A stretch of 64,000 nucleotides of DNA. It comes from Nitrosopumilus piranensis (GTDB lineage: Archaea; Thermoproteota; Nitrososphaeria; Nitrososphaerales; Nitrosopumilaceae). Location: assembly GCF_000875775.1 (NCBI RefSeq), contig NZ_CP010868.1:248001-312000 (forward strand). Reading direction: 5' to 3'. Shown piece after piece: positions 1-64,000 of the stretch; position 1 is the first letter of the stretch; each line of letters begins with the position of its first letter. The notes beneath the pieces are model-generated. The model had not been told where the DNA came from. It saw only the letters and a list, made by a program, of their open reading frames with translations, and searched no databases. Made by a program: the position numbers and the translations under genes.

Positions 1-1125
1 CAGTTTTTTATAGTTCATCAAGATTCTAATTTTCTTGATGAACAATATAGTGTATTTGGAAGAATTGTAACTGAGGAAAGCTTTGAAACACTTGATAAAA
101 TTGCATCTGTTCCTACTGGGGATAAAGACATTCCTCTAAATCCAGAACAAGTTAGAATTACCAAAGTTTCAGTTGTGCCACGTTCTGAAATTCCTGATAT
201 ACTTGAATTAACAGAGCCTGAGCGAATACAAACTAGTGTTTTACCACCTACTGGAAACCAACAATTTGAAAGTGAAGAGTATGATATTACGTTTAATATG
301 CCTGAAGGCTGGCTCTTACAACAACCAGAAAAAACACAAGAAAACTCACCTGATTTTGTTGCAGTAGGGCCTAAAATTGGAGAAATGAACCCTGTCTTTT
401 CTCTTACAATTATCCCTACTAATCAAAAAAGTATGGATGATCTAATTTCTGAAAAAATTGAACAATTAACCCAAGTTATTGAAACGGGACAATTGAATCT
501 AATCTCAAAGGAACAAACTACAATTAATGGAAATGATGCATATGTAATTAATGCAGAAGGGATCTTTTCTGCTAACAATCAAACTTACAATGTAAAATTT
601 AAGGAAGTGATGATTTATGATTCAGATGATTATTACACTTTTTCATATAGTAATGGAATAGATGATTTTGATTCTCAACTTGAAAGATTTGATGAAACAA
701 TAAATTCTTTTAAAAAATTATCTGAGGAATCCCCAACTAATGGATCTGATGAAAATGGTGGGTGTCTAATTGCAACTGCTACATTTGGTTCTGAAATGGC
801 GCCACAGGTTCAAAAACTAAGAGAACTTAGAGATAACACTATTCTTGCAACAGAGTCAGGAACTACATTTATGAGTGGATTTAACCAACTGTACTATTCA
901 TTTTCTCCTATGATATCTGATTTAGAGCGTGAATCCCCACTATTCAAAGAAATTGTAAAATTATCAATCACTCCGATGTTGTCTACTCTTTCACTACTAA
1001 ATTATGTTGAAATTAATTCTGAACAAGAAATGATCTCTTATGGTGTAAGCATTATTCTAATGAATATTGGAATGTATTTTGCTGCACCTGCAATAATCAT
1101 CTATAAAATTAGAAAATTAAACTAA
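1..1125 (+). CDS. Cyclophilin / PsbP-like / CFI-box fusion protein (5' partial)
   Basis: The reading frame is open from base 1, so the gene begins upstream of the window and 374 codons are visible. Codons 1-58 read like the end of a cyclophilin peptidyl-prolyl isomerase (QFFIVHQD, then YSVFGRIV and LDKIAS). Codons about 90-245 resemble the PsbP/DUF1795 fold (YDITFNMPEGW near its start). From codon 253 a glycine-cysteine motif (GGCLIATATFGSE) marks a CFI-box C-terminal domain, with hydrophobic stretches near the end. A GTG at 175 could be taken for a start but lies inside the cyclophilin-to-linker continuation. Probably exported or membrane-associated; the N-terminus is not visible. It converges tail to tail with ndh, with no gap. 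Confidence 0.8.
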   Translation, partial: QFFIVHQDSNFLDEQYSVFGRIVTEESFETLDKIASVPTGDKDIPLNPEQVRITKVSVVPRSEIPDILELTEPERIQTSVLPPTGNQQFESEEYDITFNMPEGWLLQQPEKTQENSPDFVAVGPKIGEMNPVFSLTIIPTNQKSMDDLISEKIEQLTQVIETGQLNLISKEQTTINGNDAYVINAEGIFSANNQTYNVKFKEVMIYDSDDYYTFSYSNGIDDFDSQLERFDETINSFKKLSEESPTNGSDENGGCLIATATFGSEMAPQVQKLRELRDNTILATESGTTFMSGFNQLYYSFSPMISDLERESPLFKEIVKLSITPMLSTLSLLNYVEINSEQEMISYGVSIILMNIGMYFAAPAIIIYKIRKLN

Positions 1126-2481
1126 CTACCAAACATCATCGACTTCATCAAGTACTTTGTATTCTTTTTCTGGCTCACGTCTCATGAATTTTAGTCTAGA
1201 AATATCTCTATCAAAAATTGCATCAGCTGTCCAGTCTAAAAATACTCTAAATCGTTTATCCCATGTTGGAATTTTGGAGAGGTAAATGTTTCTCCAAAGG
1301 AACCATGCAAAGATACCGTGAATATTCATCCCTAAAAATGATGCAATACCTGTTCTCTTTCCAATAATTGCCATCTGGCCTTTTGATTTATACAAGAATT
1401 CTGTTTTTTCCTTATTTCTTATCAGGGCATAAAGATTTTTTGCTGCAATCTTTGCCTGAGCTTCTGCAATTTGTGCAGTTGGTGCAAATGGTCTTTGAGT
1501 GTTAGGGTCCATAAATAATGCACAATCCCCAATTGCAAAAACACCTGGAAAATCATTTACTTCCAAATTCTTATCAATGATAATTTTTCCTTTGTCTGTT
1601 TTGAATAATGATCTTTTGATAGTATTAACCGGTGTAACACCTGCAGTCCATATTACAGTCTTTGATTGAATTGAACTTACGATCGAATCATCTACTGCAT
1701 CTTTATCAACATCTAACCTCTTTATCATGACTTCATCACCATTAAAACTAGTAACAGCTGTTTGCAACTTTATTTCAATTCCATGTTCTGTTAGTTTTTC
1801 TTGTGCAAATTTTGCAAGGCTTTCAGAAAAACCAGGTAAAATGTTTGGTAATGCCTCTAACACAACAACTCGAATATCTTCTTTTTTGATATTTGGGTAA
1901 TATTTTCTAACATCTAACAAAAGATCCATTATTTCTCCTGCTGTCTCTATCCCTGCAAACCCCCCTCCAACAACAACAAATGTTAGAAGACTATGTTTTA
2001 GAATTGGATTAGTTTCATTTTCTGCCTGCTCCAACATGTCTATCATTCTATTTCTAACCATGACTGCATCATTGAGCGTCTTCATCTGGTAGGCATTTTT
2101 CTCAAGATCACTCATTCCAAAAAAGTTGGTTTCACTTCCTAATGCTACAACAAGAAAATCATAATGAAGTGAAATGCCTCTCTTATTTCCACTTCCCCAC
2201 AAATTTACAATCTTCCCATAGGGATCAATATTTTTGACTCTGCCTTCATAGAAAATTGCTTTTTTTGTAATTGTTCTAATTGGCATTACAATATGTCTAG
2301 TTTCAATCATTCCAGATGCTACTTGGGGCAGCATTGGAGTAAACAAAAGAAAATTATCTTCACTTACTAAAACAATCTCAATTTCTGACTCATTTTTGAA
2401 ATATTCCTCTAATTGCCTAGTACATTGCAAGCCTGCAAAACCCCCTCCTAGAATAACAATTTTCTTCTTATTTCGGGCCAT
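1126..2481 (-). CDS. ndh: Type II NADH dehydrogenase (FAD-dependent)
   Basis: A 451-residue single-subunit pyridine nucleotide-disulfide oxidoreductase. GGGFAG at residues 12-17 binds FAD, a second VVGGGFAG near 170 binds NAD(P)H, and FAIGDCA near 318 is the second FAD contact. The C-terminal segment (FAWFLWRNIYLSK onward) is aromatic and amphipathic, as in membrane-bound NDH-2. Expected role: electron transfer from NADH to quinone without proton pumping, on the cytoplasmic face of the membrane. Sulfide:quinone reductase is a related alternative, but the NDH-2-like C-terminus argues against it. The ATG start is followed by a Lys/Arg-rich leader directly before the first glycine loop. Confidence 0.85.
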   Translation of the reverse strand: MARNKKKIVILGGGFAGLQCTRQLEEYFKNESEIEIVLVSEDNFLLFTPMLPQVASGMIETRHIVMPIRTITKKAIFYEGRVKNIDPYGKIVNLWGSGNKRGISLHYDFLVVALGSETNFFGMSDLEKNAYQMKTLNDAVMVRNRMIDMLEQAENETNPILKHSLLTFVVVGGGFAGIETAGEIMDLLLDVRKYYPNIKKEDIRVVVLEALPNILPGFSESLAKFAQEKLTEHGIEIKLQTAVTSFNGDEVMIKRLDVDKDAVDDSIVSSIQSKTVIWTAGVTPVNTIKRSLFKTDKGKIIIDKNLEVNDFPGVFAIGDCALFMDPNTQRPFAPTAQIAEAQAKIAAKNLYALIRNKEKTEFLYKSKGQMAIIGKRTGIASFLGMNIHGIFAWFLWRNIYLSKIPTWDKRFRVFLDWTADAIFDRDISRLKFMRREPEKEYKVLDEVDDVW

Positions 2482-2554
2482 TTGCTTTACCCATAAAAAT
2501 ACTGAATATATCCTATGAGTTTATTTCTCATAAAATATGAGTGCGTACCTGTTA

Positions 2555-3220
2555 TTAGGCCCTCATAATATCTGAATGTAAAATCTCATATGCCCTTGAT
2601 GCGTCTTTTTCATTCAGAATAATTATGATGTTATCCTGGCTGAAAAAAGCATTAACTAGTTCGATGCCATTTGCATGTAAAACTTCTGCGACATAAGAAA
2701 CCACATCTGACTGATTCTGTGAATTTGGTATTGTGATCTTAATTTTTGCAAGACCTGTACTGAACACATTTTCTCTATCTGAAACATTATCAAAAATTTG
2801 CCTAATGTCTTCCATATCTTCTGTGAGAAACCTAAAGGAGTCAGACATTCTAAAAAATTCATAATTATTAGTAATCTTTGAGAATTTATCCAAAATCACC
2901 ATTGGATCCATTTGATTAGAATCTTTAATTGAAAATTTAATATCCATTATTCCATCAGTTAATGCCAATCTAGCATTCTTCAAAACCGACTCTTCCTTTA
3001 CCTCTTCTTTAACTTCAAATGAATCTGCATATCTCTTAATTGCTACAACAATTGTATTGAGGTTAACACGATTTCCAAGAATTCTTTCTATCTCTGGTTG
3101 GATCTTTACTGCTAATGCTGTGTAATTTATCAAATCCATCTTCATACAATCATAAATTGAACGATTTCTAGTGATTATCTCTCTGACTACTTCAGGCACA
3201 GACATACTGGCAACTCTCAT
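2555..3220 (-). CDS. ACT-like domain protein, function unknown
   Basis: A 221-residue protein without signal peptide or membrane segment. The N-terminal part (about 1-75) is helical and could be a DNA- or protein-binding region (VREIITRNRSIYDCMK). The C-terminal half shows the alternating strand-helix pattern of ACT domains (VVSYVAEVLHANGIELVNAF then DNIIIILNEKDASRAYEIL), as in aspartate kinase-type amino-acid sensors. It may be a thaumarchaeal ligand-sensing regulator; this is inferred from the fold pattern only. It is divergent from hsp20 with about 100 bases between them. Confidence 0.7.
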   Translation of the reverse strand: MRVASMSVPEVVREIITRNRSIYDCMKMDLINYTALAVKIQPEIERILGNRVNLNTIVVAIKRYADSFEVKEEVKEESVLKNARLALTDGIMDIKFSIKDSNQMDPMVILDKFSKITNNYEFFRMSDSFRFLTEDMEDIRQIFDNVSDRENVFSTGLAKIKITIPNSQNQSDVVSYVAEVLHANGIELVNAFFSQDNIIIILNEKDASRAYEILHSDIMRA

Positions 3221-3330
3221 TAAGATTATTATATAATGTCAGTTATAATAGCATTATGTAAGAAATCAAAGAAATATCAATAATCTTTATATAATGTCAT
3301 ATACATTACATATTATAGGTGAATATGACA
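3221..3330. promoter_or_regulatory. Divergent promoter region with a 12-bp direct repeat
   Basis: The stretch between the ACT-like gene and hsp20 is extremely AT-rich. TATATAATGTCA occurs twice in the same orientation, at 3230-3241 and 3288-3299. The right copy overlaps the TATA element (TTTATATA at 3286-3293) expected to place hsp20 transcription start near 3316. The left copy overlaps the region expected to drive the leftward gene. A repeat covering both TATA boxes suggests shared control, for example by a heat-shock regulator or a particular TFB. Confidence 0.5.
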
Positions 3331-3822
3331 ATGTTCTTTGATAGCGAAATTGATAGAATCTTCAAAAAAATGTCAAGATCTTTTTTTGATACGGATGACA
3401 TTTTTGAGGAATTCAATAGAAATGGTTCTGAATCGGGTCCATTTTACTATGGTTACACCATGACCGTAGGTCCAGATGGGAAACCAATTGTAAAGGAATA
3501 TGGAAATGTCAAACCAGGCCAACTTCCAACTTCTGATGCACGAGAACCAATCGTTGACACAATTGTTGATGAAAAAGACAAAGTCGTAAAACTCATAGCT
3601 GAGATGCCAGGAGTTGAAAAGACTGATGTCAAAATTGTTGTTGACAACAAGGTTGTAGATCTTTCTGCAGAACATGGTGATAAGAAATATCATGCAAAAG
3701 TTCCACTACAACACAAAGTTGATGAGAATTCTGCAAAGGCTTCCTACAAAAACGGAATTCTACAACTAGTCTTCAAATTAGTTGAAGAAAAACCTACGGG
3801 TAAAAAGGTGGAGGTTGAATAA
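3331..3822 (+). CDS. hsp20: Small heat shock protein, Hsp20/alpha-crystallin family
   Basis: An ATP-independent chaperone of about 163 residues. The alpha-crystallin domain lies in the second half (DTIVDEKDKVVKLIAEMPGV, then a hydrophobic last strand GILQLVFKLVEE). Starts at GTG 3319, ATG 3325 and ATG 3331 are all in frame. GGTGA at 3318-3322 sits 8 nt before ATG 3331, which I favour; leaderless use of 3319 or 3325 is also possible given the TATA at 3286. The next gene, cdc48, follows after 28 bases, so the two likely form a proteostasis operon. Confidence 0.85.
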   Translation: MFFDSEIDRIFKKMSRSFFDTDDIFEEFNRNGSESGPFYYGYTMTVGPDGKPIVKEYGNVKPGQLPTSDAREPIVDTIVDEKDKVVKLIAEMPGVEKTDVKIVVDNKVVDLSAEHGDKKYHAKVPLQHKVDENSAKASYKNGILQLVFKLVEEKPTGKKVEVE

Positions 3823-3850
3823 ACCCCCCAAAAATTTTTGAGGTGAGAAA

Positions 3851-5986
3851 ATGAGTGAAATTATTTTAAAAGTTGATGAAATTCCACAACAACATGTTGG
3901 TAGAGGAAGAGCCATAGTTGATCCGAAAATTATTGAAGATCAAAATTGGAATACTGGACAAATCTTAGAATTAACATATAATAAAAAAACACATGTAAAA
4001 CTTTGGCCAGGAAATCCTGAAGATTATGGAACTGGAATTATCAAAATTGATGGAATGACAAGGCAAAATATTGGTGCAGGTATTGGTGATAAAATCTCAT
4101 TAAAATCAGTTTCAGCTGCAAATGCAGAACAAATTGTTTTATCTCCTACTGAAAAAATTTCAGCCGAAGGACTACAAGAGTATATGACTTATAATTATCT
4201 TAATCACGTTTTTACAACTGGAGATACACTATCTCTTAATACGCAGATGGGTGGACGAGTTCAATTTATTGTAACTAGCACAAAGCCATCAAAACCAGTA
4301 ATTGTTACTGAAAGCACTGCATTCAAGCTTGGAACAATGACAAAGGCAGTTGATGCATCTGTTCCAAGAATAACCTATGATGAATTAGGTGGTCTCAAAA
4401 ATGAAGTACAAAAAATTCGTGAGATGATTGAACTACCTATGAGACATCCTGAACTATTTGATAAAATAGGTGTAGAAGCGCCAAAAGGAGTCCTACTATA
4501 TGGTCCACCTGGTACTGGAAAAACCCTTCTTGCAAAAGCAGTAGCAGGAGAAACTAATGCCCACTTTATCTCTCTAAGTGGTCCTGAAATCATGGGCAAA
4601 TATTATGGAGAAAGTGAAGAAAAAATTAGAGAAATTTTCAAGCAAGCTGAAGAAAATTCTCCAAGTATTGTATTCATTGATGAAATAGACTCTATTGCCC
4701 CAAAACGAGATGAAGTCTCTGGAGAAGTTGAAAAGAGAATTGTTTCTCAATTATTGACACTGATGGATGGAATGAAATCTAGAGGTAAAGTGGTGGTGAT
4801 TGCAGCTACAAACAGACCAGACTCTATTGATCCAGCTCTTAGAAGGCCAGGTAGATTTGATAGAGAAATTGAAATTGGAATTCCTGATGATGAAGGAAGA
4901 TTTGAAATTCTATCCATACATACACGTGGAATGCCAATTGATGAAAAAGTTGATCTAAAACAAATTTCAAAGACGACACATGGATTTGTTGGAGCTGATT
5001 TAGAAGTATTATCCAAAGAAGCTGCCATGAGATCACTTCGCAGAATTCTTCCTGAAATTGATCTTGATGAAGAAAAAATCTCATCAGAACTTCTTCAAAA
5101 GATTCAGATTACAAGTGAGGACTTTAGGGACGCACTAAAAGAGGTAAGACCTAGTGCACTACGCGAAGTCCAAGTGCAAATTCCTGATGTTGGTTGGGAT
5201 GATGTTGGTGGTCTTGATGAACTAAAAGAAGAATTGCGTGAAGCAATTGAATGGCCAATTAAACACAAAGAAGCATTTGACTATGTTGATGTTGAAACAC
5301 CAAAAGGAATCTTACTCCATGGTCCACCTGGAACTGGTAAGACATTGATTGCAAAAGCACTTGCAAAAATGACCGAGTCTAACTTTATCAGCATAAAGGG
5401 ACCTGAATTGCTTTCAAAATGGGTAGGTGAATCCGAAAAAGGAGTCAGAGAGATTTTCAGAAAAGCACGACAAGCTGCACCATGTATAATTTTCTTAGAT
5501 GAAGTTGATGCACTTGTACCACGAAGAGGTAGCGGCGGTTCTGAATCACATGTAACAGAAAGTGTGGTGTCTCAAATTCTAACTGAGATTGATGGTCTTG
5601 AAGAACTACATAACGTATTGATAATTGGTGCAACAAATCGGTTAGATATTGTAGATGAAGCCCTACTTAGACCTGGAAGATTTGACAGAATCATTGAAGT
5701 TCCAAATCCTGATTCTAAAGGAAGACGACATATCTTTGAAATTCATACCAAAAAGAAGCCTCTTGCAAGTGATGTAAACATTGCAAAACTTGTAGAGTTG
5801 ACAGATGGATTCAGTGGTGCAGAGATTGCAGCAGTTGCAAATAGAGCAGCAATTACAGCACTTAAGAAATATGTTAGCGGAAACACACAAAATGTAAAAG
5901 ATATCAAGATATCTCAGCAAGAACTAATTGACGCAATCGATAAAGTAAAGCCTCAAAAGAAAGAGGCTCACCCACTACTTCCATAA
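3851..5986 (+). CDS. cdc48: AAA+ ATPase, Cdc48/p97/VAT family
   Basis: At 711 residues this has the full Cdc48 layout: an N-domain with double-psi barrel (about 1-170) and two AAA modules. Walker A GPPGTGKT occurs at about 218 (D1) and 491 (D2), with Walker B IVFIDEID and IIFLDEVD. It unfolds proteins for degradation or disassembly. The C-terminus ends in HPLLP and lacks the HbYX motif used by proteasome-docking ATPases. GGTGA lies 4 nt before the ATG. Co-directional with hsp20, 28 bases upstream. Confidence 0.95.
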
Positions 5987-6008
5987 AATAGTCTAAATAC
6001 TAAAGAAA

Positions 6009-6239
6009 ATGAGAAAAAACATGAAACTGTATCTTGATTTTGACCCATGCCAAGAATGTAATACCATGATGGCAGAGCTAAGCAGTCCCGAGATGTTATT
6101 TGCTGATGAAAAAACTAGGGCAGATGAATCTGCAAAATTTCTTAGACACTTAACATACAATCACAACGAAGTGGTTCAAGCCGTAATGGATGATCTCCCA
6201 AAACAAAAAAGAGATCAAGAGCCTGATTTCTACAAGTAA
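6009..6239 (+). CDS. Small conserved-looking protein with a CxxC motif
   Basis: A 76-residue acidic, soluble protein just downstream of cdc48. One CQEC motif at about 14-17 could contribute to metal binding, but no second pair is present. The sequence after it is helical and rich in charged residues. ATG at 6021 is an alternative start four codons in. I do not recognise the family. Confidence 0.6.
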   Translation: MRKNMKLYLDFDPCQECNTMMAELSSPEMLFADEKTRADESAKFLRHLTYNHNEVVQAVMDDLPKQKRDQEPDFYK

Positions 6240-6312
6240 CCTTCTTTTTCATTATTAACAATGAATAATCATATTCATATACAAAATTACTTTAATCTTT
6301 TTGGGATAAAAA

Positions 6313-6747
6313 ATGAAAATTAGTTTTGTGTTTGGATTATCTGTTATAGTAATGTCATTTGGCATGCAACCACTGTTTGCAGCTGAAACTGAGCAAGAAC
6401 CAGAACCTCCAGAAATTCCTGGACCTTCACCAGAACCCAAACCAATACCGCTACCAGAACCAGAACCTGCCCCTAATCCATTTCCTGAAGAAACTGAATC
6501 AGAAAAAATTCAAAGGCTAACTGAAGAAAATGAAAAACTCAAACAACAAAACAAGAATCTTCAAGGCCAGATCTCTACTCTAAAGAATGAAAAATCGGGT
6601 TTGCAAGCCCAAATATCTGAATTACAAGAAAAGATAAAGAGTCTAAAAGAAATTACAATGGAACAACTTCGTGTAATCATGGATTTAGTAAATCAACTAA
6701 AAGAAGTATTTTATGAAAAAATAATTTCTCCTACAATTAACATGTAG
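6313..6747 (+). CDS. Secreted Pro/Glu-rich coiled-coil protein
   Basis: A 144-residue protein with an N-terminal signal peptide (MKISFVFGLSVIVMSFG, cleavage probably after the Ala-Ala near 24). A proline/glutamate repeat region follows (EPEPPEIPGPSPEPKP, about 25-57), then a long heptad-type coiled coil (about 58-130, for example LTEENEKLKQQNKNLQGQ). This layout fits a cell-surface spacer or stalk. An AT-rich TATA-like tract lies about 25 nt before the start. No enzymatic domain is visible. Confidence 0.75.
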   Translation: MKISFVFGLSVIVMSFGMQPLFAAETEQEPEPPEIPGPSPEPKPIPLPEPEPAPNPFPEETESEKIQRLTEENEKLKQQNKNLQGQISTLKNEKSGLQAQISELQEKIKSLKEITMEQLRVIMDLVNQLKEVFYEKIISPTINM

Positions 6748-6762
6748 GATATTTTGGACTTT

Positions 6763-7683
6763 TTACTCATCAAGCTTTAATGTTTTCTTAATCAACATAG
6801 CTCTGTTTCGTATTGTAACATCACTTACTCCTGCCTCTAATGAGAATTTTTTCTGACTGATTTTCTCACCATTAATTATACATGAGATGTATAATGATGC
6901 AGCAGCCTGTGCAACTGGATGCTTTCCAGCAGTGATCTTTTTTTCCTCACAGCGCTTTAGTATTTCAAACGCTCCTCGTTTGGTCTTTTCTTTCAAATTC
7001 ATGTTGTTTGAAATTTTTGAGATAAATGAGGATGTGTCATACTGATTAAGATTCAATCCAAGCCTTTTGATTATGGTTCTCAAATCTCGGGAAAGTATTC
7101 TTCTTTCTACATTACCAGCATCTGCAATGTCGTCTAATGTTCGTGGAATATTGTTTTCTCTACATGCTGCATACAAAGAGGCTGAAATCAATGATGTCAT
7201 TGTTCTACCTCGTGTTAATTTTGCACTAACTGTTTTTCTGTAAATATAGGCAGCACTCTCCACAACATTGTCTGGTATTCCCAACTTTGTCTTCATTGAA
7301 TGAAGCAAAGTAAATGCCTTGCTCAAAGTAGCAGTTTTTCTTGATTTGCTCCTTTGATCCCATGTTCGGAGTCTATTGAATTCATATTTTGTTTTACTTG
7401 ATAATGCATTTCCTGAAGAATCTTTGTTGTTTCCAATTATAGTTGATAGTCCTTTATCAAACATCGTTAGTGATGTTGCAGGACCTGTTCTCGTTTGCTT
7501 CATAAAGTCTTCCTGAGTGTAACCGTTGTTTTCATATGATGCGTCAGCTAAGTTTTGCACTAGGATAAGACCGCAACCCCCACAAACAATTTCTCCTCTT
7601 TCAGAATCTGTTATTGCAGGGTAGGTTTTGCAAGCGTCTAGTTTACACTTGACATCATAATCATTTGAATAATTTTCTACCAC
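6763..7683 (-). CDS. tfb: Transcription initiation factor TFB, divergent zinc ribbon
   Basis: At 306 residues this has a TFIIB-like core: two cyclin repeats (about 105-205 and 210-300) recognisable from AAYIYRK, SASLYAACR, HPVAQAAASLY and VSDVTIRNR. It recruits RNA polymerase to TATA promoters with TBP. The N-terminal zinc ribbon has Cys at 13, 18, 34 and 37, so the first pair is C-x4-C rather than the usual C-x2-C. The start is GTG. A more canonical TFB lies at 10855, and multiple TFBs are known in thaumarchaea. Confidence 0.9.
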   Translation of the reverse strand: MVENYSNDYDVKCKLDACKTYPAITDSERGEIVCGGCGLILVQNLADASYENNGYTQEDFMKQTRTGPATSLTMFDKGLSTIIGNNKDSSGNALSSKTKYEFNRLRTWDQRSKSRKTATLSKAFTLLHSMKTKLGIPDNVVESAAYIYRKTVSAKLTRGRTMTSLISASLYAACRENNIPRTLDDIADAGNVERRILSRDLRTIIKRLGLNLNQYDTSSFISKISNNMNLKEKTKRGAFEILKRCEEKKITAGKHPVAQAAASLYISCIINGEKISQKKFSLEAGVSDVTIRNRAMLIKKTLKLDE

Positions 7684-7859
7684 TGTTGCCTATTATTGGT
7701 CAACATAAAATAAAAACAAAGTGTTATAGGAAAATTTGTAATCAAAACTAAACTTTGCAAACCAAAAATTCCTAATCTTTTTAGAAAAATAACTTCCTGA
7801 AAGTTATACATCATACATTGTATTAAATGTTAAAAATGAAAAAGAAATTATTTTAAAAA

Positions 7860-8051
7860 TTATTTTCTAATTGATTCTAAAGAATGGCCACGATTTTGAA
7901 TCATTTGTGTAACTGCTTCTACAGTATAATCGATTCCGTGTTCTTCTTCAAAATGATTTCTTAGTTTCTCAATTGTGCTGACAGATTTTTCTTCATCAAT
8001 TTCATATTGACATTCAAAACCATAGTCTTCGCATCTTAGTTTGAGGGTCAT
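7860..8051 (-). CDS. DUF1059-like small protein
   Basis: A 63-residue protein matching the pattern of the DUF1059 family: LRCEDYGFECQYEI near the start, then a helix ending in EEEHG and a final helix. The two Cys (7 and 13) are the conserved pair of that family. Its role is not established. It is monocistronic and divergent from the FluC gene region. A TATA-like TTTTTATAGG lies upstream on its strand. Confidence 0.75.
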   Translation of the reverse strand: MTLKLRCEDYGFECQYEIDEEKSVSTIEKLRNHFEEEHGIDYTVEAVTQMIQNRGHSLESIRK

Positions 8052-8104
8052 TCAGTCTGGGACAAATATTGAACCTATAAAAACTATAGACATGTATTCC
8101 ACAC

Positions 8105-8126
8105 CAAAACGAAATTAGGCGTTTTG
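8105..8126. repeat. Short hairpin and flanking 9-bp direct repeats
   Basis: CAAAACG at 8105-8111 and CGTTTTG at 8120-8126 form a 7-bp stem. TTGAACCTA occurs at 8069-8077 and again at 8124-8132. Both lie between the DUF1059-like gene and the FluC gene, so they may be operator or terminator elements. Confidence 0.35.
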
Positions 8127-8178
8127 AACCTAAAATGTCTCAAATAGCACTAATAATGTCTGGTATTTTGATTCAGAT

Positions 8179-8558
8179 ATGAAGGATTAGAGTTTATCTT
8201 CCTTGCAGCAGGTTCTGTTCTTGGCGCATTTCTAAGATACAAAATTACAGAATCTCCTTTGATTTTCAATACATTACCACTAAACGTTTTGATAGTAAAT
8301 GTGATTGGCGCATTTATTCTTGGTGCGTTTATTGTTGTTTCACAACAATGGAATCTTGATGGAAGATATTCTCTTTTTGCGGCAATAGGATTTTGTGGTT
8401 CTCTTACAACAATGTCCTCATTTGCGCTTGATTCTACTAATTTATTAGAAAATAATCAGTATGGAACACTTGCAGCCAATATTGTTGCCAATATTGGATT
8501 ATCTATTGGAGCACTAATTGGAGGAAAATCATTAATGAGTGCAATAATCTCTAATTGA
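8179..8558 (+). CDS. crcB: FluC/CrcB fluoride channel with an apparent N-terminal frameshift
   Basis: The C-terminal 99 residues from TTG 8259 carry FluC hallmarks: VNVIGAF, GFCGSLTTMSSF and four hydrophobic helices. The missing first helix is also encoded (GLEFIFLAAGSVLGAFLRY from 8184), but in this frame no usual start exists downstream of the stop at 8169. The only well-placed ATG (8179) is one base out of frame: ATGAAGGATTAG would read correctly as ATGAAAGGATTAG. Either one A was lost (mutation or sequencing error in an A run) or an unusual start is used. FluC exports fluoride as a dual-topology dimer. Confidence 0.7.
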
Positions 8559-8564
8559 TTAGTA

Positions 8565-8792
8565 ATGGTTTACTCATATCAAGTCGTAAAATTTCAAACA
8601 ATTTCATTTGTTCAAGGTACTCATTGGTCACAATCACTAGGCGATAAAGGTATACTGTACAAATCACTCAAAGATCCATTTTCAAAATTAATTGTCCAAT
8701 CCAATGGTTCAAAAAAACTATTTCATGTCCCAAAAGATCGAACTGTAATTGTTACAAATGATACTGTTCATTTTCTAGGCGAATTGTCATAG
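8565..8792 (+). CDS. Hypothetical 75-aa protein downstream of FluC
   Basis: A short ORF starting 7 bases after the FluC stop and ending exactly where the next convergent gene's stop begins. No signal peptide or membrane segment; the pattern is beta-rich (YSYQVVKFQTISFVQG). I do not recognise it. Tight packing between two genes supports expression, possibly with FluC. Confidence 0.5.
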   Translation: MVYSYQVVKFQTISFVQGTHWSQSLGDKGILYKSLKDPFSKLIVQSNGSKKLFHVPKDRTVIVTNDTVHFLGELS

Positions 8793-9065
8793 TTATGCAA
8801 AAAAATGATCAATTTGATCTCTATACTTTAATGCAATCTTTCCAAAATCTGAAAAATCTTCTACAGTTGGATTTTTCATTCTCATTGCATATTGATTGAC
8901 AAATACAGACAAAGCACTTCCAATGATTAAATTGTATACTCCATCTGCAATATTATTTGAGTATGGAAATGCAACTTTGATAAATGGCAAATATGACTCT
9001 GTCTGAGATATCATTAACTTGATGTGCTTTTCAACAAATTCTTCTATATCTGAAGGTATTGCCAT
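8793..9065 (-). CDS. Hypothetical 90-aa helical protein
   Basis: A soluble, mostly helical protein that probably occurs in related thaumarchaea. It begins MAIPSDIEEFVEKHIKL and has a weakly hydrophobic centre (GVYNLIIGSALSVFVN) that could be one membrane-associated helix. No known motif. Its stop abuts the stop of the facing 75-aa gene. Confidence 0.6.
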   Translation of the reverse strand: MAIPSDIEEFVEKHIKLMISQTESYLPFIKVAFPYSNNIADGVYNLIIGSALSVFVNQYAMRMKNPTVEDFSDFGKIALKYRDQIDHFFA

Positions 9066-9162
9066 AATTTTACTAGTATTGATTTCTTATAAGTAGATCT
9101 TAGTGATGGGGTTTTAGATATAACACTACCAAAATCTAAATCCACAAAAAAAGAAAACAATC

Positions 9163-9393
9163 TCAATTCAGTAGTTGTTTTTTTAAAACAATTTGAGATA
9201 GATACTTTTCTTTTCCTTTTCTACTTCTAGGTAAACACCTTAATTGTCTATTGCAACATGGACACGCCAATCCATCATATTCTACAAACACTTCACAATA
9301 ATTACATCTTTTTTGCCCTGCAGCATATCTTCCAATTTGAGATGGTTTTAGGGCTTTGTACTCTTTGCATTTACCAATACAATATGTCATCAA
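9163..9393 (-). CDS. Small multi-cysteine zinc-binding protein
   Basis: A 76-residue basic protein with Cys at about 5, 9, 30, 33, 45, 47 and 48, and further Cys at 53. The pattern C-x3-C, RYAAGQKRC-x2-C and CPCC followed by a Lys/Arg-rich tail suggests one or two zinc knuckles binding nucleic acid. I recall similar small proteins as common in thaumarchaea; their function is unknown. Starts with MMTYCIGKC; the second Met may be the true start. Confidence 0.65.
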   Translation of the reverse strand: MMTYCIGKCKEYKALKPSQIGRYAAGQKRCNYCEVFVEYDGLACPCCNRQLRCLPRSRKGKEKYLSQIVLKKQLLN

Positions 9394-9447
9394 TGAAATC
9401 TAAAATTATTCAAAAATAAAAGGTTTGATTGCACTGCAACACAGTTT

Positions 9448-9798
9448 TTGAATTTCTTTCAAATTAAATTTATAATACTAGTAATCCATTTTTGGCTGTT
9501 GCATTATTTAGATGAAAAAGTATTTGGAAGTATCACAACAAAAGAAATCATTGGTGCTGAACCACCTGCAATCCCTGATACACAAAAAAATTTAGAAAAT
9601 GAACTTGCAACCTTACAATCTAAACTAGAATCACAATCAAAAGAAAATCTTGAAAAACTACTAGAGCAACAAAAAGCTGCAGAGGCCCATGTAAATAGCA
9701 GACCTGGCGCTATGGCTTTATCACAACTTAAAATTCAATTATTTACAAAATATAGTCAAAAATATATTCAATTAATAAAAGAAAAACTAGAGTCTTAG
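9448..9798 (+). CDS. Hypothetical coiled-coil protein, start uncertain
   Basis: From about residue 45 the protein is clearly helical and coiled-coil (LENELATLQSKLESQSKENLEKLLEQQ). The N-terminus is unclear. TTG 9448 would give a hydrophobic leader (IKFIILVIHFWLLHYL), whereas TTG 9499, about 25 nt after a TATA-like TTTATAATA, would give a soluble protein beginning at LHYLDEK. No ATG is available in this frame. It ends overlapping the facing gene by 4 bases. Confidence 0.5.
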   Translation: MNFFQIKFIILVIHFWLLHYLDEKVFGSITTKEIIGAEPPAIPDTQKNLENELATLQSKLESQSKENLEKLLEQQKAAEAHVNSRPGAMALSQLKIQLFTKYSQKYIQLIKEKLES

Positions 9799-10739
9799 AC
9801 TTTTTTCTTTCTTGAACGTTTTTTTGGTGATGTCCTTCTTCTTACTAATAGTGATAGGATAGTGCCTGCCGGAATTCCTATAATTGTTCCAAGACTAACA
9901 TAGGGCGCAATAAAAAAATCTCCAATCCATATACCACCATCAGTTGTCAATTCCATAAATGTTCTAGGCCGTAGAACTATTGAAACAGTTTGTGAATCTT
10001 CTTTTTGTTCTCCAACATCATCTGTATATTGCACAATAATTTCAAACGGAATCTTGTATTCCGTGTTTACTTCTTCAGTTGGTGTGATAATTCGTGATGT
10101 TATTCCTATAGGTGTATTTTTTTGTATTTTAGAAAAGGAATGTAATGTTTCTCCTCTAAACTCGATATCTTTGGGTGGAATAATTTTGATTTTTACATTT
10201 GTAATATCAATATCTTCAGATATTACTTCGACATCAATAGGAAATTCTGCATTTGCAAAAATTGATTCAGGAGTCTTTGTATGAATTTTTACATTTGGAT
10301 CTTCTTTTATTATAATTGGAATTGCAATGTCATGAAAGAATGGTTTTTGTGGTGTTTCATTATTTGAAACAAGAACTTGAGAATATTTTATATTAAGAAA
10401 ATGAATTCCTGGACTAGCATCATTTGTTATTTTTAGATTGACATTTTCTCCATATGATCCACCCTCAGCTAATTTATCAATTCTAACATTTTTTGGATCT
10501 ACTCCCAATCCTGGAATCTCTGATACCAAGAACTGAAATGAAATATCTTGTTTTTCTTCCCATCCGTTATTTTTTACTAAAATAGAGATAATCCCTTCTC
10601 GTCCTAACACAATTTCATCAGGATGTGTAATCTCAATATCCATCCCACCTTCGAGATTTTGAACTAGAGTTTCTGCATGAACATTTGGAATTAGCACAAA
10701 GACTCCAATTAGTAGAGGGATAGCCCAAATTGTCTTCAT
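9795..10739 (-). CDS. Secreted, membrane-anchored beta-sandwich (NEW3-like) protein
   Basis: A 314-residue surface protein. The signal peptide spans about 1-22 (MKTIWAIPLLIGVFVLIPNVHA). The body has repeated Ig-like beta strands typical of NEW3/NPCBM-associated or CARDB modules, such as VNLKITNDASPGIHFLNIKY and a second copy near 220-255. A C-terminal membrane helix (about 277-300) precedes a basic tail RRRTSPKKRSRKKK, so it is anchored with most of its mass outside the cell. Likely cell-envelope role; substrate unknown. Confidence 0.75.
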   Translation of the reverse strand: MKTIWAIPLLIGVFVLIPNVHAETLVQNLEGGMDIEITHPDEIVLGREGIISILVKNNGWEEKQDISFQFLVSEIPGLGVDPKNVRIDKLAEGGSYGENVNLKITNDASPGIHFLNIKYSQVLVSNNETPQKPFFHDIAIPIIIKEDPNVKIHTKTPESIFANAEFPIDVEVISEDIDITNVKIKIIPPKDIEFRGETLHSFSKIQKNTPIGITSRIITPTEEVNTEYKIPFEIIVQYTDDVGEQKEDSQTVSIVLRPRTFMELTTDGGIWIGDFFIAPYVSLGTIIGIPAGTILSLLVRRRTSPKKRSRKKKV

Positions 10740-10854
10740 TTCCTACCTAAAATAACTCCATAATCCCTATTCTGTGTTATTATTAGGCTCAAAATTTTTG
10801 CAAAAAACTTGTTGATTCATAAATACCAACCAACGGAGGATTCTAGAAATAATC

Positions 10855-11760
10855 ATGGTAAGTAAAACAAAAGAACTCTGTCCACGATGTGCACAGGGAA
10901 AACTAGTTACTGATAATGAATCCGGAGAGATGTTTTGCTCTAAATGTGGATTTGTAATCACTGAGAAATTACAAGAAGCAGGTCCTGAATGGAGATCCTT
11001 TACACAAGATGAACATGGTGATAGAGCAAGAGCAGGAGCTCCTACCTCATTGACTATGCATGACATGGGTCTTGCTACAATAATTAATCCAGTAAACAAA
11101 GATGCTTCTGGAAGACCACTTACAGCATCTATGAAAAGTACCATTGAGCGATTAAGAACTTGGGATAGTAGAAGTCAGGTTCATGAACCCGTTGATAGAA
11201 ACTTTAGACAGGCATTTAGCGAATTAAACAGGCTAAAAGACAAATTAGCAATTTCAGATGCTGTAATTGAAAAGGCAGCTTATATTTACAGAAAAGCACT
11301 AGACAAAGGACTAGTTAGGGGACGTTCGATTTCAGCTTTGATGGCATCAGCACTATATGCTGCATGTCGTGATACAGAAACACCAAGAAATCTAAAAGAT
11401 GTTGAACAAGCAGCAAACATCAAAAGAAAAGATATTGCAAGATGCTATAGATTGCTTGTTAAAGAACTTGACTTGAAAATGCCAGTAACTGATTCAATTC
11501 AATGTGTTGCAAGAATTGCAAGTAGAATTGGAATTGCAGAAAAAACAAAAAGATATGCAGTCAAAGTACTCAAAAAAGCTCAAGAAAACGAAGTTTCAGC
11601 AGGAAAAGATCCAATGGGATTAGCAGCTGCCGCATTATACTTGTCTTGTGTCAAAAATGGCGAGGATAAAACTCAAAGAGATATTGCAGAGGCTGCAAAC
11701 GTGACTGAAGTTACTATCAGAAACAGGTACAAGGGTCTCAAAGAATCATTAGAACTATAA
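10855..11760 (+). CDS. tfb: Transcription initiation factor TFB (canonical)
   Basis: A 301-residue TFIIB homologue. The zinc ribbon is standard (CPRC and CSKC at the N-terminus), followed by the B-finger/linker region (GPEWRSF) and two cyclin folds. WRSF and ASGRPL type segments match typical archaeal TFBs. It bridges TBP-TATA and RNA polymerase. A TATA-like TTCATAAATAC lies about 30 nt upstream. Compared with the TFB at 6763 this one looks like the housekeeping copy, but only expression data could confirm that. Confidence 0.93.
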   Translation: MVSKTKELCPRCAQGKLVTDNESGEMFCSKCGFVITEKLQEAGPEWRSFTQDEHGDRARAGAPTSLTMHDMGLATIINPVNKDASGRPLTASMKSTIERLRTWDSRSQVHEPVDRNFRQAFSELNRLKDKLAISDAVIEKAAYIYRKALDKGLVRGRSISALMASALYAACRDTETPRNLKDVEQAANIKRKDIARCYRLLVKELDLKMPVTDSIQCVARIASRIGIAEKTKRYAVKVLKKAQENEVSAGKDPMGLAAAALYLSCVKNGEDKTQRDIAEAANVTEVTIRNRYKGLKESLEL

Positions 11761-11786
11761 TTTCTAAAACTGATAGTTCTGCATAG

Positions 11787-13268
11787 TTATTCTTGAGAAT
11801 TAGATTTTTTTACAAATCCGCCTTCATTTGATTCATCCCCCAAATCTTCAATCTTTGCTGATTCATCTAAAGATACACCCTCATCAGAATCTTCAGGTGG
11901 CTTTACAAATCCCCCTTCTTTAGATTCTGGAGGGGGGATGTTTTTTGCTCTTCCCATTCCAATTGTTGTAATAATTACAGATGATAAAATGATAAAGAAA
12001 ATAATCTGTGGGTATGCTTCTGCATTTGAGAGACCCATAGTTATTGGGTATGTGGCAAGTACTGCTGCAGCCAATCCTCTTGGAATCATAGAATTTGTAA
12101 CAGCTCTATCCAATCTGGAGAATCTTTTTGTTAATGTCACTTTTGCAACAATTGCTCTTCCAAAGAAAACTACAATTGTAATTAATATTCCAAACACAAC
12201 ATATTCTATTTGTCCAAAACTAGCCATTAATCCAACAAATACAAAGAAAAATGCTCTTACCAAAAACGTGAGTTGGTTGTGAGTTGGATCATCCATCTCA
12301 ATTCTTGGTAGCTTAAACTTCAGTATTCGTGAAAGGTGATTCTTATTTCCAAGCATTAATCCAAATACTAGTGCAGTCAAAGCACCTGATTCACCAAATG
12401 AGTTTGCCAAAAAGAACAAGACAAACAAAATTCCCAATGTGAGCATGTATGCGTGTTGAGCATTTCCAAGCTTTGTTGATACATACATCCAAGGAATTCC
12501 AACACCAAATCCTAGAATTAGACCTACAACAACTGCTCTTCCAATAGTCTCTTGTAATGTTTGAAGATCAAAGGTTCCTGCAAGTACTGCTTCAAATAAA
12601 ATGAATGCAATAATTGTAGCCAAAATATCAGTCAGAGCCGACTCAAAACTTAGCATTGATTTTGCTTCTTCAGATATCTTGACATTTCTAACTAATCCAA
12701 AAACAATTGCAGAACTACTTCCACCTACAATTGAACCCAACAAAATACTTTCCAACCATAACCACCCTAATGCATAATGAGCTGCAATTGCTATTACTGC
12801 AACAGATAAAATAAATCCGAGAATAGCTAGAGTAGATGAAAAATGAGCAGTCTTTATGACATGTTTGATATCTAAATTCAAACCACCATCAAACATGATA
12901 ATTATCAATGCAAGTGCTGCAAAGTATGGCACCACTTGAATTACGGCCTCAGGTTGAATCAAACCTAAAACTGGTCCTATTATTACTCCTAGAATCATTA
13001 AGAATGCAACATCGGGAATTCCGGTTTTCTTAAAAAATGCCTCACCTGCAACTCCAAGAAATATGACAACACCTGCGGCAAGCAAAATTACATGAGCTGG
13101 AGCAATAATTCCATCATCTTGAATAGATATTATTTCAACCGAACTTTGTAATTCTGTAAATTTTTCTAAAATAAAACTTGAATCCAAATTAGCCAATGGA
13201 TTTTCTCCAAATTGTCCTCTAATCAAATTTAAGATAGATAATACTATGGGATTCAATTCTGATTGCAT
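11787..13268 (-). CDS. Cation:proton antiporter (NhaP/CPA type)
   Basis: A 493-residue polytopic membrane protein with roughly 12 hydrophobic segments between about 58 and 440. MFDGGLNLD and SFESALTD are the conserved helix motifs of NhaP-like CPA transporters that contain the ion-site acids. It probably exchanges Na+ or K+ for H+. The cytoplasmic tail is acidic and contains a duplicated EGGFVK motif (about residues 450 and 483). Divergent from the hemerythrin gene. Confidence 0.85.
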   Translation of the reverse strand: MQSELNPIVLSILNLIRGQFGENPLANLDSSFILEKFTELQSSVEIISIQDDGIIAPAHVILLAAGVVIFLGVAGEAFFKKTGIPDVAFLMILGVIIGPVLGLIQPEAVIQVVPYFAALALIIIMFDGGLNLDIKHVIKTAHFSSTLAILGFILSVAVIAIAAHYALGWLWLESILLGSIVGGSSSAIVFGLVRNVKISEEAKSMLSFESALTDILATIIAFILFEAVLAGTFDLQTLQETIGRAVVVGLILGFGVGIPWMYVSTKLGNAQHAYMLTLGILFVLFFLANSFGESGALTALVFGLMLGNKNHLSRILKFKLPRIEMDDPTHNQLTFLVRAFFFVFVGLMASFGQIEYVVFGILITIVVFFGRAIVAKVTLTKRFSRLDRAVTNSMIPRGLAAAVLATYPITMGLSNAEAYPQIIFFIILSSVIITTIGMGRAKNIPPPESKEGGFVKPPEDSDEGVSLDESAKIEDLGDESNEGGFVKKSNSQE

Positions 13269-13371
13269 CTCGATATCTTGGGATAAAAATTAAACTAGAT
13301 TGGGTTTATCATTTTAGGCTTTGTAGTGATTTTAGATACACATTAAATCAACCTAAACAATCTTTTCTTGA

Positions 13372-13914
13372 ATGAGTGCTACAAATGAACTTAGAGCAGA
13401 TCATGTACAGGTACGACGTCTTGAAAAAATTGTTTTCAAATGTGCTGAAGAATTAAAAGATGGAGCTGATATTCCGCTTTCTGATCTTACAAAGATTACT
13501 ATCATCATATCTGAATTTGTAGATACAATTCACCACTCTAGAGAAGAGGACTCCTATTTTCCATGTGTTGCAAGCTATGATTCTCTAAAAGATGAAATTC
13601 ATAAATTTCTAGTTGAACATGAGTTTGGAAGAAATGTTGCAAGAAAAATTCATCATCATCTAAAACGATGGAAAGCAGGACAAGATGCAAGAGAACCTGT
13701 TTCTAGATATCTTAAAACATATGCAATATTTCTAAACGATCATCTAAATAAAGAAAATAAATTTTTTGATGATGCAGAAGCTAATGTATTATCAAAAGAA
13801 GAAGAAACAGACATGTATGAGCAATACAGATCAATATTTGCAGTTGTCAAGAAGGTTGAGGATATGATTAAAGAAATTGATTTTTTGGAGAATCAACCTT
13901 GGTTCAAAAACTAA
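13372..13914 (+). CDS. Hemerythrin HHE-domain protein
   Basis: A 180-residue four-helix protein with the HHE di-iron ligand pattern: ADHVQV near residue 10, HHSREEDSYFP near 55, VEHEFGRN near 84 and NDHLNKENKFF near 125. These His/Glu positions could bind O2, NO or iron. No signal peptide, so it is cytoplasmic. It lies 37 bases upstream of cysC in the same direction and may be cotranscribed. Confidence 0.85.
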   Translation: MSATNELRADHVQVRRLEKIVFKCAEELKDGADIPLSDLTKITIIISEFVDTIHHSREEDSYFPCVASYDSLKDEIHKFLVEHEFGRNVARKIHHHLKRWKAGQDAREPVSRYLKTYAIFLNDHLNKENKFFDDAEANVLSKEEETDMYEQYRSIFAVVKKVEDMIKEIDFLENQPWFKN

Positions 13915-13951
13915 CGTAAGCTCTTTATGGGCTACTTGAAGTTTTTCTCTC

Positions 13952-14467
13952 ATGAAGCCTTTTGTACTTTGGATGACTGGTCTTCCATGTTCTGGAAAGA
14001 CTACCATCGTAAAAGACTTGCAAAAAGATATTCCAAATTTGGCAATGCTTGACGGAGATGAATTAAGAGAATGGTTTTCTCCAAAAGATTTTTCAAAAGC
14101 AGGGCGTGATGAGCACAACAAAAAAGTTGCTCACTTGGCAAAACTATTGTTAAAACATGGTGTTCCAAGTGCAGTATCTTTAGTTTCACCATATCTTGAA
14201 AACAGAGAAAATGCCAGAAAGATTATTGATGCAGGTGATCAGTTTGCAGAATGCTATGTCAAATGTTCATTAGAAAAGTGTGAAGAAAGAGACGTCAAAG
14301 GCATGTATGCTAAAGCACGAAAAGGAGAAATCAAAGGATTTACAGGAATTGACGATCCTTATGAAGCTCCTGAAAAAGCTGATCTCATAGTTGATACAGA
14401 AAATGAATCACTTGCTGATAGCGCAAACAAAGTAAAGGAATTTCTTAAATCAAGAAATCTACTCTAA
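13952..14467 (+). CDS. cysC: Adenylylsulfate kinase (APS kinase)
   Basis: A 171-residue enzyme that phosphorylates APS to PAPS. Walker A GLPCSGKTT lies at about 9-17, followed by LDGDELREWF and the FTGIDDPYE signature near 126. Length matches stand-alone CysC. It converges with cysQ with a 9-base overlap, pairing PAPS synthesis with removal of PAP, its by-product. Sat and CysH lie 18 kb away at 32 kb. Confidence 0.92.
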   Translation: MKPFVLWMTGLPCSGKTTIVKDLQKDIPNLAMLDGDELREWFSPKDFSKAGRDEHNKKVAHLAKLLLKHGVPSAVSLVSPYLENRENARKIIDAGDQFAECYVKCSLEKCEERDVKGMYAKARKGEIKGFTGIDDPYEAPEKADLIVDTENESLADSANKVKEFLKSRNLL

Positions 14468-15274
14468 TTTTTTAAATTCATCAACTATTGTTTGATGAAT
14501 AATTCCATTTGTAACTAGAATTCCATTTTGATGATGTACTTCTTTGTTGTTGTATGTGATGTCGTTTCCTAACATGTCTGTCATTTTTCCACCTGCCTCT
14601 GAAATTATACAATATGATGCTGCTGAATCCCATTCTTTCATTTTATCTGTAGTTGTGATGTATGCTTCAGCCTCACCTGATGCAATTTTTCCAACTTTTA
14701 ATGAGCTACCTATGCTAGTAAAATCATCAATTCCTAATTTTTTGATAAATGCCTTTTCTTTGTCTGATAAATGATGTCTTGAACCTATAGTTCTGCATTT
14801 TGGGATTTCCTCTATCGAAGTTACTGAGATTTTTTTCCATTCTCCATTTGAATATCGAAATGCACCATTTCCTTGTTGTGCCACAAATAATGTTTTTTCA
14901 GTGGGCCAACCTATTACACCAAGAATTGGTTTTTTATTTTTTACAAGTGCAATCATTACAGTAAATTCACCTGTTTTATCAATAAAATCTGAAGTACCAT
15001 CCAATGGATCCACTATCCAAATTATTTCTTCAGATAATCTACTCTGATCATCATTGTCCTCTTCAGATAAAATTTTATGCTTTGTTTGAGAAAGAATTTT
15101 TTTGATGATCTCATTGCTCTTTAGGTCTGCCTCTGTAATTGGAGAATCATCTTTTTTGATGAATTCTTCAAATTCACCTTTGTAAATCTCCAAAATTGCA
15201 TCTCCTGCCTCTTGAGCTGCCTTGATTGCAATATCTAATTCAGGAATCTTTTCTGAGATTGGAATATCGTTCAA
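14459..15274 (-). CDS. cysQ: Inositol-monophosphatase-family 3'(2'),5'-bisphosphate nucleotidase (CysQ-like)
   Basis: A 271-residue Mg2+-dependent phosphatase. The metal-binding motif WIVDPLDGTSDF (about 88) and a C-terminal WDSAASYCI match the FIG/IMPase superfamily, with an upstream EED motif. Length and context beside cysC favour PAP phosphatase activity, but inositol phosphate hydrolysis cannot be excluded. Its last codons overlap those of cysC on the opposite strand. Confidence 0.85.
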   Translation of the reverse strand: MNDIPISEKIPELDIAIKAAQEAGDAILEIYKGEFEEFIKKDDSPITEADLKSNEIIKKILSQTKHKILSEEDNDDQSRLSEEIIWIVDPLDGTSDFIDKTGEFTVMIALVKNKKPILGVIGWPTEKTLFVAQQGNGAFRYSNGEWKKISVTSIEEIPKCRTIGSRHHLSDKEKAFIKKLGIDDFTSIGSSLKVGKIASGEAEAYITTTDKMKEWDSAASYCIISEAGGKMTDMLGNDITYNNKEVHHQNGILVTNGIIHQTIVDEFKKLE

Positions 15275-15283
15275 AATCTATAC

Positions 15284-15493
15284 CTAGGTTGTAAGTTCTG
15301 GTTTTAGTGTCCATACTACTCCAAGTGCAATAAATGGAATAGAAACAATACCGATAATTCCAAGAATTGTGAAAAACTGAGATTCTGAAACTAGTGGATT
15401 ATTTACAATCCATGGAAGTGGTAAGGAAACAATTACCCAAATAACTCCTAACAATATAATCAGTTTTGCTTTTGCTTTTCTACTCTTCATCAT
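15284..15493 (-). CDS. Small two-helix membrane protein
   Basis: A 69-residue protein: a basic start (MMKSRKAKAK), two transmembrane segments (about 11-30 and 42-63) and a short tail. The loop contains LPLPWIVNNP. No recognised family. It lies 9 bases upstream of cysQ on the same strand, so the two may be cotranscribed. Confidence 0.6.
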   Translation of the reverse strand: MMKSRKAKAKLIILLGVIWVIVSLPLPWIVNNPLVSESQFFTILGIIGIVSIPFIALGVVWTLKPELTT

Positions 15494-15531
15494 AATTCAT
15501 CTTCTTTGGGTGATATTAAATTCATGTGAAT

Positions 15532-16275
15532 TTATTTTGTAGATTCCCCTCCATCTACTGCAAGAATTGCTCCTGTAGTCCAAGATGCATCATCTGAGGC
15601 AAAATAGAGTACAGCTTTTGCCACTTCTTCAGGTTTTCCCATTCTGCCTAGTGGATGCTCTGCATCCATGAAATCTCTATCTTTTTGGGTTTTTACAAAC
15701 GGTTTTGTCATATCAGTATCTACCACTCCTGGACAGATACAGTTTACTCTAATCTTATCTTTTGAATATTCAAGGGCCCAACATTTTGTAAGTACAATTA
15801 ATGCAGCCTTTGTTGCAGAATATGCATCAGCATTAAATCCTTGATATGCCTTTAAGCCTGCATCTGATGAGATATTGATTATTGAACCTGATGTTTTTTG
15901 TAAATGAGGAATTGCCTCTTTTGTGACTCTGAACTGTCCTGTAAGATTTACATCTAAAACTTCATCCCATTCATCTTCTTCAATCTCATGTAGTTGTTTT
16001 ATTCTTGGAAAAATTCCTGCATTATTTACAAGAATATCTAGTCTACCAAATTTTTCAATAGTTTTTTCTATTGCATTTTTTACCTGATCTGAATTCCTTA
16101 TATCCGCAACAATTGCAAATGAATTAGAAATCTTAGTAGCTGACTCTTCTAATCGGTCTGGATCTTTTCCTGTAATTGCTACACTAGCTCCATTATCTGA
16201 TAAAATTTTAGCAGTAGCAAATCCAATTCCTCTACTACCACCTGTTACTAGGGCAACCTTTCCTGATAAGCTCAA
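15532..16275 (-). CDS. Short-chain dehydrogenase/reductase (FabG-like)
   Basis: A 247-residue classical SDR. TGGSRGIGFA near residue 10 binds NAD(P)H, NNAG lies near 86, and the catalytic set is Ser (IINISSDAG) with YSATK near 152. The C-terminal WTTGAILAVDGG is typical of FabG-type enzymes. Substrate unknown; glucose/3-oxoacyl-type reductase is possible. Starts at TTG with a TATAAATTA element about 35 nt upstream. Confidence 0.85.
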   Translation of the reverse strand: MSLSGKVALVTGGSRGIGFATAKILSDNGASVAITGKDPDRLEESATKISNSFAIVADIRNSDQVKNAIEKTIEKFGRLDILVNNAGIFPRIKQLHEIEEDEWDEVLDVNLTGQFRVTKEAIPHLQKTSGSIINISSDAGLKAYQGFNADAYSATKAALIVLTKCWALEYSKDKIRVNCICPGVVDTDMTKPFVKTQKDRDFMDAEHPLGRMGKPEEVAKAVLYFASDDASWTTGAILAVDGGESTK

Positions 16276-16416
16276 TAGTTTTAGAATAAAAATTCGTAAT
16301 TTATAGATCGATTTTTAATAAATAGGAATAAAATTTTTCAAAAAATAAAGAATTATTTATAATTTATAAGATTAAGTATTAAATACTTGAAGTTCCTATA
16401 ATAAATAATGCCGAAG

Positions 16417-16424
16417 GATATAAT
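16417..16424 (+). promoter_or_regulatory. TATA-like box before the candidate RNA at 16442
   Basis: GATATAAT here would place transcription start near 16445, the beginning of the paired element. A second TATA-like stretch (TTATTTATAATTTATA) lies at 16355-16369. Both face right, with no protein gene on that strand downstream for over 1 kb. Confidence 0.35.
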
Positions 16425-16441
16425 TCCTATCGACTAAAATC

Positions 16442-16536
16442 GCGTAACCCCGCAGAACTACATAGGCAATCAAACGCAATAGCCGTTTGACATAGAGAGG
16501 GAATCTCTCATTGTTCTGCAATGAAGGGGATTACGC
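16442..16536 (+). ncRNA. Candidate structured RNA, multi-branch with possible pseudoknot
   Basis: GCGTAACCCC (16442-16451) pairs with GGGGATTACGC (16526-16536) with one bulged A, and GCAGAAC (16452-16458) pairs with GTTCTGC (16513-16519). Inside are two hairpins: CAAACG/CGTTTG (16471-16476/16484-16489) and GAGAG/CTCTC (16495-16499/16505-16509). GGC at 16465 could pair with GCC at 16482 as a pseudoknot. It lies in a 266-base gap between two leftward genes, is GC-richer than its surroundings, and no ORF explains it. Strand is uncertain; + is chosen for the TATA placement. I do not recognise the family. Confidence 0.55.
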
Positions 16537-16541
16537 CTCTT

Positions 16542-16973
16542 CTAATTTTGTAAAATATCAACTGATACTGAACCCATCACATTTCCATTTGGATTAATAG
16601 TGATTATAATCTGCTGATTCTCTGAAATAGAAATTTCTTTTTGCCCAATATACTCCCATGTAAAATACTGTGAAATCCCTGTCTCATGTAACGTGCTCTG
16701 TAATTTGAAATCTTCTGAAAAATCTATCTTTTCACCATTTAGTGAAATGGATAAAATTTCTGGGCTACTGCCATTTGGAACAAATCTAAATGAATATTCC
16801 CCACTAGCAATCTCAAATGTATCTGAATAAACTCCATCAATATACAAATTAGGATCTGCCAATGTTACATGAAAAACAACATTATTTTTCTCATCAGATT
16901 CTTCTGATAAAAAATTCATTATAAAAATTCCAATAATTATAACTATGGGAATGATTACTATTTTTTTATTCAC
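16542..16973 (-). CDS. Hypothetical membrane-anchored secreted protein
   Basis: A 143-residue protein with one N-terminal hydrophobic segment (about 5-21) after MNKK. It acts as a signal anchor or signal peptide. The rest is beta-rich (FHVTLADPNLYIDGVYSDTF and IIITINPNG). No recognised family. Its last codon lies 6 bases beyond the candidate RNA at 16442-16536. Confidence 0.6.
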   Translation of the reverse strand: MNKKIVIIPIVIIIGIFIMNFLSEESDEKNNVVFHVTLADPNLYIDGVYSDTFEIASGEYSFRFVPNGSSPEILSISLNGEKIDFSEDFKLQSTLHETGISQYFTWEYIGQKEISISENQQIIITINPNGNVMGSVSVDILQN

Positions 16974-17010
16974 TAAAATAAAGCCTACATTCCATTATAA
17001 AAATAAATTT

Positions 17011-17562
17011 CTAATTTTCTCTTATCTTTTTTGTTAGCATTTCTAATTTTTCAAGATGTTCTAAAATCCATGGATCATTTATCAAATCCATAATTTCTTG
17101 CATCTTGAATAATCTTGGAGTAGTTGTTCCTTCTTCAAAATCATATAGCTTGATAATTCTGTTTTTTACATTTTCAGGTTCTACATTTTTGTTATGTGCA
17201 AAATTATGTGCAAAATCATTTCTAATCTCTCTAATTTCATTTAGCTTTTGTTGAATCTTTACTCTTGTTTTCTCATCAATCTCTTTTTTGAAATCTTCGT
17301 GGTTTTTCATGATTCTTGAAATCCAAACTATCTTTGTTCCAAATGATGCTGTTCTATCTTCATCAAAAACAGTTTTTGCCCATAAGGCAAAATCATTTTT
17401 GTCTCTTAGAAACAGATCTGAAATAATCACTGTAAGAGTTGAATCCAATACTGAAACATAGCTAAGAAAATTACCTCTTATTCGATTTACTAGATTCACA
17501 TATTCCTTGTCTGTAAGTTCCTTGGAATTATTGGGCAAATCAAAACCAAAAGACGCACTCAT
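17011..17562 (-). CDS. HEPN-like protein
   Basis: A 183-residue, all-helical soluble protein. REIRNDFAHN places Arg114 and His119 in the R-x4-6-H pattern of HEPN-fold RNases, used by many toxins and RNA-processing factors. No adjacent nucleotidyltransferase (MNT) antitoxin is present, so a classical HEPN-MNT pair is unlikely. The fold and RNase role are inferred from the motif and helical pattern only. Confidence 0.55.
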   Translation of the reverse strand: MSASFGFDLPNNSKELTDKEYVNLVNRIRGNFLSYVSVLDSTLTVIISDLFLRDKNDFALWAKTVFDEDRTASFGTKIVWISRIMKNHEDFKKEIDEKTRVKIQQKLNEIREIRNDFAHNFAHNKNVEPENVKNRIIKLYDFEEGTTTPRLFKMQEIMDLINDPWILEHLEKLEMLTKKIREN

Positions 17563-17661
17563 GATTTATGCCACGAAAAACAGTAAATAGATTTTTGGGC
17601 TAGTTTTTTTACCTTTGTTAGTGAAGTTACACATGCTGTGAATCATTCTTAACACTTGAAA

Positions 17662-17688
17662 TTAAGTACGTTTTTCTAAAGCAAAACC
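17662..17688 (+). promoter_or_regulatory. Promoter module of the first cdvB
   Basis: TTAAG at 17662-17666, then 6 bases, TTTCTAAA at 17673-17680, then 8 bases to ATG 17689. The identical arrangement precedes the second cdvB at 42286-42312. TTAAG sits where a TATA box would drive a leaderless start. Confidence 0.55.
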
Positions 17689-18336
17689 ATGGCTAATTTG
17701 AGTAAAAAGTGGACCAAACCTCCAACTCCTAGCATTGGTGAAAAAATCAATGATGTTGTAAAGCCAAAAGGTGCACTAAAACCAAGAGTTCAAGAAGGAG
17801 TCAAAAAATTACGATTACAAATTCAAAAATTAGATACTATGCTTTCTAGCTTACAAGAGCGCGATGGAAAACTATTTGCAAGAATTGTAGAGGCAACACA
17901 AAAACATGATACTCAGACAAGCAAAGTTTTAGGAAATGAGCTTGCAGAAATTAGAAAAGTTATCAAAATTATGAGCGGTGCAAGAATTGCATTAGAGCAA
18001 ATTGAATTAAGATTAACAACATTTAGTGATCTTGGAGATACTGTAGTTGCTATCATGCCAACTATGGGTCTAATGAAGAATCTCAAATCCTCACTTGGAA
18101 AAGTAATGCCAGGTGCAGAGGCTGAAATTGGTCAGATGGCTGAAATGCTAGGCGGATTTATGACTGAGAGTTTCTCAGGTGATGCTGCCTTTGGAATGGA
18201 TGAGACCACAAACGCTGAATCTGAAAATATTCTCAAAGAAGCTGCAGCAGTAGCAGAAAGTTCTGCAGGACAAATGTTCCCATCAGTTCCATCTGATGCA
18301 AGTACATCCACTGCTACAACCTCTAAATTTTACTAG
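17689..18336 (+). CDS. cdvB: CdvB, ESCRT-III-like cell division protein (paralogue 1)
   Basis: A 215-residue Snf7-family protein. Its helical core from about 30 to 175 (basic at the start, acidic later, for example RLRLQIQKLDTMLSSLQERD) is typical of ESCRT-III. It polymerises at the membrane during thaumarchaeal cell division. The C-terminus contains FPSVPS before a Ser/Thr-rich tail, also present in the second copy at 42313. No C-terminal winged helix is visible, unlike Sulfolobus CdvB. Confidence 0.9.
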   Translation: MANLSKKWTKPPTPSIGEKINDVVKPKGALKPRVQEGVKKLRLQIQKLDTMLSSLQERDGKLFARIVEATQKHDTQTSKVLGNELAEIRKVIKIMSGARIALEQIELRLTTFSDLGDTVVAIMPTMGLMKNLKSSLGKVMPGAEAEIGQMAEMLGGFMTESFSGDAAFGMDETTNAESENILKEAAAVAESSAGQMFPSVPSDASTSTATTSKFY

Positions 18337-18438
18337 AAATTAATTTTTGAAAAAAACTGTTTGATATGTTATAATACTTACTACTGATCACATTCTTTTT
18401 CTTATATTCAATTTTACTATCTCTATCTCTAGAGAGGC

Positions 18439-18659
18439 ATGGGAATAAAAAAACTCTATTTCGTTTGACAAGAAAATAATTTTTATATTTGCATTTACAG
18501 TATTTGTTATCGGAGTATCTTCAAATTCTTTTGCATATGCAGAAGAGATTGGATTAGATTGAAGAGGAGAAAGCTCAAAGAGAAGCTGAAAAAGCTCAGA
18601 AGGAATCTGATAAATTATCTAAATTAGAATCAAAGTGTTGTGGGTCAAAATCCAAATGA
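18439..18659 (+). pseudogene. Remnant of a small secreted coiled-coil protein
   Basis: Three frames stitched together give a plausible small secreted protein. ATG 18439 reads MGIKKLYFV then TGA. A second frame (18458-18562) reads DKKIIFIFAFTVFVIGVSS, a signal peptide, then FAYAEEIGLD and a stop. A third frame from 18561 reads EEEKAQREAEKAQKES, a charged helix, to TGA at 18657. Two indels would restore it. It fills most of the 358-base gap between cdvB and the next gene. Confidence 0.5.
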
Positions 18660-18694
18660 TCTGAATTAGAAAATTTTTTAAAATTTTAATAAAA

Positions 18695-19165
18695 CTATTC
18701 TGCTGACTCTCGAGATTCTTTTATCTTTCTTACTCGGCTACCTTCATCATCAATAACTCTGTCAACACCTGATAACTTCTCTCGTAAATTGTTGATTATG
18801 GAGCCTACTTCATCTGCTTCAGATTCTACTTGCTTTCTTTTTTCAGCAAGTTGTGAAATTCCTCTGTTTTCTTCTTCAATATATTCACTGACCTTTTGTA
18901 ATTTCTCTTTGAGATTCTTGATATCTACTGATTCTTCCTCAATATCTTTCTCAAGCATAGTTCGTTTATCTTTGAGATTTTTAATCATTAAACCGACATA
19001 ATCAATTGCTTCTTCAAGCTGGGCACGTTTTCCCATCAATTCTCCAATTCCAATCTGACTTGAAGTCTCAGTAACAGTAGATTCTGGAGCCTCTTCTGTA
19101 GTATTTTCTTCAGGTCTTTCTTCTACCATCTCTCCACCCTCTTCTTTCTTGAATTTATCAAACAT
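18695..19165 (-). CDS. Acidic coiled-coil protein
   Basis: A 156-residue protein with an acidic N-terminus (about 1-40) and a long coiled coil (about 45-150). The pattern repeats: LMGKRAQLEEAIDYVG, LREKLSGVDRVIDDEG and similar heptads. No signal peptide. It may be a structural or division-associated factor; neighbouring CdvB is suggestive only. Confidence 0.6.
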   Translation of the reverse strand: MFDKFKKEEGGEMVEERPEENTTEEAPESTVTETSSQIGIGELMGKRAQLEEAIDYVGLMIKNLKDKRTMLEKDIEEESVDIKNLKEKLQKVSEYIEEENRGISQLAEKRKQVESEADEVGSIINNLREKLSGVDRVIDDEGSRVRKIKESRESAE

Positions 19166-19264
19166 TTTATGATTTACTTTTCAAAATGAGAATAAAAAGT
19201 TACTATGGATCTCAAAGCTGACAAGGTGAATGATTTTTACTCAAAAAAAGGAAAATTTGGTGAA

Positions 19265-19906
19265 TTATCTCACCGAAATTGTGTTTTTGAACTCTTGGTT
19301 AAAATCAACTGATTTTCCAAAATTGGTAGCACCAATCTGAAGAAATCTGATATTTTGACCCATCTCAGGATTTGCTGCAGAATTAAAGAAAACTTCAAAG
19401 ATATTCTCGTTTTCTGAAACTTTTCCAGAAAATACGACTTTGTAGTTGAGATCCTCATCTGAGGTAGTTCCATGCATGACTGCATGAGAACCATTGGATT
19501 TTCCACTTAATTCTAGGTCAAACTCTTTTTCTTCAAGACTTAGGATTCCATTAGTTGAAATCTCCCACAAGTCTTGCCCGACCTTAATTGCCTTTCCATC
19601 AAAGAGAGTAATTCCTGCATTATACGTCTTGTAATTGACATATGCCCATTCTGATGATTCAGTAGATAGCATTCTCTGCATATCGTCTTTTGAAGTATCA
19701 TCTGGCAAGACATAGCGCTGAACAAGGAGTTTTCCATCAACCACTTTTTCAGTTAGAATTACTTCTAGTCCGTCTTTTTTGGAACTTGCTTTTGGCTCAT
19801 AAACTCCAGTACTATCTGCAAACGAATAGGTTACAGTTATTGGGGATGCCCCAAGCATCAAAAGAACAGCAATAACACCAATAGTTCTATTTTGGGGTTT
19901 TACCAT
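19265..19906 (-). CDS. Secreted protein, function unknown
   Basis: A 213-residue protein with a signal peptide (about 1-30, with a basic start and IGVIAVLLMLGASPITVTYS). The mature part is beta-rich and polar (LFDGKAIKVGQDLWEIS, FDLELSGKSNG), compatible with a surface or periplasmic binding protein. No motif recognised. It faces the regulator gene at 20213 across a 306-base gap. Confidence 0.6.
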   Translation of the reverse strand: MVKPQNRTIGVIAVLLMLGASPITVTYSFADSTGVYEPKASSKKDGLEVILTEKVVDGKLLVQRYVLPDDTSKDDMQRMLSTESSEWAYVNYKTYNAGITLFDGKAIKVGQDLWEISTNGILSLEEKEFDLELSGKSNGSHAVMHGTTSDEDLNYKVVFSGKVSENENIFEVFFNSAANPEMGQNIRFLQIGATNFGKSVDFNQEFKNTISVR

Positions 19907-20212
19907 AAGAAGTACACATCAAATTGATAGATTAGGAACGAACAGGAAACATTCTGTTCTTTATATACCAAATTCCTTGAAAATCTTGTAAATTAAGACA
20001 TTTTTCTCCAATTTTTCAAAAAACCAAACTTTTACAAGAAAATGACAATTTTTCAAACAAAAAAATACACACAAAATTTCTAGGAATTTTCTTTCCCGCA
20101 ACGATTTTGTCAAAAATTAGCCATTTTTCCAAGTCAAATCGGCGTTCCGCTTTGCGTTCCGCTATGGTGTTTCAAAATGTTCCTCAATAACTAATTAATT
20201 GTATACTATACC
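19907..20212. other. Intergenic region, 306 bases, with a tandem repeat
   Basis: This divergent gap between a secreted-protein gene and the regulator at 20213 has no ORF of note. The left part is A/T-rich. Its only distinctive content is the GC-rich repeat at 20142-20163 and a TATA-like stretch at about 20186-20207 just before ATG 20213. Confidence 0.5.
20142..20163. repeat. Tandem 10-bp repeat, candidate operator
   Basis: GCGTTCCGCT occurs at 20142-20151 and 20154-20163, 2 bases apart, giving a 12-base period. The motif is GC-rich in an AT-rich gap and lies about 50 bases before ATG 20213. A binding site for the adjacent winged-helix protein is plausible. Confidence 0.45.
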
Positions 20213-20500
20213 ATGTCAAAACAACAATACAGGTCCGAAATGGGCATCATGGGTGATATCCTAAACGTTACTGCTGATGGCGGTCGTGATGGAATCATTG
20301 TATCTGCAATATCTCGCAAAGCCAACCTATCTCACTATGCAGTACTAGATAAGTGTGAGAAACTGGTAGAAGCAGGCTTAGTCGAGTCTGTCAAAAACGA
20401 CAGAAATAGAGTCTTTCAAATCACTGAAAAAGGACTTCAGTTTTTCCAGGAGTTCAAGAGATTTCAGGGACTTGTGGAGAGCATGAACCTAAGGTATTAG
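20213..20500 (+). CDS. Winged-helix DNA-binding regulator
   Basis: A 95-residue protein with a winged helix from about 15 to 85: VSAISRKANLSHYAVLDKCEKL is the recognition region, and LVESVKNDRNRVFQITEKG forms the wing. This resembles the archaeal predicted transcriptional regulators with a single wHTH. It is soluble. The membrane-bound regulator begins 3 bases after its stop, so the two are probably cotranscribed. Confidence 0.8.
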   Translation: MSKQQYRSEMGIMGDILNVTADGGRDGIIVSAISRKANLSHYAVLDKCEKLVEAGLVESVKNDRNRVFQITEKGLQFFQEFKRFQGLVESMNLRY

Positions 20501-20503
20501 CCA

Positions 20504-21511
20504 ATGAACCCACAAATCGTACCAATTCATAGGACAGAGTTTCGAGAAGATGGAATGCTTTTTGTAAGGACTGATAGTATCATCGATACAATGGTTAATG
20601 CACCCCTGATCGTTGCAGGACTTCTAGTTGTAGCACTAACGATACCTTTGCAGACCTCATTTGCCACTACTCGAACTCTTGACCTAATCATCAATACTGA
20701 TGGTTCTACTCATATCTCATCTCAAATTGATGTGAATTCTTCAAACTATGAACTTAGTCTTTTTGGTCCCTCAATTGATAATTTCTTTGCAATTGCAGAA
20801 GATGGAACTACATTATCTGGAAATGTAATTGAAGACAAGGCGGTGATTCAAACAAGTGATTATTCCTCTATTACCGTTAACTATGATATTCATGACTTAA
20901 TTTCTAAAGAAGGTAGAGTATGGACATTTTCATTTGATTCTCCTACAAACTACTCTTTACTAATGCCAGAAAATTCCGTTATTGTGGGAATGAATATCTT
21001 GCCTGAAAACATGGAGCAACTAGATTCCCAAATTAAATTAGAAATTCCTACCGGCCCTGCACAAATTGACTATATTTTTAGTACACCAGCAGATGTTCCT
21101 GCAACTCCATCTGAATTCTCATTTGATTCTGTTACTATTGGTTTGATAGTTGGTTCAATTGCAGCAGCTGCAATTGCTTCCGTGATTGTAGCAAAAAAGA
21201 GACAATCAAAACCTCAATTACAAACAAATACAATCCAAACTACAAAACCAACAAAACTAGATTCACTAAATCCTGAAACAATTTTCAAACTTAGACCAGA
21301 CATGAGAGAAGACGACAAAGAGATTGTCAAATTTATCTCTGAAAATGATGGCCAAGTCTTTGAAAGTGATCTAAGAAAAAAGTTCCTTCAACCAAGAACC
21401 ACAATGTGGAGAGCAGTGAAAAGACTAGAAAGACTAGGCGTAGTTGAAATTTACAAAAAAGATCTTCTAAATATGGTCAAATTACGAAACGATTTGGAGG
21501 AAGAGAATTGA
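20504..21511 (+). CDS. Membrane-anchored winged-helix transcriptional regulator
   Basis: 335 residues in three parts. An N-terminal hydrophobic segment at about 30-50 is a signal peptide or anchor. An extracellular beta-rich domain follows (about 55-205). A transmembrane helix (about 210-230) leads to a basic linker and a C-terminal winged helix (about 262-328, FESDLRKKFLQPRTTMWRAV). An outside sensor joined to a cytoplasmic DNA-binding domain suggests a one-component regulator, possibly released by proteolysis. ATG 20591 (residue 30) may be the real start, since the first 29 residues are polar. Confidence 0.75.
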   Translation: MNPQIVPIHRTEFREDGMLFVRTDSIIDTMVNAPLIVAGLLVVALTIPLQTSFATTRTLDLIINTDGSTHISSQIDVNSSNYELSLFGPSIDNFFAIAEDGTTLSGNVIEDKAVIQTSDYSSITVNYDIHDLISKEGRVWTFSFDSPTNYSLLMPENSVIVGMNILPENMEQLDSQIKLEIPTGPAQIDYIFSTPADVPATPSEFSFDSVTIGLIVGSIAAAAIASVIVAKKRQSKPQLQTNTIQTTKPTKLDSLNPETIFKLRPDMREDDKEIVKFISENDGQVFESDLRKKFLQPRTTMWRAVKRLERLGVVEIYKKDLLNMVKLRNDLEEEN

Positions 21512-21858
21512 AGAGTTTAGCATTACTAGCACTATTGGTATTAGTAATAGGTGTCATTTCTACAAACGAAGCATTTGCCGAACCCCTAGATACTGTTAGA
21601 ACATCTGTTTCAAACTACAATGGCGATTCAGCAACTGTAGAGATAACTTGGAATCATGATAGTTCAGCTAAAAACTACAAAATAGGTTGTGTTAGTTGCA
21701 CACCAAATGTTGTCAAATTTACAACCGATGATAGTATAACCATCAATAACGTTACACCATTTCCAAATGGTTCATATGCATTACTCTATGTAATTAGCTA
21801 TGATTCTCAAAACAACATCATTACTGCAAAACAACTCGTAGTTAATATCCGTCAATAA
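21508..21858 (+). CDS. Small secreted beta-sandwich-like protein
   Basis: 116 residues with a signal peptide MKSLALLALLVLVIGVIS (TTG start overlapping the previous stop by 4 bases, TTGA). The mature part looks like one fibronectin type III/Ig-like domain: SATVEITWNHDSSAKNYKIG and a closing strand YVISYDSQNNIITAKQ. One Cys pair (CVSC) may be present for a disulfide or metal. Translationally coupled to the membrane regulator, so it may be its extracellular partner. Confidence 0.65.
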   Translation: MKSLALLALLVLVIGVISTNEAFAEPLDTVRTSVSNYNGDSATVEITWNHDSSAKNYKIGCVSCTPNVVKFTTDDSITINNVTPFPNGSYALLYVISYDSQNNIITAKQLVVNIRQ

Positions 21859-21917
21859 TTTTCAAATCCACAAAAATCATCATAAACTTATTATACATTT
21901 TCCAAACAGGATTGAGC

Positions 21918-22112
21918 ATGGTATCTAAAGCAATTACAGTTGGAGTGGGAATTCCAATGATTGTAGTTGGTGCCTTGATGGCCTTGTTATGGGCTCCAAT
22001 GGAAGGAGATTTCCAAAATCAAATAGAACTTGTTGGAAGTACTATTGGAATTCTAGGAATAGTATTTTTCATCTCTGGATTATTCTACTCAAAAGAACCA
22101 GTAATGCATTAG
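21918..22112 (+). CDS. Small two-helix membrane protein
   Basis: 64-66 residues with two transmembrane segments (about 6-22 and 39-57). ATG 21918 is preferred to TTG 21912. TATTATACA lies about 25 nt upstream, so it probably has its own leaderless promoter. No recognised family. Confidence 0.6.
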   Translation: MVSKAITVGVGIPMIVVGALMALLWAPMEGDFQNQIELVGSTIGILGIVFFISGLFYSKEPVMH

Positions 22113-22153
22113 AAACTCATTGAATAAATAATGAAAAAAATTACTATTATTAC

Positions 22154-22867
22154 TTGAAAGTAAGACTATTTGAGATATTTACGTCAGTTGAAGGTGAAGG
22201 AATTCTTTACGGTACCAAGACACTTTTCATAAGACTTGCAGGATGCCCCTTTACTTGTTTTTATTGTGATACCAAGGAATCTCTTCCACTTGACTCTGGA
22301 ACAGAATATTCCATTGAAGAAGCAAATCAACTAATTGACTCTAATTTGAAAAATCAAACATACAAAGTAAATTTCACAGGTGGTGATCCACTCATTCAAC
22401 ATCAAGCAGTAGCATTTCTTGCAAAGCATATTCAAGACAAAAAAATACCTACCTATCTTGAATCCTCATGCTTTGATATTGATAGATTCAATCACGTTTT
22501 GCCATTTATTGACATTATAAAGATTGAATTCAAAACAAAAGACTCAGACTTTGTCGACTCGCAACATTATGAAAAATTAATTGGACATACTATGAAATGT
22601 CTAAAATCCTCTGTAGATGCAAAAAAAACAACTTACATCAAAATAGTTGTAAGCTCCAAAACTAAACCTGATGATTTTCAAGAACTAGTAAATCAAATCT
22701 TTGATATAATATCAAAAGACGACATTGATGGATTTATTATTCAACCAACATATGGTGTTGCAGAGCCAACCCTTGATCTCTTACTGAGTTTGTATGATAT
22801 TGTTTATCCACATTACATTGATGTCAAGGTTGTTCCTCAATTGCATAAATTTATTGGGGCACCATAG
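22154..22867 (+). CDS. queE: 7-carboxy-7-deazaguanine synthase, radical SAM enzyme
   Basis: At 237 residues, QueE converts 6-carboxytetrahydropterin to CDG on the way to preQ0 and archaeosine. The N-terminus carries SVEGEG and the cluster motif C-x3-C-x2-C (CPFTCFYC, about residue 31). FTGGDPL near 75 is another conserved motif. TTG start. FolE follows on the same strand and QueC lies nearby, supporting the assignment. Confidence 0.9.
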   Translation: MKVRLFEIFTSVEGEGILYGTKTLFIRLAGCPFTCFYCDTKESLPLDSGTEYSIEEANQLIDSNLKNQTYKVNFTGGDPLIQHQAVAFLAKHIQDKKIPTYLESSCFDIDRFNHVLPFIDIIKIEFKTKDSDFVDSQHYEKLIGHTMKCLKSSVDAKKTTYIKIVVSSKTKPDDFQELVNQIFDIISKDDIDGFIIQPTYGVAEPTLDLLLSLYDIVYPHYIDVKVVPQLHKFIGAP

Positions 22868-22930
22868 TTATCACCTGCCTGAAAATCAGATTAGGTTCAA
22901 ATACTAGGAAAAGCGTCTGAAATCATCAAA

Positions 22931-23488
22931 ATGGATAAAGAACGCGTAAAGAAACTTGTCAGAGAATTAATCATTGAAGTTGGAGAAGACCCAACCCGTG
23001 AAGGTTTACGTGAAACCCCTGAAAGAATTGCAAACATGTACAAAGAAATTTTTTTGGGATATGACTCTGATTCAGAACTAACCGTACAATTCTCAGAAGA
23101 CTCTGATGTAGTTGTTGCACGCGATATCCAATTTTATTCAATGTGTGAGCATCATATGCTTCCATTCTTTGGAAAAATTCACATTGCATATTCCCCAAAT
23201 GGAAGGGTTTTTGGAATTTCAAAATTAGTAAGATTAGTAGAAAAATATGCAAAAAGACTCCAAATCCAAGAACGATTAACAAAAAATATTGCAGATGAAC
23301 TCTATTCTCAGGGAGTAAAAGGAGTAGTGGTTTTAGCTGATGCAGAGCACCTCTGTATGAAAATGCGCGGTGTTAGAAATGATGCAACACTTTCCTCATC
23401 AGCATTTAGAGGAATTTATGAAAATAAAGAGGAAAAAGAAGGTATTATGACTATGATTAGAAAACGTGCCTCTGATTCTTCCTTCTGA
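22931..23488 (+). CDS. folE: GTP cyclohydrolase I
   Basis: 185 residues of the FolE type. CEHHMLPFFGKIHIAY (zinc and substrate residues), SKLVRLVEKYAKRLQIQE and MRGVRN are all present. It makes dihydroneopterin triphosphate from GTP, here probably for preQ0, since queE and queC lie beside it. Most archaea use a different cyclohydrolase (MptA/FolE2), so the bacterial-type FolE is worth noting. Confidence 0.9.
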   Translation: MDKERVKKLVRELIIEVGEDPTREGLRETPERIANMYKEIFLGYDSDSELTVQFSEDSDVVVARDIQFYSMCEHHMLPFFGKIHIAYSPNGRVFGISKLVRLVEKYAKRLQIQERLTKNIADELYSQGVKGVVVLADAEHLCMKMRGVRNDATLSSSAFRGIYENKEEKEGIMTMIRKRASDSSF

Positions 23489-23528
23489 TATCTGAAAAAT
23501 TAAATAGCGATTCTATTTCAAAAAAATT

Positions 23529-23783
23529 ATGGATGATGGAAGAAAGATTGCTCACATTCCAAAAGAATCTTGGCCAAGCTTTACTTGGTATGCAATTGAA
23601 TTTGCAATAGTTCTTGCAATCTGTATGCTTGTAGCAAGAGAAGTTGTTGGAACTCTCACAGAACTTTCACCTGAAATTCAAAACTATATCTGGTGGGGAA
23701 TTACTGGACTGATCTTCTTAGCCTGGTATATTGGAATAAGAGGATTCATTCTAAAAAAGAAGATTCTTAGAAATAGATACTGA
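23529..23783 (+). CDS. Small two-helix membrane protein
   Basis: 84 residues: a hydrophilic start (about 1-15), two transmembrane helices (about 22-42 and 53-72) and a strongly basic end KKKILRNRY. It may be a small transport or anchoring subunit. Same direction as folE, 40 bases downstream, and facing queC tail to tail. Confidence 0.6.
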   Translation: MDDGRKIAHIPKESWPSFTWYAIEFAIVLAICMLVAREVVGTLTELSPEIQNYIWWGITGLIFLAWYIGIRGFILKKKILRNRY

Positions 23784-23786
23784 AAA

Positions 23787-24461
23787 TTATTTTAGATATT
23801 TTGTTTTGTCTATAATGCCTGCTTTTTCAAATGCAGCTTTTCTGTTATTACATGATTCGCAAACTCCACAATGAAGTTTCTTATTTGAATAACAACTCCA
23901 AGTTTTAAAGATAGAATTACCCAACAATTTTTCTCCTTCCTTTAACAAATCACTTTTTGATAATCCTTGTTTGTATGGGGACCAAATCTCTATCTTTTTT
24001 CTTAATTTTGAATTAATTCCATCTATCTCACCTTGATTAAATGCAGATTCCAATTTCTTTGCAAAAGTTGGCCTACAATCAGGATAATGTTTGTCTCCAG
24101 TATGGGCACCATATACTACTAGGGATGCATTAAGAGTATATGCCCAGGCTGATGCAACTGAGAGAAACACTGCATTTCTAATTGGAACTACAATGGAGTA
24201 ATCAAACTTGCTTGGAATCTTTCTCTTGGAGCTAGTTAAAACGTTAGAATCACCGTAAAGTTCTTTCATAAAACCAATATCAATAATTTTGTGCTGTTTT
24301 AGTCCCAATTTTTTTGCAAAAGATTTTGCAGCAGAAATTTCCATATTTGCCTTTTGTCCATATGAAAAGGTAATTCCATACAACTCATACTTTGACTTTA
24401 GAAATGATACTGCACAAACAGAGTCAACCCCGCCACTAAAAACAACAACTGATTTTTTCAT
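23787..24461 (-). CDS. queC: 7-cyano-7-deazaguanine synthase
   Basis: A 224-residue PP-loop enzyme that makes preQ0 from CDG and ammonia using ATP. The PP-loop SGGVDSVCAVSFL lies at about residue 9. The C-terminal zinc site is W-S-C..., then CGVCESC (about 196-210). Length and motifs match QueC. Completes, with queE and folE, three steps of the route to archaeosine tRNA. Confidence 0.92.
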   Translation of the reverse strand: MKKSVVVFSGGVDSVCAVSFLKSKYELYGITFSYGQKANMEISAAKSFAKKLGLKQHKIIDIGFMKELYGDSNVLTSSKRKIPSKFDYSIVVPIRNAVFLSVASAWAYTLNASLVVYGAHTGDKHYPDCRPTFAKKLESAFNQGEIDGINSKLRKKIEIWSPYKQGLSKSDLLKEGEKLLGNSIFKTWSCYSNKKLHCGVCESCNNRKAAFEKAGIIDKTKYLK

Positions 24462-24473
24462 AATTCCACCAAA

Positions 24474-25397
24474 TTATTTTCTTTTGTCTGCTGCACCTTT
24501 ACTTGGCTTGCAGATTACTGTCTGACATTTTGTGTTTGCTGCTGCAAATCCCCTTGACATTGCTGAGCTGATCTTTTTCAAATCTGCAGAACTCTTTGAA
24601 AAGGCAATTACAGATGGTCCTGCACCGCTAATTGTAACGCCTAATGCACCTGCTTTTAGGGCATTTTGCTTAACTTTGGAGAATCCTGGAATCATATGTT
24701 TTCTCGCAGGTTCCACTATCACATCTTTAATTGAATTGCCAATCAAATCTGAATCTTTTTTCATAAATCCTACAACAATTGCTGATGCATTTGATAAATT
24801 CAAAACACTGTCAGTTAGTTTAATTTTCTTTGGAATAACTCCTCTTGAAACCTTGGTTTTCTTTTTTGGGACATCAAGTTTTGGAACAGCTACACACATT
24901 CTAAGATTTGTTGGAGGATCTATTCTAATTACTTGTAATGGATCTGTTTTGACAATTACAAATCCGCCTAAAACAGAAGCTGCTACATTATCATAATGCA
25001 CAGAACCTGCACTAGCCTTCTCACCTGATCCTGCAAACTTCACTAGTGAATTTCCATCCAGTTTTAATCCAAACAATTTGTCAAATGCTACTGCAGTAGC
25101 TGCAGCTGAAGCTGCACTACTTCCCATTCCAAATCCTGCCGGAACACCTTTTTTGATTTTTATCTCAACTCCACTTTTTATCTTGAATTTTTTCTTCATA
25201 TTTTTTACAACTAGTCCTGCAGTGTTATTTTGTGGATTTGTTGGAATGTTGTCATCTGTAACTATCCTAATCCCACTTTTGGTTTTAGTTAGAGTTACTA
25301 TGTCGTAAAACGCATCTACTGCCAAACCAAACACATCAAATCCTGGACCTAAATTTGCAGTAGATGAAGGTGCCTTTACTGTAATTTTTGATACCAC
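24474..25397 (-). CDS. thrB: Homoserine kinase (GHMP kinase family)
   Basis: At 307 residues this carries the GHMP ATP motif PAGFGMGSSAASAAA (about 85) and the N-terminal motif SSTANLGPGFDVFG. The C-terminal ISGAGPSVIAF is typical of ThrB. It phosphorylates homoserine for threonine synthesis. It shares a single base with the GPN GTPase stop, so the two are closely coupled. Confidence 0.88.
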   Translation of the reverse strand: MVSKITVKAPSSTANLGPGFDVFGLAVDAFYDIVTLTKTKSGIRIVTDDNIPTNPQNNTAGLVVKNMKKKFKIKSGVEIKIKKGVPAGFGMGSSAASAAATAVAFDKLFGLKLDGNSLVKFAGSGEKASAGSVHYDNVAASVLGGFVIVKTDPLQVIRIDPPTNLRMCVAVPKLDVPKKKTKVSRGVIPKKIKLTDSVLNLSNASAIVVGFMKKDSDLIGNSIKDVIVEPARKHMIPGFSKVKQNALKAGALGVTISGAGPSVIAFSKSSADLKKISSAMSRGFAAANTKCQTVICKPSKGAADKRK

Positions 25398-26155
25398 TAG
25401 TCTTCTACCTCCTCGCCCAAGTTAAGAATTCTGCTAAGGGCTCCTTCAAGATTAACAAACCCATCTCCTGTAACATTTGAAATTGGAATCAATCCTTGTG
25501 CAAACCCACTAAGATTCAAGCCTCTCAAAATATTTGTAGTCAAAGCATAGGTATCACCATCTGCATCTTTTGCAATGGCATTTTCTAATGTACTTAAACT
25601 AGTTGACCATTGCAAAATATTTTTGAGATTTGCTCCAATAAGATCAGTCTTTGTTAATACATTGACTGTAGGTAAATTCAGACGTAATCTAATTGACGTA
25701 GCAAGAAGTGCAATTGAAACAAAATTTACTGGCGTTGTAATTAAAGCACCATCAAAAAGAAAGATATTTGTTTTTTCTTCTGATGTTATGTTGTCTATAA
25801 GGAAACGTCCACTAGAACGATATGCAAATAACTCAATTTGACCTGGTGTGTCAACTATTAGATAATCAGGATTTACTCTGTTTACTTCGTTTTGAATCTC
25901 ATCTATTTTTGATGCGATCAAATCAGCTGCCATGACTAATGCTCCATTAGGACCTAGATCGTATTGTTGCATGATAGATACAATATCTACAAAATCTCTT
26001 ACATCTATATCGCAACTATATGGTAAATTTTCTACTCCGGGATCTAAATTCAAAATGGATGTGAATGCTCCATTCTTTGTGTAGTAATCATATAATTTTG
26101 ATGACAGTAATGATTTTCCAGAACCTGCAGTTCCAGAAACAAAAATAGTTTTCAA
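25397..26155 (-). CDS. GPN-loop GTPase
   Basis: 252 residues. The P-loop VSGTAGSGKSLLSS is at the start and the family-defining GPN motif is in DLGPNGALV near 73. GPN GTPases in eukaryotes assist RNA polymerase II assembly; the archaeal role is less certain. It overlaps thrB by one base and probably shares its transcript. Confidence 0.85.
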   Translation of the reverse strand: MKTIFVSGTAGSGKSLLSSKLYDYYTKNGAFTSILNLDPGVENLPYSCDIDVRDFVDIVSIMQQYDLGPNGALVMAADLIASKIDEIQNEVNRVNPDYLIVDTPGQIELFAYRSSGRFLIDNITSEEKTNIFLFDGALITTPVNFVSIALLATSIRLRLNLPTVNVLTKTDLIGANLKNILQWSTSLSTLENAIAKDADGDTYALTTNILRGLNLSGFAQGLIPISNVTGDGFVNLEGALSRILNLGEEVED

Positions 26156-26283
26156 TTCAGTCTGGTTCTAAATTTGCTCATATTTCAAACTAGCTTGATT
26201 ATGATTATGAAAATATCAAATTAGCACTAAAAATCACAATTAAATTCCGTCTGATCTTTAACTAACAAAATTCTTCATTATTT

Positions 26284-26436
26284 GTGAAGCAAAACGTACT
26301 TGAAAAGGAAATGCATCTAAAAGAACTGGTTGTAAAATTATTAAAAGAAAACAATCTCTCAGACTATGAATTACTAGATTCATCATTTAATGAAATTAAA
26401 GAAGAACTTCAAAACCACCATAGAAATTCAATTTAG
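26284..26436 (+). CDS. Possible 50-aa helical microprotein
   Basis: GTG 26284 begins a 50-codon frame reading MKQNVLEKEMHLKELVVKLL, then a second helix ending SI. It is amphipathic and could form a coiled coil. ATG 26311 is another start. It lies alone in a 371-base gap, in the direction of the next gene. Beyond it the gap shows nothing else. Confidence 0.4.
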   Translation: MKQNVLEKEMHLKELVVKLLKENNLSDYELLDSSFNEIKEELQNHHRNSI

Positions 26437-26526
26437 AACAAAACCTGTGCCTAATTCTAGGCGTAAAAAATTCTCTGCAACTGGCTTTCTCAACTTTCAT
26501 ATTTGATTCTTCAAAAAAATTATTAG

Positions 26527-27543
26527 ATGAACTGGAGACTTGCAGCTATTCCTGCCACACTTATTCCAATTTTCATTATAGCTATTCAATTTGATATTAA
26601 ATTAGAGGATGTGTTAGCAATTGGTTTTTTCCCATTTGTTGGAGCAGTTGTAGCAATGCTAATCAAATTAGGTCTTCAGGGAGTCAAGTTTGCATATATT
26701 ACCAGAAAGTATCTTGGCAATTTTGACTCTTTTTTGAAATTAACTGGAGTTCGTGTAGGTAGTGAATTTATCAAATTTACTACTCCAATGTTTATTGGCG
26801 CAGAGTTTATTGTAATCTATTATTTACACAAAAAGGGAGTAAAACCCTCAAAATCAACATGGATTGCTATCATGGATATAGTCACTGAGGTATTTGCAGG
26901 CGGTTTGTTATCTATAATGGCAGGAATAATTGCACTACTCCATGGTGCATATGTAGTTGCAGCAGTAGTTTTGGGGACTAGCATTACTGTGACTGCCTTG
27001 TGGATGATTCTTTTCTTCTTGTCTTCCAAGCACACATTCCAAGTTCCCAAAGTCTTTGGAAATCTTGCTAAAAAGTTTGGAAAAGAAAAGGGTGTCAAGT
27101 ATATTGAGCAGACAAATTCCTGGATGGAAGAAGTATGTACTATGAGCAGAAAGAATCTAAGAACTTCTGAATCAAAAAAGGTCTTTACAGTATCATTTTT
27201 GTTTTCACTTGCATCTTGGTCATTTTATGGAATTTCGTTTATGATAATTGCAATGGGAACTGGATATGTGATTAGTGCATTTGATTCTATTATGGCAGTA
27301 ATGGGGGCAAATGCAATTGGAAATCTTCCAATTACTATAGGTGGTTCTGGTCTTGCTGAATTTGGAATTGTTGCATATCTGAACAATCTAAATCCATTTG
27401 ATTTTGATATCTCTGAGGGTGGCCTAGCTTGGGATGCAGTGATTGGTTGGAGAATTGCAACATACTACGTCCCAATTGTAGTTACTTGGTTGCTTTTAGT
27501 AAAGCTGGCTTTGAGTAGGATCTCAAAACCACAAGCAACATAG
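26527..27543 (+). CDS. Flippase-like/UPF0104 (AglD-type) integral membrane protein
   Basis: 338 residues with about eight transmembrane segments. The pattern, including GANAIGNLPITIGGSGLAEFG near 252-275, matches the lysylphosphatidylglycerol synthetase transmembrane/UPF0104 family found near glycosylation genes. It may move or shield a lipid-linked substrate. The true substrate is unknown. Confidence 0.75.
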   Translation: MNWRLAAIPATLIPIFIIAIQFDIKLEDVLAIGFFPFVGAVVAMLIKLGLQGVKFAYITRKYLGNFDSFLKLTGVRVGSEFIKFTTPMFIGAEFIVIYYLHKKGVKPSKSTWIAIMDIVTEVFAGGLLSIMAGIIALLHGAYVVAAVVLGTSITVTALWMILFFLSSKHTFQVPKVFGNLAKKFGKEKGVKYIEQTNSWMEEVCTMSRKNLRTSESKKVFTVSFLFSLASWSFYGISFMIIAMGTGYVISAFDSIMAVMGANAIGNLPITIGGSGLAEFGIVAYLNNLNPFDFDISEGGLAWDAVIGWRIATYYVPIVVTWLLLVKLALSRISKPQAT

Positions 27544-27587
27544 AAATAATATTTCCCGATTTTGGGAAATTTGATCTTCATATATTA

Positions 27588-27839
27588 ATGAAATATTATG
27601 TAAATATACTATTGAAAAGTCAAATTTTGTTTGCATTTGTTGCATTCACAATTACATGATTGATAACCCTTGGATTCTACCTTGACGTTTTTGCTTCCCC
27701 TGAAGATAATAATGATGCTGATTATGCATGTCCAACTTTGAAACCAATCAATATCTTAAATGGGTAACCAGATCATGATGGAGATTTTGGTATTGATTCC
27801 GTAGAAATTGCTAATGGCACAGATCCCTGTGTAATCTAA
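27588..27839 (+). pseudogene. Small secreted Asp-rich protein gene with two in-frame stops
   Basis: From ATG 27588 one frame runs 83 codons to TAA 27837, interrupted by TGA 27657 and TAA 27765. Codons 1-37 give a hydrophobic leader (LFAFVAFTIT, stop, LITLGFYLDVFAS). The tail contains PDHDGDFGIDSVEIANGTDP, a calcium-loop motif as in thrombospondin type 3 or dockerin repeats. With no frameshift, only two nonsense changes break it. It accounts for the 343-base gap. Confidence 0.5.
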
Positions 27840-27886
27840 TATTTTTTTATAGAAACCACTTTATCTCTAAATGATCTTTTCAAATT

Positions 27887-28681
27887 GTGGATTTTAAAAA
27901 CACTAATGTTCTAATAACTGGTGCATCGTCTGGAATTGGACAACAAACAGCAATTGAATTTGCAAAATTGGGTGCCAATATAATTTTAGTTGCAAGAAGA
28001 AAAGAAAAACTAGATAAAGTTGCAAATGAATTAGAAAAATTCAAAGTGTCAACACTTGTTTGTCCGTGTGATGTATCAAATAAAGTTCAAGTAAAAGAAA
28101 TGTCAAATACTGTTTTAGAAAAATTCCCTTCAGTTGATATACTAGTGAATAATGCAGGTTTTGCAATATATGGTTCTGTCAAAGATATATCAATTGATGA
28201 GATTGAATCTCAAATGGAAACAAATTATTTTGGAATGGTGTATTGCATAAAAAATTTCCTTCCATCAATGCTAAATAAAAAGTCTGGTCATATTATCAAT
28301 GTTGCTTCAGTTGCTGCAAGTTTTGGTCTTCCAGGAATTGCATCTTATTGTGCATCAAAATTTGCAATCTTAGGATTCTCTGAAGGCTTAAAACATGAAC
28401 TAATAGATACTGGGGTAGGAATTACTGTTGTAAGTCCAATTATGGTTAGAACAGACTTCTTTGATCATCCCTCATTTGAAAAGATGCCAAAATATTCTCC
28501 AACATCACTTAGTTCTAAAACTGTTGCAAAAGCAATTCTAAAAGCAGCAAATTCTTCCAGACTAGAAATTATTGTTCCTTCTGTAGTAAGAAGTGCTGTT
28601 TGGCTAAAGCATACATTTCCTTATTTCATAAACCCTATTCTTGGAAAGTCGTTCAAAAAGCAATTAGATTCTGTAGAGTGA
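27887..28681 (+). CDS. Short-chain dehydrogenase/reductase
   Basis: 264 residues. GASSGIGQQTA near residue 11 is the cofactor loop, NNAGFA lies near 87 and YCASK near 155 is the catalytic Tyr-Lys pair. The C-terminus is longer and hydrophobic (VVRSAVWLKHTFPYFINPIL), as in DltE-like/retinol-type SDRs. Substrate unknown. GTG start. Confidence 0.82.
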   Translation: MDFKNTNVLITGASSGIGQQTAIEFAKLGANIILVARRKEKLDKVANELEKFKVSTLVCPCDVSNKVQVKEMSNTVLEKFPSVDILVNNAGFAIYGSVKDISIDEIESQMETNYFGMVYCIKNFLPSMLNKKSGHIINVASVAASFGLPGIASYCASKFAILGFSEGLKHELIDTGVGITVVSPIMVRTDFFDHPSFEKMPKYSPTSLSSKTVAKAILKAANSSRLEIIVPSVVRSAVWLKHTFPYFINPILGKSFKKQLDSVE

Positions 28682-28689
28682 TTCCAAGT

Positions 28690-29091
28690 TCATTCTTCAG
28701 CATCATCTTCGGCTTCACTAGAGCCTACATCTAACAATTCAAGTGACTTTAAATCAAATTGATAAATTGCATTCATTTCTATCTCTTTTTCTTTTATCAA
28801 GTATTCTGAGACTTTTTTGCTAAGTGGTGCTTTGTGTTGGTCAAAAACAAATTCGTAAACTTCTCCTTTTAACAAATTATCCATTTTGATACTTTTTGGA
28901 ACATCCATAGTTACTATATGTCGTCCATCCTCTACAGCATCATACAATTGAACATCAATTTTGTTATCTTCATAATAAAACTCTAAAATATATCCAGATT
29001 TTTTTAATTCTTCAGGTTTTTTGAATTTTGCATTCTGAATTTCATCTGTAACCCATTCAGGAATTTCATCTTCTTTCTTCTTTTTTACCAT
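28690..29091 (-). CDS. Hypothetical protein with charged ends
   Basis: 133 residues: a basic start (MVKKKKEDE), a central beta-rich region (GYILEFYYEDNKIDVQLYDA) and an acidic tail (SSEAEDDAEE). No signal peptide, no membrane helix, no recognised fold. It is 12 bases downstream of a zinc-ribbon gene on the same strand and probably cotranscribed. Confidence 0.6.
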   Translation of the reverse strand: MVKKKKEDEIPEWVTDEIQNAKFKKPEELKKSGYILEFYYEDNKIDVQLYDAVEDGRHIVTMDVPKSIKMDNLLKGEVYEFVFDQHKAPLSKKVSEYLIKEKEIEMNAIYQFDLKSLELLDVGSSEAEDDAEE

Positions 29092-29103
29092 AGTAAAATC
29101 ACT

Positions 29104-29415
29104 CTAGTTTTCAGCTTTTTCTTTCTTGCTTTTTGACCACCATTCTAAATAGTCATCATGTTTGTCATCACGGGTTCTTTCTTTTTGATTTAATCTGAAT
29201 CTAATATCTGATATCTCTTCTCTTGTAGCATAAAGGCCACATCGCTTGCAGATGAAATGTCTTCGATTCTTTTCATCCATTTTCATTGGAATATCAATTT
29301 CATCAAATAATTTGAACAATGCATCTCTGCTCCTGTCTTCTTCTGGAAAATCTTCGATATACTTGGCTTCAATCTTCTTTTTCTCTCTTGATGTACATTC
29401 TGGACAGTTAGGCAC
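29104..29415 (-). CDS. Zinc-ribbon protein
   Basis: 103 residues. CPEC near the start and CKRC near 57 make one split zinc ribbon separated by a charged helix. The C-terminus is Lys/Asp-rich (RTRDDKHDDYLEWW). It may bind nucleic acid or the ribosome. GTG start at 29415, immediately downstream of the paired element at 29421-29554, which would lie in its leader if transcribed together. Confidence 0.6.
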   Translation of the reverse strand: MPNCPECTSREKKKIEAKYIEDFPEEDRSRDALFKLFDEIDIPMKMDEKNRRHFICKRCGLYATREEISDIRFRLNQKERTRDDKHDDYLEWWSKSKKEKAEN

Positions 29416-29420
29416 TGATG

Positions 29421-29554
29421 ATTTGGCTTAATTTTTTCCATAAAAGCGTTCCCACATTGTTAATTGATCGATATACATCTGACACGCGGATTTTTTCATC
29501 ATCCCTTTCGGTCCGTTCGCCCATCGAAATCCCGCGTGCCAGATGAAGCCAAAT
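29421..29554 (-). ncRNA. Candidate structured RNA or leader element
   Basis: Nested inverted repeats: ATTTGGCTT (29421-29429) with AAGCCAAAT (29546-29554); CATCTG (29476-29481) with CAGATG (29540-29545); CACGCGG (29483-29489) with CCGCGTG (29532-29538); and ATTT with AAAT just inside. The loop between holds a GC-rich segment. It is the only GC-rich part of a 154-base gap. On the minus strand it would form the leader of the zinc-ribbon gene; it could also be a stand-alone RNA. Family not recognised. Confidence 0.5.
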
Positions 29555-29569
29555 TCTAAAAATAATGTA

Positions 29570-30805
29570 TTATCTCTTTTCTTCTAAGGTTTGAGCCGCA
29601 ATCTTTGCTGAATTTTCTGCTCCGTTAGGAACAAAATTCTTTGAAAATTCCTTCAAATTCCCTTCAAATTCCTCATAATCTTCTTTAATTTTGAAAATCC
29701 CTTCAATAACCTGCTTTGTTTTTGTAGCTAGTATTCCTAGGTTCTTTTCTTGAGCCCATCTTATATTATTTGTATGCTCATCATAAATTGGGATTCCAAT
29801 AATTGGTTTTGATCTTCCACCCATAATTTCACCCATTACAGTGTGGGAGCCATTAACTACTGCATATTTACAAAAATCTAATACTGTATACTTTTCTTGC
29901 TCTGAAAGAAATCCAACATCAATTTGAATCCAATCTATTTTTTTATCTAATGCATCTGATATGGAATATTCATTTCTATCCTCTCCAATCACTCTATCAA
30001 TTTTAGGATCATTTCTTGCATGCGAAATTATTCTTTTTTCTTTTTTCATCTCGTCTTGATCAAATACTTCCTCATATCTCTGACCAGTTCCATCATTTGT
30101 TGATTTATTTCCTGTTCTCATCCAATAACCATATTCATTATTTTCAATTAATTTTTCAAGATCAGATTTTTTAACTTTGTTAATTTTTTTGGTATTTGTA
30201 AAGTGCCCTACATAGGTTACCTTATCTTCAGCTTCTTTTATGAAATTTAAATTGTATTCACACATTGTATAAGGGGGTGGTGAATCCGCTACAAGAATTT
30301 TTGACGCTTTTAAAATTTGTTTTGCAACAAAAATTAGGGAAGGATACAGATATGATCTAGAACTGTATAGTCTGGGTCTAAATTGATTTGTTATGAATAA
30401 ACTCGGTATGTTTCTATTTTTTGCTAATATGTTAGAGCCCATATCACCATCATTTATCACTAAATCAAATTTTTCTTTGTTGTAGAGCTTTCTTTCTTCT
30501 TTAAGATAATTTGCAATTTGTCTAACAAGTGGTGGATTTTTTGAAATTGGTAATAGTAAATTCATCAACGACATTGAAACACTTGGTCCAAACTTTCCAT
30601 CAATTGGAGTCGGCATTAAAATTTCATGAATTTTTTCTCTTTCATTTGGAAATTTTTTTAGTAATTTTTCATAAACATGATCTTTACTTGAAAAATGAAC
30701 TTCAAAATCTTCTTTAATGTGATCACCGAGTACCTCATTTAGCCTCATCATTCTAGAATAATGACCACTTCCCCATGGGTAGATGAATTCTCCTATTTTG
30801 AGCAC
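29570..30805 (-). CDS. Glycosyltransferase, MurG/GT28-like
   Basis: 411 residues with two Rossmann-like halves. The N-terminal half starts GEFIYPWGSGHYSRMM, typical of the acceptor-binding domain of MurG-like enzymes. The C-terminal part contains NGSHTVMGEIMGGRSKPIIGIP, the nucleotide-sugar site pattern. It likely transfers a sugar to a lipid-linked or surface glycan. Substrate unknown. Confidence 0.75.
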   Translation of the reverse strand: MLKIGEFIYPWGSGHYSRMMRLNEVLGDHIKEDFEVHFSSKDHVYEKLLKKFPNEREKIHEILMPTPIDGKFGPSVSMSLMNLLLPISKNPPLVRQIANYLKEERKLYNKEKFDLVINDGDMGSNILAKNRNIPSLFITNQFRPRLYSSRSYLYPSLIFVAKQILKASKILVADSPPPYTMCEYNLNFIKEAEDKVTYVGHFTNTKKINKVKKSDLEKLIENNEYGYWMRTGNKSTNDGTGQRYEEVFDQDEMKKEKRIISHARNDPKIDRVIGEDRNEYSISDALDKKIDWIQIDVGFLSEQEKYTVLDFCKYAVVNGSHTVMGEIMGGRSKPIIGIPIYDEHTNNIRWAQEKNLGILATKTKQVIEGIFKIKEDYEEFEGNLKEFSKNFVPNGAENSAKIAAQTLEEKR

Positions 30806-30836
30806 AATATTGGAATCAAATATGCCGTTTAAATTC

Positions 30837-32009
30837 TCAGTGATTTTCTTCTAATGAATCTAAAATGTCATGAACATTGTTTGGTCCTGCCTGAATCGAA
30901 ATCAATTTTTTTGTTTTTAGGGCATTTTCTACCTCTTTTTTTGCAAAAGATGGAATTTCATTAGAACCAATTGTAACAATTTTTTCTAATTTCTTGATGC
31001 TTCTCTCTAATCCAATTTCTTTTGCTTCATCAAACAAACTTGTATCTACTCCAGACAATGGAATTAATGGAATTTTTTTCTTTGAAAATACTAGTCTTAT
31101 TGAATTATCTAGAAAATCTGATGAAAATACTAGTGGTGATAAAGCCAATGATATTCGTTTATTTGGAAATTGTAACATTATTTCTAAAATTGAATTTATG
31201 TATGTCAAATAATTTTTGACACCATTAGGATTTATTTTCAGATGAAAAAATTCTAATTCAATTTTTTCTTGTACTAATCGTGGAATGATTTGGTTAAGGA
31301 CTTTGATTAGATTCATCAATTCTGATTTTTGTCGATAACATACAATTATTTTTGTATCATAACCTTGCTTTATTGTTTCATAACAAGAGACTGCAGACAA
31401 TTCATCATATATTGCACAAATTGTTTTATGACTTTGTGATTGATATGGAATTCCATCCTTTCCTTTATCTGAAAAGATACAGATGTATGCATGATTTTTT
31501 GTAAGATATGTATACAATAACTTGTCATAATTTTGATCAGTTCCTGGGTGGGCTCCTAGTTTTGATTTTTTTTCTATAATGTTTGATGTTGCAGCAATCT
31601 CTACATCTTTTGCAAGAAATCCTCTTGATGATCCCTCCACTCTAACTAAAAATTTCTCTCCTCTTAATAGTAAATTGCCTCCTATAGAAGTAATTTCTGA
31701 AACAATATCTTGATAATTATTTTTTATTTTTCTTGCTATTGCAATCTCTTTTATTCCAAAAAGCATATTGATTGCGGATGATGCAAAAACAGGATCATTG
31801 GCATCAACTAGAATAATTTCTCCATCACGTTTTACAGACTTGAATTGTTGATTTTTTATCTTGAGGATTTTTTTAATATTTGAAATTAATTGCGGAATTT
31901 TATTTTTTGAAAATATGGTTGGGAAAACTACTACATAAGATGTTTCATCCATCTTTTCTATTTGAAAATCTACTTGTTTATAATTTAGGATTAAACTTCG
32001 GGTAATCAA
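30837..32009 (-). CDS. ThiI-like THUMP protein with a degenerate PP-loop
   Basis: 390 residues. It follows the ThiI layout: ferredoxin-like N-terminus and a THUMP domain (about 60-170, FLVRVEGSSRGF) then a PP-loop adenylation region. At the place where ThiI has SGGxDS, near residue 205, this protein reads YDELSA, and no other P-loop is visible. It may bind tRNA without making 4-thiouridine. It is divergent from cysH, whose TATA element lies beside its start. TTG start. Confidence 0.65.
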   Translation of the reverse strand: MITRSLILNYKQVDFQIEKMDETSYVVVFPTIFSKNKIPQLISNIKKILKIKNQQFKSVKRDGEIILVDANDPVFASSAINMLFGIKEIAIARKIKNNYQDIVSEITSIGGNLLLRGEKFLVRVEGSSRGFLAKDVEIAATSNIIEKKSKLGAHPGTDQNYDKLLYTYLTKNHAYICIFSDKGKDGIPYQSQSHKTICAIYDELSAVSCYETIKQGYDTKIIVCYRQKSELMNLIKVLNQIIPRLVQEKIELEFFHLKINPNGVKNYLTYINSILEIMLQFPNKRISLALSPLVFSSDFLDNSIRLVFSKKKIPLIPLSGVDTSLFDEAKEIGLERSIKKLEKIVTIGSNEIPSFAKKEVENALKTKKLISIQAGPNNVHDILDSLEENH

Positions 32010-32036
32010 TATAAAACAAATGCTTCAAATGAATAT

Positions 32037-32762
32037 GTGACTAGATTTACGCAAGAACAAGTAGATGAACTCAATTCAAAGATAAAGACTGCTCAAGAGG
32101 CTCTTCAATGGACATCAGATAATCTTCATCCTAAAGTCGCAAAAGCTTCCAGCTTTGGTGCTGAAGATGCAGTTGTAATGGATATGATGTTAAAGATTAA
32201 TCCAGAATTTAGATTCTTTACATTAGATACAGGACGATTGCCTCAAGAGACATATGATATTATGGATGTTTTGAGAAAAAAATACAATATTACAATAGAA
32301 GTACTATTTCCTGATACTAAAGAAGTTGAAGACATGGTAAAAGAAAAAGGACTAAATTTATTCTATGAAAGTGTTGAAAACAGAAAGCTTTGTTGTGAAA
32401 TACGTAAAGTACACCCAATGAACAAAATGTTGAATACTCTTGATGGTTGGATTACTGGATTAAGGCAAGAACAAACTAAGATTAGAAAAGATGTAACAAT
32501 GTTTCAACTAGATCATGGACATGATGGCATCCTCAAGATTAACCCAATAATTGATTGGACATGGGATCAGATTCAAGAACATATAAAAAAATATGATCTA
32601 CCATACAACAGCCTTCTTGACAAAGGCTATCCTAGTATCGGGTGTGAACCATGTACCAGACCAATCAAGTCTGGAGAAGATATTAGAGCAGGAAGATGGT
32701 GGTGGGAACAAGGAGAACACAAAGAGTGTGGCCTTCATATAGAGCGTAAAAGAGCGGATTAG
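32037..32762 (+). CDS. cysH: Adenylylsulfate (APS) reductase, CysH family
   Basis: 241 residues. [12 protein letters not shown] and [11 protein letters not shown] are family motifs. The C-terminal half has CCEIRK and CEPCTRP (cluster cysteines) and ECGLH with the catalytic Cys. The CC...CxxC set indicates a 4Fe-4S cluster and APS rather than PAPS as substrate. GTG start about 26 nt after AATATAAAAC, so probably leaderless. Sat begins 1 base after its stop. Confidence 0.9.
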
Positions 32763-32763
32763 T

Positions 32764-33906
32764 ATGTCAGAAAGTAATTCAATCAAACCACACGGCGGAG
32801 TACTAATTAATAGAATTTCAGATGTTGATCCCACTGGATTATTCTCAATTACAATTTCAGAAGATTTAGCAAATGATGTTGAAAATATTGCAGATGGAAT
32901 TTTTAGCCCCTTGGAAGGATTTTTGGGTCAGCAAGACTTTGAGAGTGTTGTATCACGAGGAAGATTGGCAAATGATCTAGCATGGACTATTCCTATCGTA
33001 CTAGATGTTGATGAACAAACAGGCTCTAAAATGAAAGATTCAGGCAAGGTTCTACTACAAAACCCTCAAGGAGTAGGAGTTGCAGTGCTAAATGTAGACG
33101 AAGTCTATACTTTTGATAAAGAAAAAACATCTCAAGGAATCTACGGAACAATTGATTCTTCTCATCCAGGCGTTGCAAAAACAATGTCAATGAAAGATTA
33201 TCTTGTTTCAGGAAAGATTGATTATATTCAGAGACCTGAAGACTCTGAGATTAGAAAATACAGACTAACACCAAAACAAACAAGAGAAGCATTTGCACAA
33301 GCTGGATGGAAAACTATCTGTGCATTTCAAACAAGAAATCCTCCACACGTTGCACATGAGATGTTACAAAAAACATCAATTACAACAAGAGATGGAGTTT
33401 TTGTAAATCCTATTATTGGAAAGAAAAAGTCTGGTGACTTTGTTGATGAAGTTATTGTAAAATGTTATGAAACCATGATAAAACTATACTATCCAGAAAA
33501 TAGATGTCGTCTTGGAACCCTACATACTGAGATGAAATATGCTGGACCAAAAGAAGCAATTCATCATGCAATCATGAGACAAAACTATGGATGCACTCAC
33601 ATTATTATTGGTAGAGATCATGCTGGCGTTGGAAAATTCTATGAACCATTTGCAGCTCAAGAGATCTTTTCAGATTATCCTGAACTAGATATTGCTCCAG
33701 TATTCTTCCCACCATTCTTCTACTGTAGAAAATGTCTTACATACACAACACCAAAGGCATGTCCACATGACAATGATGACAAAGAGCAAATCAGTGGAAC
33801 TGCATTAAGAGAGATGATTCAAAACGGGCAAGCGCCTTCTGAATTCATTTTAAGACCAGAAGTTGCTCAATTAATCCTAAATCATCCAAAACCTTTTGTT
33901 GATTAA
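32764..33906 (+). CDS. sat: Sulfate adenylyltransferase (ATP sulfurylase)
   Basis: 380 residues. [15 protein letters not shown] carries the HxxH and substrate Arg motif, and [14 protein letters not shown] is another signature. [16 protein letters not shown] near the end is the zinc region of archaeal-type Sat. It makes APS from sulfate and ATP. Directly downstream of cysH (1 base), so one transcript is expected. Confidence 0.93.
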
Positions 33907-33937
33907 CTATTTATTCAATCAGACTTGGACTAGCTCA

Positions 33938-34603
33938 ATGAGATATCTATTTGTAATAATTTTACTTTCTGTAATTTTTGCTACTCCTGCATTTGCACAG
34001 GAAGTTAATCCTTCATTAATTATTGATACGATAGAGATCCCTGCCCAAGAATTTAACCGCATTTTACGTGATGCGCCTATTGTTCAACTAGATGATGTTC
34101 ATGCAGTAAGCTGGCAAGTAACAATTGATAACAATCTAATTTATGCAAATCCTAATGGAAATGCAGTTTTTAGACTCTATGATGCTAACTCTGAAGATGA
34201 ATTCATCGAAGTAGGAATGGGTTCAATTCCTGATAACAAGTTCTGGGTTGCAGTACAGACTCCAAAAGAAGGATACATTGTTGTTCATAGTGACTTGGAA
34301 AGAGGTTGGTATCCACAAGCAAAATCAATCATATCATTTACTGATAGAGCTGGACTTACTGTAAATAATGGAGCAAGAATCGTAGTTACTAATCTAGACA
34401 TTGGAGAATTTGCAATTGGTTCTTACTCTGTACATGGAATGGAAGGTTCTACTGATCCTCCTGCAGTTAATTCAGGAAGTCTAGTTTTAGAGTTTTTATC
34501 TGGTGATCCATCAAAGAATGCATTTGCAATGTTTCCATTTTATGTTGCAGCAGGCATTGGAGTAATAGTTGGTGTGTTGTTTCTAACTAAGAAACGTTCT
34601 TAG
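33938..34603 (+). CDS. Secreted protein with a C-terminal membrane anchor
   Basis: 221 residues. Signal peptide MRYLFVIILLSVIFATPAFA, then a beta-rich extracellular domain, then a transmembrane helix (about 200-217) ending KKRS. ATG 33938 is chosen over upstream TTG because it gives a clean signal peptide and has TATTTATTC upstream. Related in layout to other thaumarchaeal surface proteins of unknown role. The last 17 bases overlap nth. Confidence 0.7.
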   Translation: MRYLFVIILLSVIFATPAFAQEVNPSLIIDTIEIPAQEFNRILRDAPIVQLDDVHAVSWQVTIDNNLIYANPNGNAVFRLYDANSEDEFIEVGMGSIPDNKFWVAVQTPKEGYIVVHSDLERGWYPQAKSIISFTDRAGLTVNNGARIVVTNLDIGEFAIGSYSVHGMEGSTDPPAVNSGSLVLEFLSGDPSKNAFAMFPFYVAAGIGVIVGVLFLTKKRS

Positions 34604-35243
34604 ATTTGTAAAATTTACAACTTTTTTTAATCTTACATACATCACACATTGGTGAAATTGGCTTACAGATATTTTGGCCATACATTACAAAAGTATCGTT
34701 AATATCAATCCAAAATTTTTTATCTACTTTTTTCATTAACTCTTGTTCTGTTTCTTCAGGATTCTTTGTTTCAACTAGTCCAAGTCTATTTGAAATTCTA
34801 TGAACATGAATATCAACTGGAATTGCTGGTTTTTCAAATGCATAAACTAGGACACAGTTTGCAGTCTTTCTTCCTACTCCTGGTAATTGTACCAAAATAT
34901 CTAATTCCTCAGGCACTTTACCATTGTATTTTGAATCAATTATCTTTGCAACTTCAATAATTCTTTTAGATTTTACATGATAGAAACCAATTGGTTTTAT
35001 TATTTTCTCAATGTCTTTTAGTTTAGCATTTGCAAGTTGCTTTGGATTTTTGTATTTTGAGAATAATACTTTGACTACTTTGGTTGTACTCTCATCTTTT
35101 GTTCTTGCTGAAAGAATCGTTCCTATCAATATACTAAATGGACCCGTTTCAGCATCATGAAGATCCCTAAGTGCAGTTATTCTTGGTGTTTTTATAGAAT
35201 TCATTGTATCCATCATTTTGCTTAGAATTTTTTCCATTTTCAT
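34587..35243 (-). CDS. nth: Endonuclease III (HhH-GPD DNA glycosylase)
   Basis: 218 residues from ATG 35243. LPGVGRKTANCVLVYAF contains the helix-hairpin-helix and the catalytic Lys, followed by the catalytic Asp in VDIHVHR. The Cys cluster CKPISPMCDVC...C binds 4Fe-4S. It removes oxidised pyrimidines. TTG 35261 is another start, but ATG 35243 is about 25 nt from the shared TATA element. Confidence 0.88.
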   Translation of the reverse strand: MKMEKILSKMMDTMNSIKTPRITALRDLHDAETGPFSILIGTILSARTKDESTTKVVKVLFSKYKNPKQLANAKLKDIEKIIKPIGFYHVKSKRIIEVAKIIDSKYNGKVPEELDILVQLPGVGRKTANCVLVYAFEKPAIPVDIHVHRISNRLGLVETKNPEETEQELMKKVDKKFWIDINDTFVMYGQNICKPISPMCDVCKIKKSCKFYKSKNVS

Positions 35244-35262
35244 ATGAAAAACTACGTACAAG

Positions 35263-35270
35263 TATTATAA
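35263..35270. promoter_or_regulatory. Shared TATA element between nth and the AcnX operon
   Basis: TATTATAA, nearly self-complementary with TTATAATA, sits midway between ATG 35243 (minus) and TTG 35293 (plus), about 23-26 nt from each. A single element may set both leaderless start sites. Confidence 0.45.
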
Positions 35271-35292
35271 CTGTAAATCCAAATCATTCTCA

Positions 35293-36447
35293 TTGGAATT
35301 AACTAGAGAAGAAGAATCTGCACTAAAAGGTGAACAAGGTGAGATTATGGAAATGGCATATAGAATTCTTGTTGCAACCGGAGAGGCAACAGATGCTGAA
35401 AAACTAATCCCAATCGAATGGACTCATCTTTCAGGAGTAAATTATAACACAATTGGTGATGCAGGAGAGGAATTTCTTTCTAGTATTAGCAAAGATGCTA
35501 GAGTCAAAGTAAAAACCACTCTGAATCCAATGGGATTTGATATTGATAATGTGTCTAATTATGGATTAGATGAGAATTTTATCTCAAAACAACTTTCTAT
35601 TAGAAATTCATATGAGACAATGGGCGTGATCCCATCTTTTTCATGTATTCCTTACGAAATCTTTGATATTCCAAAAGTTGGAACTCAAGTTGCTTTTGCA
35701 GAAAGTAATGCTGCAATACACGCAAATTCTTATGATAACTTGAAAACAAACAAAGAAAGTGCATTTAGTGCTTTAGCTAGTGCACTAACTGGAAAAAGTC
35801 CATACTCTTCATTACGAAAAGAAGACTCACCAAATGTATCAATTAGAATGAATGTAGACAATCCAAATGAGCTTACATATGGGATGCTAGGATATTTTGC
35901 AGGCAAAGTTGGGGATATCTCTGTAAATATTTCTGGTCTAGGTGAGATGGATAACCGTCAATGCAAGGCAATGTGTGGTGGAATGGGAACATCTGGAACA
36001 TGTGCCAAATTTATTTTTGGAGAGGATGATTCTGATTCTGAAAAAATAGATTTTGATGAAAAAGCCATGCAAAATGTTCATGATGAACTAAATACATCAG
36101 AAAAAGGCGATATCATTACACTTGGAAGTCCACAATTAGGATTAGAAGAAATTTCAGAACTTGCTGGAAAATTAAAGGGACGCTCTTTTGAGAAGCGATG
36201 TATGATATTTACTCCCAGAACCATAAAAGAAAAAGCACAAAAAATTGGTTACACAAATGAATTAGAACGGGCTGGTTGTGAAATTCTATCTGACTGCTGT
36301 ACTTGTCTTACTCCTTTGATTAACAAAAATGATGTTGATGCTGTTACAACAAATAGCATCAAGGGCGCATTTTATCTAAAAAATTCTAATGGTGTTGATG
36401 TAAATTTAAAATCACTATCTCGAATCATAGAAGATGAGACAAGATGA
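35293..36447 (+). CDS. Aconitase X-type dehydratase, large subunit (probable phosphomevalonate dehydratase)
   Basis: 384 residues of the DUF521/AcnX family. CKAMCGGMGTSGTC near 220 and CCTC near 338 provide the cluster cysteines. In archaea this enzyme with its small subunit dehydrates mevalonate 5-phosphate in the modified mevalonate pathway; a cis-prenylated proline-type AcnX reaction is the main alternative. TTG start. It overlaps the small subunit by 4 bases. Confidence 0.85.
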   Translation: MELTREEESALKGEQGEIMEMAYRILVATGEATDAEKLIPIEWTHLSGVNYNTIGDAGEEFLSSISKDARVKVKTTLNPMGFDIDNVSNYGLDENFISKQLSIRNSYETMGVIPSFSCIPYEIFDIPKVGTQVAFAESNAAIHANSYDNLKTNKESAFSALASALTGKSPYSSLRKEDSPNVSIRMNVDNPNELTYGMLGYFAGKVGDISVNISGLGEMDNRQCKAMCGGMGTSGTCAKFIFGEDDSDSEKIDFDEKAMQNVHDELNTSEKGDIITLGSPQLGLEEISELAGKLKGRSFEKRCMIFTPRTIKEKAQKIGYTNELERAGCEILSDCCTCLTPLINKNDVDAVTTNSIKGAFYLKNSNGVDVNLKSLSRIIEDETR

Positions 36448-36830
36448 AGGTTCTAGTTTCAGGAAAAGTTGAAGGAGTTGTTCTAAAATCAAAAAATGCT
36501 ATTAATTTTCTAGGTACTGTTGATAAGAAAACTGGAATTATCAGTGACAAAAATCATGATCTATATCAAAAATCAATTAAAGATACAATCCTAGCTTTTC
36601 CTTCAGGTGTTGGAAGTAGTGTTGGTGCATATACAATTTACTCTATAAAATCAAATAATACAGCACCTCTTGCAATGATTTGTATGAAAGCAGATCTTAC
36701 AGTAGCTACTGGATGTGCACTGGCAAATATTCCACTAGTAATTTTATCTGATGAAGAATTTTCATCAATTAATGATGGAATGAAATTATCACTTGATACT
36801 GATTCTGTTAATCCAATTCAGTATCAATGA
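36444..36830 (+). CDS. Aconitase X-type dehydratase, small subunit
   Basis: 128 residues of the DUF126 family. PSGVGSSVGAYTIYSI contains the conserved Ser/Gly region that completes the active site. The start overlaps the stop of the large subunit (ATGA), so the two subunits are made together. Its end overlaps rqcH on the other strand by 23 bases. Confidence 0.85.
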   Translation: MKVLVSGKVEGVVLKSKNAINFLGTVDKKTGIISDKNHDLYQKSIKDTILAFPSGVGSSVGAYTIYSIKSNNTAPLAMICMKADLTVATGCALANIPLVILSDEEFSSINDGMKLSLDTDSVNPIQYQ

Positions 36831-38763
36831 AATTTTGAATATCTGCTTCCCCTCTGCCGACATCTTTTACTTGACTCTTTCCGGCAGGCATAACACGTAC
36901 AAATTCATCAATACTAATCTTCTTTGTAATCTCTTCGTGAATCTTTGTGAATTCTATTCTAATTTTCTTTGCAGCATCTACCATTTCAATTCCTTGAGGC
37001 TCAATAATTGCATAACAGATTGAATTTTTCTTAATTGTTTCAGGAGGGCCACATGTTAACGCATAACCCTCTTCTTGTGGGATTATTCCTACAGCTAGTT
37101 TGAGATTTCCACTTTTAATGAAATTTCTTTGTCCTTCAATTGTAAATGATCCTTTTGGAAGGAATTCTCCACTAGGGGCAGATTTTTTTACTTGATCAGG
37201 ATTAACCCAATATGCACTAACACCATACATTCCTTCTCTCCAAGCCCGACTAAAACAAACTGTGGCATGTGCAACTTCGTTCATACTAGTATCAGGTGCA
37301 TTTTGTGCATCTTTAATAATAAAAAACGGTGACCCAAAAATATCACCATGAAAAATTTTGTCATTTTTTTCCAAATGTTTTCTTACAACAGCCGAGTTTG
37401 ATGCAGCATCTCTGCCACCAATTACCAAGAAACCATCAGTTGTATGGAACCATCTATATCTTTCATACCAATTTTTCTTTCTTATTTCTGAAACTAGAAT
37501 TGAATCTTTCTCAGACTCTGTTTTATTTTGTAATTTTTCTAATTTTTTCAAAGTTTTAGACTTGATTTCTTCAATTGAATTAATTGCACCTGATTGTTTT
37601 TTTGCTTCATTAAATAACGTAGATGCAATTGATTGAAGAGATGCTTTAGTGTTTATCTTTATTTTTTCATCTTGAATAACAACTAATGAAATTCCTTTTT
37701 CGCTGATCAATTTTGAGTTATTCTTTGCCAAAATTTCTTGTGCAACTGCATTTTCAATTGATGTAATTCCTTTTGAAATCATTTCAAATAGAGAATTTGC
37801 AACATTGGTAATGCTCTTTGATCTCTCTTTTACCGTCTGAATTGCCTTTTCCTGTTCAGAAATTTGAGTTTGAAGTTCTTTTATCTTCTTATCAGAACCA
37901 CTTGATTGAATTGATTTTCCTTTTTCTACAATGTTTTGTGTAAAAACAGTATCAAGCCCCTCAATGAAGCTATTTACTTTAGTAATTTCTGCTTTAACTT
38001 TTCCAAGCTGAATTGGAAGAACTTCTGTTTTTTCATTTCTAACAATTACTGGATTATGATTTTCTGAAACTATGTCTGAAACAACTTTTCTTGTAGTTCC
38101 AAATATTTTTTTAATTTCTTCATTTGTTAAAAGATTTCCTATTTTTTTTGGATCAATATTTGTCATTTCAAAAATCCCCTCAACGTATTTTTTTGGTAAA
38201 CCTAGCGTACGTCCAAACCATTTTGCTGCAACTAGATCTGTTGTTTTAATTTCTTCAAAATCATTTTCTGATAAATTGAAAATATCTAATCCACTTTGAG
38301 GGGGTTGAACATATTCTAATCCTACACTTAACTTTCTATGTCTTACATCAATTGAATGTTGTAGTGCAAGAATCTTCATTTCATTATTACAAAGTAAAAT
38401 ATTCCCATCTCCAAAAAATTCACCAACCAAAACAAATTCTTTTCCAAATCCTTCAAAAGTAAAATATGCTATTCTCTCAGCACCAATTTGTTCTATTTTC
38501 TTTAATTTTAATCGAAGAAGATCACTACGCAATCTTTTGAGTAGCTTGTTTGGTTCTACCTGATCTATTTTTACTTTAGTTAACCAAATCCCATAAGTTG
38601 AGATCATCATGAAGAGATCACTCTTTTCGGTATGGTGTAGTTTGAAGAGTATACTGTCTTTTGTTATTCCATAGATATTACTAACATAGTAATCTTCAAC
38701 TTGTTTTGAAATTTTATCTACCAAATATCGTAGTTCAATTCCAGATAATGTCATGTCTATCAT
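36808..38763 (-). CDS. rqcH: Ribosome quality control factor RqcH/NFACT family
   Basis: 651 residues. NFACT-N spans about 1-200 (SGIELRYLVDKI at the start), then a coiled coil (about 290-430) and NFACT-R (about 445-560, KKNWYERYRWFHTTDGFLVIGG in two parts). It binds stalled large ribosomal subunits and adds C-terminal tails in bacteria and eukaryotes. Length is typical of the archaeal family. Confidence 0.88.
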   Translation of the reverse strand: MIDMTLSGIELRYLVDKISKQVEDYYVSNIYGITKDSILFKLHHTEKSDLFMMISTYGIWLTKVKIDQVEPNKLLKRLRSDLLRLKLKKIEQIGAERIAYFTFEGFGKEFVLVGEFFGDGNILLCNNEMKILALQHSIDVRHRKLSVGLEYVQPPQSGLDIFNLSENDFEEIKTTDLVAAKWFGRTLGLPKKYVEGIFEMTNIDPKKIGNLLTNEEIKKIFGTTRKVVSDIVSENHNPVIVRNEKTEVLPIQLGKVKAEITKVNSFIEGLDTVFTQNIVEKGKSIQSSGSDKKIKELQTQISEQEKAIQTVKERSKSITNVANSLFEMISKGITSIENAVAQEILAKNNSKLISEKGISLVVIQDEKIKINTKASLQSIASTLFNEAKKQSGAINSIEEIKSKTLKKLEKLQNKTESEKDSILVSEIRKKNWYERYRWFHTTDGFLVIGGRDAASNSAVVRKHLEKNDKIFHGDIFGSPFFIIKDAQNAPDTSMNEVAHATVCFSRAWREGMYGVSAYWVNPDQVKKSAPSGEFLPKGSFTIEGQRNFIKSGNLKLAVGIIPQEEGYALTCGPPETIKKNSICYAIIEPQGIEMVDAAKKIRIEFTKIHEEITKKISIDEFVRVMPAGKSQVKDVGRGEADIQNFIDTELD

Positions 38764-38857
38764 ATTTTACATCTAAAATTATACCCTTGCTATGACGTGC
38801 TCAATTTTTGACCAAAGATATTAAACATGGTTTGCTTGAGACACGCTAGAAATTTAA

Positions 38858-39331
38858 TTGGCCAAATTCAAAAAGAAAAAATCAAAACCCACACCTGAGC
38901 CTGAAGACTCTAAAAAAGAGTCTAAAGAAGAACCAGTTGATATTCCTGAAACAGAAAAATCTGAATCTACCTCAGAACCATCAAAAGAGCCTTCAATAAA
39001 TGAAGCTGAGAAAAGTGAGAAAGATAGAAAATTAAATAAATTGTTTTGGATGCGTATTGCTCTTGCAATTATTGCAGGTACTGCAGCAACCTTCATCTTT
39101 GAAGACATCGAAGGTGAAGAAAGAAGATGGGCATCTATTGCATTTATGATTATAGTATTCTTTGGAACAATAATTGTAGCTAAAGGAATGAAGATGCAAT
39201 TACCATCATCAGACAGGAAAAAAGTTGTTACACAAGCAATTGGCAGTTATGTTTTCTTGTACTTGTTTACATGGATTGTGACTTATACACTAGTTCATTC
39301 TGGAAGTGTTTCTACTGGAATTAATATATAA
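38858..39331 (+). CDS. Membrane protein with a charged N-terminus
   Basis: 157 residues. The first 65 are hydrophilic (KKKSKPTPEPEDSKKESKEE), followed by three transmembrane segments (about 68-87, 94-114 and 128-149). TTG start. No recognised family. Upstream of cbiT in the same direction by 28 bases, perhaps by chance. Confidence 0.6.
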   Translation: MAKFKKKKSKPTPEPEDSKKESKEEPVDIPETEKSESTSEPSKEPSINEAEKSEKDRKLNKLFWMRIALAIIAGTAATFIFEDIEGEERRWASIAFMIIVFFGTIIVAKGMKMQLPSSDRKKVVTQAIGSYVFLYLFTWIVTYTLVHSGSVSTGINI

Positions 39332-39359
39332 TAGAATACTGCAAACGGTGACAATCTAA

Positions 39360-39950
39360 ATGTGGAACTATAAAACCCCTGGAATTCCTGATGAAGAATT
39401 TGAAAGGACAGAAAAAGTTCCCATTACAAAAGAAGAAGTAAGATCTGTTCAAATTTGCAAAGCAAGACTACAACCAGGTCAAATTGTTTATGATGTTGGT
39501 TGTGGAAGTGGTTCTATTTCTGTAGAAGCAGCACTACAAGTTGAATCCTCTGGAAAAATTTTAGCAATAGATTATGATCAAAATGCAGTAGACCTAACAA
39601 AAAAAAACTTACAAAAATTCAATTTATCAAATGTTTCTGTAATATTTGGAAACGCTAAAGAAAAAATTTTAGAACTTGAAGAAGCTGATGCAATATTTGT
39701 TGGAGGCACTGGTGGTGATACTAAAGAAATTGTTGAATTGGCAGAAAATAAACTAAAGAAAGACGGAAGAATTGTAATTGGAATAATCCTTATTGAAACA
39801 TTATATTCTGTATTGCAGGTTATGGGCAAATTACGGTTTAAGGATGTAGATATAACTCAAGTTACCATATCTAAGAGTAGAAAAACTACTACGGGAACTA
39901 TGATGCTGGCAAGAAATCCTGTAACTATAATTTCTGCAACTAGAGTCTAA
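39360..39950 (+). CDS. cbiT: Cobalt-precorrin-6B C15 methyltransferase (decarboxylating)
   Basis: 196 residues. VYDVGCGSGSISVEAALQV near 45-63 is the SAM-binding motif and IFVGGTGGD near 118 a second family motif. CbiT methylates C15 and decarboxylates in cobalamin ring synthesis. Leads a run of cbiT, cbiL and cbiF. Confidence 0.88.
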   Translation: MWNYKTPGIPDEEFERTEKVPITKEEVRSVQICKARLQPGQIVYDVGCGSGSISVEAALQVESSGKILAIDYDQNAVDLTKKNLQKFNLSNVSVIFGNAKEKILELEEADAIFVGGTGGDTKEIVELAENKLKKDGRIVIGIILIETLYSVLQVMGKLRFKDVDITQVTISKSRKTTTGTMMLARNPVTIISATRV

Positions 39951-39985
39951 TCTAGCTTTTAATTGGGATAAGAATCAGTCATTTC

Positions 39986-40708
39986 ATGCCTGGATTAATA
40001 GGAATTGGAGTGGGTCCTGGAGATCCTGAACTTCTTACAGTAAAGGCTGTAAAGGCAATTCAAAATGCTGATATCATCATGTGTCCTGCCTCAAAGGAAG
40101 ACAGACCTAGTATTGCATTCTCTGTAGTTGATTCTATTATTGATAAATCAAAGAATCAGGAAATTGTTAAGCTAATCTTTCCTATGACTAAAGACAAAGA
40201 TGTTCTTGAAGAAACTTGGAAAAAAAATGCAAAGATTATGGCACAAACAGTACAATCAGGCAAAAATGTTGTTTATCTAACAGTAGGTGATCCATTTCTA
40301 TACAGTACTTGGATATACATGCACAAGGATTTAACAGAAAAATATCCTGAAATGAAGATTGAAGTTATTCCCGGAATAGTTTCAATGTTTACATTTGCAT
40401 CAAAGGTCGGTGTAAGTATTGCAGAAGGTGCCGAGAAAGTTGCAATCATCCCATCTTGTTATGATCTAAGTAGTGTTAAAGAAATAGCAAAAAATTCTGA
40501 ATCCATGATATTTTTAAAAGATGGCAGATATTTTGATCAAGTAATTGATGTTTTAAAAGAATCAGGATTTCCTGATAATTCCATTTTTGCAATAGGACAA
40601 GATTTGGGAACAGAAAATGAAATAATTAGAAAGATGACTCTAGGTGAAGTAAATGATGACACATTGACTACAAAATATTTCTCTATTCTGGTGGTAAAAC
40701 GTGTCTGA
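39986..40708 (+). CDS. cbiL: Cobalt-precorrin-2 C20 methyltransferase
   Basis: 240 residues of the tetrapyrrole methylase fold. GIGVGPGDPELLT at the N-terminus and YLTVGDPFLYST near 98 are conserved SAM-binding motifs; the length and IPGIVSMFTFASKVG fit CbiL/CobI. It overlaps cbiF by 8 bases, so translation is coupled. Confidence 0.85.
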   Translation: MPGLIGIGVGPGDPELLTVKAVKAIQNADIIMCPASKEDRPSIAFSVVDSIIDKSKNQEIVKLIFPMTKDKDVLEETWKKNAKIMAQTVQSGKNVVYLTVGDPFLYSTWIYMHKDLTEKYPEMKIEVIPGIVSMFTFASKVGVSIAEGAEKVAIIPSCYDLSSVKEIAKNSESMIFLKDGRYFDQVIDVLKESGFPDNSIFAIGQDLGTENEIIRKMTLGEVNDDTLTTKYFSILVVKRV

Positions 40709-41471
40709 TGTATTCTTTGTTGGTTGTGGACCAGGTGATCCAGAACTAATAACAATCAAAGCAAAAAAATTAATTCAAAAAGCAGACGTTGTTGTCTATT
40801 CTGGATCTCTGATTCCTGAGCCCATTTTGAAATTATGTAAAAAAGGAAAACTCTATGATGCAGCTGGAATGATCAGAGAAGAAATTTTTGATGTATTGTA
40901 CAAAAACGCAAAAAAGGATAAACTTGTTGTAAGGTTACATGATGGTGATCCATCAATCTATGGTGCTATCAAAGAACAGATTGATAATCTTACCAAAAAA
41001 GGAATAAACTCTATAGTAGTACCCGGAATTACTGCATTCTTAGCCTCAGCAGCTGCTCTTGGAACACAACTAACTCTTCCAGGAGTAACTCAAACAATTA
41101 TTGTTACAAGAGCAGAATCTAGAACTAAAGTTCCAAAAAGAGAAAAAATTTCAGAACTTGCAAAACATAAAGCAACTTTAATTTTCTATCTTAGTGTTCA
41201 TTTAATTTCAAATTTGGTTAAAGAAGCAATTGCAGGTGGATACAAAAAGAAAACACCTGTTGCTATAGTGTATAGGGCAAGCTGGAAAGATCAAAAAATC
41301 ATTAAAGGAACACTTGGCAATATTGCAAAAAAACTCAAAGAAGAAAAAATTACTAGAACTGCCATTGTAATAATTAGTGATGTGATTGATCCTGAAACAT
41401 ATGAATATTCTAAATTATATGATAAAAAATTTAGTCATGGTTATCGAAAAGCTAAAAAGACAAAAAATTAA
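40701..41471 (+). CDS. cbiF: Cobalt-precorrin-4 C11 methyltransferase
   Basis: 256 residues. FVGCGPGDPELITIKA starts the methylase fold and VVYSGSLIPEPIL is a CbiF/CobM signature. RLHDGDPSIYGAIKEQ is the second SAM motif. It methylates C11 in corrin synthesis. GTG start within cbiL. Its end overlaps the facing racemase-like gene by 20 bases. Confidence 0.87.
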   Translation: MSDVFFVGCGPGDPELITIKAKKLIQKADVVVYSGSLIPEPILKLCKKGKLYDAAGMIREEIFDVLYKNAKKDKLVVRLHDGDPSIYGAIKEQIDNLTKKGINSIVVPGITAFLASAAALGTQLTLPGVTQTIIVTRAESRTKVPKREKISELAKHKATLIFYLSVHLISNLVKEAIAGGYKKKTPVAIVYRASWKDQKIIKGTLGNIAKKLKEEKITRTAIVIISDVIDPETYEYSKLYDKKFSHGYRKAKKTKN

Positions 41472-42207
41472 CTTTATTTTTAATCCCAATTTTTAATAAT
41501 TTTGATTGAAAGTTTTTTGTATTTCCAGAAGTAAAAATTTTCAAAGAATTATTTTTTGATTGCATATTTTTTGTTTTTGAAAATATTTTTTGTACTACAA
41601 TGCTTCCTGAATCTATAAACTGTACATTTGGAAATTCTTTTTCTAGATATTTTTTTAAAAATGGTAAATGCGTGCTTGATAAAGTAACAACATCAATTAA
41701 ATTCTGATCAAGTATTTGTAATTCTTTTTTGATAATTTTTTTACAATAATTTTTTTCTGTTAGAAATTTTCCTGATTCAACTAAATCTACAAGTTTTGAA
41801 CCATTTATCTTAAAAATTTTAAAAGATTTTGGAATATTTTGTCTAATGTACTGTGATAACCCTTTACTCTTTATGGCAGACTCTGTTGCAAGTATTCCAA
41901 TTTGCTTTGATTTTGTAATTTTTCTTGCTTCTTTTAATGGTGGCCTTACATCAAAAATTCTTGGTGTTGATAAATTTAACATGAGACTTGGTGTATTTGA
42001 TGCAACAACTATGAAATTTGGTGAAAACTCTTCTAACAATTTGATTGATTGCTGGATAATCTTTTCTAGTTGAGCCCGAGATTTTTTACCATATGGATAA
42101 CTTTGCTGGTCAGCAAAATAGATGATTTCTGATTTGAATGCTCTTTGTATTTGACAAATAATGGATAATGAGCCTAATCCTGAATCAAAAACTGCAATTT
42201 TGGCCAC
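41452..42207 (-). CDS. Glutamate-racemase-fold protein lacking both catalytic cysteines
   Basis: 251 residues matching MurI in motif order: FDSGLGSLSI (7), YFADQQSYPYGKKS (34), VVASNTPS (66) and LSSTHLPFL (195). MurI uses Cys at ACNT and CTH; here both are Ser, read directly from the bases. The two-base racemase mechanism cannot work with Ser in the usual way. It may be a binding or sensor protein or a different enzyme. Archaea lack murein, so a D-Glu need is also unexplained. Confidence 0.75.
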   Translation of the reverse strand: MAKIAVFDSGLGSLSIICQIQRAFKSEIIYFADQQSYPYGKKSRAQLEKIIQQSIKLLEEFSPNFIVVASNTPSLMLNLSTPRIFDVRPPLKEARKITKSKQIGILATESAIKSKGLSQYIRQNIPKSFKIFKINGSKLVDLVESGKFLTEKNYCKKIIKKELQILDQNLIDVVTLSSTHLPFLKKYLEKEFPNVQFIDSGSIVVQKIFSKTKNMQSKNNSLKIFTSGNTKNFQSKLLKIGIKNKVNFLSF

Positions 42208-42285
42208 AACATTATCACAAGAATCTCAGAATAATAGTTTGTTAGCTAATTTTACCCAAAAACTGATCTAAATTTACACCTTGCA

Positions 42286-42312
42286 TTAAGACTAAATTTC
42301 TAAATCCAAATT
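42286..42312 (+). promoter_or_regulatory. Promoter module of the second cdvB
   Basis: TTAAG at 42286-42290, 6 bases, TTTCTAAA at 42297-42304, then 8 bases to ATG 42313. The spacing is identical to the module before the first cdvB at 17662-17688, although the filler bases differ. Confidence 0.55.
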
Positions 42313-42963
42313 ATGCCAAACTTCGATAAGACTTGGGCTCGACAAGAGACCCAAAGCGTAACTGGCAAACTCCGAGAAGCAGTAAAGCCTCAAGGTGCAT
42401 TAAAACCACGAATTCAAACTGCAGTAAACAAACTACAGATCCAAATCTCAAAAATGGACTCTATGTTAGGCAAACTGCACGAAAGAGATGCGCAACTCTT
42501 TCAGAGAGTCGTGACTGCAATGCAGCAACATGATACTAGCACAAGTAGAGTTTTGTCTAACGAATTAGCTGAAATTCGTAAAGTTACAAAGATGCTCGGC
42601 AATGCAAGAATGTCATTAGAACAAGTCCAACTAAGACTCACAACTATTCATGATCTTGGTGATGCTATGGTGGCAATTGGACCAGCAATGTCTACAATGA
42701 AGGGATTGAAGTCATCGCTGGGAAGATTTATGCCAGAAGCAGACTCAGAATTGAATTCCATGACACAGACACTCAATGGACTTATGATGGATTCACTTGC
42801 AGGAGACTCATTTAACATGGAGTCTGATGTTTCTAGTGAAGAAACAGACAAGATCCTACAAGAAGCATCTGCAGTAGCTGAGCAACAGATTGGTGATAAA
42901 TTCCCATCTGTCCCATCTTCAACTGGACTTTCGTCAGGAACCTCTACTTCTACCTTTGAGTAG
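42313..42963 (+). CDS. cdvB: CdvB, ESCRT-III-like cell division protein (paralogue 2)
   Basis: 216 residues, close in length and layout to the CdvB at 17689. GALKPRIQTAVNKLQIQISK and the tail FPSVPS match that copy, and a Ser/Thr-rich end follows. Two paralogues with the same promoter module probably polymerise together in the division ring. No winged helix is visible. Confidence 0.9.
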   Translation: MPNFDKTWARQETQSVTGKLREAVKPQGALKPRIQTAVNKLQIQISKMDSMLGKLHERDAQLFQRVVTAMQQHDTSTSRVLSNELAEIRKVTKMLGNARMSLEQVQLRLTTIHDLGDAMVAIGPAMSTMKGLKSSLGRFMPEADSELNSMTQTLNGLMMDSLAGDSFNMESDVSSEETDKILQEASAVAEQQIGDKFPSVPSSTGLSSGTSTSTFE

Positions 42964-43010
42964 TTGGGAAAAGACGTAAGTTATTCTTTTTATTTTAATT
43001 TCTTTAAAAA

Positions 43011-44183
43011 TCAGTTTAGTAGTTTTTCTTTAAATGTAAATTTTTTGTTTAATACAAAATTTCCAAATGCTGCAGTAATCACTGCTAAAATTAATGCCAA
43101 TGGGTATGAAATTTCTGCATTGTCTACTAGAGTAAATACCATCCCTAGTTGAACTAAAGCGCCCAATGAACTAAACATTGCAAACTTTCCATATTGAGAA
43201 ACTGTCTTCTTAATTCTAAAGTTTCTATCTCCAAATGTCCATGCTTTGTTTAAAATAAAATTAGTTGTAATTGATGCAATTATTCCAATCACATTTGCAT
43301 GCAGATACCACATATCAGAAATTCCACCTGCAAACAGTAATGAAATCATGTAATTTACTATGAATCCTGAGGCACCAACTGTGTAAAATCTAGCTGCTTT
43401 TGATAGAAATTTTACTGAGGAACGTTTTTCTTGTTTCTCTACTGGTTTCCCATATCTATATAATTTCCAAACCGACTTGTAATAATCCAATATAGTTTTC
43501 ATTCCTAATTTACTGGAACCAAATTCTCTATCTTGAAATGTATATGGAACCTCTTTGATGTTTACTCCTTTTGTTTTTACTAATATTTCTAAAAGAAACT
43601 TGTAACCTATGGCATCAAAATTTAATCCTTTAATGATATTTCTTTTAAATGCAAAGAATCCAGACATTGGATCTTTGGTATCTATTCCTAATCCTTTTTT
43701 TGCAATCAATGTTGCAAATTTACTAATAATTTTTCTCTTAAACGACCAACCTTGAATCTTTCCACCATTAATGTACCTTGAAGCAACTGCAATATCATAT
43801 TGATATTTCTTTATTGACTCGATTAATTTTGGAATAATTTGTGGAGGGTGAGAAAAATCACTATCCATTATTACAATGGTATCTCCTTTTGCTTGTTGAA
43901 TTCCATTAAGAATTGCTGAACCTAATCCTTTCTTTGCTTTTCTATGGATAACTTCTATTGTATAATCCGCCATTTTTTTGACATTTTTTAAGTAATCTTC
44001 AACAATTTTTCCGGTTCCGTCAGGTGAATTGTCATCTACTATTATGGTTTGAGTAACAAAATTTTTTGGTAAATTATCTTTAATTGATTTTAAAATTTGT
44101 ACAATATTTTGAGATTCATTATAAGTTGGAATTATTATTGAAATCTGAGCATTATTTTCTTGTATATTCTCACTTGATTGCAT
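43011..44183 (-). CDS. Dolichyl-phosphate sugar synthase-like GT2 fused to GtrA
   Basis: 390 residues. The N-terminal GT2 domain (about 12-240) has IIIPTYNESQ, VDDNSPDGT and IMDSDFSHP (DxD-like). The C-terminal GtrA domain (about 265-385) has four transmembrane helices. Such fusions make and flip lipid-phosphate-linked sugars for glycosylation. Donor sugar unknown. It lies next to the SqdB-like fragment. Confidence 0.85.
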   Translation of the reverse strand: MQSSENIQENNAQISIIIPTYNESQNIVQILKSIKDNLPKNFVTQTIIVDDNSPDGTGKIVEDYLKNVKKMADYTIEVIHRKAKKGLGSAILNGIQQAKGDTIVIMDSDFSHPPQIIPKLIESIKKYQYDIAVASRYINGGKIQGWSFKRKIISKFATLIAKKGLGIDTKDPMSGFFAFKRNIIKGLNFDAIGYKFLLEILVKTKGVNIKEVPYTFQDREFGSSKLGMKTILDYYKSVWKLYRYGKPVEKQEKRSSVKFLSKAARFYTVGASGFIVNYMISLLFAGGISDMWYLHANVIGIIASITTNFILNKAWTFGDRNFRIKKTVSQYGKFAMFSSLGALVQLGMVFTLVDNAEISYPLALILAVITAAFGNFVLNKKFTFKEKLLN

Positions 44184-44266
44184 TTACTCGCCTCAAAATT
44201 AAATTGCTATTAAATTTTTAACTTGTTTTTTTGTGCCTAAACTCTGTTTTTTCTTCACTAATGACA

Positions 44267-44533
44267 CTATCTTGATTTTTGCCATTTGATATTCTTCATA
44301 ATGACATCTTTTCTCTCTCCAATTCTATCTTTGTAATGTAAAAGATCCTCTATTCTGATCTTGATTTCATCATCAATTTCTCTTGTTCTCTTAAATCCTA
44401 ATTTTTTTAATTTGTCATGATCAGCATTACAGTAATGTTTTTCAGACTCTGGTCTTGGGTTTTCTTTACTTTTTATCTCAACATTTAGTTCTTTTTCATT
44501 AGCATTTCTTTGAACCTTTTTTGCAATATCCAT
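44267..44533 (-). pseudogene. C-terminal fragment resembling UDP-sulfoquinovose synthase (SqdB/Agl3)
   Basis: Only 88 residues are open. ENPRPESEKHYCNADHDKLKK and HYKDRIGER, with a charged middle, resemble the C-terminal segment of SqdB/Agl3 (in my memory, NPRxE-E-HYYN and a KDRV end). The catalytic Rossmann domain is absent, and an in-frame stop lies just upstream of the Met. It looks like the remnant of a lost gene near glycosylation genes. An alternative is a small protein of its own. Confidence 0.5.
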
Positions 44534-44659
44534 TACAGGCTATCAAAGATTTGACTGTCAAAGTAAAACAAAAGATTCACTCTGAAATAATTACAGTTTA
44601 TTCTAAATAGGCTTGACATTATACCGTAAGATTATAAGCAATTACTAGATCTTGCGATC

Positions 44660-45040
44660 ATGCCAAGGGATGAGATTGAAGTCCCAAAGGAATTACGTGA
44701 ATTCATGCTAGATGGAGCTGAAGAAACTATCCTTGGACAAAAAAATGGTGCACTAAAACAATATCGTTATGGAAATTTACACATTAGAGAATATGATGAT
44801 AAATTTCTAGTACATACTGATAAAATTGATCCAAGAAAAGATCCTGTGGGTCATCTTGTATATGATGCACCAGAAATTTTGATTGGTTTAGCTTGTGCAA
44901 TATTTAGTGGAAGTAAAATCACAAAATCTGTATTTAATAATTCAAAAAAACTTTCTATAACATCGGGATTGATATCATCAATTCTTTCAGGATACATTGG
45001 ATACGTTGCATCAAAAAAGGTCAAAACTTATTTGGAGTAA
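44660..45040 (+). CDS. Hypothetical protein with a C-terminal hydrophobic segment
   Basis: 126 residues. The N-terminal two thirds are soluble and charged (EVPKELREFMLDGAEETILG); about 74-118 contain two hydrophobic stretches (EILIGLACAIFSGSK and ISSILSGYIGYVAS). No family recognised. It ends 3 bases before the UbiB-like gene and is probably cotranscribed. Confidence 0.6.
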   Translation: MPRDEIEVPKELREFMLDGAEETILGQKNGALKQYRYGNLHIREYDDKFLVHTDKIDPRKDPVGHLVYDAPEILIGLACAIFSGSKITKSVFNNSKKLSITSGLISSILSGYIGYVASKKVKTYLE

Positions 45041-45043
45041 GTT

Positions 45044-46588
45044 ATGTCTGCTGGAAGAACAATTCATGTATTAATCAAACTCCTACCCTCTATTCTTGCT
45101 CTACGTAAAGACAGAAAAAAATGGGTACAACAAGAAAAAAATACAATAGATTCTGAGCAATTTAGAAAAAATGCAAGAAAGGCTCTTGATACTTTTATTT
45201 CCTTGGGACCTGTATACATCAAGCTAGGTCAATGGTTGTCATCACGAGCAGATATCTTGCCTCAACCATATCTTGAAGAATTATCAAAATTACAAGATAG
45301 TGTTCCCTCTGCACCATTTGAACAAGTAAAACCAATTATTGAAAAAGATTTGGGACCAATTGATGATACATTTGATGATATTGATACCAACTCCATATCT
45401 GGTGCATCTTTAGGTCAAGTTTATCGAGGCACTATTTCTGGACAGCAGATTGTCATCAAGGTAAAAAGACCAGGTATTGAGAAAATTGTACGAGAAGATC
45501 TCAGGGTCTTAAAGAAAATTTTACCGTTGGCTTTGAGATTTGTTGATCCCAATCTAAGATATTCAGCAAAAGCGATGCTTGCCCAATTCATCGAAACTAT
45601 TCGTGAGGAGATGGATTACACAAATGAATCTGAGAATCTCAAAAAAATCAAACAAGACATGGAAAATAACGACAAAGTAATTGTTCCTTCAGTTTATGAT
45701 GATTATTCTTCAAAAAATGTTCTGACTATGGAGTACCTGCCTGGAATCAAAGTTACAAACGTGCAGGCACTTGATGAGAAAGGAGTTGACAGAGAGCAAC
45801 TCGTAATTGATGTTCATAAGGTCTTTTTTACAATGCTTCTCAAACACTCTCTTTTTCATGCAGACCCCCACCCAGGAAACATTTCAGTTACTGATGATGG
45901 GAAATTGATCCTATATGATTATGGAATGGTAGGGCGAATAAATAATGAAACCCGATACAAACTCATCAGGCTATATCTTGCTCTAGTTGAAAAAAATCCA
46001 CCTAGAGTAGTTAACGCAATGGCAGAACTGGGAATGCTTACACCTGGATATAATAGACAAGTTATCGAAAAAGGAATTGAACTATCAATTCGTGCAATGT
46101 ATGGAAACAAACCTGATGAGATGGAAGTTCAAAGTCTGATGGAGCTTGCAAATCAAACCATGAGTAAATTTCCTTTTGTTTTACCAAAGAATCTTGCCCT
46201 TTACATGAGGATGGCATCAATTATCGAAGGAATTTACAAAACACATGATGTTGATTTCAAGTTTGTCAAAGTTCTAAGAAATATTCTGCAAGAAGAAAAT
46301 ATGATCCCAAAGGCTTACGTTGAGGAATTAAAGATCTCATTTGAAAAATTCTCAAAATCAATTGAATCTGCATTACGATTAGGACCTGAAATGGAAAAAT
46401 TTATGGCCGAATCTGAAATCTTTATGCAGAAAAGAAAACCTATAGTATTTCTTAGTGCAAGTATTTTTGCATCTGCAGTTTTTATTGGCTCAGTAGTTAT
46501 GTATCAAACAAATGAAACTCTTGGGATTACTGGAATGATTACATCTGGTTTGATAATGATAGGCTCTTCAATCTTTAGGAAATACTAG
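45044..46588 (+). CDS. ABC1/UbiB-family atypical kinase
   Basis: 514 residues. KLGQWLSSRADILP (the KxGQ motif), SGASLGQVY (A-rich-type loop), KVKRPG (Lys) and FHADPHPGN plus YDYGM (catalytic and metal residues) are present. Two transmembrane helices close the C-terminus. UbiB kinases support quinone or lipid metabolism; the target is unknown here. The A-rich loop reads SGASLGQ rather than the usual AAASIAQ. Confidence 0.85.
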   Translation: MSAGRTIHVLIKLLPSILALRKDRKKWVQQEKNTIDSEQFRKNARKALDTFISLGPVYIKLGQWLSSRADILPQPYLEELSKLQDSVPSAPFEQVKPIIEKDLGPIDDTFDDIDTNSISGASLGQVYRGTISGQQIVIKVKRPGIEKIVREDLRVLKKILPLALRFVDPNLRYSAKAMLAQFIETIREEMDYTNESENLKKIKQDMENNDKVIVPSVYDDYSSKNVLTMEYLPGIKVTNVQALDEKGVDREQLVIDVHKVFFTMLLKHSLFHADPHPGNISVTDDGKLILYDYGMVGRINNETRYKLIRLYLALVEKNPPRVVNAMAELGMLTPGYNRQVIEKGIELSIRAMYGNKPDEMEVQSLMELANQTMSKFPFVLPKNLALYMRMASIIEGIYKTHDVDFKFVKVLRNILQEENMIPKAYVEELKISFEKFSKSIESALRLGPEMEKFMAESEIFMQKRKPIVFLSASIFASAVFIGSVVMYQTNETLGITGMITSGLIMIGSSIFRKY

Positions 46589-46591
46589 TAC

Positions 46592-46972
46592 CTATTCTAT
46601 TGAGATATCTTTTCCTTTCTTAGTTACTGGAATCACCAGTGTCAAAACACCGTCTTCATATTTTGCTGAACTAATTTTTTCTTCACCTTGTCTGATATCG
46701 ATTGGAAGTCGTATTTTTTTATCAATAATGTTTGGTCTCTGTTTTGAAATTAGTGATTTAGACTCTTTCTTATCTATTTCCTTGCATGCTTGAATTGAAA
46801 GTATATCTCCACACAATGTCAGCTTGATGTCTTTTTTTGCAAATCCCGGGATGTCGATGATGACTTTGAGATTATCAGAACTAAGATACATGTCAATTGG
46901 TGGTAAAACAAACTCGTAGAACTCTCGTGATTTATTTCCAATCTCTTTGATCACTTCTTTTACTAATCCCAT
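46592..46972 (-). CDS. hsp20: Small heat shock protein, Hsp20 family (second copy)
   Basis: 126 residues with an alpha-crystallin domain: IDMYLSSDNLKVIIDIPGF in the middle and a final GVLTLVIPVTKK strand. Shorter than the copy at 3331 and with a different N-terminus. It meets the UbiB-like gene stop to stop, 4 bases apart. Confidence 0.82.
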   Translation of the reverse strand: MGLVKEVIKEIGNKSREFYEFVLPPIDMYLSSDNLKVIIDIPGFAKKDIKLTLCGDILSIQACKEIDKKESKSLISKQRPNIIDKKIRLPIDIRQGEEKISSAKYEDGVLTLVIPVTKKGKDISIE

Positions 46973-47038
46973 TTCGTGTTATGTGGTAAATTTTTAGTTA
47001 TAAATCTTAATAGAAATATTGGTAAAAAACAAAAAAGT

Positions 47039-47161
47039 TTAGGATGATTTTGAGCCTTCTAAAACTCCTGAATCGCCATGAATTCTGTCAATATGCTTTG
47101 AAAGATCATCTTTACTCTCAAAAACTGATTCACAATAAGGACATGAGATTTCTTCAGCCAT
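47039..47161 (-). CDS. C2H2 zinc-finger microprotein
   Basis: A 40-residue ORF starting MAEEISCPYCESVFESKDDLSK, with Cys at 7 and 10 and His at 23 and 28 (C-x2-C-x12-H-x4-H), the classical C2H2 finger. A short Gly/Ser tail follows. It occupies a 289-base gap. Single-finger proteins of this kind are found in archaea. A role in nucleic-acid or protein binding is likely. Confidence 0.7.
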   Translation of the reverse strand: MAEEISCPYCESVFESKDDLSKHIDRIHGDSGVLEGSKSS

Positions 47162-47261
47162 AGACTTAATTCCTTTTAGCAGATATTAAACAATTCGTAA
47201 ATTCTCACAAAAACTGCTTTGATAGATTTTTAATCAATTACTTTCTCTGTTTTGATAACTT

Positions 47262-47843
47262 ATGATAATTGTAATTGAGGGTGGAGATCAAGCAGGAAAG
47301 CTAACACAGTCAACTATGCTAGAAAAGGCACTTAAAAAAAGGAAAATTAAAACTAAATTGTTTCATTTTCCAGACTACAAAACACCTGTTGGAAAAGAGA
47401 TTAGAAAATATCTTGATGGAAAAAGAAAGTTTCCTCCCCAAGTCATTCACTGTCTTTTAGCTGCAAACAGATGGGAAAAGCTAGATCAAATCTTAGATGC
47501 ACAAGAAAAAAACTCTGTTCTAATAATGAATCGATACTATCAGTCAAATCTTGTATATGGATTGGCAAATGGAATGAAGCAAAAATGGCTAGAAACTTTG
47601 GATGAAGGACTACCAAAGGCAGATCTTGTAATTTTGCTTGATGTGACTCAGAAAGAATCCTTTAGCAGACAAAAAACTAACAGAGACAAATTTGAAAAAA
47701 ATGAAGAATTTCTTAGAAAAATTTCTAAAATCTATAAAACAACCGCAAAGAAAAAACGCTGGAAAGTAATTGACGCATCAAAATCTAAAGAAGAAGTACA
47801 CAAAGAAATCATGAAAACATTTTCAAAGAAAATAGGATTATGA
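47262..47843 (+). CDS. tmk: Thymidylate kinase-like protein
   Basis: 193 residues. EGGDQAGKLTQSTML is the P-loop; the Ser/Thr after Lys is Leu here and Thr follows, an unusual variant. FPDYKTPVGKEI, NRYYQSNLVYG and SFSRQ match the family's substrate and lid regions. It phosphorylates dTMP. It overlaps the HD-domain gene by 4 bases. Confidence 0.8.
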   Translation: MIIVIEGGDQAGKLTQSTMLEKALKKRKIKTKLFHFPDYKTPVGKEIRKYLDGKRKFPPQVIHCLLAANRWEKLDQILDAQEKNSVLIMNRYYQSNLVYGLANGMKQKWLETLDEGLPKADLVILLDVTQKESFSRQKTNRDKFEKNEEFLRKISKIYKTTAKKKRWKVIDASKSKEEVHKEIMKTFSKKIGL

Positions 47844-49075
47844 AAAAAAATTATCTAGACATAATAGATCCCATTCATGATTTTATCAGAGTATATGACC
47901 ATGAACTATCAATAATTGACAATTCGATTTTTCAGAGACTAAGAAGGATAAGACAGCTATCTGGAGCTCATCTGACATATCCGGCAGCTCAGCATACAAG
48001 ATTTGAGCACTCCCTTGGAGTTATGCACATTGCAAGTCAGGCAGGTCATGCATTAAATGAAAAAGGATTTCTCAAATCCGATGACATTGAAATTCTTAGA
48101 TTAGCCGGTCTCTTACATGATATTGGTCATGGTCCTTTCTCGCATCTATTTGAAGAGATAATTCAAGAAAAGAAAATCTCTCATGAGGACTTTGGAAAAG
48201 AGATTATTTTAAAATCTGAGATTGGTGATATCTTGACAAAAAATGGGTTTGATAAAAAACTCATAACAAAAATTGCGTTTGGTGATTCAAAATTTCAATA
48301 CCTCAATGAGATTGTATCCGGTGCTCTCAGTGCAGATATGATGGATTACTTACTTCGAGATGGTTATTTCACAGGAGCAGAGCACGCAAAAATTGATCAT
48401 AAGAGAATTACACAATCCCTTGATGTTCATCAAAAGAAACTTGCTTTGGAGCGCTCTGCATTATACTCCTTTGAATCAATGATGCATTCAAGATATCAAA
48501 TGTTCAAGGCAGTCTATTTTCACAAGACTGTAAGGGCAGCAGAAGTTATGTTACTTGAAGCATTAAGATCTTCAGATGATGAATTTGGTTTTTCCACTTT
48601 TAATCTAGATGAATTCATTCAACTAACAGATGAATACATTCTTTCAAGTCTAGTTTCATCAAAATCTTCTAAATTAAAACGGGCAAGAAAGTTTGCACAA
48701 GACTATCAAAACAGGAAATTACTCAAATGTGTGTTTGAGAGTATTCTGACAAGCAGAAAAAATCTAAAGAAAATAAAAACTACTGATCTTAGAGATGCCA
48801 TTTCTAAAAAATCCAAAGTAGCAGAAAACGAGATCTTCGTTGATAGCTCAGTCACCCCCTCAATTCCACTTGCACCCTCAAAAAATGAGTCAAAATCTAT
48901 TATTTTGATTACAAGTGATAATGGAAAATCATCCGCAAAAGAGATGCCTATATCAGAGATACCTGTGGTTTCAGCGATTTCGGGATTTATGAATATTCTT
49001 AGAATATACACCTATCAGAAGAACAGAAAAAAAGTTGAAATTGCCGCAAAATCCATCATTGGTGAACTAGAATGA
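47840..49075 (+). CDS. HD-domain phosphohydrolase, dNTPase-like
   Basis: 411 residues. [20 protein letters not shown] and [10 protein letters not shown] are followed by [15 protein letters not shown], the HD metal motif, with DYLLRD later. This pattern matches SAMHD1/dGTPase-type enzymes. Its place between tmk and pyrH, with 4-base overlaps on both sides, suggests a role in nucleotide pools; activity unproven. Confidence 0.8.
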
Positions 49076-49755
49076 AAAAGAGAATCGTAATCAAATTATC
49101 TGGCCGAGTTTTTGCCATGGATAATGTCAAACTCTTAAAAGATTGGGCACAATTTCTAGTAAAAATTAGCAAGGTCTGCCAGCCAATAATCATTACTGGT
49201 GGTGGAAACATAGCTAGACACTACATTAATCATGCAAGATCTTCAGGAGCTGATGAATCAACTCTTGATGAATTGGGAATTGAGATTTCCAGACTAAATG
49301 CAAAACTGTTGATTTATGCTCTCAAAAACAAGGCATATTCTCATCCTCCAACTACCTTACAAGAAGTTAGACATGCAGTAGATGATGGATTAATTGTTGT
49401 AACAGGAGGATTGCATCCTGGTCAAAGTACCAATGGAACCGCAGCATTGATTGCTGAAAAAGTAAAAGCTGAACAATTTCTTAATGCCACTGATGTTGAT
49501 GGAGTCTATGACATGGATCCAAACAAATTCAAAAAAGCAAAAAAATTCAAACGAATCGAACTAAAAAATCTCAAAAATATGTTAATTCATGAAGACTCAG
49601 TTGCAGGAGGATATGATCTGATGGATATAGTTGCTCTAAAAATTATTGAGCGCTCAAAAATCAAAACAAGAATTCTCAAAGCCAACCCAAAAATTATTGA
49701 AAAAGCCATTAAAGGCGGTAATATGGGAACTGAGATAATTATTCCCTCAAAATAA
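49072..49755 (+). CDS. pyrH: UMP kinase, archaeal type
   Basis: 227 residues of the amino-acid kinase fold. [12 protein letters not shown] at the start, [12 protein letters not shown] near 42 and [12 protein letters not shown] near 122 are conserved. It converts UMP to UDP. ATGA overlap links it to the HD gene, making a three-gene pyrimidine operon. Confidence 0.88.
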
Positions 49756-49757
49756 TT

Positions 49758-50126
49758 TTAGGATTCATTTTGAATTGTAGGTCTAGTCTGAGACCAAATC
49801 TGAATCTCTTTTCCTTTGTACTCATCCATTCCTGATTCTCTGAGTTTTTTGTAAATTGATAGGGCTTCTTCCTTGTCTACTGCCTTTGATTGAGCCTTGG
49901 TATATCCATCCTTGTCTACAATTATGGCAACATACCCTTCTTCTGAATTGATTACAGCAGTAAAATCTTCATCTCCAACAGGTTGAAAATTACCATCAAC
50001 TTTCTTTGTAGTCAAAGTTAGCATCCCAAATCCTGCTGCTTCAAACATCTTCATTTGAGATTTTCCTGCTCTTTGTTTTCCTTGTTGTACTGCTTGAAAG
50101 TACTGCATAATTTTTTCTCCCTCCAA
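49758..50126 (-). CDS. Hypothetical soluble protein
   Basis: 122 residues, or 116 if the start is the second Met (MQYFQAVQQGKQRAGK). It has a beta-rich centre (GFGMLTLTTKKVDGN, GYVAIIVDKDGYTKAQ) and a helical end. Not recognised. It faces pyrH tail to tail across 2 bases. Confidence 0.6.
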   Translation of the reverse strand: MEGEKIMQYFQAVQQGKQRAGKSQMKMFEAAGFGMLTLTTKKVDGNFQPVGDEDFTAVINSEEGYVAIIVDKDGYTKAQSKAVDKEEALSIYKKLRESGMDEYKGKEIQIWSQTRPTIQNES

Positions 50127-50177
50127 TGGTATAATAACTATCTCAACATTTAAGATATCTAGAGAGTTTATAAAATT

Positions 50178-50729
50178 ATGAACCCAAAGATTTTTGTTGG
50201 AATTGCAATTGCAGCACTTGCTGCTATTTTGGGTGGAATACTACTTGTGGGGCCTTCAATAGATCTAGAATCCCCAGAACAAATTTCTAATACTAACATT
50301 CCACAAGTTCAACCAATTCAAATCGAATTAGAGGAAATTAATGTCTCAAAAATCTCAGAGCGTTCTGCTACAATTGATATTGCATTTAAAATTTCAAATC
50401 CTAATACTCGTTCTATGATTGTCACAACCATGGACTATCAATTATTTGAAACAGGGTATTCTGAATCTGAACAAATTGGTGGAGGTCAAATTGGACACAG
50501 AGCTGAAGGGATGGTGGAGTTTGGTTCAAATTACTATACTCTACTTGGTGAAAATTCAATAGTTCTGCGAGATGAAATTGTGTTGAAAAATTCTGGTAAT
50601 ACTCCTGAACTGTGGTCTGCTTTGGAATCTAATACCAATACATGGAGAGTTTCAGGTAATGTGTTTTACAATTTGAGTTCTATGACAAGCGGACAAGAAA
50701 ACGAACTTCGCTTTGAATTTACTCAGTAA
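50178..50729 (+). CDS. LEA-14/WHy-like protein with N-terminal membrane anchor
   Basis: 183 residues with one N-terminal transmembrane helix (about 6-25). The rest is beta-rich with VSKISERSATIDIAFKIS and NPNTRSM, the start pattern of WHy/LEA-14 domains, which are linked to stress responses. Located outside or at the membrane. No operon partner is obvious. Confidence 0.65.
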   Translation: MNPKIFVGIAIAALAAILGGILLVGPSIDLESPEQISNTNIPQVQPIQIELEEINVSKISERSATIDIAFKISNPNTRSMIVTTMDYQLFETGYSESEQIGGGQIGHRAEGMVEFGSNYYTLLGENSIVLRDEIVLKNSGNTPELWSALESNTNTWRVSGNVFYNLSSMTSGQENELRFEFTQ

Positions 50730-50796
50730 ATTCCAATAGTATCATAAAATTATAAAATTATGATAATTTGTTTTTAGTGACAAAATATTGGCAAAG

Positions 50797-50805
50797 TTAT
50801 AAAAG
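50797..50805 (+). promoter_or_regulatory. TATA box of the 36-aa membrane protein
   Basis: TTATAAAAG lies about 28 nt before ATG 50829, matching the distance used for leaderless starts elsewhere in this window. Confidence 0.45.
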
Positions 50806-50828
50806 CTATATCATTGGGATTTTATCAA

Positions 50829-50939
50829 ATGGCAGAAGCAGGAATGGCCGCATATGGCGCAGCAGCAGGAGTCGCAATTGCACTAGCAGTAGTGTGTTTC
50901 GCTCTTCGTGGTAAAGGACACCCTGAACCACTAGAATAA
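50829..50939 (+). CDS. Small membrane protein, 36 residues
   Basis: The ORF reads MAEAGMAAYGAAAGVAIALA, a hydrophobic Ala/Gly helix, then VVCFALRGKGHPEPLE. It is one transmembrane segment with a short polar tail. A clean TATA box and codon use support expression. It may be an accessory subunit of a respiratory complex or transporter. Nothing further can be assigned. Confidence 0.6.
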   Translation: MAEAGMAAYGAAAGVAIALAVVCFALRGKGHPEPLE

Positions 50940-50981
50940 TTAAAGGAATTTTTCCTTTACAATATTTTTCATTTATCTAAA

Positions 50982-51629
50982 CTAATCTTTCTTACTCAAA
51001 CCTAGCATTTCTGAGAGAGACGTCTGCTTGGTGTTCTTCTTTTTTGTAAAACATCTCTCATAATATTGGCATTCATTGCACTCAGTGGATGGCTCTAAGA
51101 TTGGTGTCTTTTGCTCTTTGAGTAAGTTGTTGAGAACTCTAACTCTACGTATAGTATCTTCAAACATCTTTTTGTTACGTGTTAATGAAAATGTTGTCTC
51201 TTTTCTATCTCCTGTGATGTATATAACAATCCCGTCTTCTTTGTCATATATCCACATGCATGCATTAAGATACAAAACATCACTTGCATGAGGATTTTCT
51301 AATTCCTCAGTAGCAGATCTGAATAAGAGGATTGCATCATCCACAATCATATCTGCCTGCCCTCGAAGTTTGATATCGTTAATATCAAAATCCTTTGGGT
51401 CACTTCCATATTGTAATTTTCTTAATAATCCTGAAAGAAGTTCATTGAATCCCCTTCTTTCGATTTCCTGAGGTTCTATTCTGTCATAGTATGAGCGCCT
51501 CATACACCTAACCACTTCTGGAAGGTGGATAGTTTGAATGTCTTTAGAATCTATATCGATCTCTAACTCATTTCCAATTGATTTTAAGGCGTTTTGAATA
51601 GTAGTTCTATAGTCTCTGTCTCCCATCAT
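50982..51629 (-). CDS. Cas4-like PD-(D/E)XK protein
   Basis: 215 residues. A Cys in VVRCMRRSYYDR near the start and CNECQYYERC near 185 resemble the iron-sulfur cysteines of Cas4 nucleases. GQADMIVDD lies where the metal-binding Asp is expected, but the E-x-K is not evident (AILLFRSATE follows). No CRISPR array or cas gene is in the window, so it may act in DNA repair or be a repurposed nuclease. Confidence 0.6.
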   Translation of the reverse strand: MMGDRDYRTTIQNALKSIGNELEIDIDSKDIQTIHLPEVVRCMRRSYYDRIEPQEIERRGFNELLSGLLRKLQYGSDPKDFDINDIKLRGQADMIVDDAILLFRSATEELENPHASDVLYLNACMWIYDKEDGIVIYITGDRKETTFSLTRNKKMFEDTIRRVRVLNNLLKEQKTPILEPSTECNECQYYERCFTKKKNTKQTSLSEMLGLSKKD

Positions 51630-51662
51630 AATGCATTACCTTCTCTCATCATCTCTTAAGGT

Positions 51663-51899
51663 TTAGCTCATAATCTTAGTGATTGCCTTTGAAATCCTAC
51701 CTGAAAAAGCAAGCGTAACAAAGTGTACTCCAAAGCCAATAACTGCTCCAATTACTAGTTCTCCTGTCATAAAGTAGATCCCTAAGAATAATCCCAATGG
51801 AGGCAATGTGAAAATCATTGCCAAAAATGAACTTACCCAGATTGTATTTACTAAAACTTCAGCAGAAACATCGGTTTTTTTCTTTGAAGGATTAAACAT
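51663..51899 (-). CDS. Small membrane protein
   Basis: 78 residues with two transmembrane segments (about 18-40 and 46-68) after a basic N-terminus MFNPSKKKTD. It is 10 bases downstream of the A-ATPase subunit C gene, on the same strand, so the two are probably cotranscribed. Unknown family; an assembly or anchoring role is possible. Confidence 0.6.
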   Translation of the reverse strand: MFNPSKKKTDVSAEVLVNTIWVSSFLAMIFTLPPLGLFLGIYFMTGELVIGAVIGFGVHFVTLAFSGRISKAITKIMS

Positions 51900-51909
51900 C
51901 TCAGAATTC

Positions 51910-52962
51910 CTATTCTTCTTCTAGGATTAATTTTGACATTGTTGTCTCAGTTGGAATCTTTTGCTCAACTGCAAAAGCAATTGCTGCCAGGTTCCTTACC
52001 TCAAATGCTGTTAATTTGGTAATCCCTACAATTGTTGCAAAGCTAAACATCTTTGTAAATGATCTAAGTGATGCTTTGTAAATTTGCATCTCAAATGCTC
52101 TTTCAAATTCTGCAATTGCATCTAACTCGTTTTCAACTTGTGGGACAAGTTCTTTGTATTTTGTACTAGATAGTTCATTGAATGCATCTCTTACCGTTCC
52201 AGCTGCCATCATTCTTCCAAGCAATTCTCTTGCAGGTGGACTAGTAGAAATTATCAAGTCTTGAATCTGGTCTTCTTGTAACCCCCAGAACTTTCCTCTA
52301 ATGACACTAAGAATATTGTAAAAGTCGATATCCATTGCAACTAATTTTGTTGCCTCTTTATCAGAATAATTTTTCATCGCGCCAGCCAAATATTGATATA
52401 AAATTTTATCAAAATATGTGTCAATAATCTGGACATTCTTTTTCTCATTGTATAGTGCTGCAGCCTTTGCAATCTCTTCTCCAAATTGAGCAGAGTTCAA
52501 ACTTGCAACTGCCTCCTCAAAATCTTTGGCAACTAAAGCCTTGACAACAATATCTCTTTGTTTGATTAATTCTTCTGCGTGAAGATTAACATGAGTCTCA
52601 ATCTCTTCTTGTGATTTTCCAAGTACCTTGCCTTTGAGAATTAGTTTCAGATTTGAAACAATAAATTTCATGTAATATGCATCAAGAACTCCAGAGTTTC
52701 CTGAAGTTTTTGCAATAGAATAATGGATATCTGCTAGTTTGCTTCTTAGGGCATTTTCAATGCTTTGAGAAGTAAATGGTTTTTGAACATCGGCTACTGC
52801 CTCTCCATAAACGGTATTTTTGATTCTAGTCATCAACTCTTCCAAGTCCCTAGATTCTGCTAATGTTTGAAAATCTGCTTTTGTCAGTAATTTGCCTCTT
52901 TTGCTGTAGGCCTTAACAGAAGCATAGACATTCTTAGAACCGCCCATTTCGATCAATCTCAA
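51910..52962 (-). CDS. atpC: A-type ATP synthase subunit C
   Basis: 350 residues, almost fully helical, with the V/A-ATPase subunit d/C pattern (ENALRSKLADIHYSIAK, YYMKFIVSNLKLILKG, three repeated helical modules). It caps the membrane rotor and couples it to the central stalk. It lies apart from the E-A-B-D-K run and on the other strand. Confidence 0.85.
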   Translation of the reverse strand: MRLIEMGGSKNVYASVKAYSKRGKLLTKADFQTLAESRDLEELMTRIKNTVYGEAVADVQKPFTSQSIENALRSKLADIHYSIAKTSGNSGVLDAYYMKFIVSNLKLILKGKVLGKSQEEIETHVNLHAEELIKQRDIVVKALVAKDFEEAVASLNSAQFGEEIAKAAALYNEKKNVQIIDTYFDKILYQYLAGAMKNYSDKEATKLVAMDIDFYNILSVIRGKFWGLQEDQIQDLIISTSPPARELLGRMMAAGTVRDAFNELSSTKYKELVPQVENELDAIAEFERAFEMQIYKASLRSFTKMFSFATIVGITKLTAFEVRNLAAIAFAVEQKIPTETTMSKLILEEE

Positions 52963-53008
52963 TAGGCAACTGATTTTAATGTTTGGCGATCTAGTCTAGG
53001 AACAAATT

Positions 53009-53674
53009 CTAAGTAATTTTATCAAGGAATTTGATGGCATCCTCTTTTTCCTGTTTTGATAGTTTGACAAAGGCAGATAGAATCTCCTTTTGAATAATCA
53101 ATGATTCATCTGAAATATCTCTTAGTTCTGAGAGATCAAATGGAAGAAGTTCCTTTATCTTGTTATCGCAAAATGCCTTGACATACTTCTTGAAAATTGA
53201 ATATGTGAAATTTGGACTGGTCGCCAAAAGACTAGATAGGATTTTTTCAAACTCTTTTTCTTTAGGTTCAGACTTTGCAAAAAATTCTGCTAGCAAATTC
53301 TCCCGATTTTTAATGTCATTTATTGAAAGAGCAATCAAAATGCCTTTTTTTGTTAGGTGATAATATGGAATACCTTTTTCCTGAAGGGCTTTAGGTCCTC
53401 TTTGAAGAGGCAATCTCCCATCTTCTTCGGCAATTCCCATTGGAAGAAGAATCTCATCTAGATCGCGAAAAATACCTGAATAGATATTCTTCCACGCAAT
53501 TCCTTGTTTCTCTGCCATTTTTTGAGATAGCCCTGTTCTGGTTCTTTCAGCAGGATTAGCATTGCTTGCAAGAATTCCGATGATCGCTCTTTGTCTTTGT
53601 GCTTCCCCTGTCAAGTCCTCTCCTTTGGTCTTGAAAGTATCAAAAATTGCTAGTTTAGTATTTGATTTTCCCAT
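53009..53674 (-). CDS. Hypothetical helical protein, possible winged-helix regulator
   Basis: 221 residues without signal peptide. The middle (about 85-120, including YYHLTKKGILIALS) resembles the wing and helix of an HTH domain. The rest is helical. Function uncertain. It lies divergent from amt, so control of the ammonium transporter is a natural question, but nothing here proves it. Confidence 0.5.
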   Translation of the reverse strand: MGKSNTKLAIFDTFKTKGEDLTGEAQRQRAIIGILASNANPAERTRTGLSQKMAEKQGIAWKNIYSGIFRDLDEILLPMGIAEEDGRLPLQRGPKALQEKGIPYYHLTKKGILIALSINDIKNRENLLAEFFAKSEPKEKEFEKILSSLLATSPNFTYSIFKKYVKAFCDNKIKELLPFDLSELRDISDESLIIQKEILSAFVKLSKQEKEDAIKFLDKIT

Positions 53675-53803
53675 ATTCGTATTCCCTTAGCATAATTTTC
53701 ATATTTTATGTTACTATCAGAATATACTAAAATATAATAATTTACTTTATTGAATATTTTGGAGTTTCCAACCCTTAAATAAAATCCAATTTCGATAAAT
53801 TCA

Positions 53804-55366
53804 ATGAATTCTAGGAACTACAAGTATGCTCTATTACTTGTAGCCGCAGTATCCATCACAGCAGCAGGTGCTATGTCACAGGCATATGCACAAAGTGTTG
53901 AAGATGGTATGGACGGATATGTCAAAGGAACCAGTGGAATTTACACTGGCAATCCTAACGAGTGTTGGTTTGATGATGGCGAAGGTGGCATGCTACCTTG
54001 TATGATTGATACAGGTGATACAGCATGGATGCTTACAGCAACATCAATGGTACTCTTCATGTCTCCAGGTGTCGGTTTCTTTTATGGCGGTTTAGCCAGA
54101 TCAAAGAATATCGTCAACGTACTTGGTATGACTCTCATTGTTATGGGTCTCATGTCAGTACAATGGGTTCTATGGGGATACTCACTAGCATTTGGTAGTA
54201 TTGACAATGACGCAAACCTATTCATGGGTAACTTAGATTATGTTGGATTCAACATGGTATCTGCTTGGGCACCGTTAGGTGAAGTAGGTCCTTGTCACGA
54301 TACATGGTCTGCAGCTTATCAGATGAATGAGTTTAAGGAAGGCGATTACTGTAGTCAAGGTTGGCCAGGTACTGTACCTCACCAACTATTTGCAATGTTC
54401 CAAGCAACATTTGCAATTATCACACCAGTTCTAATTATTGGTGGATTGATTGACAGAATCAAATTCAGCGCATTGATAATATTCGTACTCTTATGGGGAA
54501 CCTTCGTTTATGATCCAATAGCACATTGGGTCTGGGGAGGAGGATACATAGGAGGAGGTTCGTTAGACCTTGATCCAAATCTATCACCATCGTATGCATT
54601 AGACTTTGCAGGTGGTACTGTAGTACACATTTCTTCCGGATTCGCTGCATTGGCAGGAGCCTTAGTCCTTGGCAGAAGACTTGGATATGGCAAAGTGCCA
54701 ATGGAACCACACAACATCCCAATGGTTGTCCTCGGAGCAGGTATACTGTGGTTTGGATGGTTTGGTTTCAATGCAGGAAGTGAAGTAATGGTAGACGGCA
54801 TTACCGTCAGCGCATGGACTGTTACAAATACAGCAACTGGTATGGCAGCAATTACATGGGTCCTTATGTCATGGGCACATACAGGAAAACCAAGTATTGT
54901 TGGTGCTGCATCAGGTGTAGTAGCAGGATTGGTAGCAATCACTCCAGCCTCTGGTTGGGTAGGTCCAATGGCCGCAATTATAATTGGTATTGCAGCTGGT
55001 GCAATTTGTTATGCAAGTGTATCACTTAAGAACGCACGCAAGTGGGATGACGCATTAGATGTATGGGGAGTACATGGAATGGGTGGTCTTACAGGTGCAA
55101 TTTTGACTGGTACATTAGCAAGTCCACATGTATGGGATACTGGAGACGGTATTGGTGCATGGACTGGCACTGCAGAAGGAATGGAACAGCAAGCAATCAG
55201 CATTATTGCAGCAGCAATGTCAATTGCTTATGCATTTGGTGTAACCATTGTAATTCTCAAGGTAATGGATGCCGTATGGCCTGGCGGAATCAGAGTCACT
55301 CCTAAAGAAGAGGAGATTGGTCTCGATTTGGCTCAGCACGGAGAAAGAGCATACGTAAACGAATAG
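53804..55366 (+). CDS. amt: Ammonium transporter Amt
   Basis: 520 residues. A signal peptide (about 1-29) is followed by eleven transmembrane helices. ALDFAGGTVVHISSGFAALA (His in the pore) and VWGVHGMGGLTGAILTG (second pore His) are the Amt twin-His motifs. It takes up ammonium, the energy substrate of ammonia-oxidising archaea. TTAAATAAA lies about 27 nt upstream of the ATG, compatible with a leaderless start. Codons are more GC-rich than neighbours, suggesting high expression. Confidence 0.93.
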   Translation: MNSRNYKYALLLVAAVSITAAGAMSQAYAQSVEDGMDGYVKGTSGIYTGNPNECWFDDGEGGMLPCMIDTGDTAWMLTATSMVLFMSPGVGFFYGGLARSKNIVNVLGMTLIVMGLMSVQWVLWGYSLAFGSIDNDANLFMGNLDYVGFNMVSAWAPLGEVGPCHDTWSAAYQMNEFKEGDYCSQGWPGTVPHQLFAMFQATFAIITPVLIIGGLIDRIKFSALIIFVLLWGTFVYDPIAHWVWGGGYIGGGSLDLDPNLSPSYALDFAGGTVVHISSGFAALAGALVLGRRLGYGKVPMEPHNIPMVVLGAGILWFGWFGFNAGSEVMVDGITVSAWTVTNTATGMAAITWVLMSWAHTGKPSIVGAASGVVAGLVAITPASGWVGPMAAIIIGIAAGAICYASVSLKNARKWDDALDVWGVHGMGGLTGAILTGTLASPHVWDTGDGIGAWTGTAEGMEQQAISIIAAAMSIAYAFGVTIVILKVMDAVWPGGIRVTPKEEEIGLDLAQHGERAYVNE

Positions 55367-55400
55367 AAAAAACCCTTTTCTTTTCTTCTTTTTATTATTC
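55367..55400 (+). terminator. T-rich terminator after amt
   Basis: The sequence right after the amt stop is TTTTCTTTTCTTCTTTTTATT, pyrimidine-rich with runs of T. Archaeal termination typically uses such T-rich stretches without a hairpin. Confidence 0.5.
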
Positions 55401-55473
55401 ACTCTCTAATCAATGATTTAATGCATTTTGTCATAAATCAAAGAAATTAATTTGATTGTTCAAAGTCTATTGT

Positions 55474-56250
55474 ATGTTAATTTCTACATCTGAACTAAAT
55501 TCAATTCTAAATAATACTAATGTCATAATAGCTGACACTCGCTCTTTCAAGGAATACTTTGAAGGCCATATTCCAGGAGCAGTTCATTTAGACTTGTTTG
55601 CATTTCATTGGATTGATACTACAAAACAAGGAATTGAAAATTTCAACAACCAGTCAAAATCTTTGTTGTCTTTTCTTGGAGTAACTCCTGAAAAAAAAGT
55701 TATCTTTTATGATTCAGTTTCTGGAATGCTTTCAGCTAGAGGTGTTTGGATGTTGATGTATTTTTCTCATCCAAGCGTTATGATGCTTGATGGCGGAATA
55801 ACAAAATGGCAAAAAGAAAATCTTCCACTTGAAACAAAACCAAATGGTTTCAAGCCATCTGAATTTTCAGGAAAAACTAATCCTGAGATAATTTCAGGAT
55901 TTGAACATATTCGGGATAATCTTGAAAATGCGAAAATACTAGATGCTCGTTCTGCTGGAGAATATGATGGTAGTACTGTCCGTGCTGCCCAATCTGGACA
56001 CATCCCAAATGCAATCAACATTGATTGGAATCAGAATCTCAAAGAAGATGGGACTTTCAAAAGCGATGAGGAATTATCCAAAATATATGATTTTCCAAGA
56101 GACACTGAAATCATAACTTATTGTCAGGGGGCATACAGAGCTGCCAATACATTTTTGGTCTTGAAAAAACTTGGATTTGAAAATGTCAAAGTCTATTTGG
56201 GTTCGTGGGGAGAATGGGGAAATAAAATGGAACTTCCTGTAGAAAAATAA
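55474..56250 (+). CDS. Sulfurtransferase with two rhodanese domains
   Basis: 258 residues from ATG 55474 (TTG 55456 would add 6 residues). Domain 1 (about 10-115) lacks the active Cys; domain 2 (about 140-255) has CQGAYRAAN with the catalytic Cys, as in thiosulfate sulfurtransferases. Two-domain rhodaneses move sulfane sulfur. It is monocistronic. Confidence 0.85.
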   Translation: MLISTSELNSILNNTNVIIADTRSFKEYFEGHIPGAVHLDLFAFHWIDTTKQGIENFNNQSKSLLSFLGVTPEKKVIFYDSVSGMLSARGVWMLMYFSHPSVMMLDGGITKWQKENLPLETKPNGFKPSEFSGKTNPEIISGFEHIRDNLENAKILDARSAGEYDGSTVRAAQSGHIPNAINIDWNQNLKEDGTFKSDEELSKIYDFPRDTEIITYCQGAYRAANTFLVLKKLGFENVKVYLGSWGEWGNKMELPVEK

Positions 56251-56304
56251 AATCATGTTTAAAATTTTTAGATCCTTTATCTAAAATCACCTCAAGTATT
56301 CTTT

Positions 56305-56424
56305 ATGGGATTTTTAAAGAAACTCAAAGATACTACTGAAAAAGGCATTGAGAAAGGAACTGATCTTGGCAAGAAAGGCGAACTTGGAACCAAGGGATTT
56401 GAGGAAACCAAAGATGCTGCCTAA
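56305..56424 (+). CDS. Small basic microprotein, 39 residues
   Basis: An ORF reading MGFLKKLKDTTEKGIEKGTD then LGKKGELGTKGFEETKDAA. Lys/Gly/Glu-rich, amphipathic helix, no Cys. It fits the 215-base gap upstream of atpI on the other strand. Likely a real small protein, perhaps binding membranes or nucleic acid; no family known to me. Confidence 0.5.
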   Translation: MGFLKKLKDTTEKGIEKGTDLGKKGELGTKGFEETKDAA

Positions 56425-56465
56425 AAAAGATTCTATAAAGCTAAAGGAGACTATTTTTCTAGATT

Positions 56466-58565
56466 TTATTTTCTTTTCCAAATGAATTGATTGTAAATCA
56501 ACTCTGGTCTAATTTGTCTAAATGGTTGTGAGCCACCTACATACCACTTTGTGAAGAATTCATACAAGTGCAACCTGAGAGACTGAATGTATACGATTAA
56601 TCCTTCAATCATCATAATTCCTAAATTACCTCCAATTATCATTGCCATTGCAGCACCTGATGATGCTCCACCAAGTGAGGTGAATGCATTGTTTACTGTC
56701 AGCAGCAGCGCTGCATGTACCAATAACATAATTCCAAGTCTAGCATAACTAATTGTATGAGCTAAACTTTCTACTGTCTTTCCAAGTAAGACTTCCATGA
56801 TGACACTTGCTGGATCTGCTCCATCTTCTGGATGCTTTTTTGCGTGCATCACACCACCGACCATCATGATTACCATTGATGCAATTACTGTGATTACTGC
56901 AATTCTAGTTACAATCCAAACTTGTGCCCATTCGCCTAAGAACATTGTAACCCATGGAACTGGTTCTGTGTGAACTTTGGAATACATGTTCATTACATCA
57001 TATTGAGAACCAATTGCACACATCATGATAACTACAATTCCACCATAAAGTGTAATGTTTGGAATTGCTTCAGTAAACATTACCATCTTGTGTCCTTCTT
57101 TAGCTAATCTGATAATTCTCAAAACCATTGCCCAAACAAGATGTACAATTCCTAAGAATAATGAAACTTTGAGGATATCAATTACTTGCTCAAATGTTAA
57201 CTCTGCAACACTTAGGATTCCTACTAACCAGCTAACAGAATGTAATGCTCCACCTTCTTCTAACAATCCTTCAAATGGACCCATATGATCAATGTGATAA
57301 CCAAACGCTTCTCCTGCACCAACACCAGCTATTGCTGCTGCTGCACCAGAGATTGCAATGAGCATTCCCCATCTTGAAAGTTCACCTTGTCCCTTTACTT
57401 TGAATAAAAGTCCCATTCCCATGAGTAACAATCCGTGACCCATATCTGCAAACATCAATCCGTAGAAGATTGGCCACATAAGTGCAATCATTGGTGTTGG
57501 GTCTGGCTCACCATGCTTTGGGATTCCCTGACTTTTTGTAATTACTTCAAATGTTCTAACGAATCTCTTATTGTCAAATAATGTTGGGATTTGCTCCTTT
57601 AGTCTTGGGTCAGTAATGTCTTCTACAACTGATGTCCATTGTTTGGTTGAGTCTTTGAATTTTGATTCCATCTTTGCTGGAATGAATCCCTGAATTACTG
57701 CAAAATTTTTGGTCCCACCTGGTTTTCTCAGAGTCTCAAGAACATCTTTTGCAACCATTGCTTTTTCATGAATAGATAAAATATCGCGTCTACTTTTCTT
57801 TGTTAATTTTGCTAACTGTTTTTTGATTTTTGCTTGTTTTTCAGTTAGTTCCTTTATTTTTGATTCAGCAAGTGCATATGCCTCACTAGGAACTTGTGGA
57901 AATCCCTCTGGAATTTTAAATGAATTGGAATTGAAACTTCTTAGGACTTTGAGAACTTTTTCAGAATCTTTGGTATCAGAAATTACCAAAATTGCAGATT
58001 TTTCCTTGCTATCCAAATCATATTTGTAAATTGTAATGTCTTCAAGAGAGCGACTAATCTCTTCATAGTCTGCAGTATCAATCACAAAGAGATTTGTGAA
58101 AAAGTACTTCATTAAACCAAATCCAGAAATATCCATGTTTAACTTCTTGATGATTTCTAAAGTCTCTTTGAGTGAAGTGTATTCCTCAATTGATGTTCTT
58201 GTGTTTGCAGCATCTTCAAGTAATTTTCTTGGTTCCTCAATAATGGATGGTGCCTCTTTTTCCAAGTCTGCAACCATCTCTTCAATTTCATTAATCTCAT
58301 AGTCTTTTTTCTTGATTACAGTTCCTTTGAACATAATCTCCATAATTCCTACTGTTGGTGGAATTCCCATTCCTTTGACTACATCGTCAATTGACTGAAA
58401 TGTTTGTTGTGCTTTTAACAGAAGATCGTCAATTTCAGGTGTTACCAAATCATTTGCAGAATCAACTTTATGATACCACTCAAATTCAGTTAATCTCGAA
58501 ATTGCTTTTGGAGATTCACTTCTTGGCAAAATTACGCTTCCAAGTTTCAGATCGGCTGTTCCCAA
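56466..58565 (-). CDS. atpI: A-type ATP synthase subunit I
   Basis: 699 residues. The N-terminal half (about 1-340) is cytoplasmic and coiled-coil; the C-terminal half has about eight transmembrane helices with the channel Arg region (SYARLGIMLLVHAALLL). It is the stator a-subunit homologue that guides the ion. Divergent from atpE with a 72-base gap holding promoters for both. Confidence 0.9.
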   Translation of the reverse strand: MGTADLKLGSVILPRSESPKAISRLTEFEWYHKVDSANDLVTPEIDDLLLKAQQTFQSIDDVVKGMGIPPTVGIMEIMFKGTVIKKKDYEINEIEEMVADLEKEAPSIIEEPRKLLEDAANTRTSIEEYTSLKETLEIIKKLNMDISGFGLMKYFFTNLFVIDTADYEEISRSLEDITIYKYDLDSKEKSAILVISDTKDSEKVLKVLRSFNSNSFKIPEGFPQVPSEAYALAESKIKELTEKQAKIKKQLAKLTKKSRRDILSIHEKAMVAKDVLETLRKPGGTKNFAVIQGFIPAKMESKFKDSTKQWTSVVEDITDPRLKEQIPTLFDNKRFVRTFEVITKSQGIPKHGEPDPTPMIALMWPIFYGLMFADMGHGLLLMGMGLLFKVKGQGELSRWGMLIAISGAAAAIAGVGAGEAFGYHIDHMGPFEGLLEEGGALHSVSWLVGILSVAELTFEQVIDILKVSLFLGIVHLVWAMVLRIIRLAKEGHKMVMFTEAIPNITLYGGIVVIMMCAIGSQYDVMNMYSKVHTEPVPWVTMFLGEWAQVWIVTRIAVITVIASMVIMMVGGVMHAKKHPEDGADPASVIMEVLLGKTVESLAHTISYARLGIMLLVHAALLLTVNNAFTSLGGASSGAAMAMIIGGNLGIMMIEGLIVYIQSLRLHLYEFFTKWYVGGSQPFRQIRPELIYNQFIWKRK

Positions 58566-58637
58566 GACAAATTTTGGGTATTTTCATTGAGTTTAATATC
58601 TTTCTGATGGCATCTTTCCCAAACATTAAAATCTATT

Positions 58638-59252
58638 ATGGATGAACGGCACCCATTGGCATCTAATTCTTTAGAAGTTACAATTGATAAAATTCTAAAA
58701 AATACCGAAAATGATGTCCTTTCAAATATCAAGTCTGCTCTTGATGAGTCACAACAAAATCTTGATGATTCTATTCCTAAATTAGAAAGTGAGTATGATA
58801 AAATCCTCTCAGATGGCAAAAAGGAAGCCGAAAAAATTGAAAAGCAGATTATCGGAAGTGCCGATATTGAGGCTAGAAACAAGCAATTAATGGCATTAGA
58901 GGAGGCAGTTGACAAGGTATTTTCTAAAGCACTCGATCAAATTGCAAATGCTGATCGCAGTGGTGATTATTCTAATCTGATTAAAACTATGATTGAAGAA
59001 GCAACTCAAATTTTGGGAACTTCAGAAATTACAGTTTCTACAAATGCAAAAGACAAAGACGTAGTTCAATCAACTTTATCACAATTCTCAGGAGCTGAAA
59101 TGTCTTCTGAAACAATTGATTGTCTTGGTGGAATTGTTGTAAAATCAAAAGATGGTGCAATGACATTTGATAATACCATTGATGCAAGAATTGAACGTCT
59201 GAAGCCTTTAATAAGGAAAGAGATTGCATCCAAATTCGGGGTAGGAGAATAG
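58638..59252 (+). CDS. atpE: A-type ATP synthase subunit E
   Basis: 204 residues. N-terminal long helix (about 1-100) and a C-terminal domain ([20 protein letters not shown]) are the peripheral stalk pattern. ATG is 1 base before the A-subunit gene follows its stop, so the genes are coupled. Confidence 0.87.
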
Positions 59253-59253
59253 A

Positions 59254-61032
59254 ATGGTAGCTCAAGGTAGAATTGTTTGGGTAAGTGGTCCTGCAGTTAG
59301 GGCCGATGGTATGTCTGAAGCAAAGATGTACGAAACTGTAACTGTTGGAAATTCAAAATTAGTTGGCGAAGTAATTAGATTAACTGGAGATGTAGCATTT
59401 ATCCAAGTTTATGAATCAACAAGTGGATTAAAGCCAGGTGAACCTGTAGTTGGTACTGGAAACCCACTAAGTGTTTTGTTAGGTCCTGGAATTATTGGAC
59501 AACTTTATGACGGAATTCAAAGACCACTAAGAGAATTATCAAAAGCATCTGGTTCCTTTATCGGAAGAGGTATTACAACTACTCCAGTTGACATGACCAA
59601 AAAGTATCACTTTGTCCCATCCGTTAGTAATGGTGATGAAGTTGCAGCAGGAAATGTAATTGGAATTGTACAAGAGACTGATCTTATTGAGCACTCTATT
59701 ATGGTTCCACCAGACCACAAAGGTGGAAAAATTTCAAACTTGGTATCAGAAGGAGATTATGATTTAGAAACTGTATTGGCAACAACTGAGAAAGACGGTC
59801 AAACTGTTGAACTCAAAATGTATCACAGATGGCCTGTAAGAAAACCACGTCCATACAAGAACAGATATGATCCTACAGTTCCATTACTTACTGGTCAACG
59901 TGTAATTGATACATTCTTCCCAATTGCAAAGGGTGGAACCGGCTCAATTCCAGGAGCATTTGGAACAGGTAAGACTGTAACACTACACCAAATTGCAAAA
60001 TGGGCAGATTCCCAAGTTGTAGTTTACATCGGTTGCGGTGAAAGAGGAAACGAAATGACAGAAGTACTTGTAGAATTCCCACACCTCAAAGATCCACGTA
60101 GTGGAAAACCACTCATGGATCGAACTGTACTTGTTGCAAATACTAGTAACATGCCAGTAGCAGCAAGAGAGGCAAGTATCTACACTGGTGTAACAATTGC
60201 AGAATATTATAGAGATATGGGTAAAGACGTTGTACTTGTAGCAGATTCAACAAGTAGATGGGCAGAAGCACTCAGAGAGATGAGTGGTAGATTAGAAGAG
60301 ATGCCAGCAGAAGAAGGTTATCCATCATATCTTGCATCACGATTAGCAGAATTTTATGAAAGAGCAGGACGTGTTAGAGCATCTGGAAGTCCAGACCGTG
60401 ATGGTTCTGTAACTTTGATTGGTGCTGTGTCACCATCTGGTGGTGACTTTACAGAACCAGTTACAACTCACACCATGAGATTTATCAAAACATTCTGGGC
60501 CTTGGATGCAAAATTAGCATATTCTAGACACTACCCATCAATTAATTGGATGAACAGTTATTCTGGTTATCTTGCAGACATTGCAAAGTGGTGGGGTGAG
60601 AACATCAACGAAGATTGGTTGAATCTCAGAAGTGAAGTCTATGGTGTCTTGCAAAGAGAAGATACACTAAAAGAAATTGTTAGACTATTAGGACCTGAAG
60701 CACTTCCAGATGAAGAAAAATTAATTCTAGAAGTTGCAAGAATGGTCAAGATTGGTCTCTTACAGCAAAACTCATTTGATGATGTTGACACTTATTGTAG
60801 TCCAGAAAAACAATACAAACTAATGAAATTACTAGTTGACTTTTACAAGAAAGGTCAGCAAGCAATCAAAGAAGGAACTCCTCTTGCTGATATTCGTGCA
60901 ATGAAAAGTATTACTTCAATTCTTAAAGCAAGAATGGATATCAAAGATGATGAGATGCCAAAACTTGATAAATTAGATGCAGATATGCAAGCAGAATTTA
61001 AATCAATTACAGGAGTGAAAGTAACAAATTGA
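59254..61032 (+). CDS. atpA: A-type ATP synthase catalytic subunit A
   Basis: 592 residues. The P-loop GAFGTGKT (about 233-240) replaces the common GSFGSGKT, and [15 protein letters not shown] follows. The non-homologous insertion region is present (about 110-200). It makes or uses ATP. It overlaps atpB by 4 bases (TTGA). Confidence 0.95.
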
Positions 61033-62414
61033 CAGTAGAAGGCGGAGTTCAATACAGTAAGATTGCAGAAATCAAAGGTCCTCTAGTTATTGTAGATGAC
61101 GTTGAGAATGCAGCATTTGATGAGTTAGTTGAAATTGAAACTAAAGATGGTGAAAGAAGATTAGGCAAAGTTCTCGAAGTTGGAAATGGTAAAGCCATTG
61201 TCCAAGTTTTTGAGGGAACAACTGGATTATCTATCTCTGGAACCAATGCAAAATTTGTTGGCAAAGTTATGGAAATGCCAGTATCAAGAGAAGTACTTGG
61301 TAGAGTCTTTGATGGTTTAGGCAGACCAAAAGATGGACTTCCAGATCCAATTGCTGATTCATTTATTGATATTAACGGCGAACCAATGAACCCAGAACAA
61401 CGTGAATATCCAAAAGATTTCATTCAAACTGGTGTATCTGTAATTGACGGAATGATTACTCTAGTTAGAGGACAAAAACTTCCAATCTTCTCAGGTTCTG
61501 GTATGTCTCACAACCTTTTAGCAGCACAAATTGCAAGACAAGCAAGTGTAATTGGTACACAAGATGACTTTGCAGTAGTCTTTGCAGCAATTGGTGTGCA
61601 GTACAGTGAAGCAGAATATTTCAGAAGAAGCCTTGAAGAATCTGGTGCTCTTAAGAGAAGTGTTCTATTTCTAAACACAGCAGACGATCCTGCAATTGAG
61701 AGAATTATTACTCCTCGTGTAGCATTAACTGTTGCTGAATATTTGGCATTTGAACTAGGAATGCATGTTCTGGTAATTCTTACAGATATGACAAACTATG
61801 CAGAGGCACTAAGAGAGATTAGTGCAGCAAGAGAAGAAGTACCTGGAAGAAAAGGTTATCCTGGTTATCTTTACACTGACCTTTCAACAATTTATGAAAG
61901 AGCAGGAAAATTAAATGGAAAGAAAGGAAGTGTCACACAAGTTCCAATCTTGTCAATGCCTTCAGATGATATTACTCACCCTATCCCTGACCTTACTGGT
62001 TACATTACTGAAGGACAAATTGTACTTGGTAGAGATTTGTTCAGACAAGGAGTATATCCACCAGTAAACATCTTGATGAGCCTTTCAAGATTGATGAAAG
62101 ACGGTATTGGTGAAGGAAGTACCAGAGCAGACCATGGTGAAATTTCTAATCAAGTTTATGACGCATATTCTAGAGCACAGGAAGTTAGAGCACTTGCAGG
62201 TATTGTAGGTAAAGCAGGACTTACTGAAATTGATTTGAAATACATGGATGTTGGTGATGTCTTTGAAAATGAATTCCTCTCACAGGCAACTGATGAGAAT
62301 AGAACCATTGAAGAGACACTTGGTGTATTATGGAAGATTGTATCTAAACTACCAAAGAACGAAATTACAAAAATCAAAGATAAATACGTAGATCAATATT
62401 ACAAGGAAGAGTAG
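61029..62414 (+). CDS. atpB: A-type ATP synthase subunit B
   Basis: 461 residues, the non-catalytic partner of A. It lacks the catalytic P-loop ([17 protein letters not shown] instead) and has [15 protein letters not shown] and [20 protein letters not shown] start inside the end of atpA. Forms the alternating hexamer. Confidence 0.95.
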
Positions 62415-62418
62415 CAAA

Positions 62419-63048
62419 ATGTCGTTTGGACAAAATGTTGCTGCCACAAAAATTGAACTTTTCAAATACAAAAAATCTAGCCAAGTAGCCGTAATGGTTC
62501 AGAAAATTTTAGATGATAAACGTAAAGTTCTTCTAAAAAACATTGAGGAGATGATTGAGGAAGCCTCAAAAGCAAGAGGTGGAATCTGGGAACCACTCCA
62601 AGACATCTATAGTTCTGTTAACGAGGCATATCTTGCATTAGGAACTTCAACTGTAGACTCTGTTTCTGAATCTACCCCTGCTGTCATGGAAGTAGATGTT
62701 AATGTTCGAAGAGTAGTTGATGTAAAAATTCCTGCACTAACTGTAACTGAAAAAGATACAAAATCAATGCCATATGGATTTGCCGATACAAACTCCTCTA
62801 TTGATAGAGCAGCAAAACAGATCAAAGAACTATTGCCAAAAATATGCAAAGCTGCAGAATATGAAAACTCTATCTTCAGTCTTGCAAAAGCATTAGAAAA
62901 GACTCAGAAATTACTTAACGCCCTTGAAAATGTAATTATTCCTCAATATCAACAAAAGGTGAGATTCATTATTGCTACCCTTGAGGAAAGAGAAAGAGAG
63001 GAATTCGCAAAGTTAAAAAAAGTCAAGGCTAAGATGGAGAGCAGGTAA
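62419..63048 (+). CDS. atpD: A-type ATP synthase subunit D
   Basis: 209 residues forming the central rotor stalk. Two long helices at the ends (FKYKKSSQVAVMVQKILDDK at the start and RVRFIIATLEEREREEF near the end) with a variable centre. It couples the A/B ring to the K ring. The stop is followed after 1 base by the microprotein ATG. Confidence 0.88.
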   Translation: MSFGQNVAATKIELFKYKKSSQVAVMVQKILDDKRKVLLKNIEEMIEEASKARGGIWEPLQDIYSSVNEAYLALGTSTVDSVSESTPAVMEVDVNVRRVVDVKIPALTVTEKDTKSMPYGFADTNSSIDRAAKQIKELLPKICKAAEYENSIFSLAKALEKTQKLLNALENVIIPQYQQKVRFIIATLEEREREEFAKLKKVKAKMESR

Positions 63049-63049
63049 A

Positions 63050-63181
63050 ATGGCAAAAGAAGAAATTAAAAAACTAGTTGAAAATTCAAAGAAGACATTA
63101 GATGCAGATTATGATAATTTTGTAAAATCTGTTAATGATGATTTGACTTCTTTCAAAAAGAAAACTTTAGATCGAATTTGA
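63050..63181 (+). CDS. 43-aa helical microprotein inside the ATP synthase operon
   Basis: ATG 63050 opens a 43-codon frame one base after the atpD stop: MAKEEIKKLVENSKKTLDAD, then a second amphipathic helix ending LDRI. Heptad spacing of hydrophobic residues suggests a coiled coil. It could be a short G/H-like peripheral stalk subunit or an assembly factor. Its place between D and K and the tight spacing support a role in the synthase. Confidence 0.65.
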   Translation: MAKEEIKKLVENSKKTLDADYDNFVKSVNDDLTSFKKKTLDRI

Positions 63182-63233
63182 GAAAATTATCCCAACATGA
63201 TTTAAATATGGACCCAGTGGAGCCACATCGTAA

Positions 63234-63539
63234 ATGAAAACTATCGTCATGTTACTTTTGGCAGCATCAGCAATTTCAATTCTAGGTTCAACTGGAGTTG
63301 CATTTGCAGCAGAAGATGGTGCATCTAGTGGCGACTCGATGAAACTCCTTGGTGCTGGTTTGGCCTTTGGTATTGCAGCAGGTGGAGCAGGCATTGGTCT
63401 TGGTCAAGTAGGTGCAGCAGGTCTTGCAGTCATTAGTGAAAACCCAGCTTTACAATCTAAGGTATTCATCTTCGTAGGTATGGTCGAATCAATCGCAATC
63501 TACGGTATAGTTATGATGTTTATCATCTTAGGACAATAG
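63234..63539 (+). CDS. atpK: A-type ATP synthase subunit K (proteolipid c ring)
   Basis: 101 residues. A signal peptide (MKTIVMLLLAASAISILGST) is followed by two transmembrane helices. The second carries the ion-binding Glu in GMVESIAIYG, and the first ends with GLGQVG. With a Gln and the Glu-Ser pair, the ion site resembles Na+-binding rotors, but H+ cannot be excluded. Last gene of the operon. Confidence 0.9.
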   Translation: MKTIVMLLLAASAISILGSTGVAFAAEDGASSGDSMKLLGAGLAFGIAAGGAGIGLGQVGAAGLAVISENPALQSKVFIFVGMVESIAIYGIVMMFIILGQ

Positions 63540-63540
63540 T

Positions 63541-63575
63541 CCTACTACACACATTTTTCAATTTTTAAAATTTTT
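63541..63575 (+). terminator. T-rich terminator after atpK
   Basis: A run of T-rich sequence (ATTTTTCAATTTTTAAAATT) follows the atpK stop and lies between it and the pyrI stop. It fits archaeal intrinsic termination. Confidence 0.5.
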
Positions 63576-64000
63576 TAATTATATTTTAGTTGGTTTACAT
63601 CCAGTACTCTTGCACAATATCTGCACTTGAGAACAGTTCCTTCTTTGTCAATTACATCCATGATTGACTCTATGTGCTCAGTACTGTTTGTAATACAGTC
63701 TGGATTTGAGCATCGAAATATCTTATCAATCTCATTTGGTAGTGATACTCTTCTCTTCTCAACTAACTTGTAGTCCTTGATCATGTTGATGGTTGCCTTT
63801 GGTGCAATTACTGCAATCTTGTTGGTATCATCATCTTTTAGAAACTTGTTTTCTACTTTGATGATATCTTTTTTCTTAAACTTGCCACTTGGGACATTCA
63901 AGGCAATGGTGATTAAACTACCATCTTTACCGTCTATTCTCAATGCATTGAGCACTTGAAGACCCTTACCCTCATCTATATGGTCAATTACAGTGCCTTC
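63575..64000 (-). CDS. pyrI: Aspartate carbamoyltransferase regulatory subunit (5' partial)
   Basis: Its start lies beyond the window; 142 codons are visible. The upstream part reads EGTVIDHIDEGKGLQVLNAL, the PyrI N-terminal nucleotide-binding domain. The zinc site has Cys in CSNPDC and CRYCARVLD. It gives allosteric control by CTP/ATP to PyrB. GTG 63955 is an internal codon, not the start. pyrB is expected upstream of it. Confidence 0.92.
   Translation of the reverse strand, partial: EGTVIDHIDEGKGLQVLNALRIDGKDGSLITIALNVPSGKFKKKDIIKVENKFLKDDDTNKIAVIAPKATINMIKDYKLVEKRRVSLPNEIDKIFRCSNPDCITNSTEHIESIMDVIDKEGTVLKCRYCARVLDVNQLKYN

Follow-up and report, generated by a model that had tools for sequence, protein, structure and literature searches.

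A predicted, previously uncatalogued structured RNA gene of Nitrosopumilaceae with a conserved nine-codon reading frame and a variable peptide

Introduction

Bacterial dual-function sRNAs such as SgrS/SgrT and RNAIII/hld are standalone transcripts that combine a short embedded ORF with a folded regulatory region. In the leader-peptide attenuators of the trp and tna type, a short 5' ORF abuts a helix, and the position of the ribosome could set the structure. Among archaea, ribosome-associated sRNAs have been described in Haloferax volcanii, most of them without coding evidence (PMC12482152). The open-licence literature on small RNAs in Nitrosopumilus and Thaumarchaeota yielded no description of the RNA reported here, and almost nothing was found there on regulatory RNAs in the family Nitrosopumilaceae.

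Here we analysed a window of 64,000 nt from Nitrosopumilus piranensis (NZ_CP010868.1, positions 248,001 to 312,000 of the forward strand; coordinates below are those of the window unless a contig is named), for which an initial annotation had proposed a structured RNA of about 95 nt at 16442-16536. The locus is predicted to hold a small RNA gene of Nitrosopumilaceae that is previously uncatalogued. Like SgrS/SgrT and RNAIII/hld it would stand alone and join a short ORF to a folded part, and like the attenuators it has a short 5' ORF that abuts a helix.

Results

Conservation begins 5' of position 16442, with a TATA box followed by a block that runs from 16408 to about 16549, and this extent makes the segment 16442-16536 the 3' domain of a predicted standalone RNA gene of about 142 nt on the forward strand (Table 1). 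The element first proposed is indeed folded but was drawn too narrowly, since the gene starts at about 16408 and adds an ORF and the hairpin P0, and the TATA-like box that had been noted is present as the gene's own putative promoter. In the window copy the TATA box ends 22 nt ahead of the start codon, and the established archaeal promoter spacing suggests leaderless transcription with a 5' end at or adjacent to the start codon; the TATA spacing at other genes gave no clear calibration of leaderlessness. The initial annotation had recognised no riboswitch or ribozyme in the region; a search against Rfam 15 gave no match at the gathering threshold for the window and none up to E=10 for 16280-16640, and ARAGORN found 0 tRNA or tmRNA genes in the window. 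The archaeal SRP RNA (RF01857) and RNase P RNA (RF00373) both scored above the cut-off elsewhere in this genome.

Table 1. Coordinates of the predicted RNA gene and its parts in the window
Feature	Position	Strand	Remarks
TATA box TTAAATA, putative promoter of the RNA gene	16379..16385	+	TAAATA 28 nt ahead of the start codon in 126/145 homologues
Whole predicted RNA gene	16408..16549	+	About 142 nt; block conserved in both alignments (A1, A3); ends placed from the TATA spacing and the 3' T-run
Putative leaderless 9-codon ORF, ATG...TAA, MPKDIIPID	16408..16437	+	Kept in 145/149 distinct homologues; 79 distinct peptides
Hairpin P0, inside the ORF	16410..16434	+	Both-side changes at 9/9 pair positions; just 64% of cells pair
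Helix P1, 5' strand GCGUAACCCC	16442..16451	+	Partner 16526-16536; GCG/CGC near-invariant, rest covaries
Helix P2, 5' strand GCAGAAC	16452..16458	+	Partner 16513-16519; 95% of cells paired; both-side changes at 7/7 pairs
Hairpin P3, variable in sequence	16470..16490	+	Both-side changes at 8/8 pairs
Hairpin P4, GAGAG-GNAAU-CUCUC, best-conserved hairpin	16495..16509	+	94-99% of cells paired
Helix P2, 3' strand GUUCUGC	16513..16519	+	Partner 16452-16458
Helix P1, 3' strand GGGGAUUACGC (16526-16536) and conserved unpaired C at 16537	16526..16537	+	
T-rich 3' end, presumed transcription terminator	16538..16549	+	T-rich tract 3' of P1 throughout A1 and A3

The segment 16442-16536 folds with an MFE of -34.6 kcal/mol (z = -5.25), a value that 0 of 200 shuffles equalled, and the full gene with -42.7 kcal/mol (z -4.23), while the 5' segment that contains P0 has a mean z of -2.2 across 26 divergent members. 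P1 to P4 would form a three-way-junction domain located 3' of the ORF and P0. RNAalifold failed to recover P0 and the greater part of P3 from the MAFFT alignment, so the pairs were assigned manually before counting. In that independent MAFFT alignment (A1), for which the structure was named after inspection, both-side changes were present at 24 of 37 pairs vs 11.3 in shuffles. In the divergent set (A3), which was fitted to a covariance model and so leans towards the structure, they were present at 33 of 37 pairs vs 22.9 in shuffles, with 275 compensated cells vs 79.2 and a covariation score of 0.336 vs 0.158, and structures slid by 1-3 columns scored at most 0.098; the share of paired cells in A3 was 82-99% for P1-P4 and 64% for P0. 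The five predicted helices P0-P4 are thus strongly supported by covariation across species. The initial annotation had made compensatory changes across species the test of its structured RNA, and with such changes found the proposal stands, together with the end pairing (P1 and P2) and the two internal hairpins (P3 and P4) that it described; its GGC/GCC pseudoknot, which just 2 of 86 homologues could form, does not. Within P1-P4, G-U cells outnumber A-C cells (101 vs 27), therefore the RNA appears to be read from the forward strand, and its most conserved segments are helices and not an exposed antisense stretch.

We also considered an alternative terminator-like hairpin (AAGGGG/CGCCUUUU) that translation could expose. 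It pairs well by composition; on almost every measure its covariation does not exceed that of shuffles, and a translation-controlled terminator is not supported by these comparisons. When 13 members were folded with the ORF and the 5' strand of P1 masked, no alternative fold common to all of them was found.

The initial annotation was correct that the region holds no long ORF, but it missed the conserved short one at the 5' end. In a census of 149 distinct homologues with P1 placed by script, the 145 members that kept the ORF had nine codons in 138 cases, eight in 5, ten in one and twelve in one; L129 and L093 are listed with ten codons, and L095 and L104 extend to twelve. For a few members with a 3-nt deletion the count of nine is taken from an upstream ATG, and the downstream ATG gives eight. 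These ORFs start with ATG (139), GTG (4) or TTG (2) and stop with TAA (87), TAG (31) or TGA (27), and the stop lies 3-4 nt from P1 in 132 of the 145. Four members that have lost the ATG (L110, L112, L157 and L158) kept an in-frame TTG or GTG start, and L157, one of the 4 failures in the census, has such an ORF 5' of a misplaced P1. Among 26 representatives with less than 60% identity in the ORF core, 22 kept the ORF vs 0.73 expected from dinucleotide shuffles. In 17 divergent representatives, stops were present in the other two frames in 14 and 9, the absence of stops in frame 0 being partly by construction. Indels within the ORF in A1 are of 3 nt (L044, L099, L100, L106), and the linker just 3' of it varies by 1 nt.

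The encoded peptides share no common motif beyond their length and are unrelated between lineages (for example, MPKDIIPID, MSLVIKSGD, MQKDVKSTA, MLVQCRMMD, MAEKSRQMT and VIVESLQMA), and they are fairly uniform inside one copy type and genus (MPKDIIPID, MSLVxKSGD). These comparisons show that frame, length and stop position of the putative ORF are conserved without conservation of the peptide, and part of the constancy of the start and stop positions may reflect common ancestry and not independent conservation. Such an ORF is absent from the weak homologue L258 (G010, 28 bits), which has strong P1-P4 and the P4 loop GCAAU and is possibly an ORF-less state.

A second copy (copy B, L034) is present in the same genome at C1:1168350-1168524; it is 74% identical to the window copy (copy A) over 179 nt and has a different peptide, MSLVIKSNE. 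By nucleotide search, 112 of 200 genomes of the family carried homologues, and a covariance model derived from 86 homologues gave matches in 17 of 22 genera of Nitrosopumilaceae, with 1-4 copies per genome, and zero matches in other families of the order and class. Applied to 38 previously negative or unlisted genomes, a further model based on 62 divergent members contributed just one more match, weak and again inside the family. The smallest genomes of the family (g5; G004, G026 and G042; 0.8 Mb) gave no match, and the RNA is probably dispensable in these most reduced genomes. Named records with the core motif belong to Nitrosopumilus, Nitrosarchaeum and other, mostly nitrosopumilalean, archaea, and it is from these names that the family is read as Nitrosopumilaceae; no exact match to the motif was found in viral contigs. 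The core motif was also present in two MAGs labelled Nitrososphaeraceae (L167, L186, L234), which may be mislabelled, or the distribution may be wider.

Copy A is syntenic across Nitrosopumilaceae and is flanked by an SDR gene and, in convergent orientation, by a 143-aa ORF, which overlaps the 3' end of the RNA by about 8 nt in an arrangement kept across the family; a homologue of this ORF was found at 83 of 145 loci, deep genera included. The 143-aa ORF (16542-16973, reverse strand) is membrane- or lipoprotein-like, with no Pfam match above the cut-off. Copy B is tail-to-tail with a PurP-like 363-aa gene, and other copies with PurP-like, TFB-like, HSP20-like, Fur-like and other genes, names that rest on reading the sequences and not on a family search. 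The loci share no same-strand gene downstream, where the genes are mostly convergent and unrelated between loci. The absence of a shared same-strand gene downstream makes a cis leader unlikely, and the tail-to-tail placement with unrelated genes at different loci fits a trans-acting RNA. Together, the comparisons show a structured, vertically inherited, standalone predicted RNA gene with a conserved reading frame.

Discussion

We propose, with a probability of about one half, that the standalone RNA consists of a leaderless nine-codon ORF/P0 followed by P1-P4, and that the act of translation, and not the peptide, would switch or deliver it. Ribosomes would initiate leaderlessly on the 5' AUG, melt P0 during translation and halt at the stop codon 3-4 nt ahead of P1, so that the terminating ribosome would abut the P1 junction. 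At termination, P1 would start some 10-11 nt past the first base of the codon in the P site, which would put it close to the mRNA entry site. Translation as an event could then let the RNA sense translation or the state of the ribosome, or deliver it as a ribosome-associated trans regulator. The peptide is free to vary, therefore the translation event is the likely function, through sensing or through ribosome association. More tentatively, a leaderless mini-ORF of fixed length and free sequence that places the terminating ribosome at an RNA junction may define a new class of trans-acting RNA, acting as a general sensor or regulator of translation in ammonia-oxidising archaea.

Other readings account for parts of these observations. 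The short ORF within a structured small RNA would suit a dual-function sRNA of the SgrS/SgrT or RNAIII type, with a nonapeptide that is functional itself and a folded part that base-pairs with other RNAs, and the near uniformity of the peptide per copy type and genus points the same way; however, 79 different peptides among 145 members with only their length in common, and conservation that is strongest in the helices, make this unlikely. If the RNA were purely noncoding and structured for binding a protein or ligand, its 5' segment would be merely P0 and the ORF a by-product of the conserved start site, hairpin and linker, which is consistent with the compensatory changes that maintain P0, with the variable peptide and with the one weak homologue that lacks the ORF. 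A hairpin alone, however, would not require frame, start and stop to be kept, and these are kept even where ORF cores look unrelated, with codons swapped nearly always start for start and stop for stop, and we consider a purely noncoding RNA quite unlikely.

The family-wide overlap of copy A with the 3' end of the same convergent gene would favour control of the adjacent gene by a leader or attenuator acting in cis, or by an antisense RNA, but this is very unlikely given the inconsistent downstream genes on the same strand, the different genes that other copies face (PurP-like, TFB-like and others) and the alternative terminator hairpin without covariation. A mobile inverted-repeat element, the main alternative of the initial annotation, might be suggested by 1-4 copies per genome at several loci. 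Its probability is close to negligible, since this genome has just two copies at fixed loci, 74% identical and not many near-identical ones, copy A is syntenic across the family, pairs are kept through compensation and the core motif is unmatched in viral contigs.

Nitrosopumilaceae are among the most abundant archaea of the ocean, and an RNA that keeps its frame but not its peptide across the family would be evolutionary evidence for the translation event, not its product, as the function. The RNA family would also link leaderless initiation, termination and RNA structure in Archaea in a testable way.

The peptides of SgrS/SgrT and RNAIII/hld are conserved in sequence, whereas here just frame, length and stop position are, and the ORF would be leaderless and located at the extreme 5' end, unlike in those RNAs. 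Compared with the trp and tna attenuators, the present RNA is without a downstream gene in cis and without diagnostic codons, and its competing terminator hairpin is unsupported. The ribosome-associated sRNAs of Haloferax volcanii are haloarchaeal, whereas the present RNA was searched within its own class and matched only in Nitrosopumilaceae; by analogy with those ribosome-occupied sRNAs, an association of the present RNA with the ribosome is plausible (PMC12482152).
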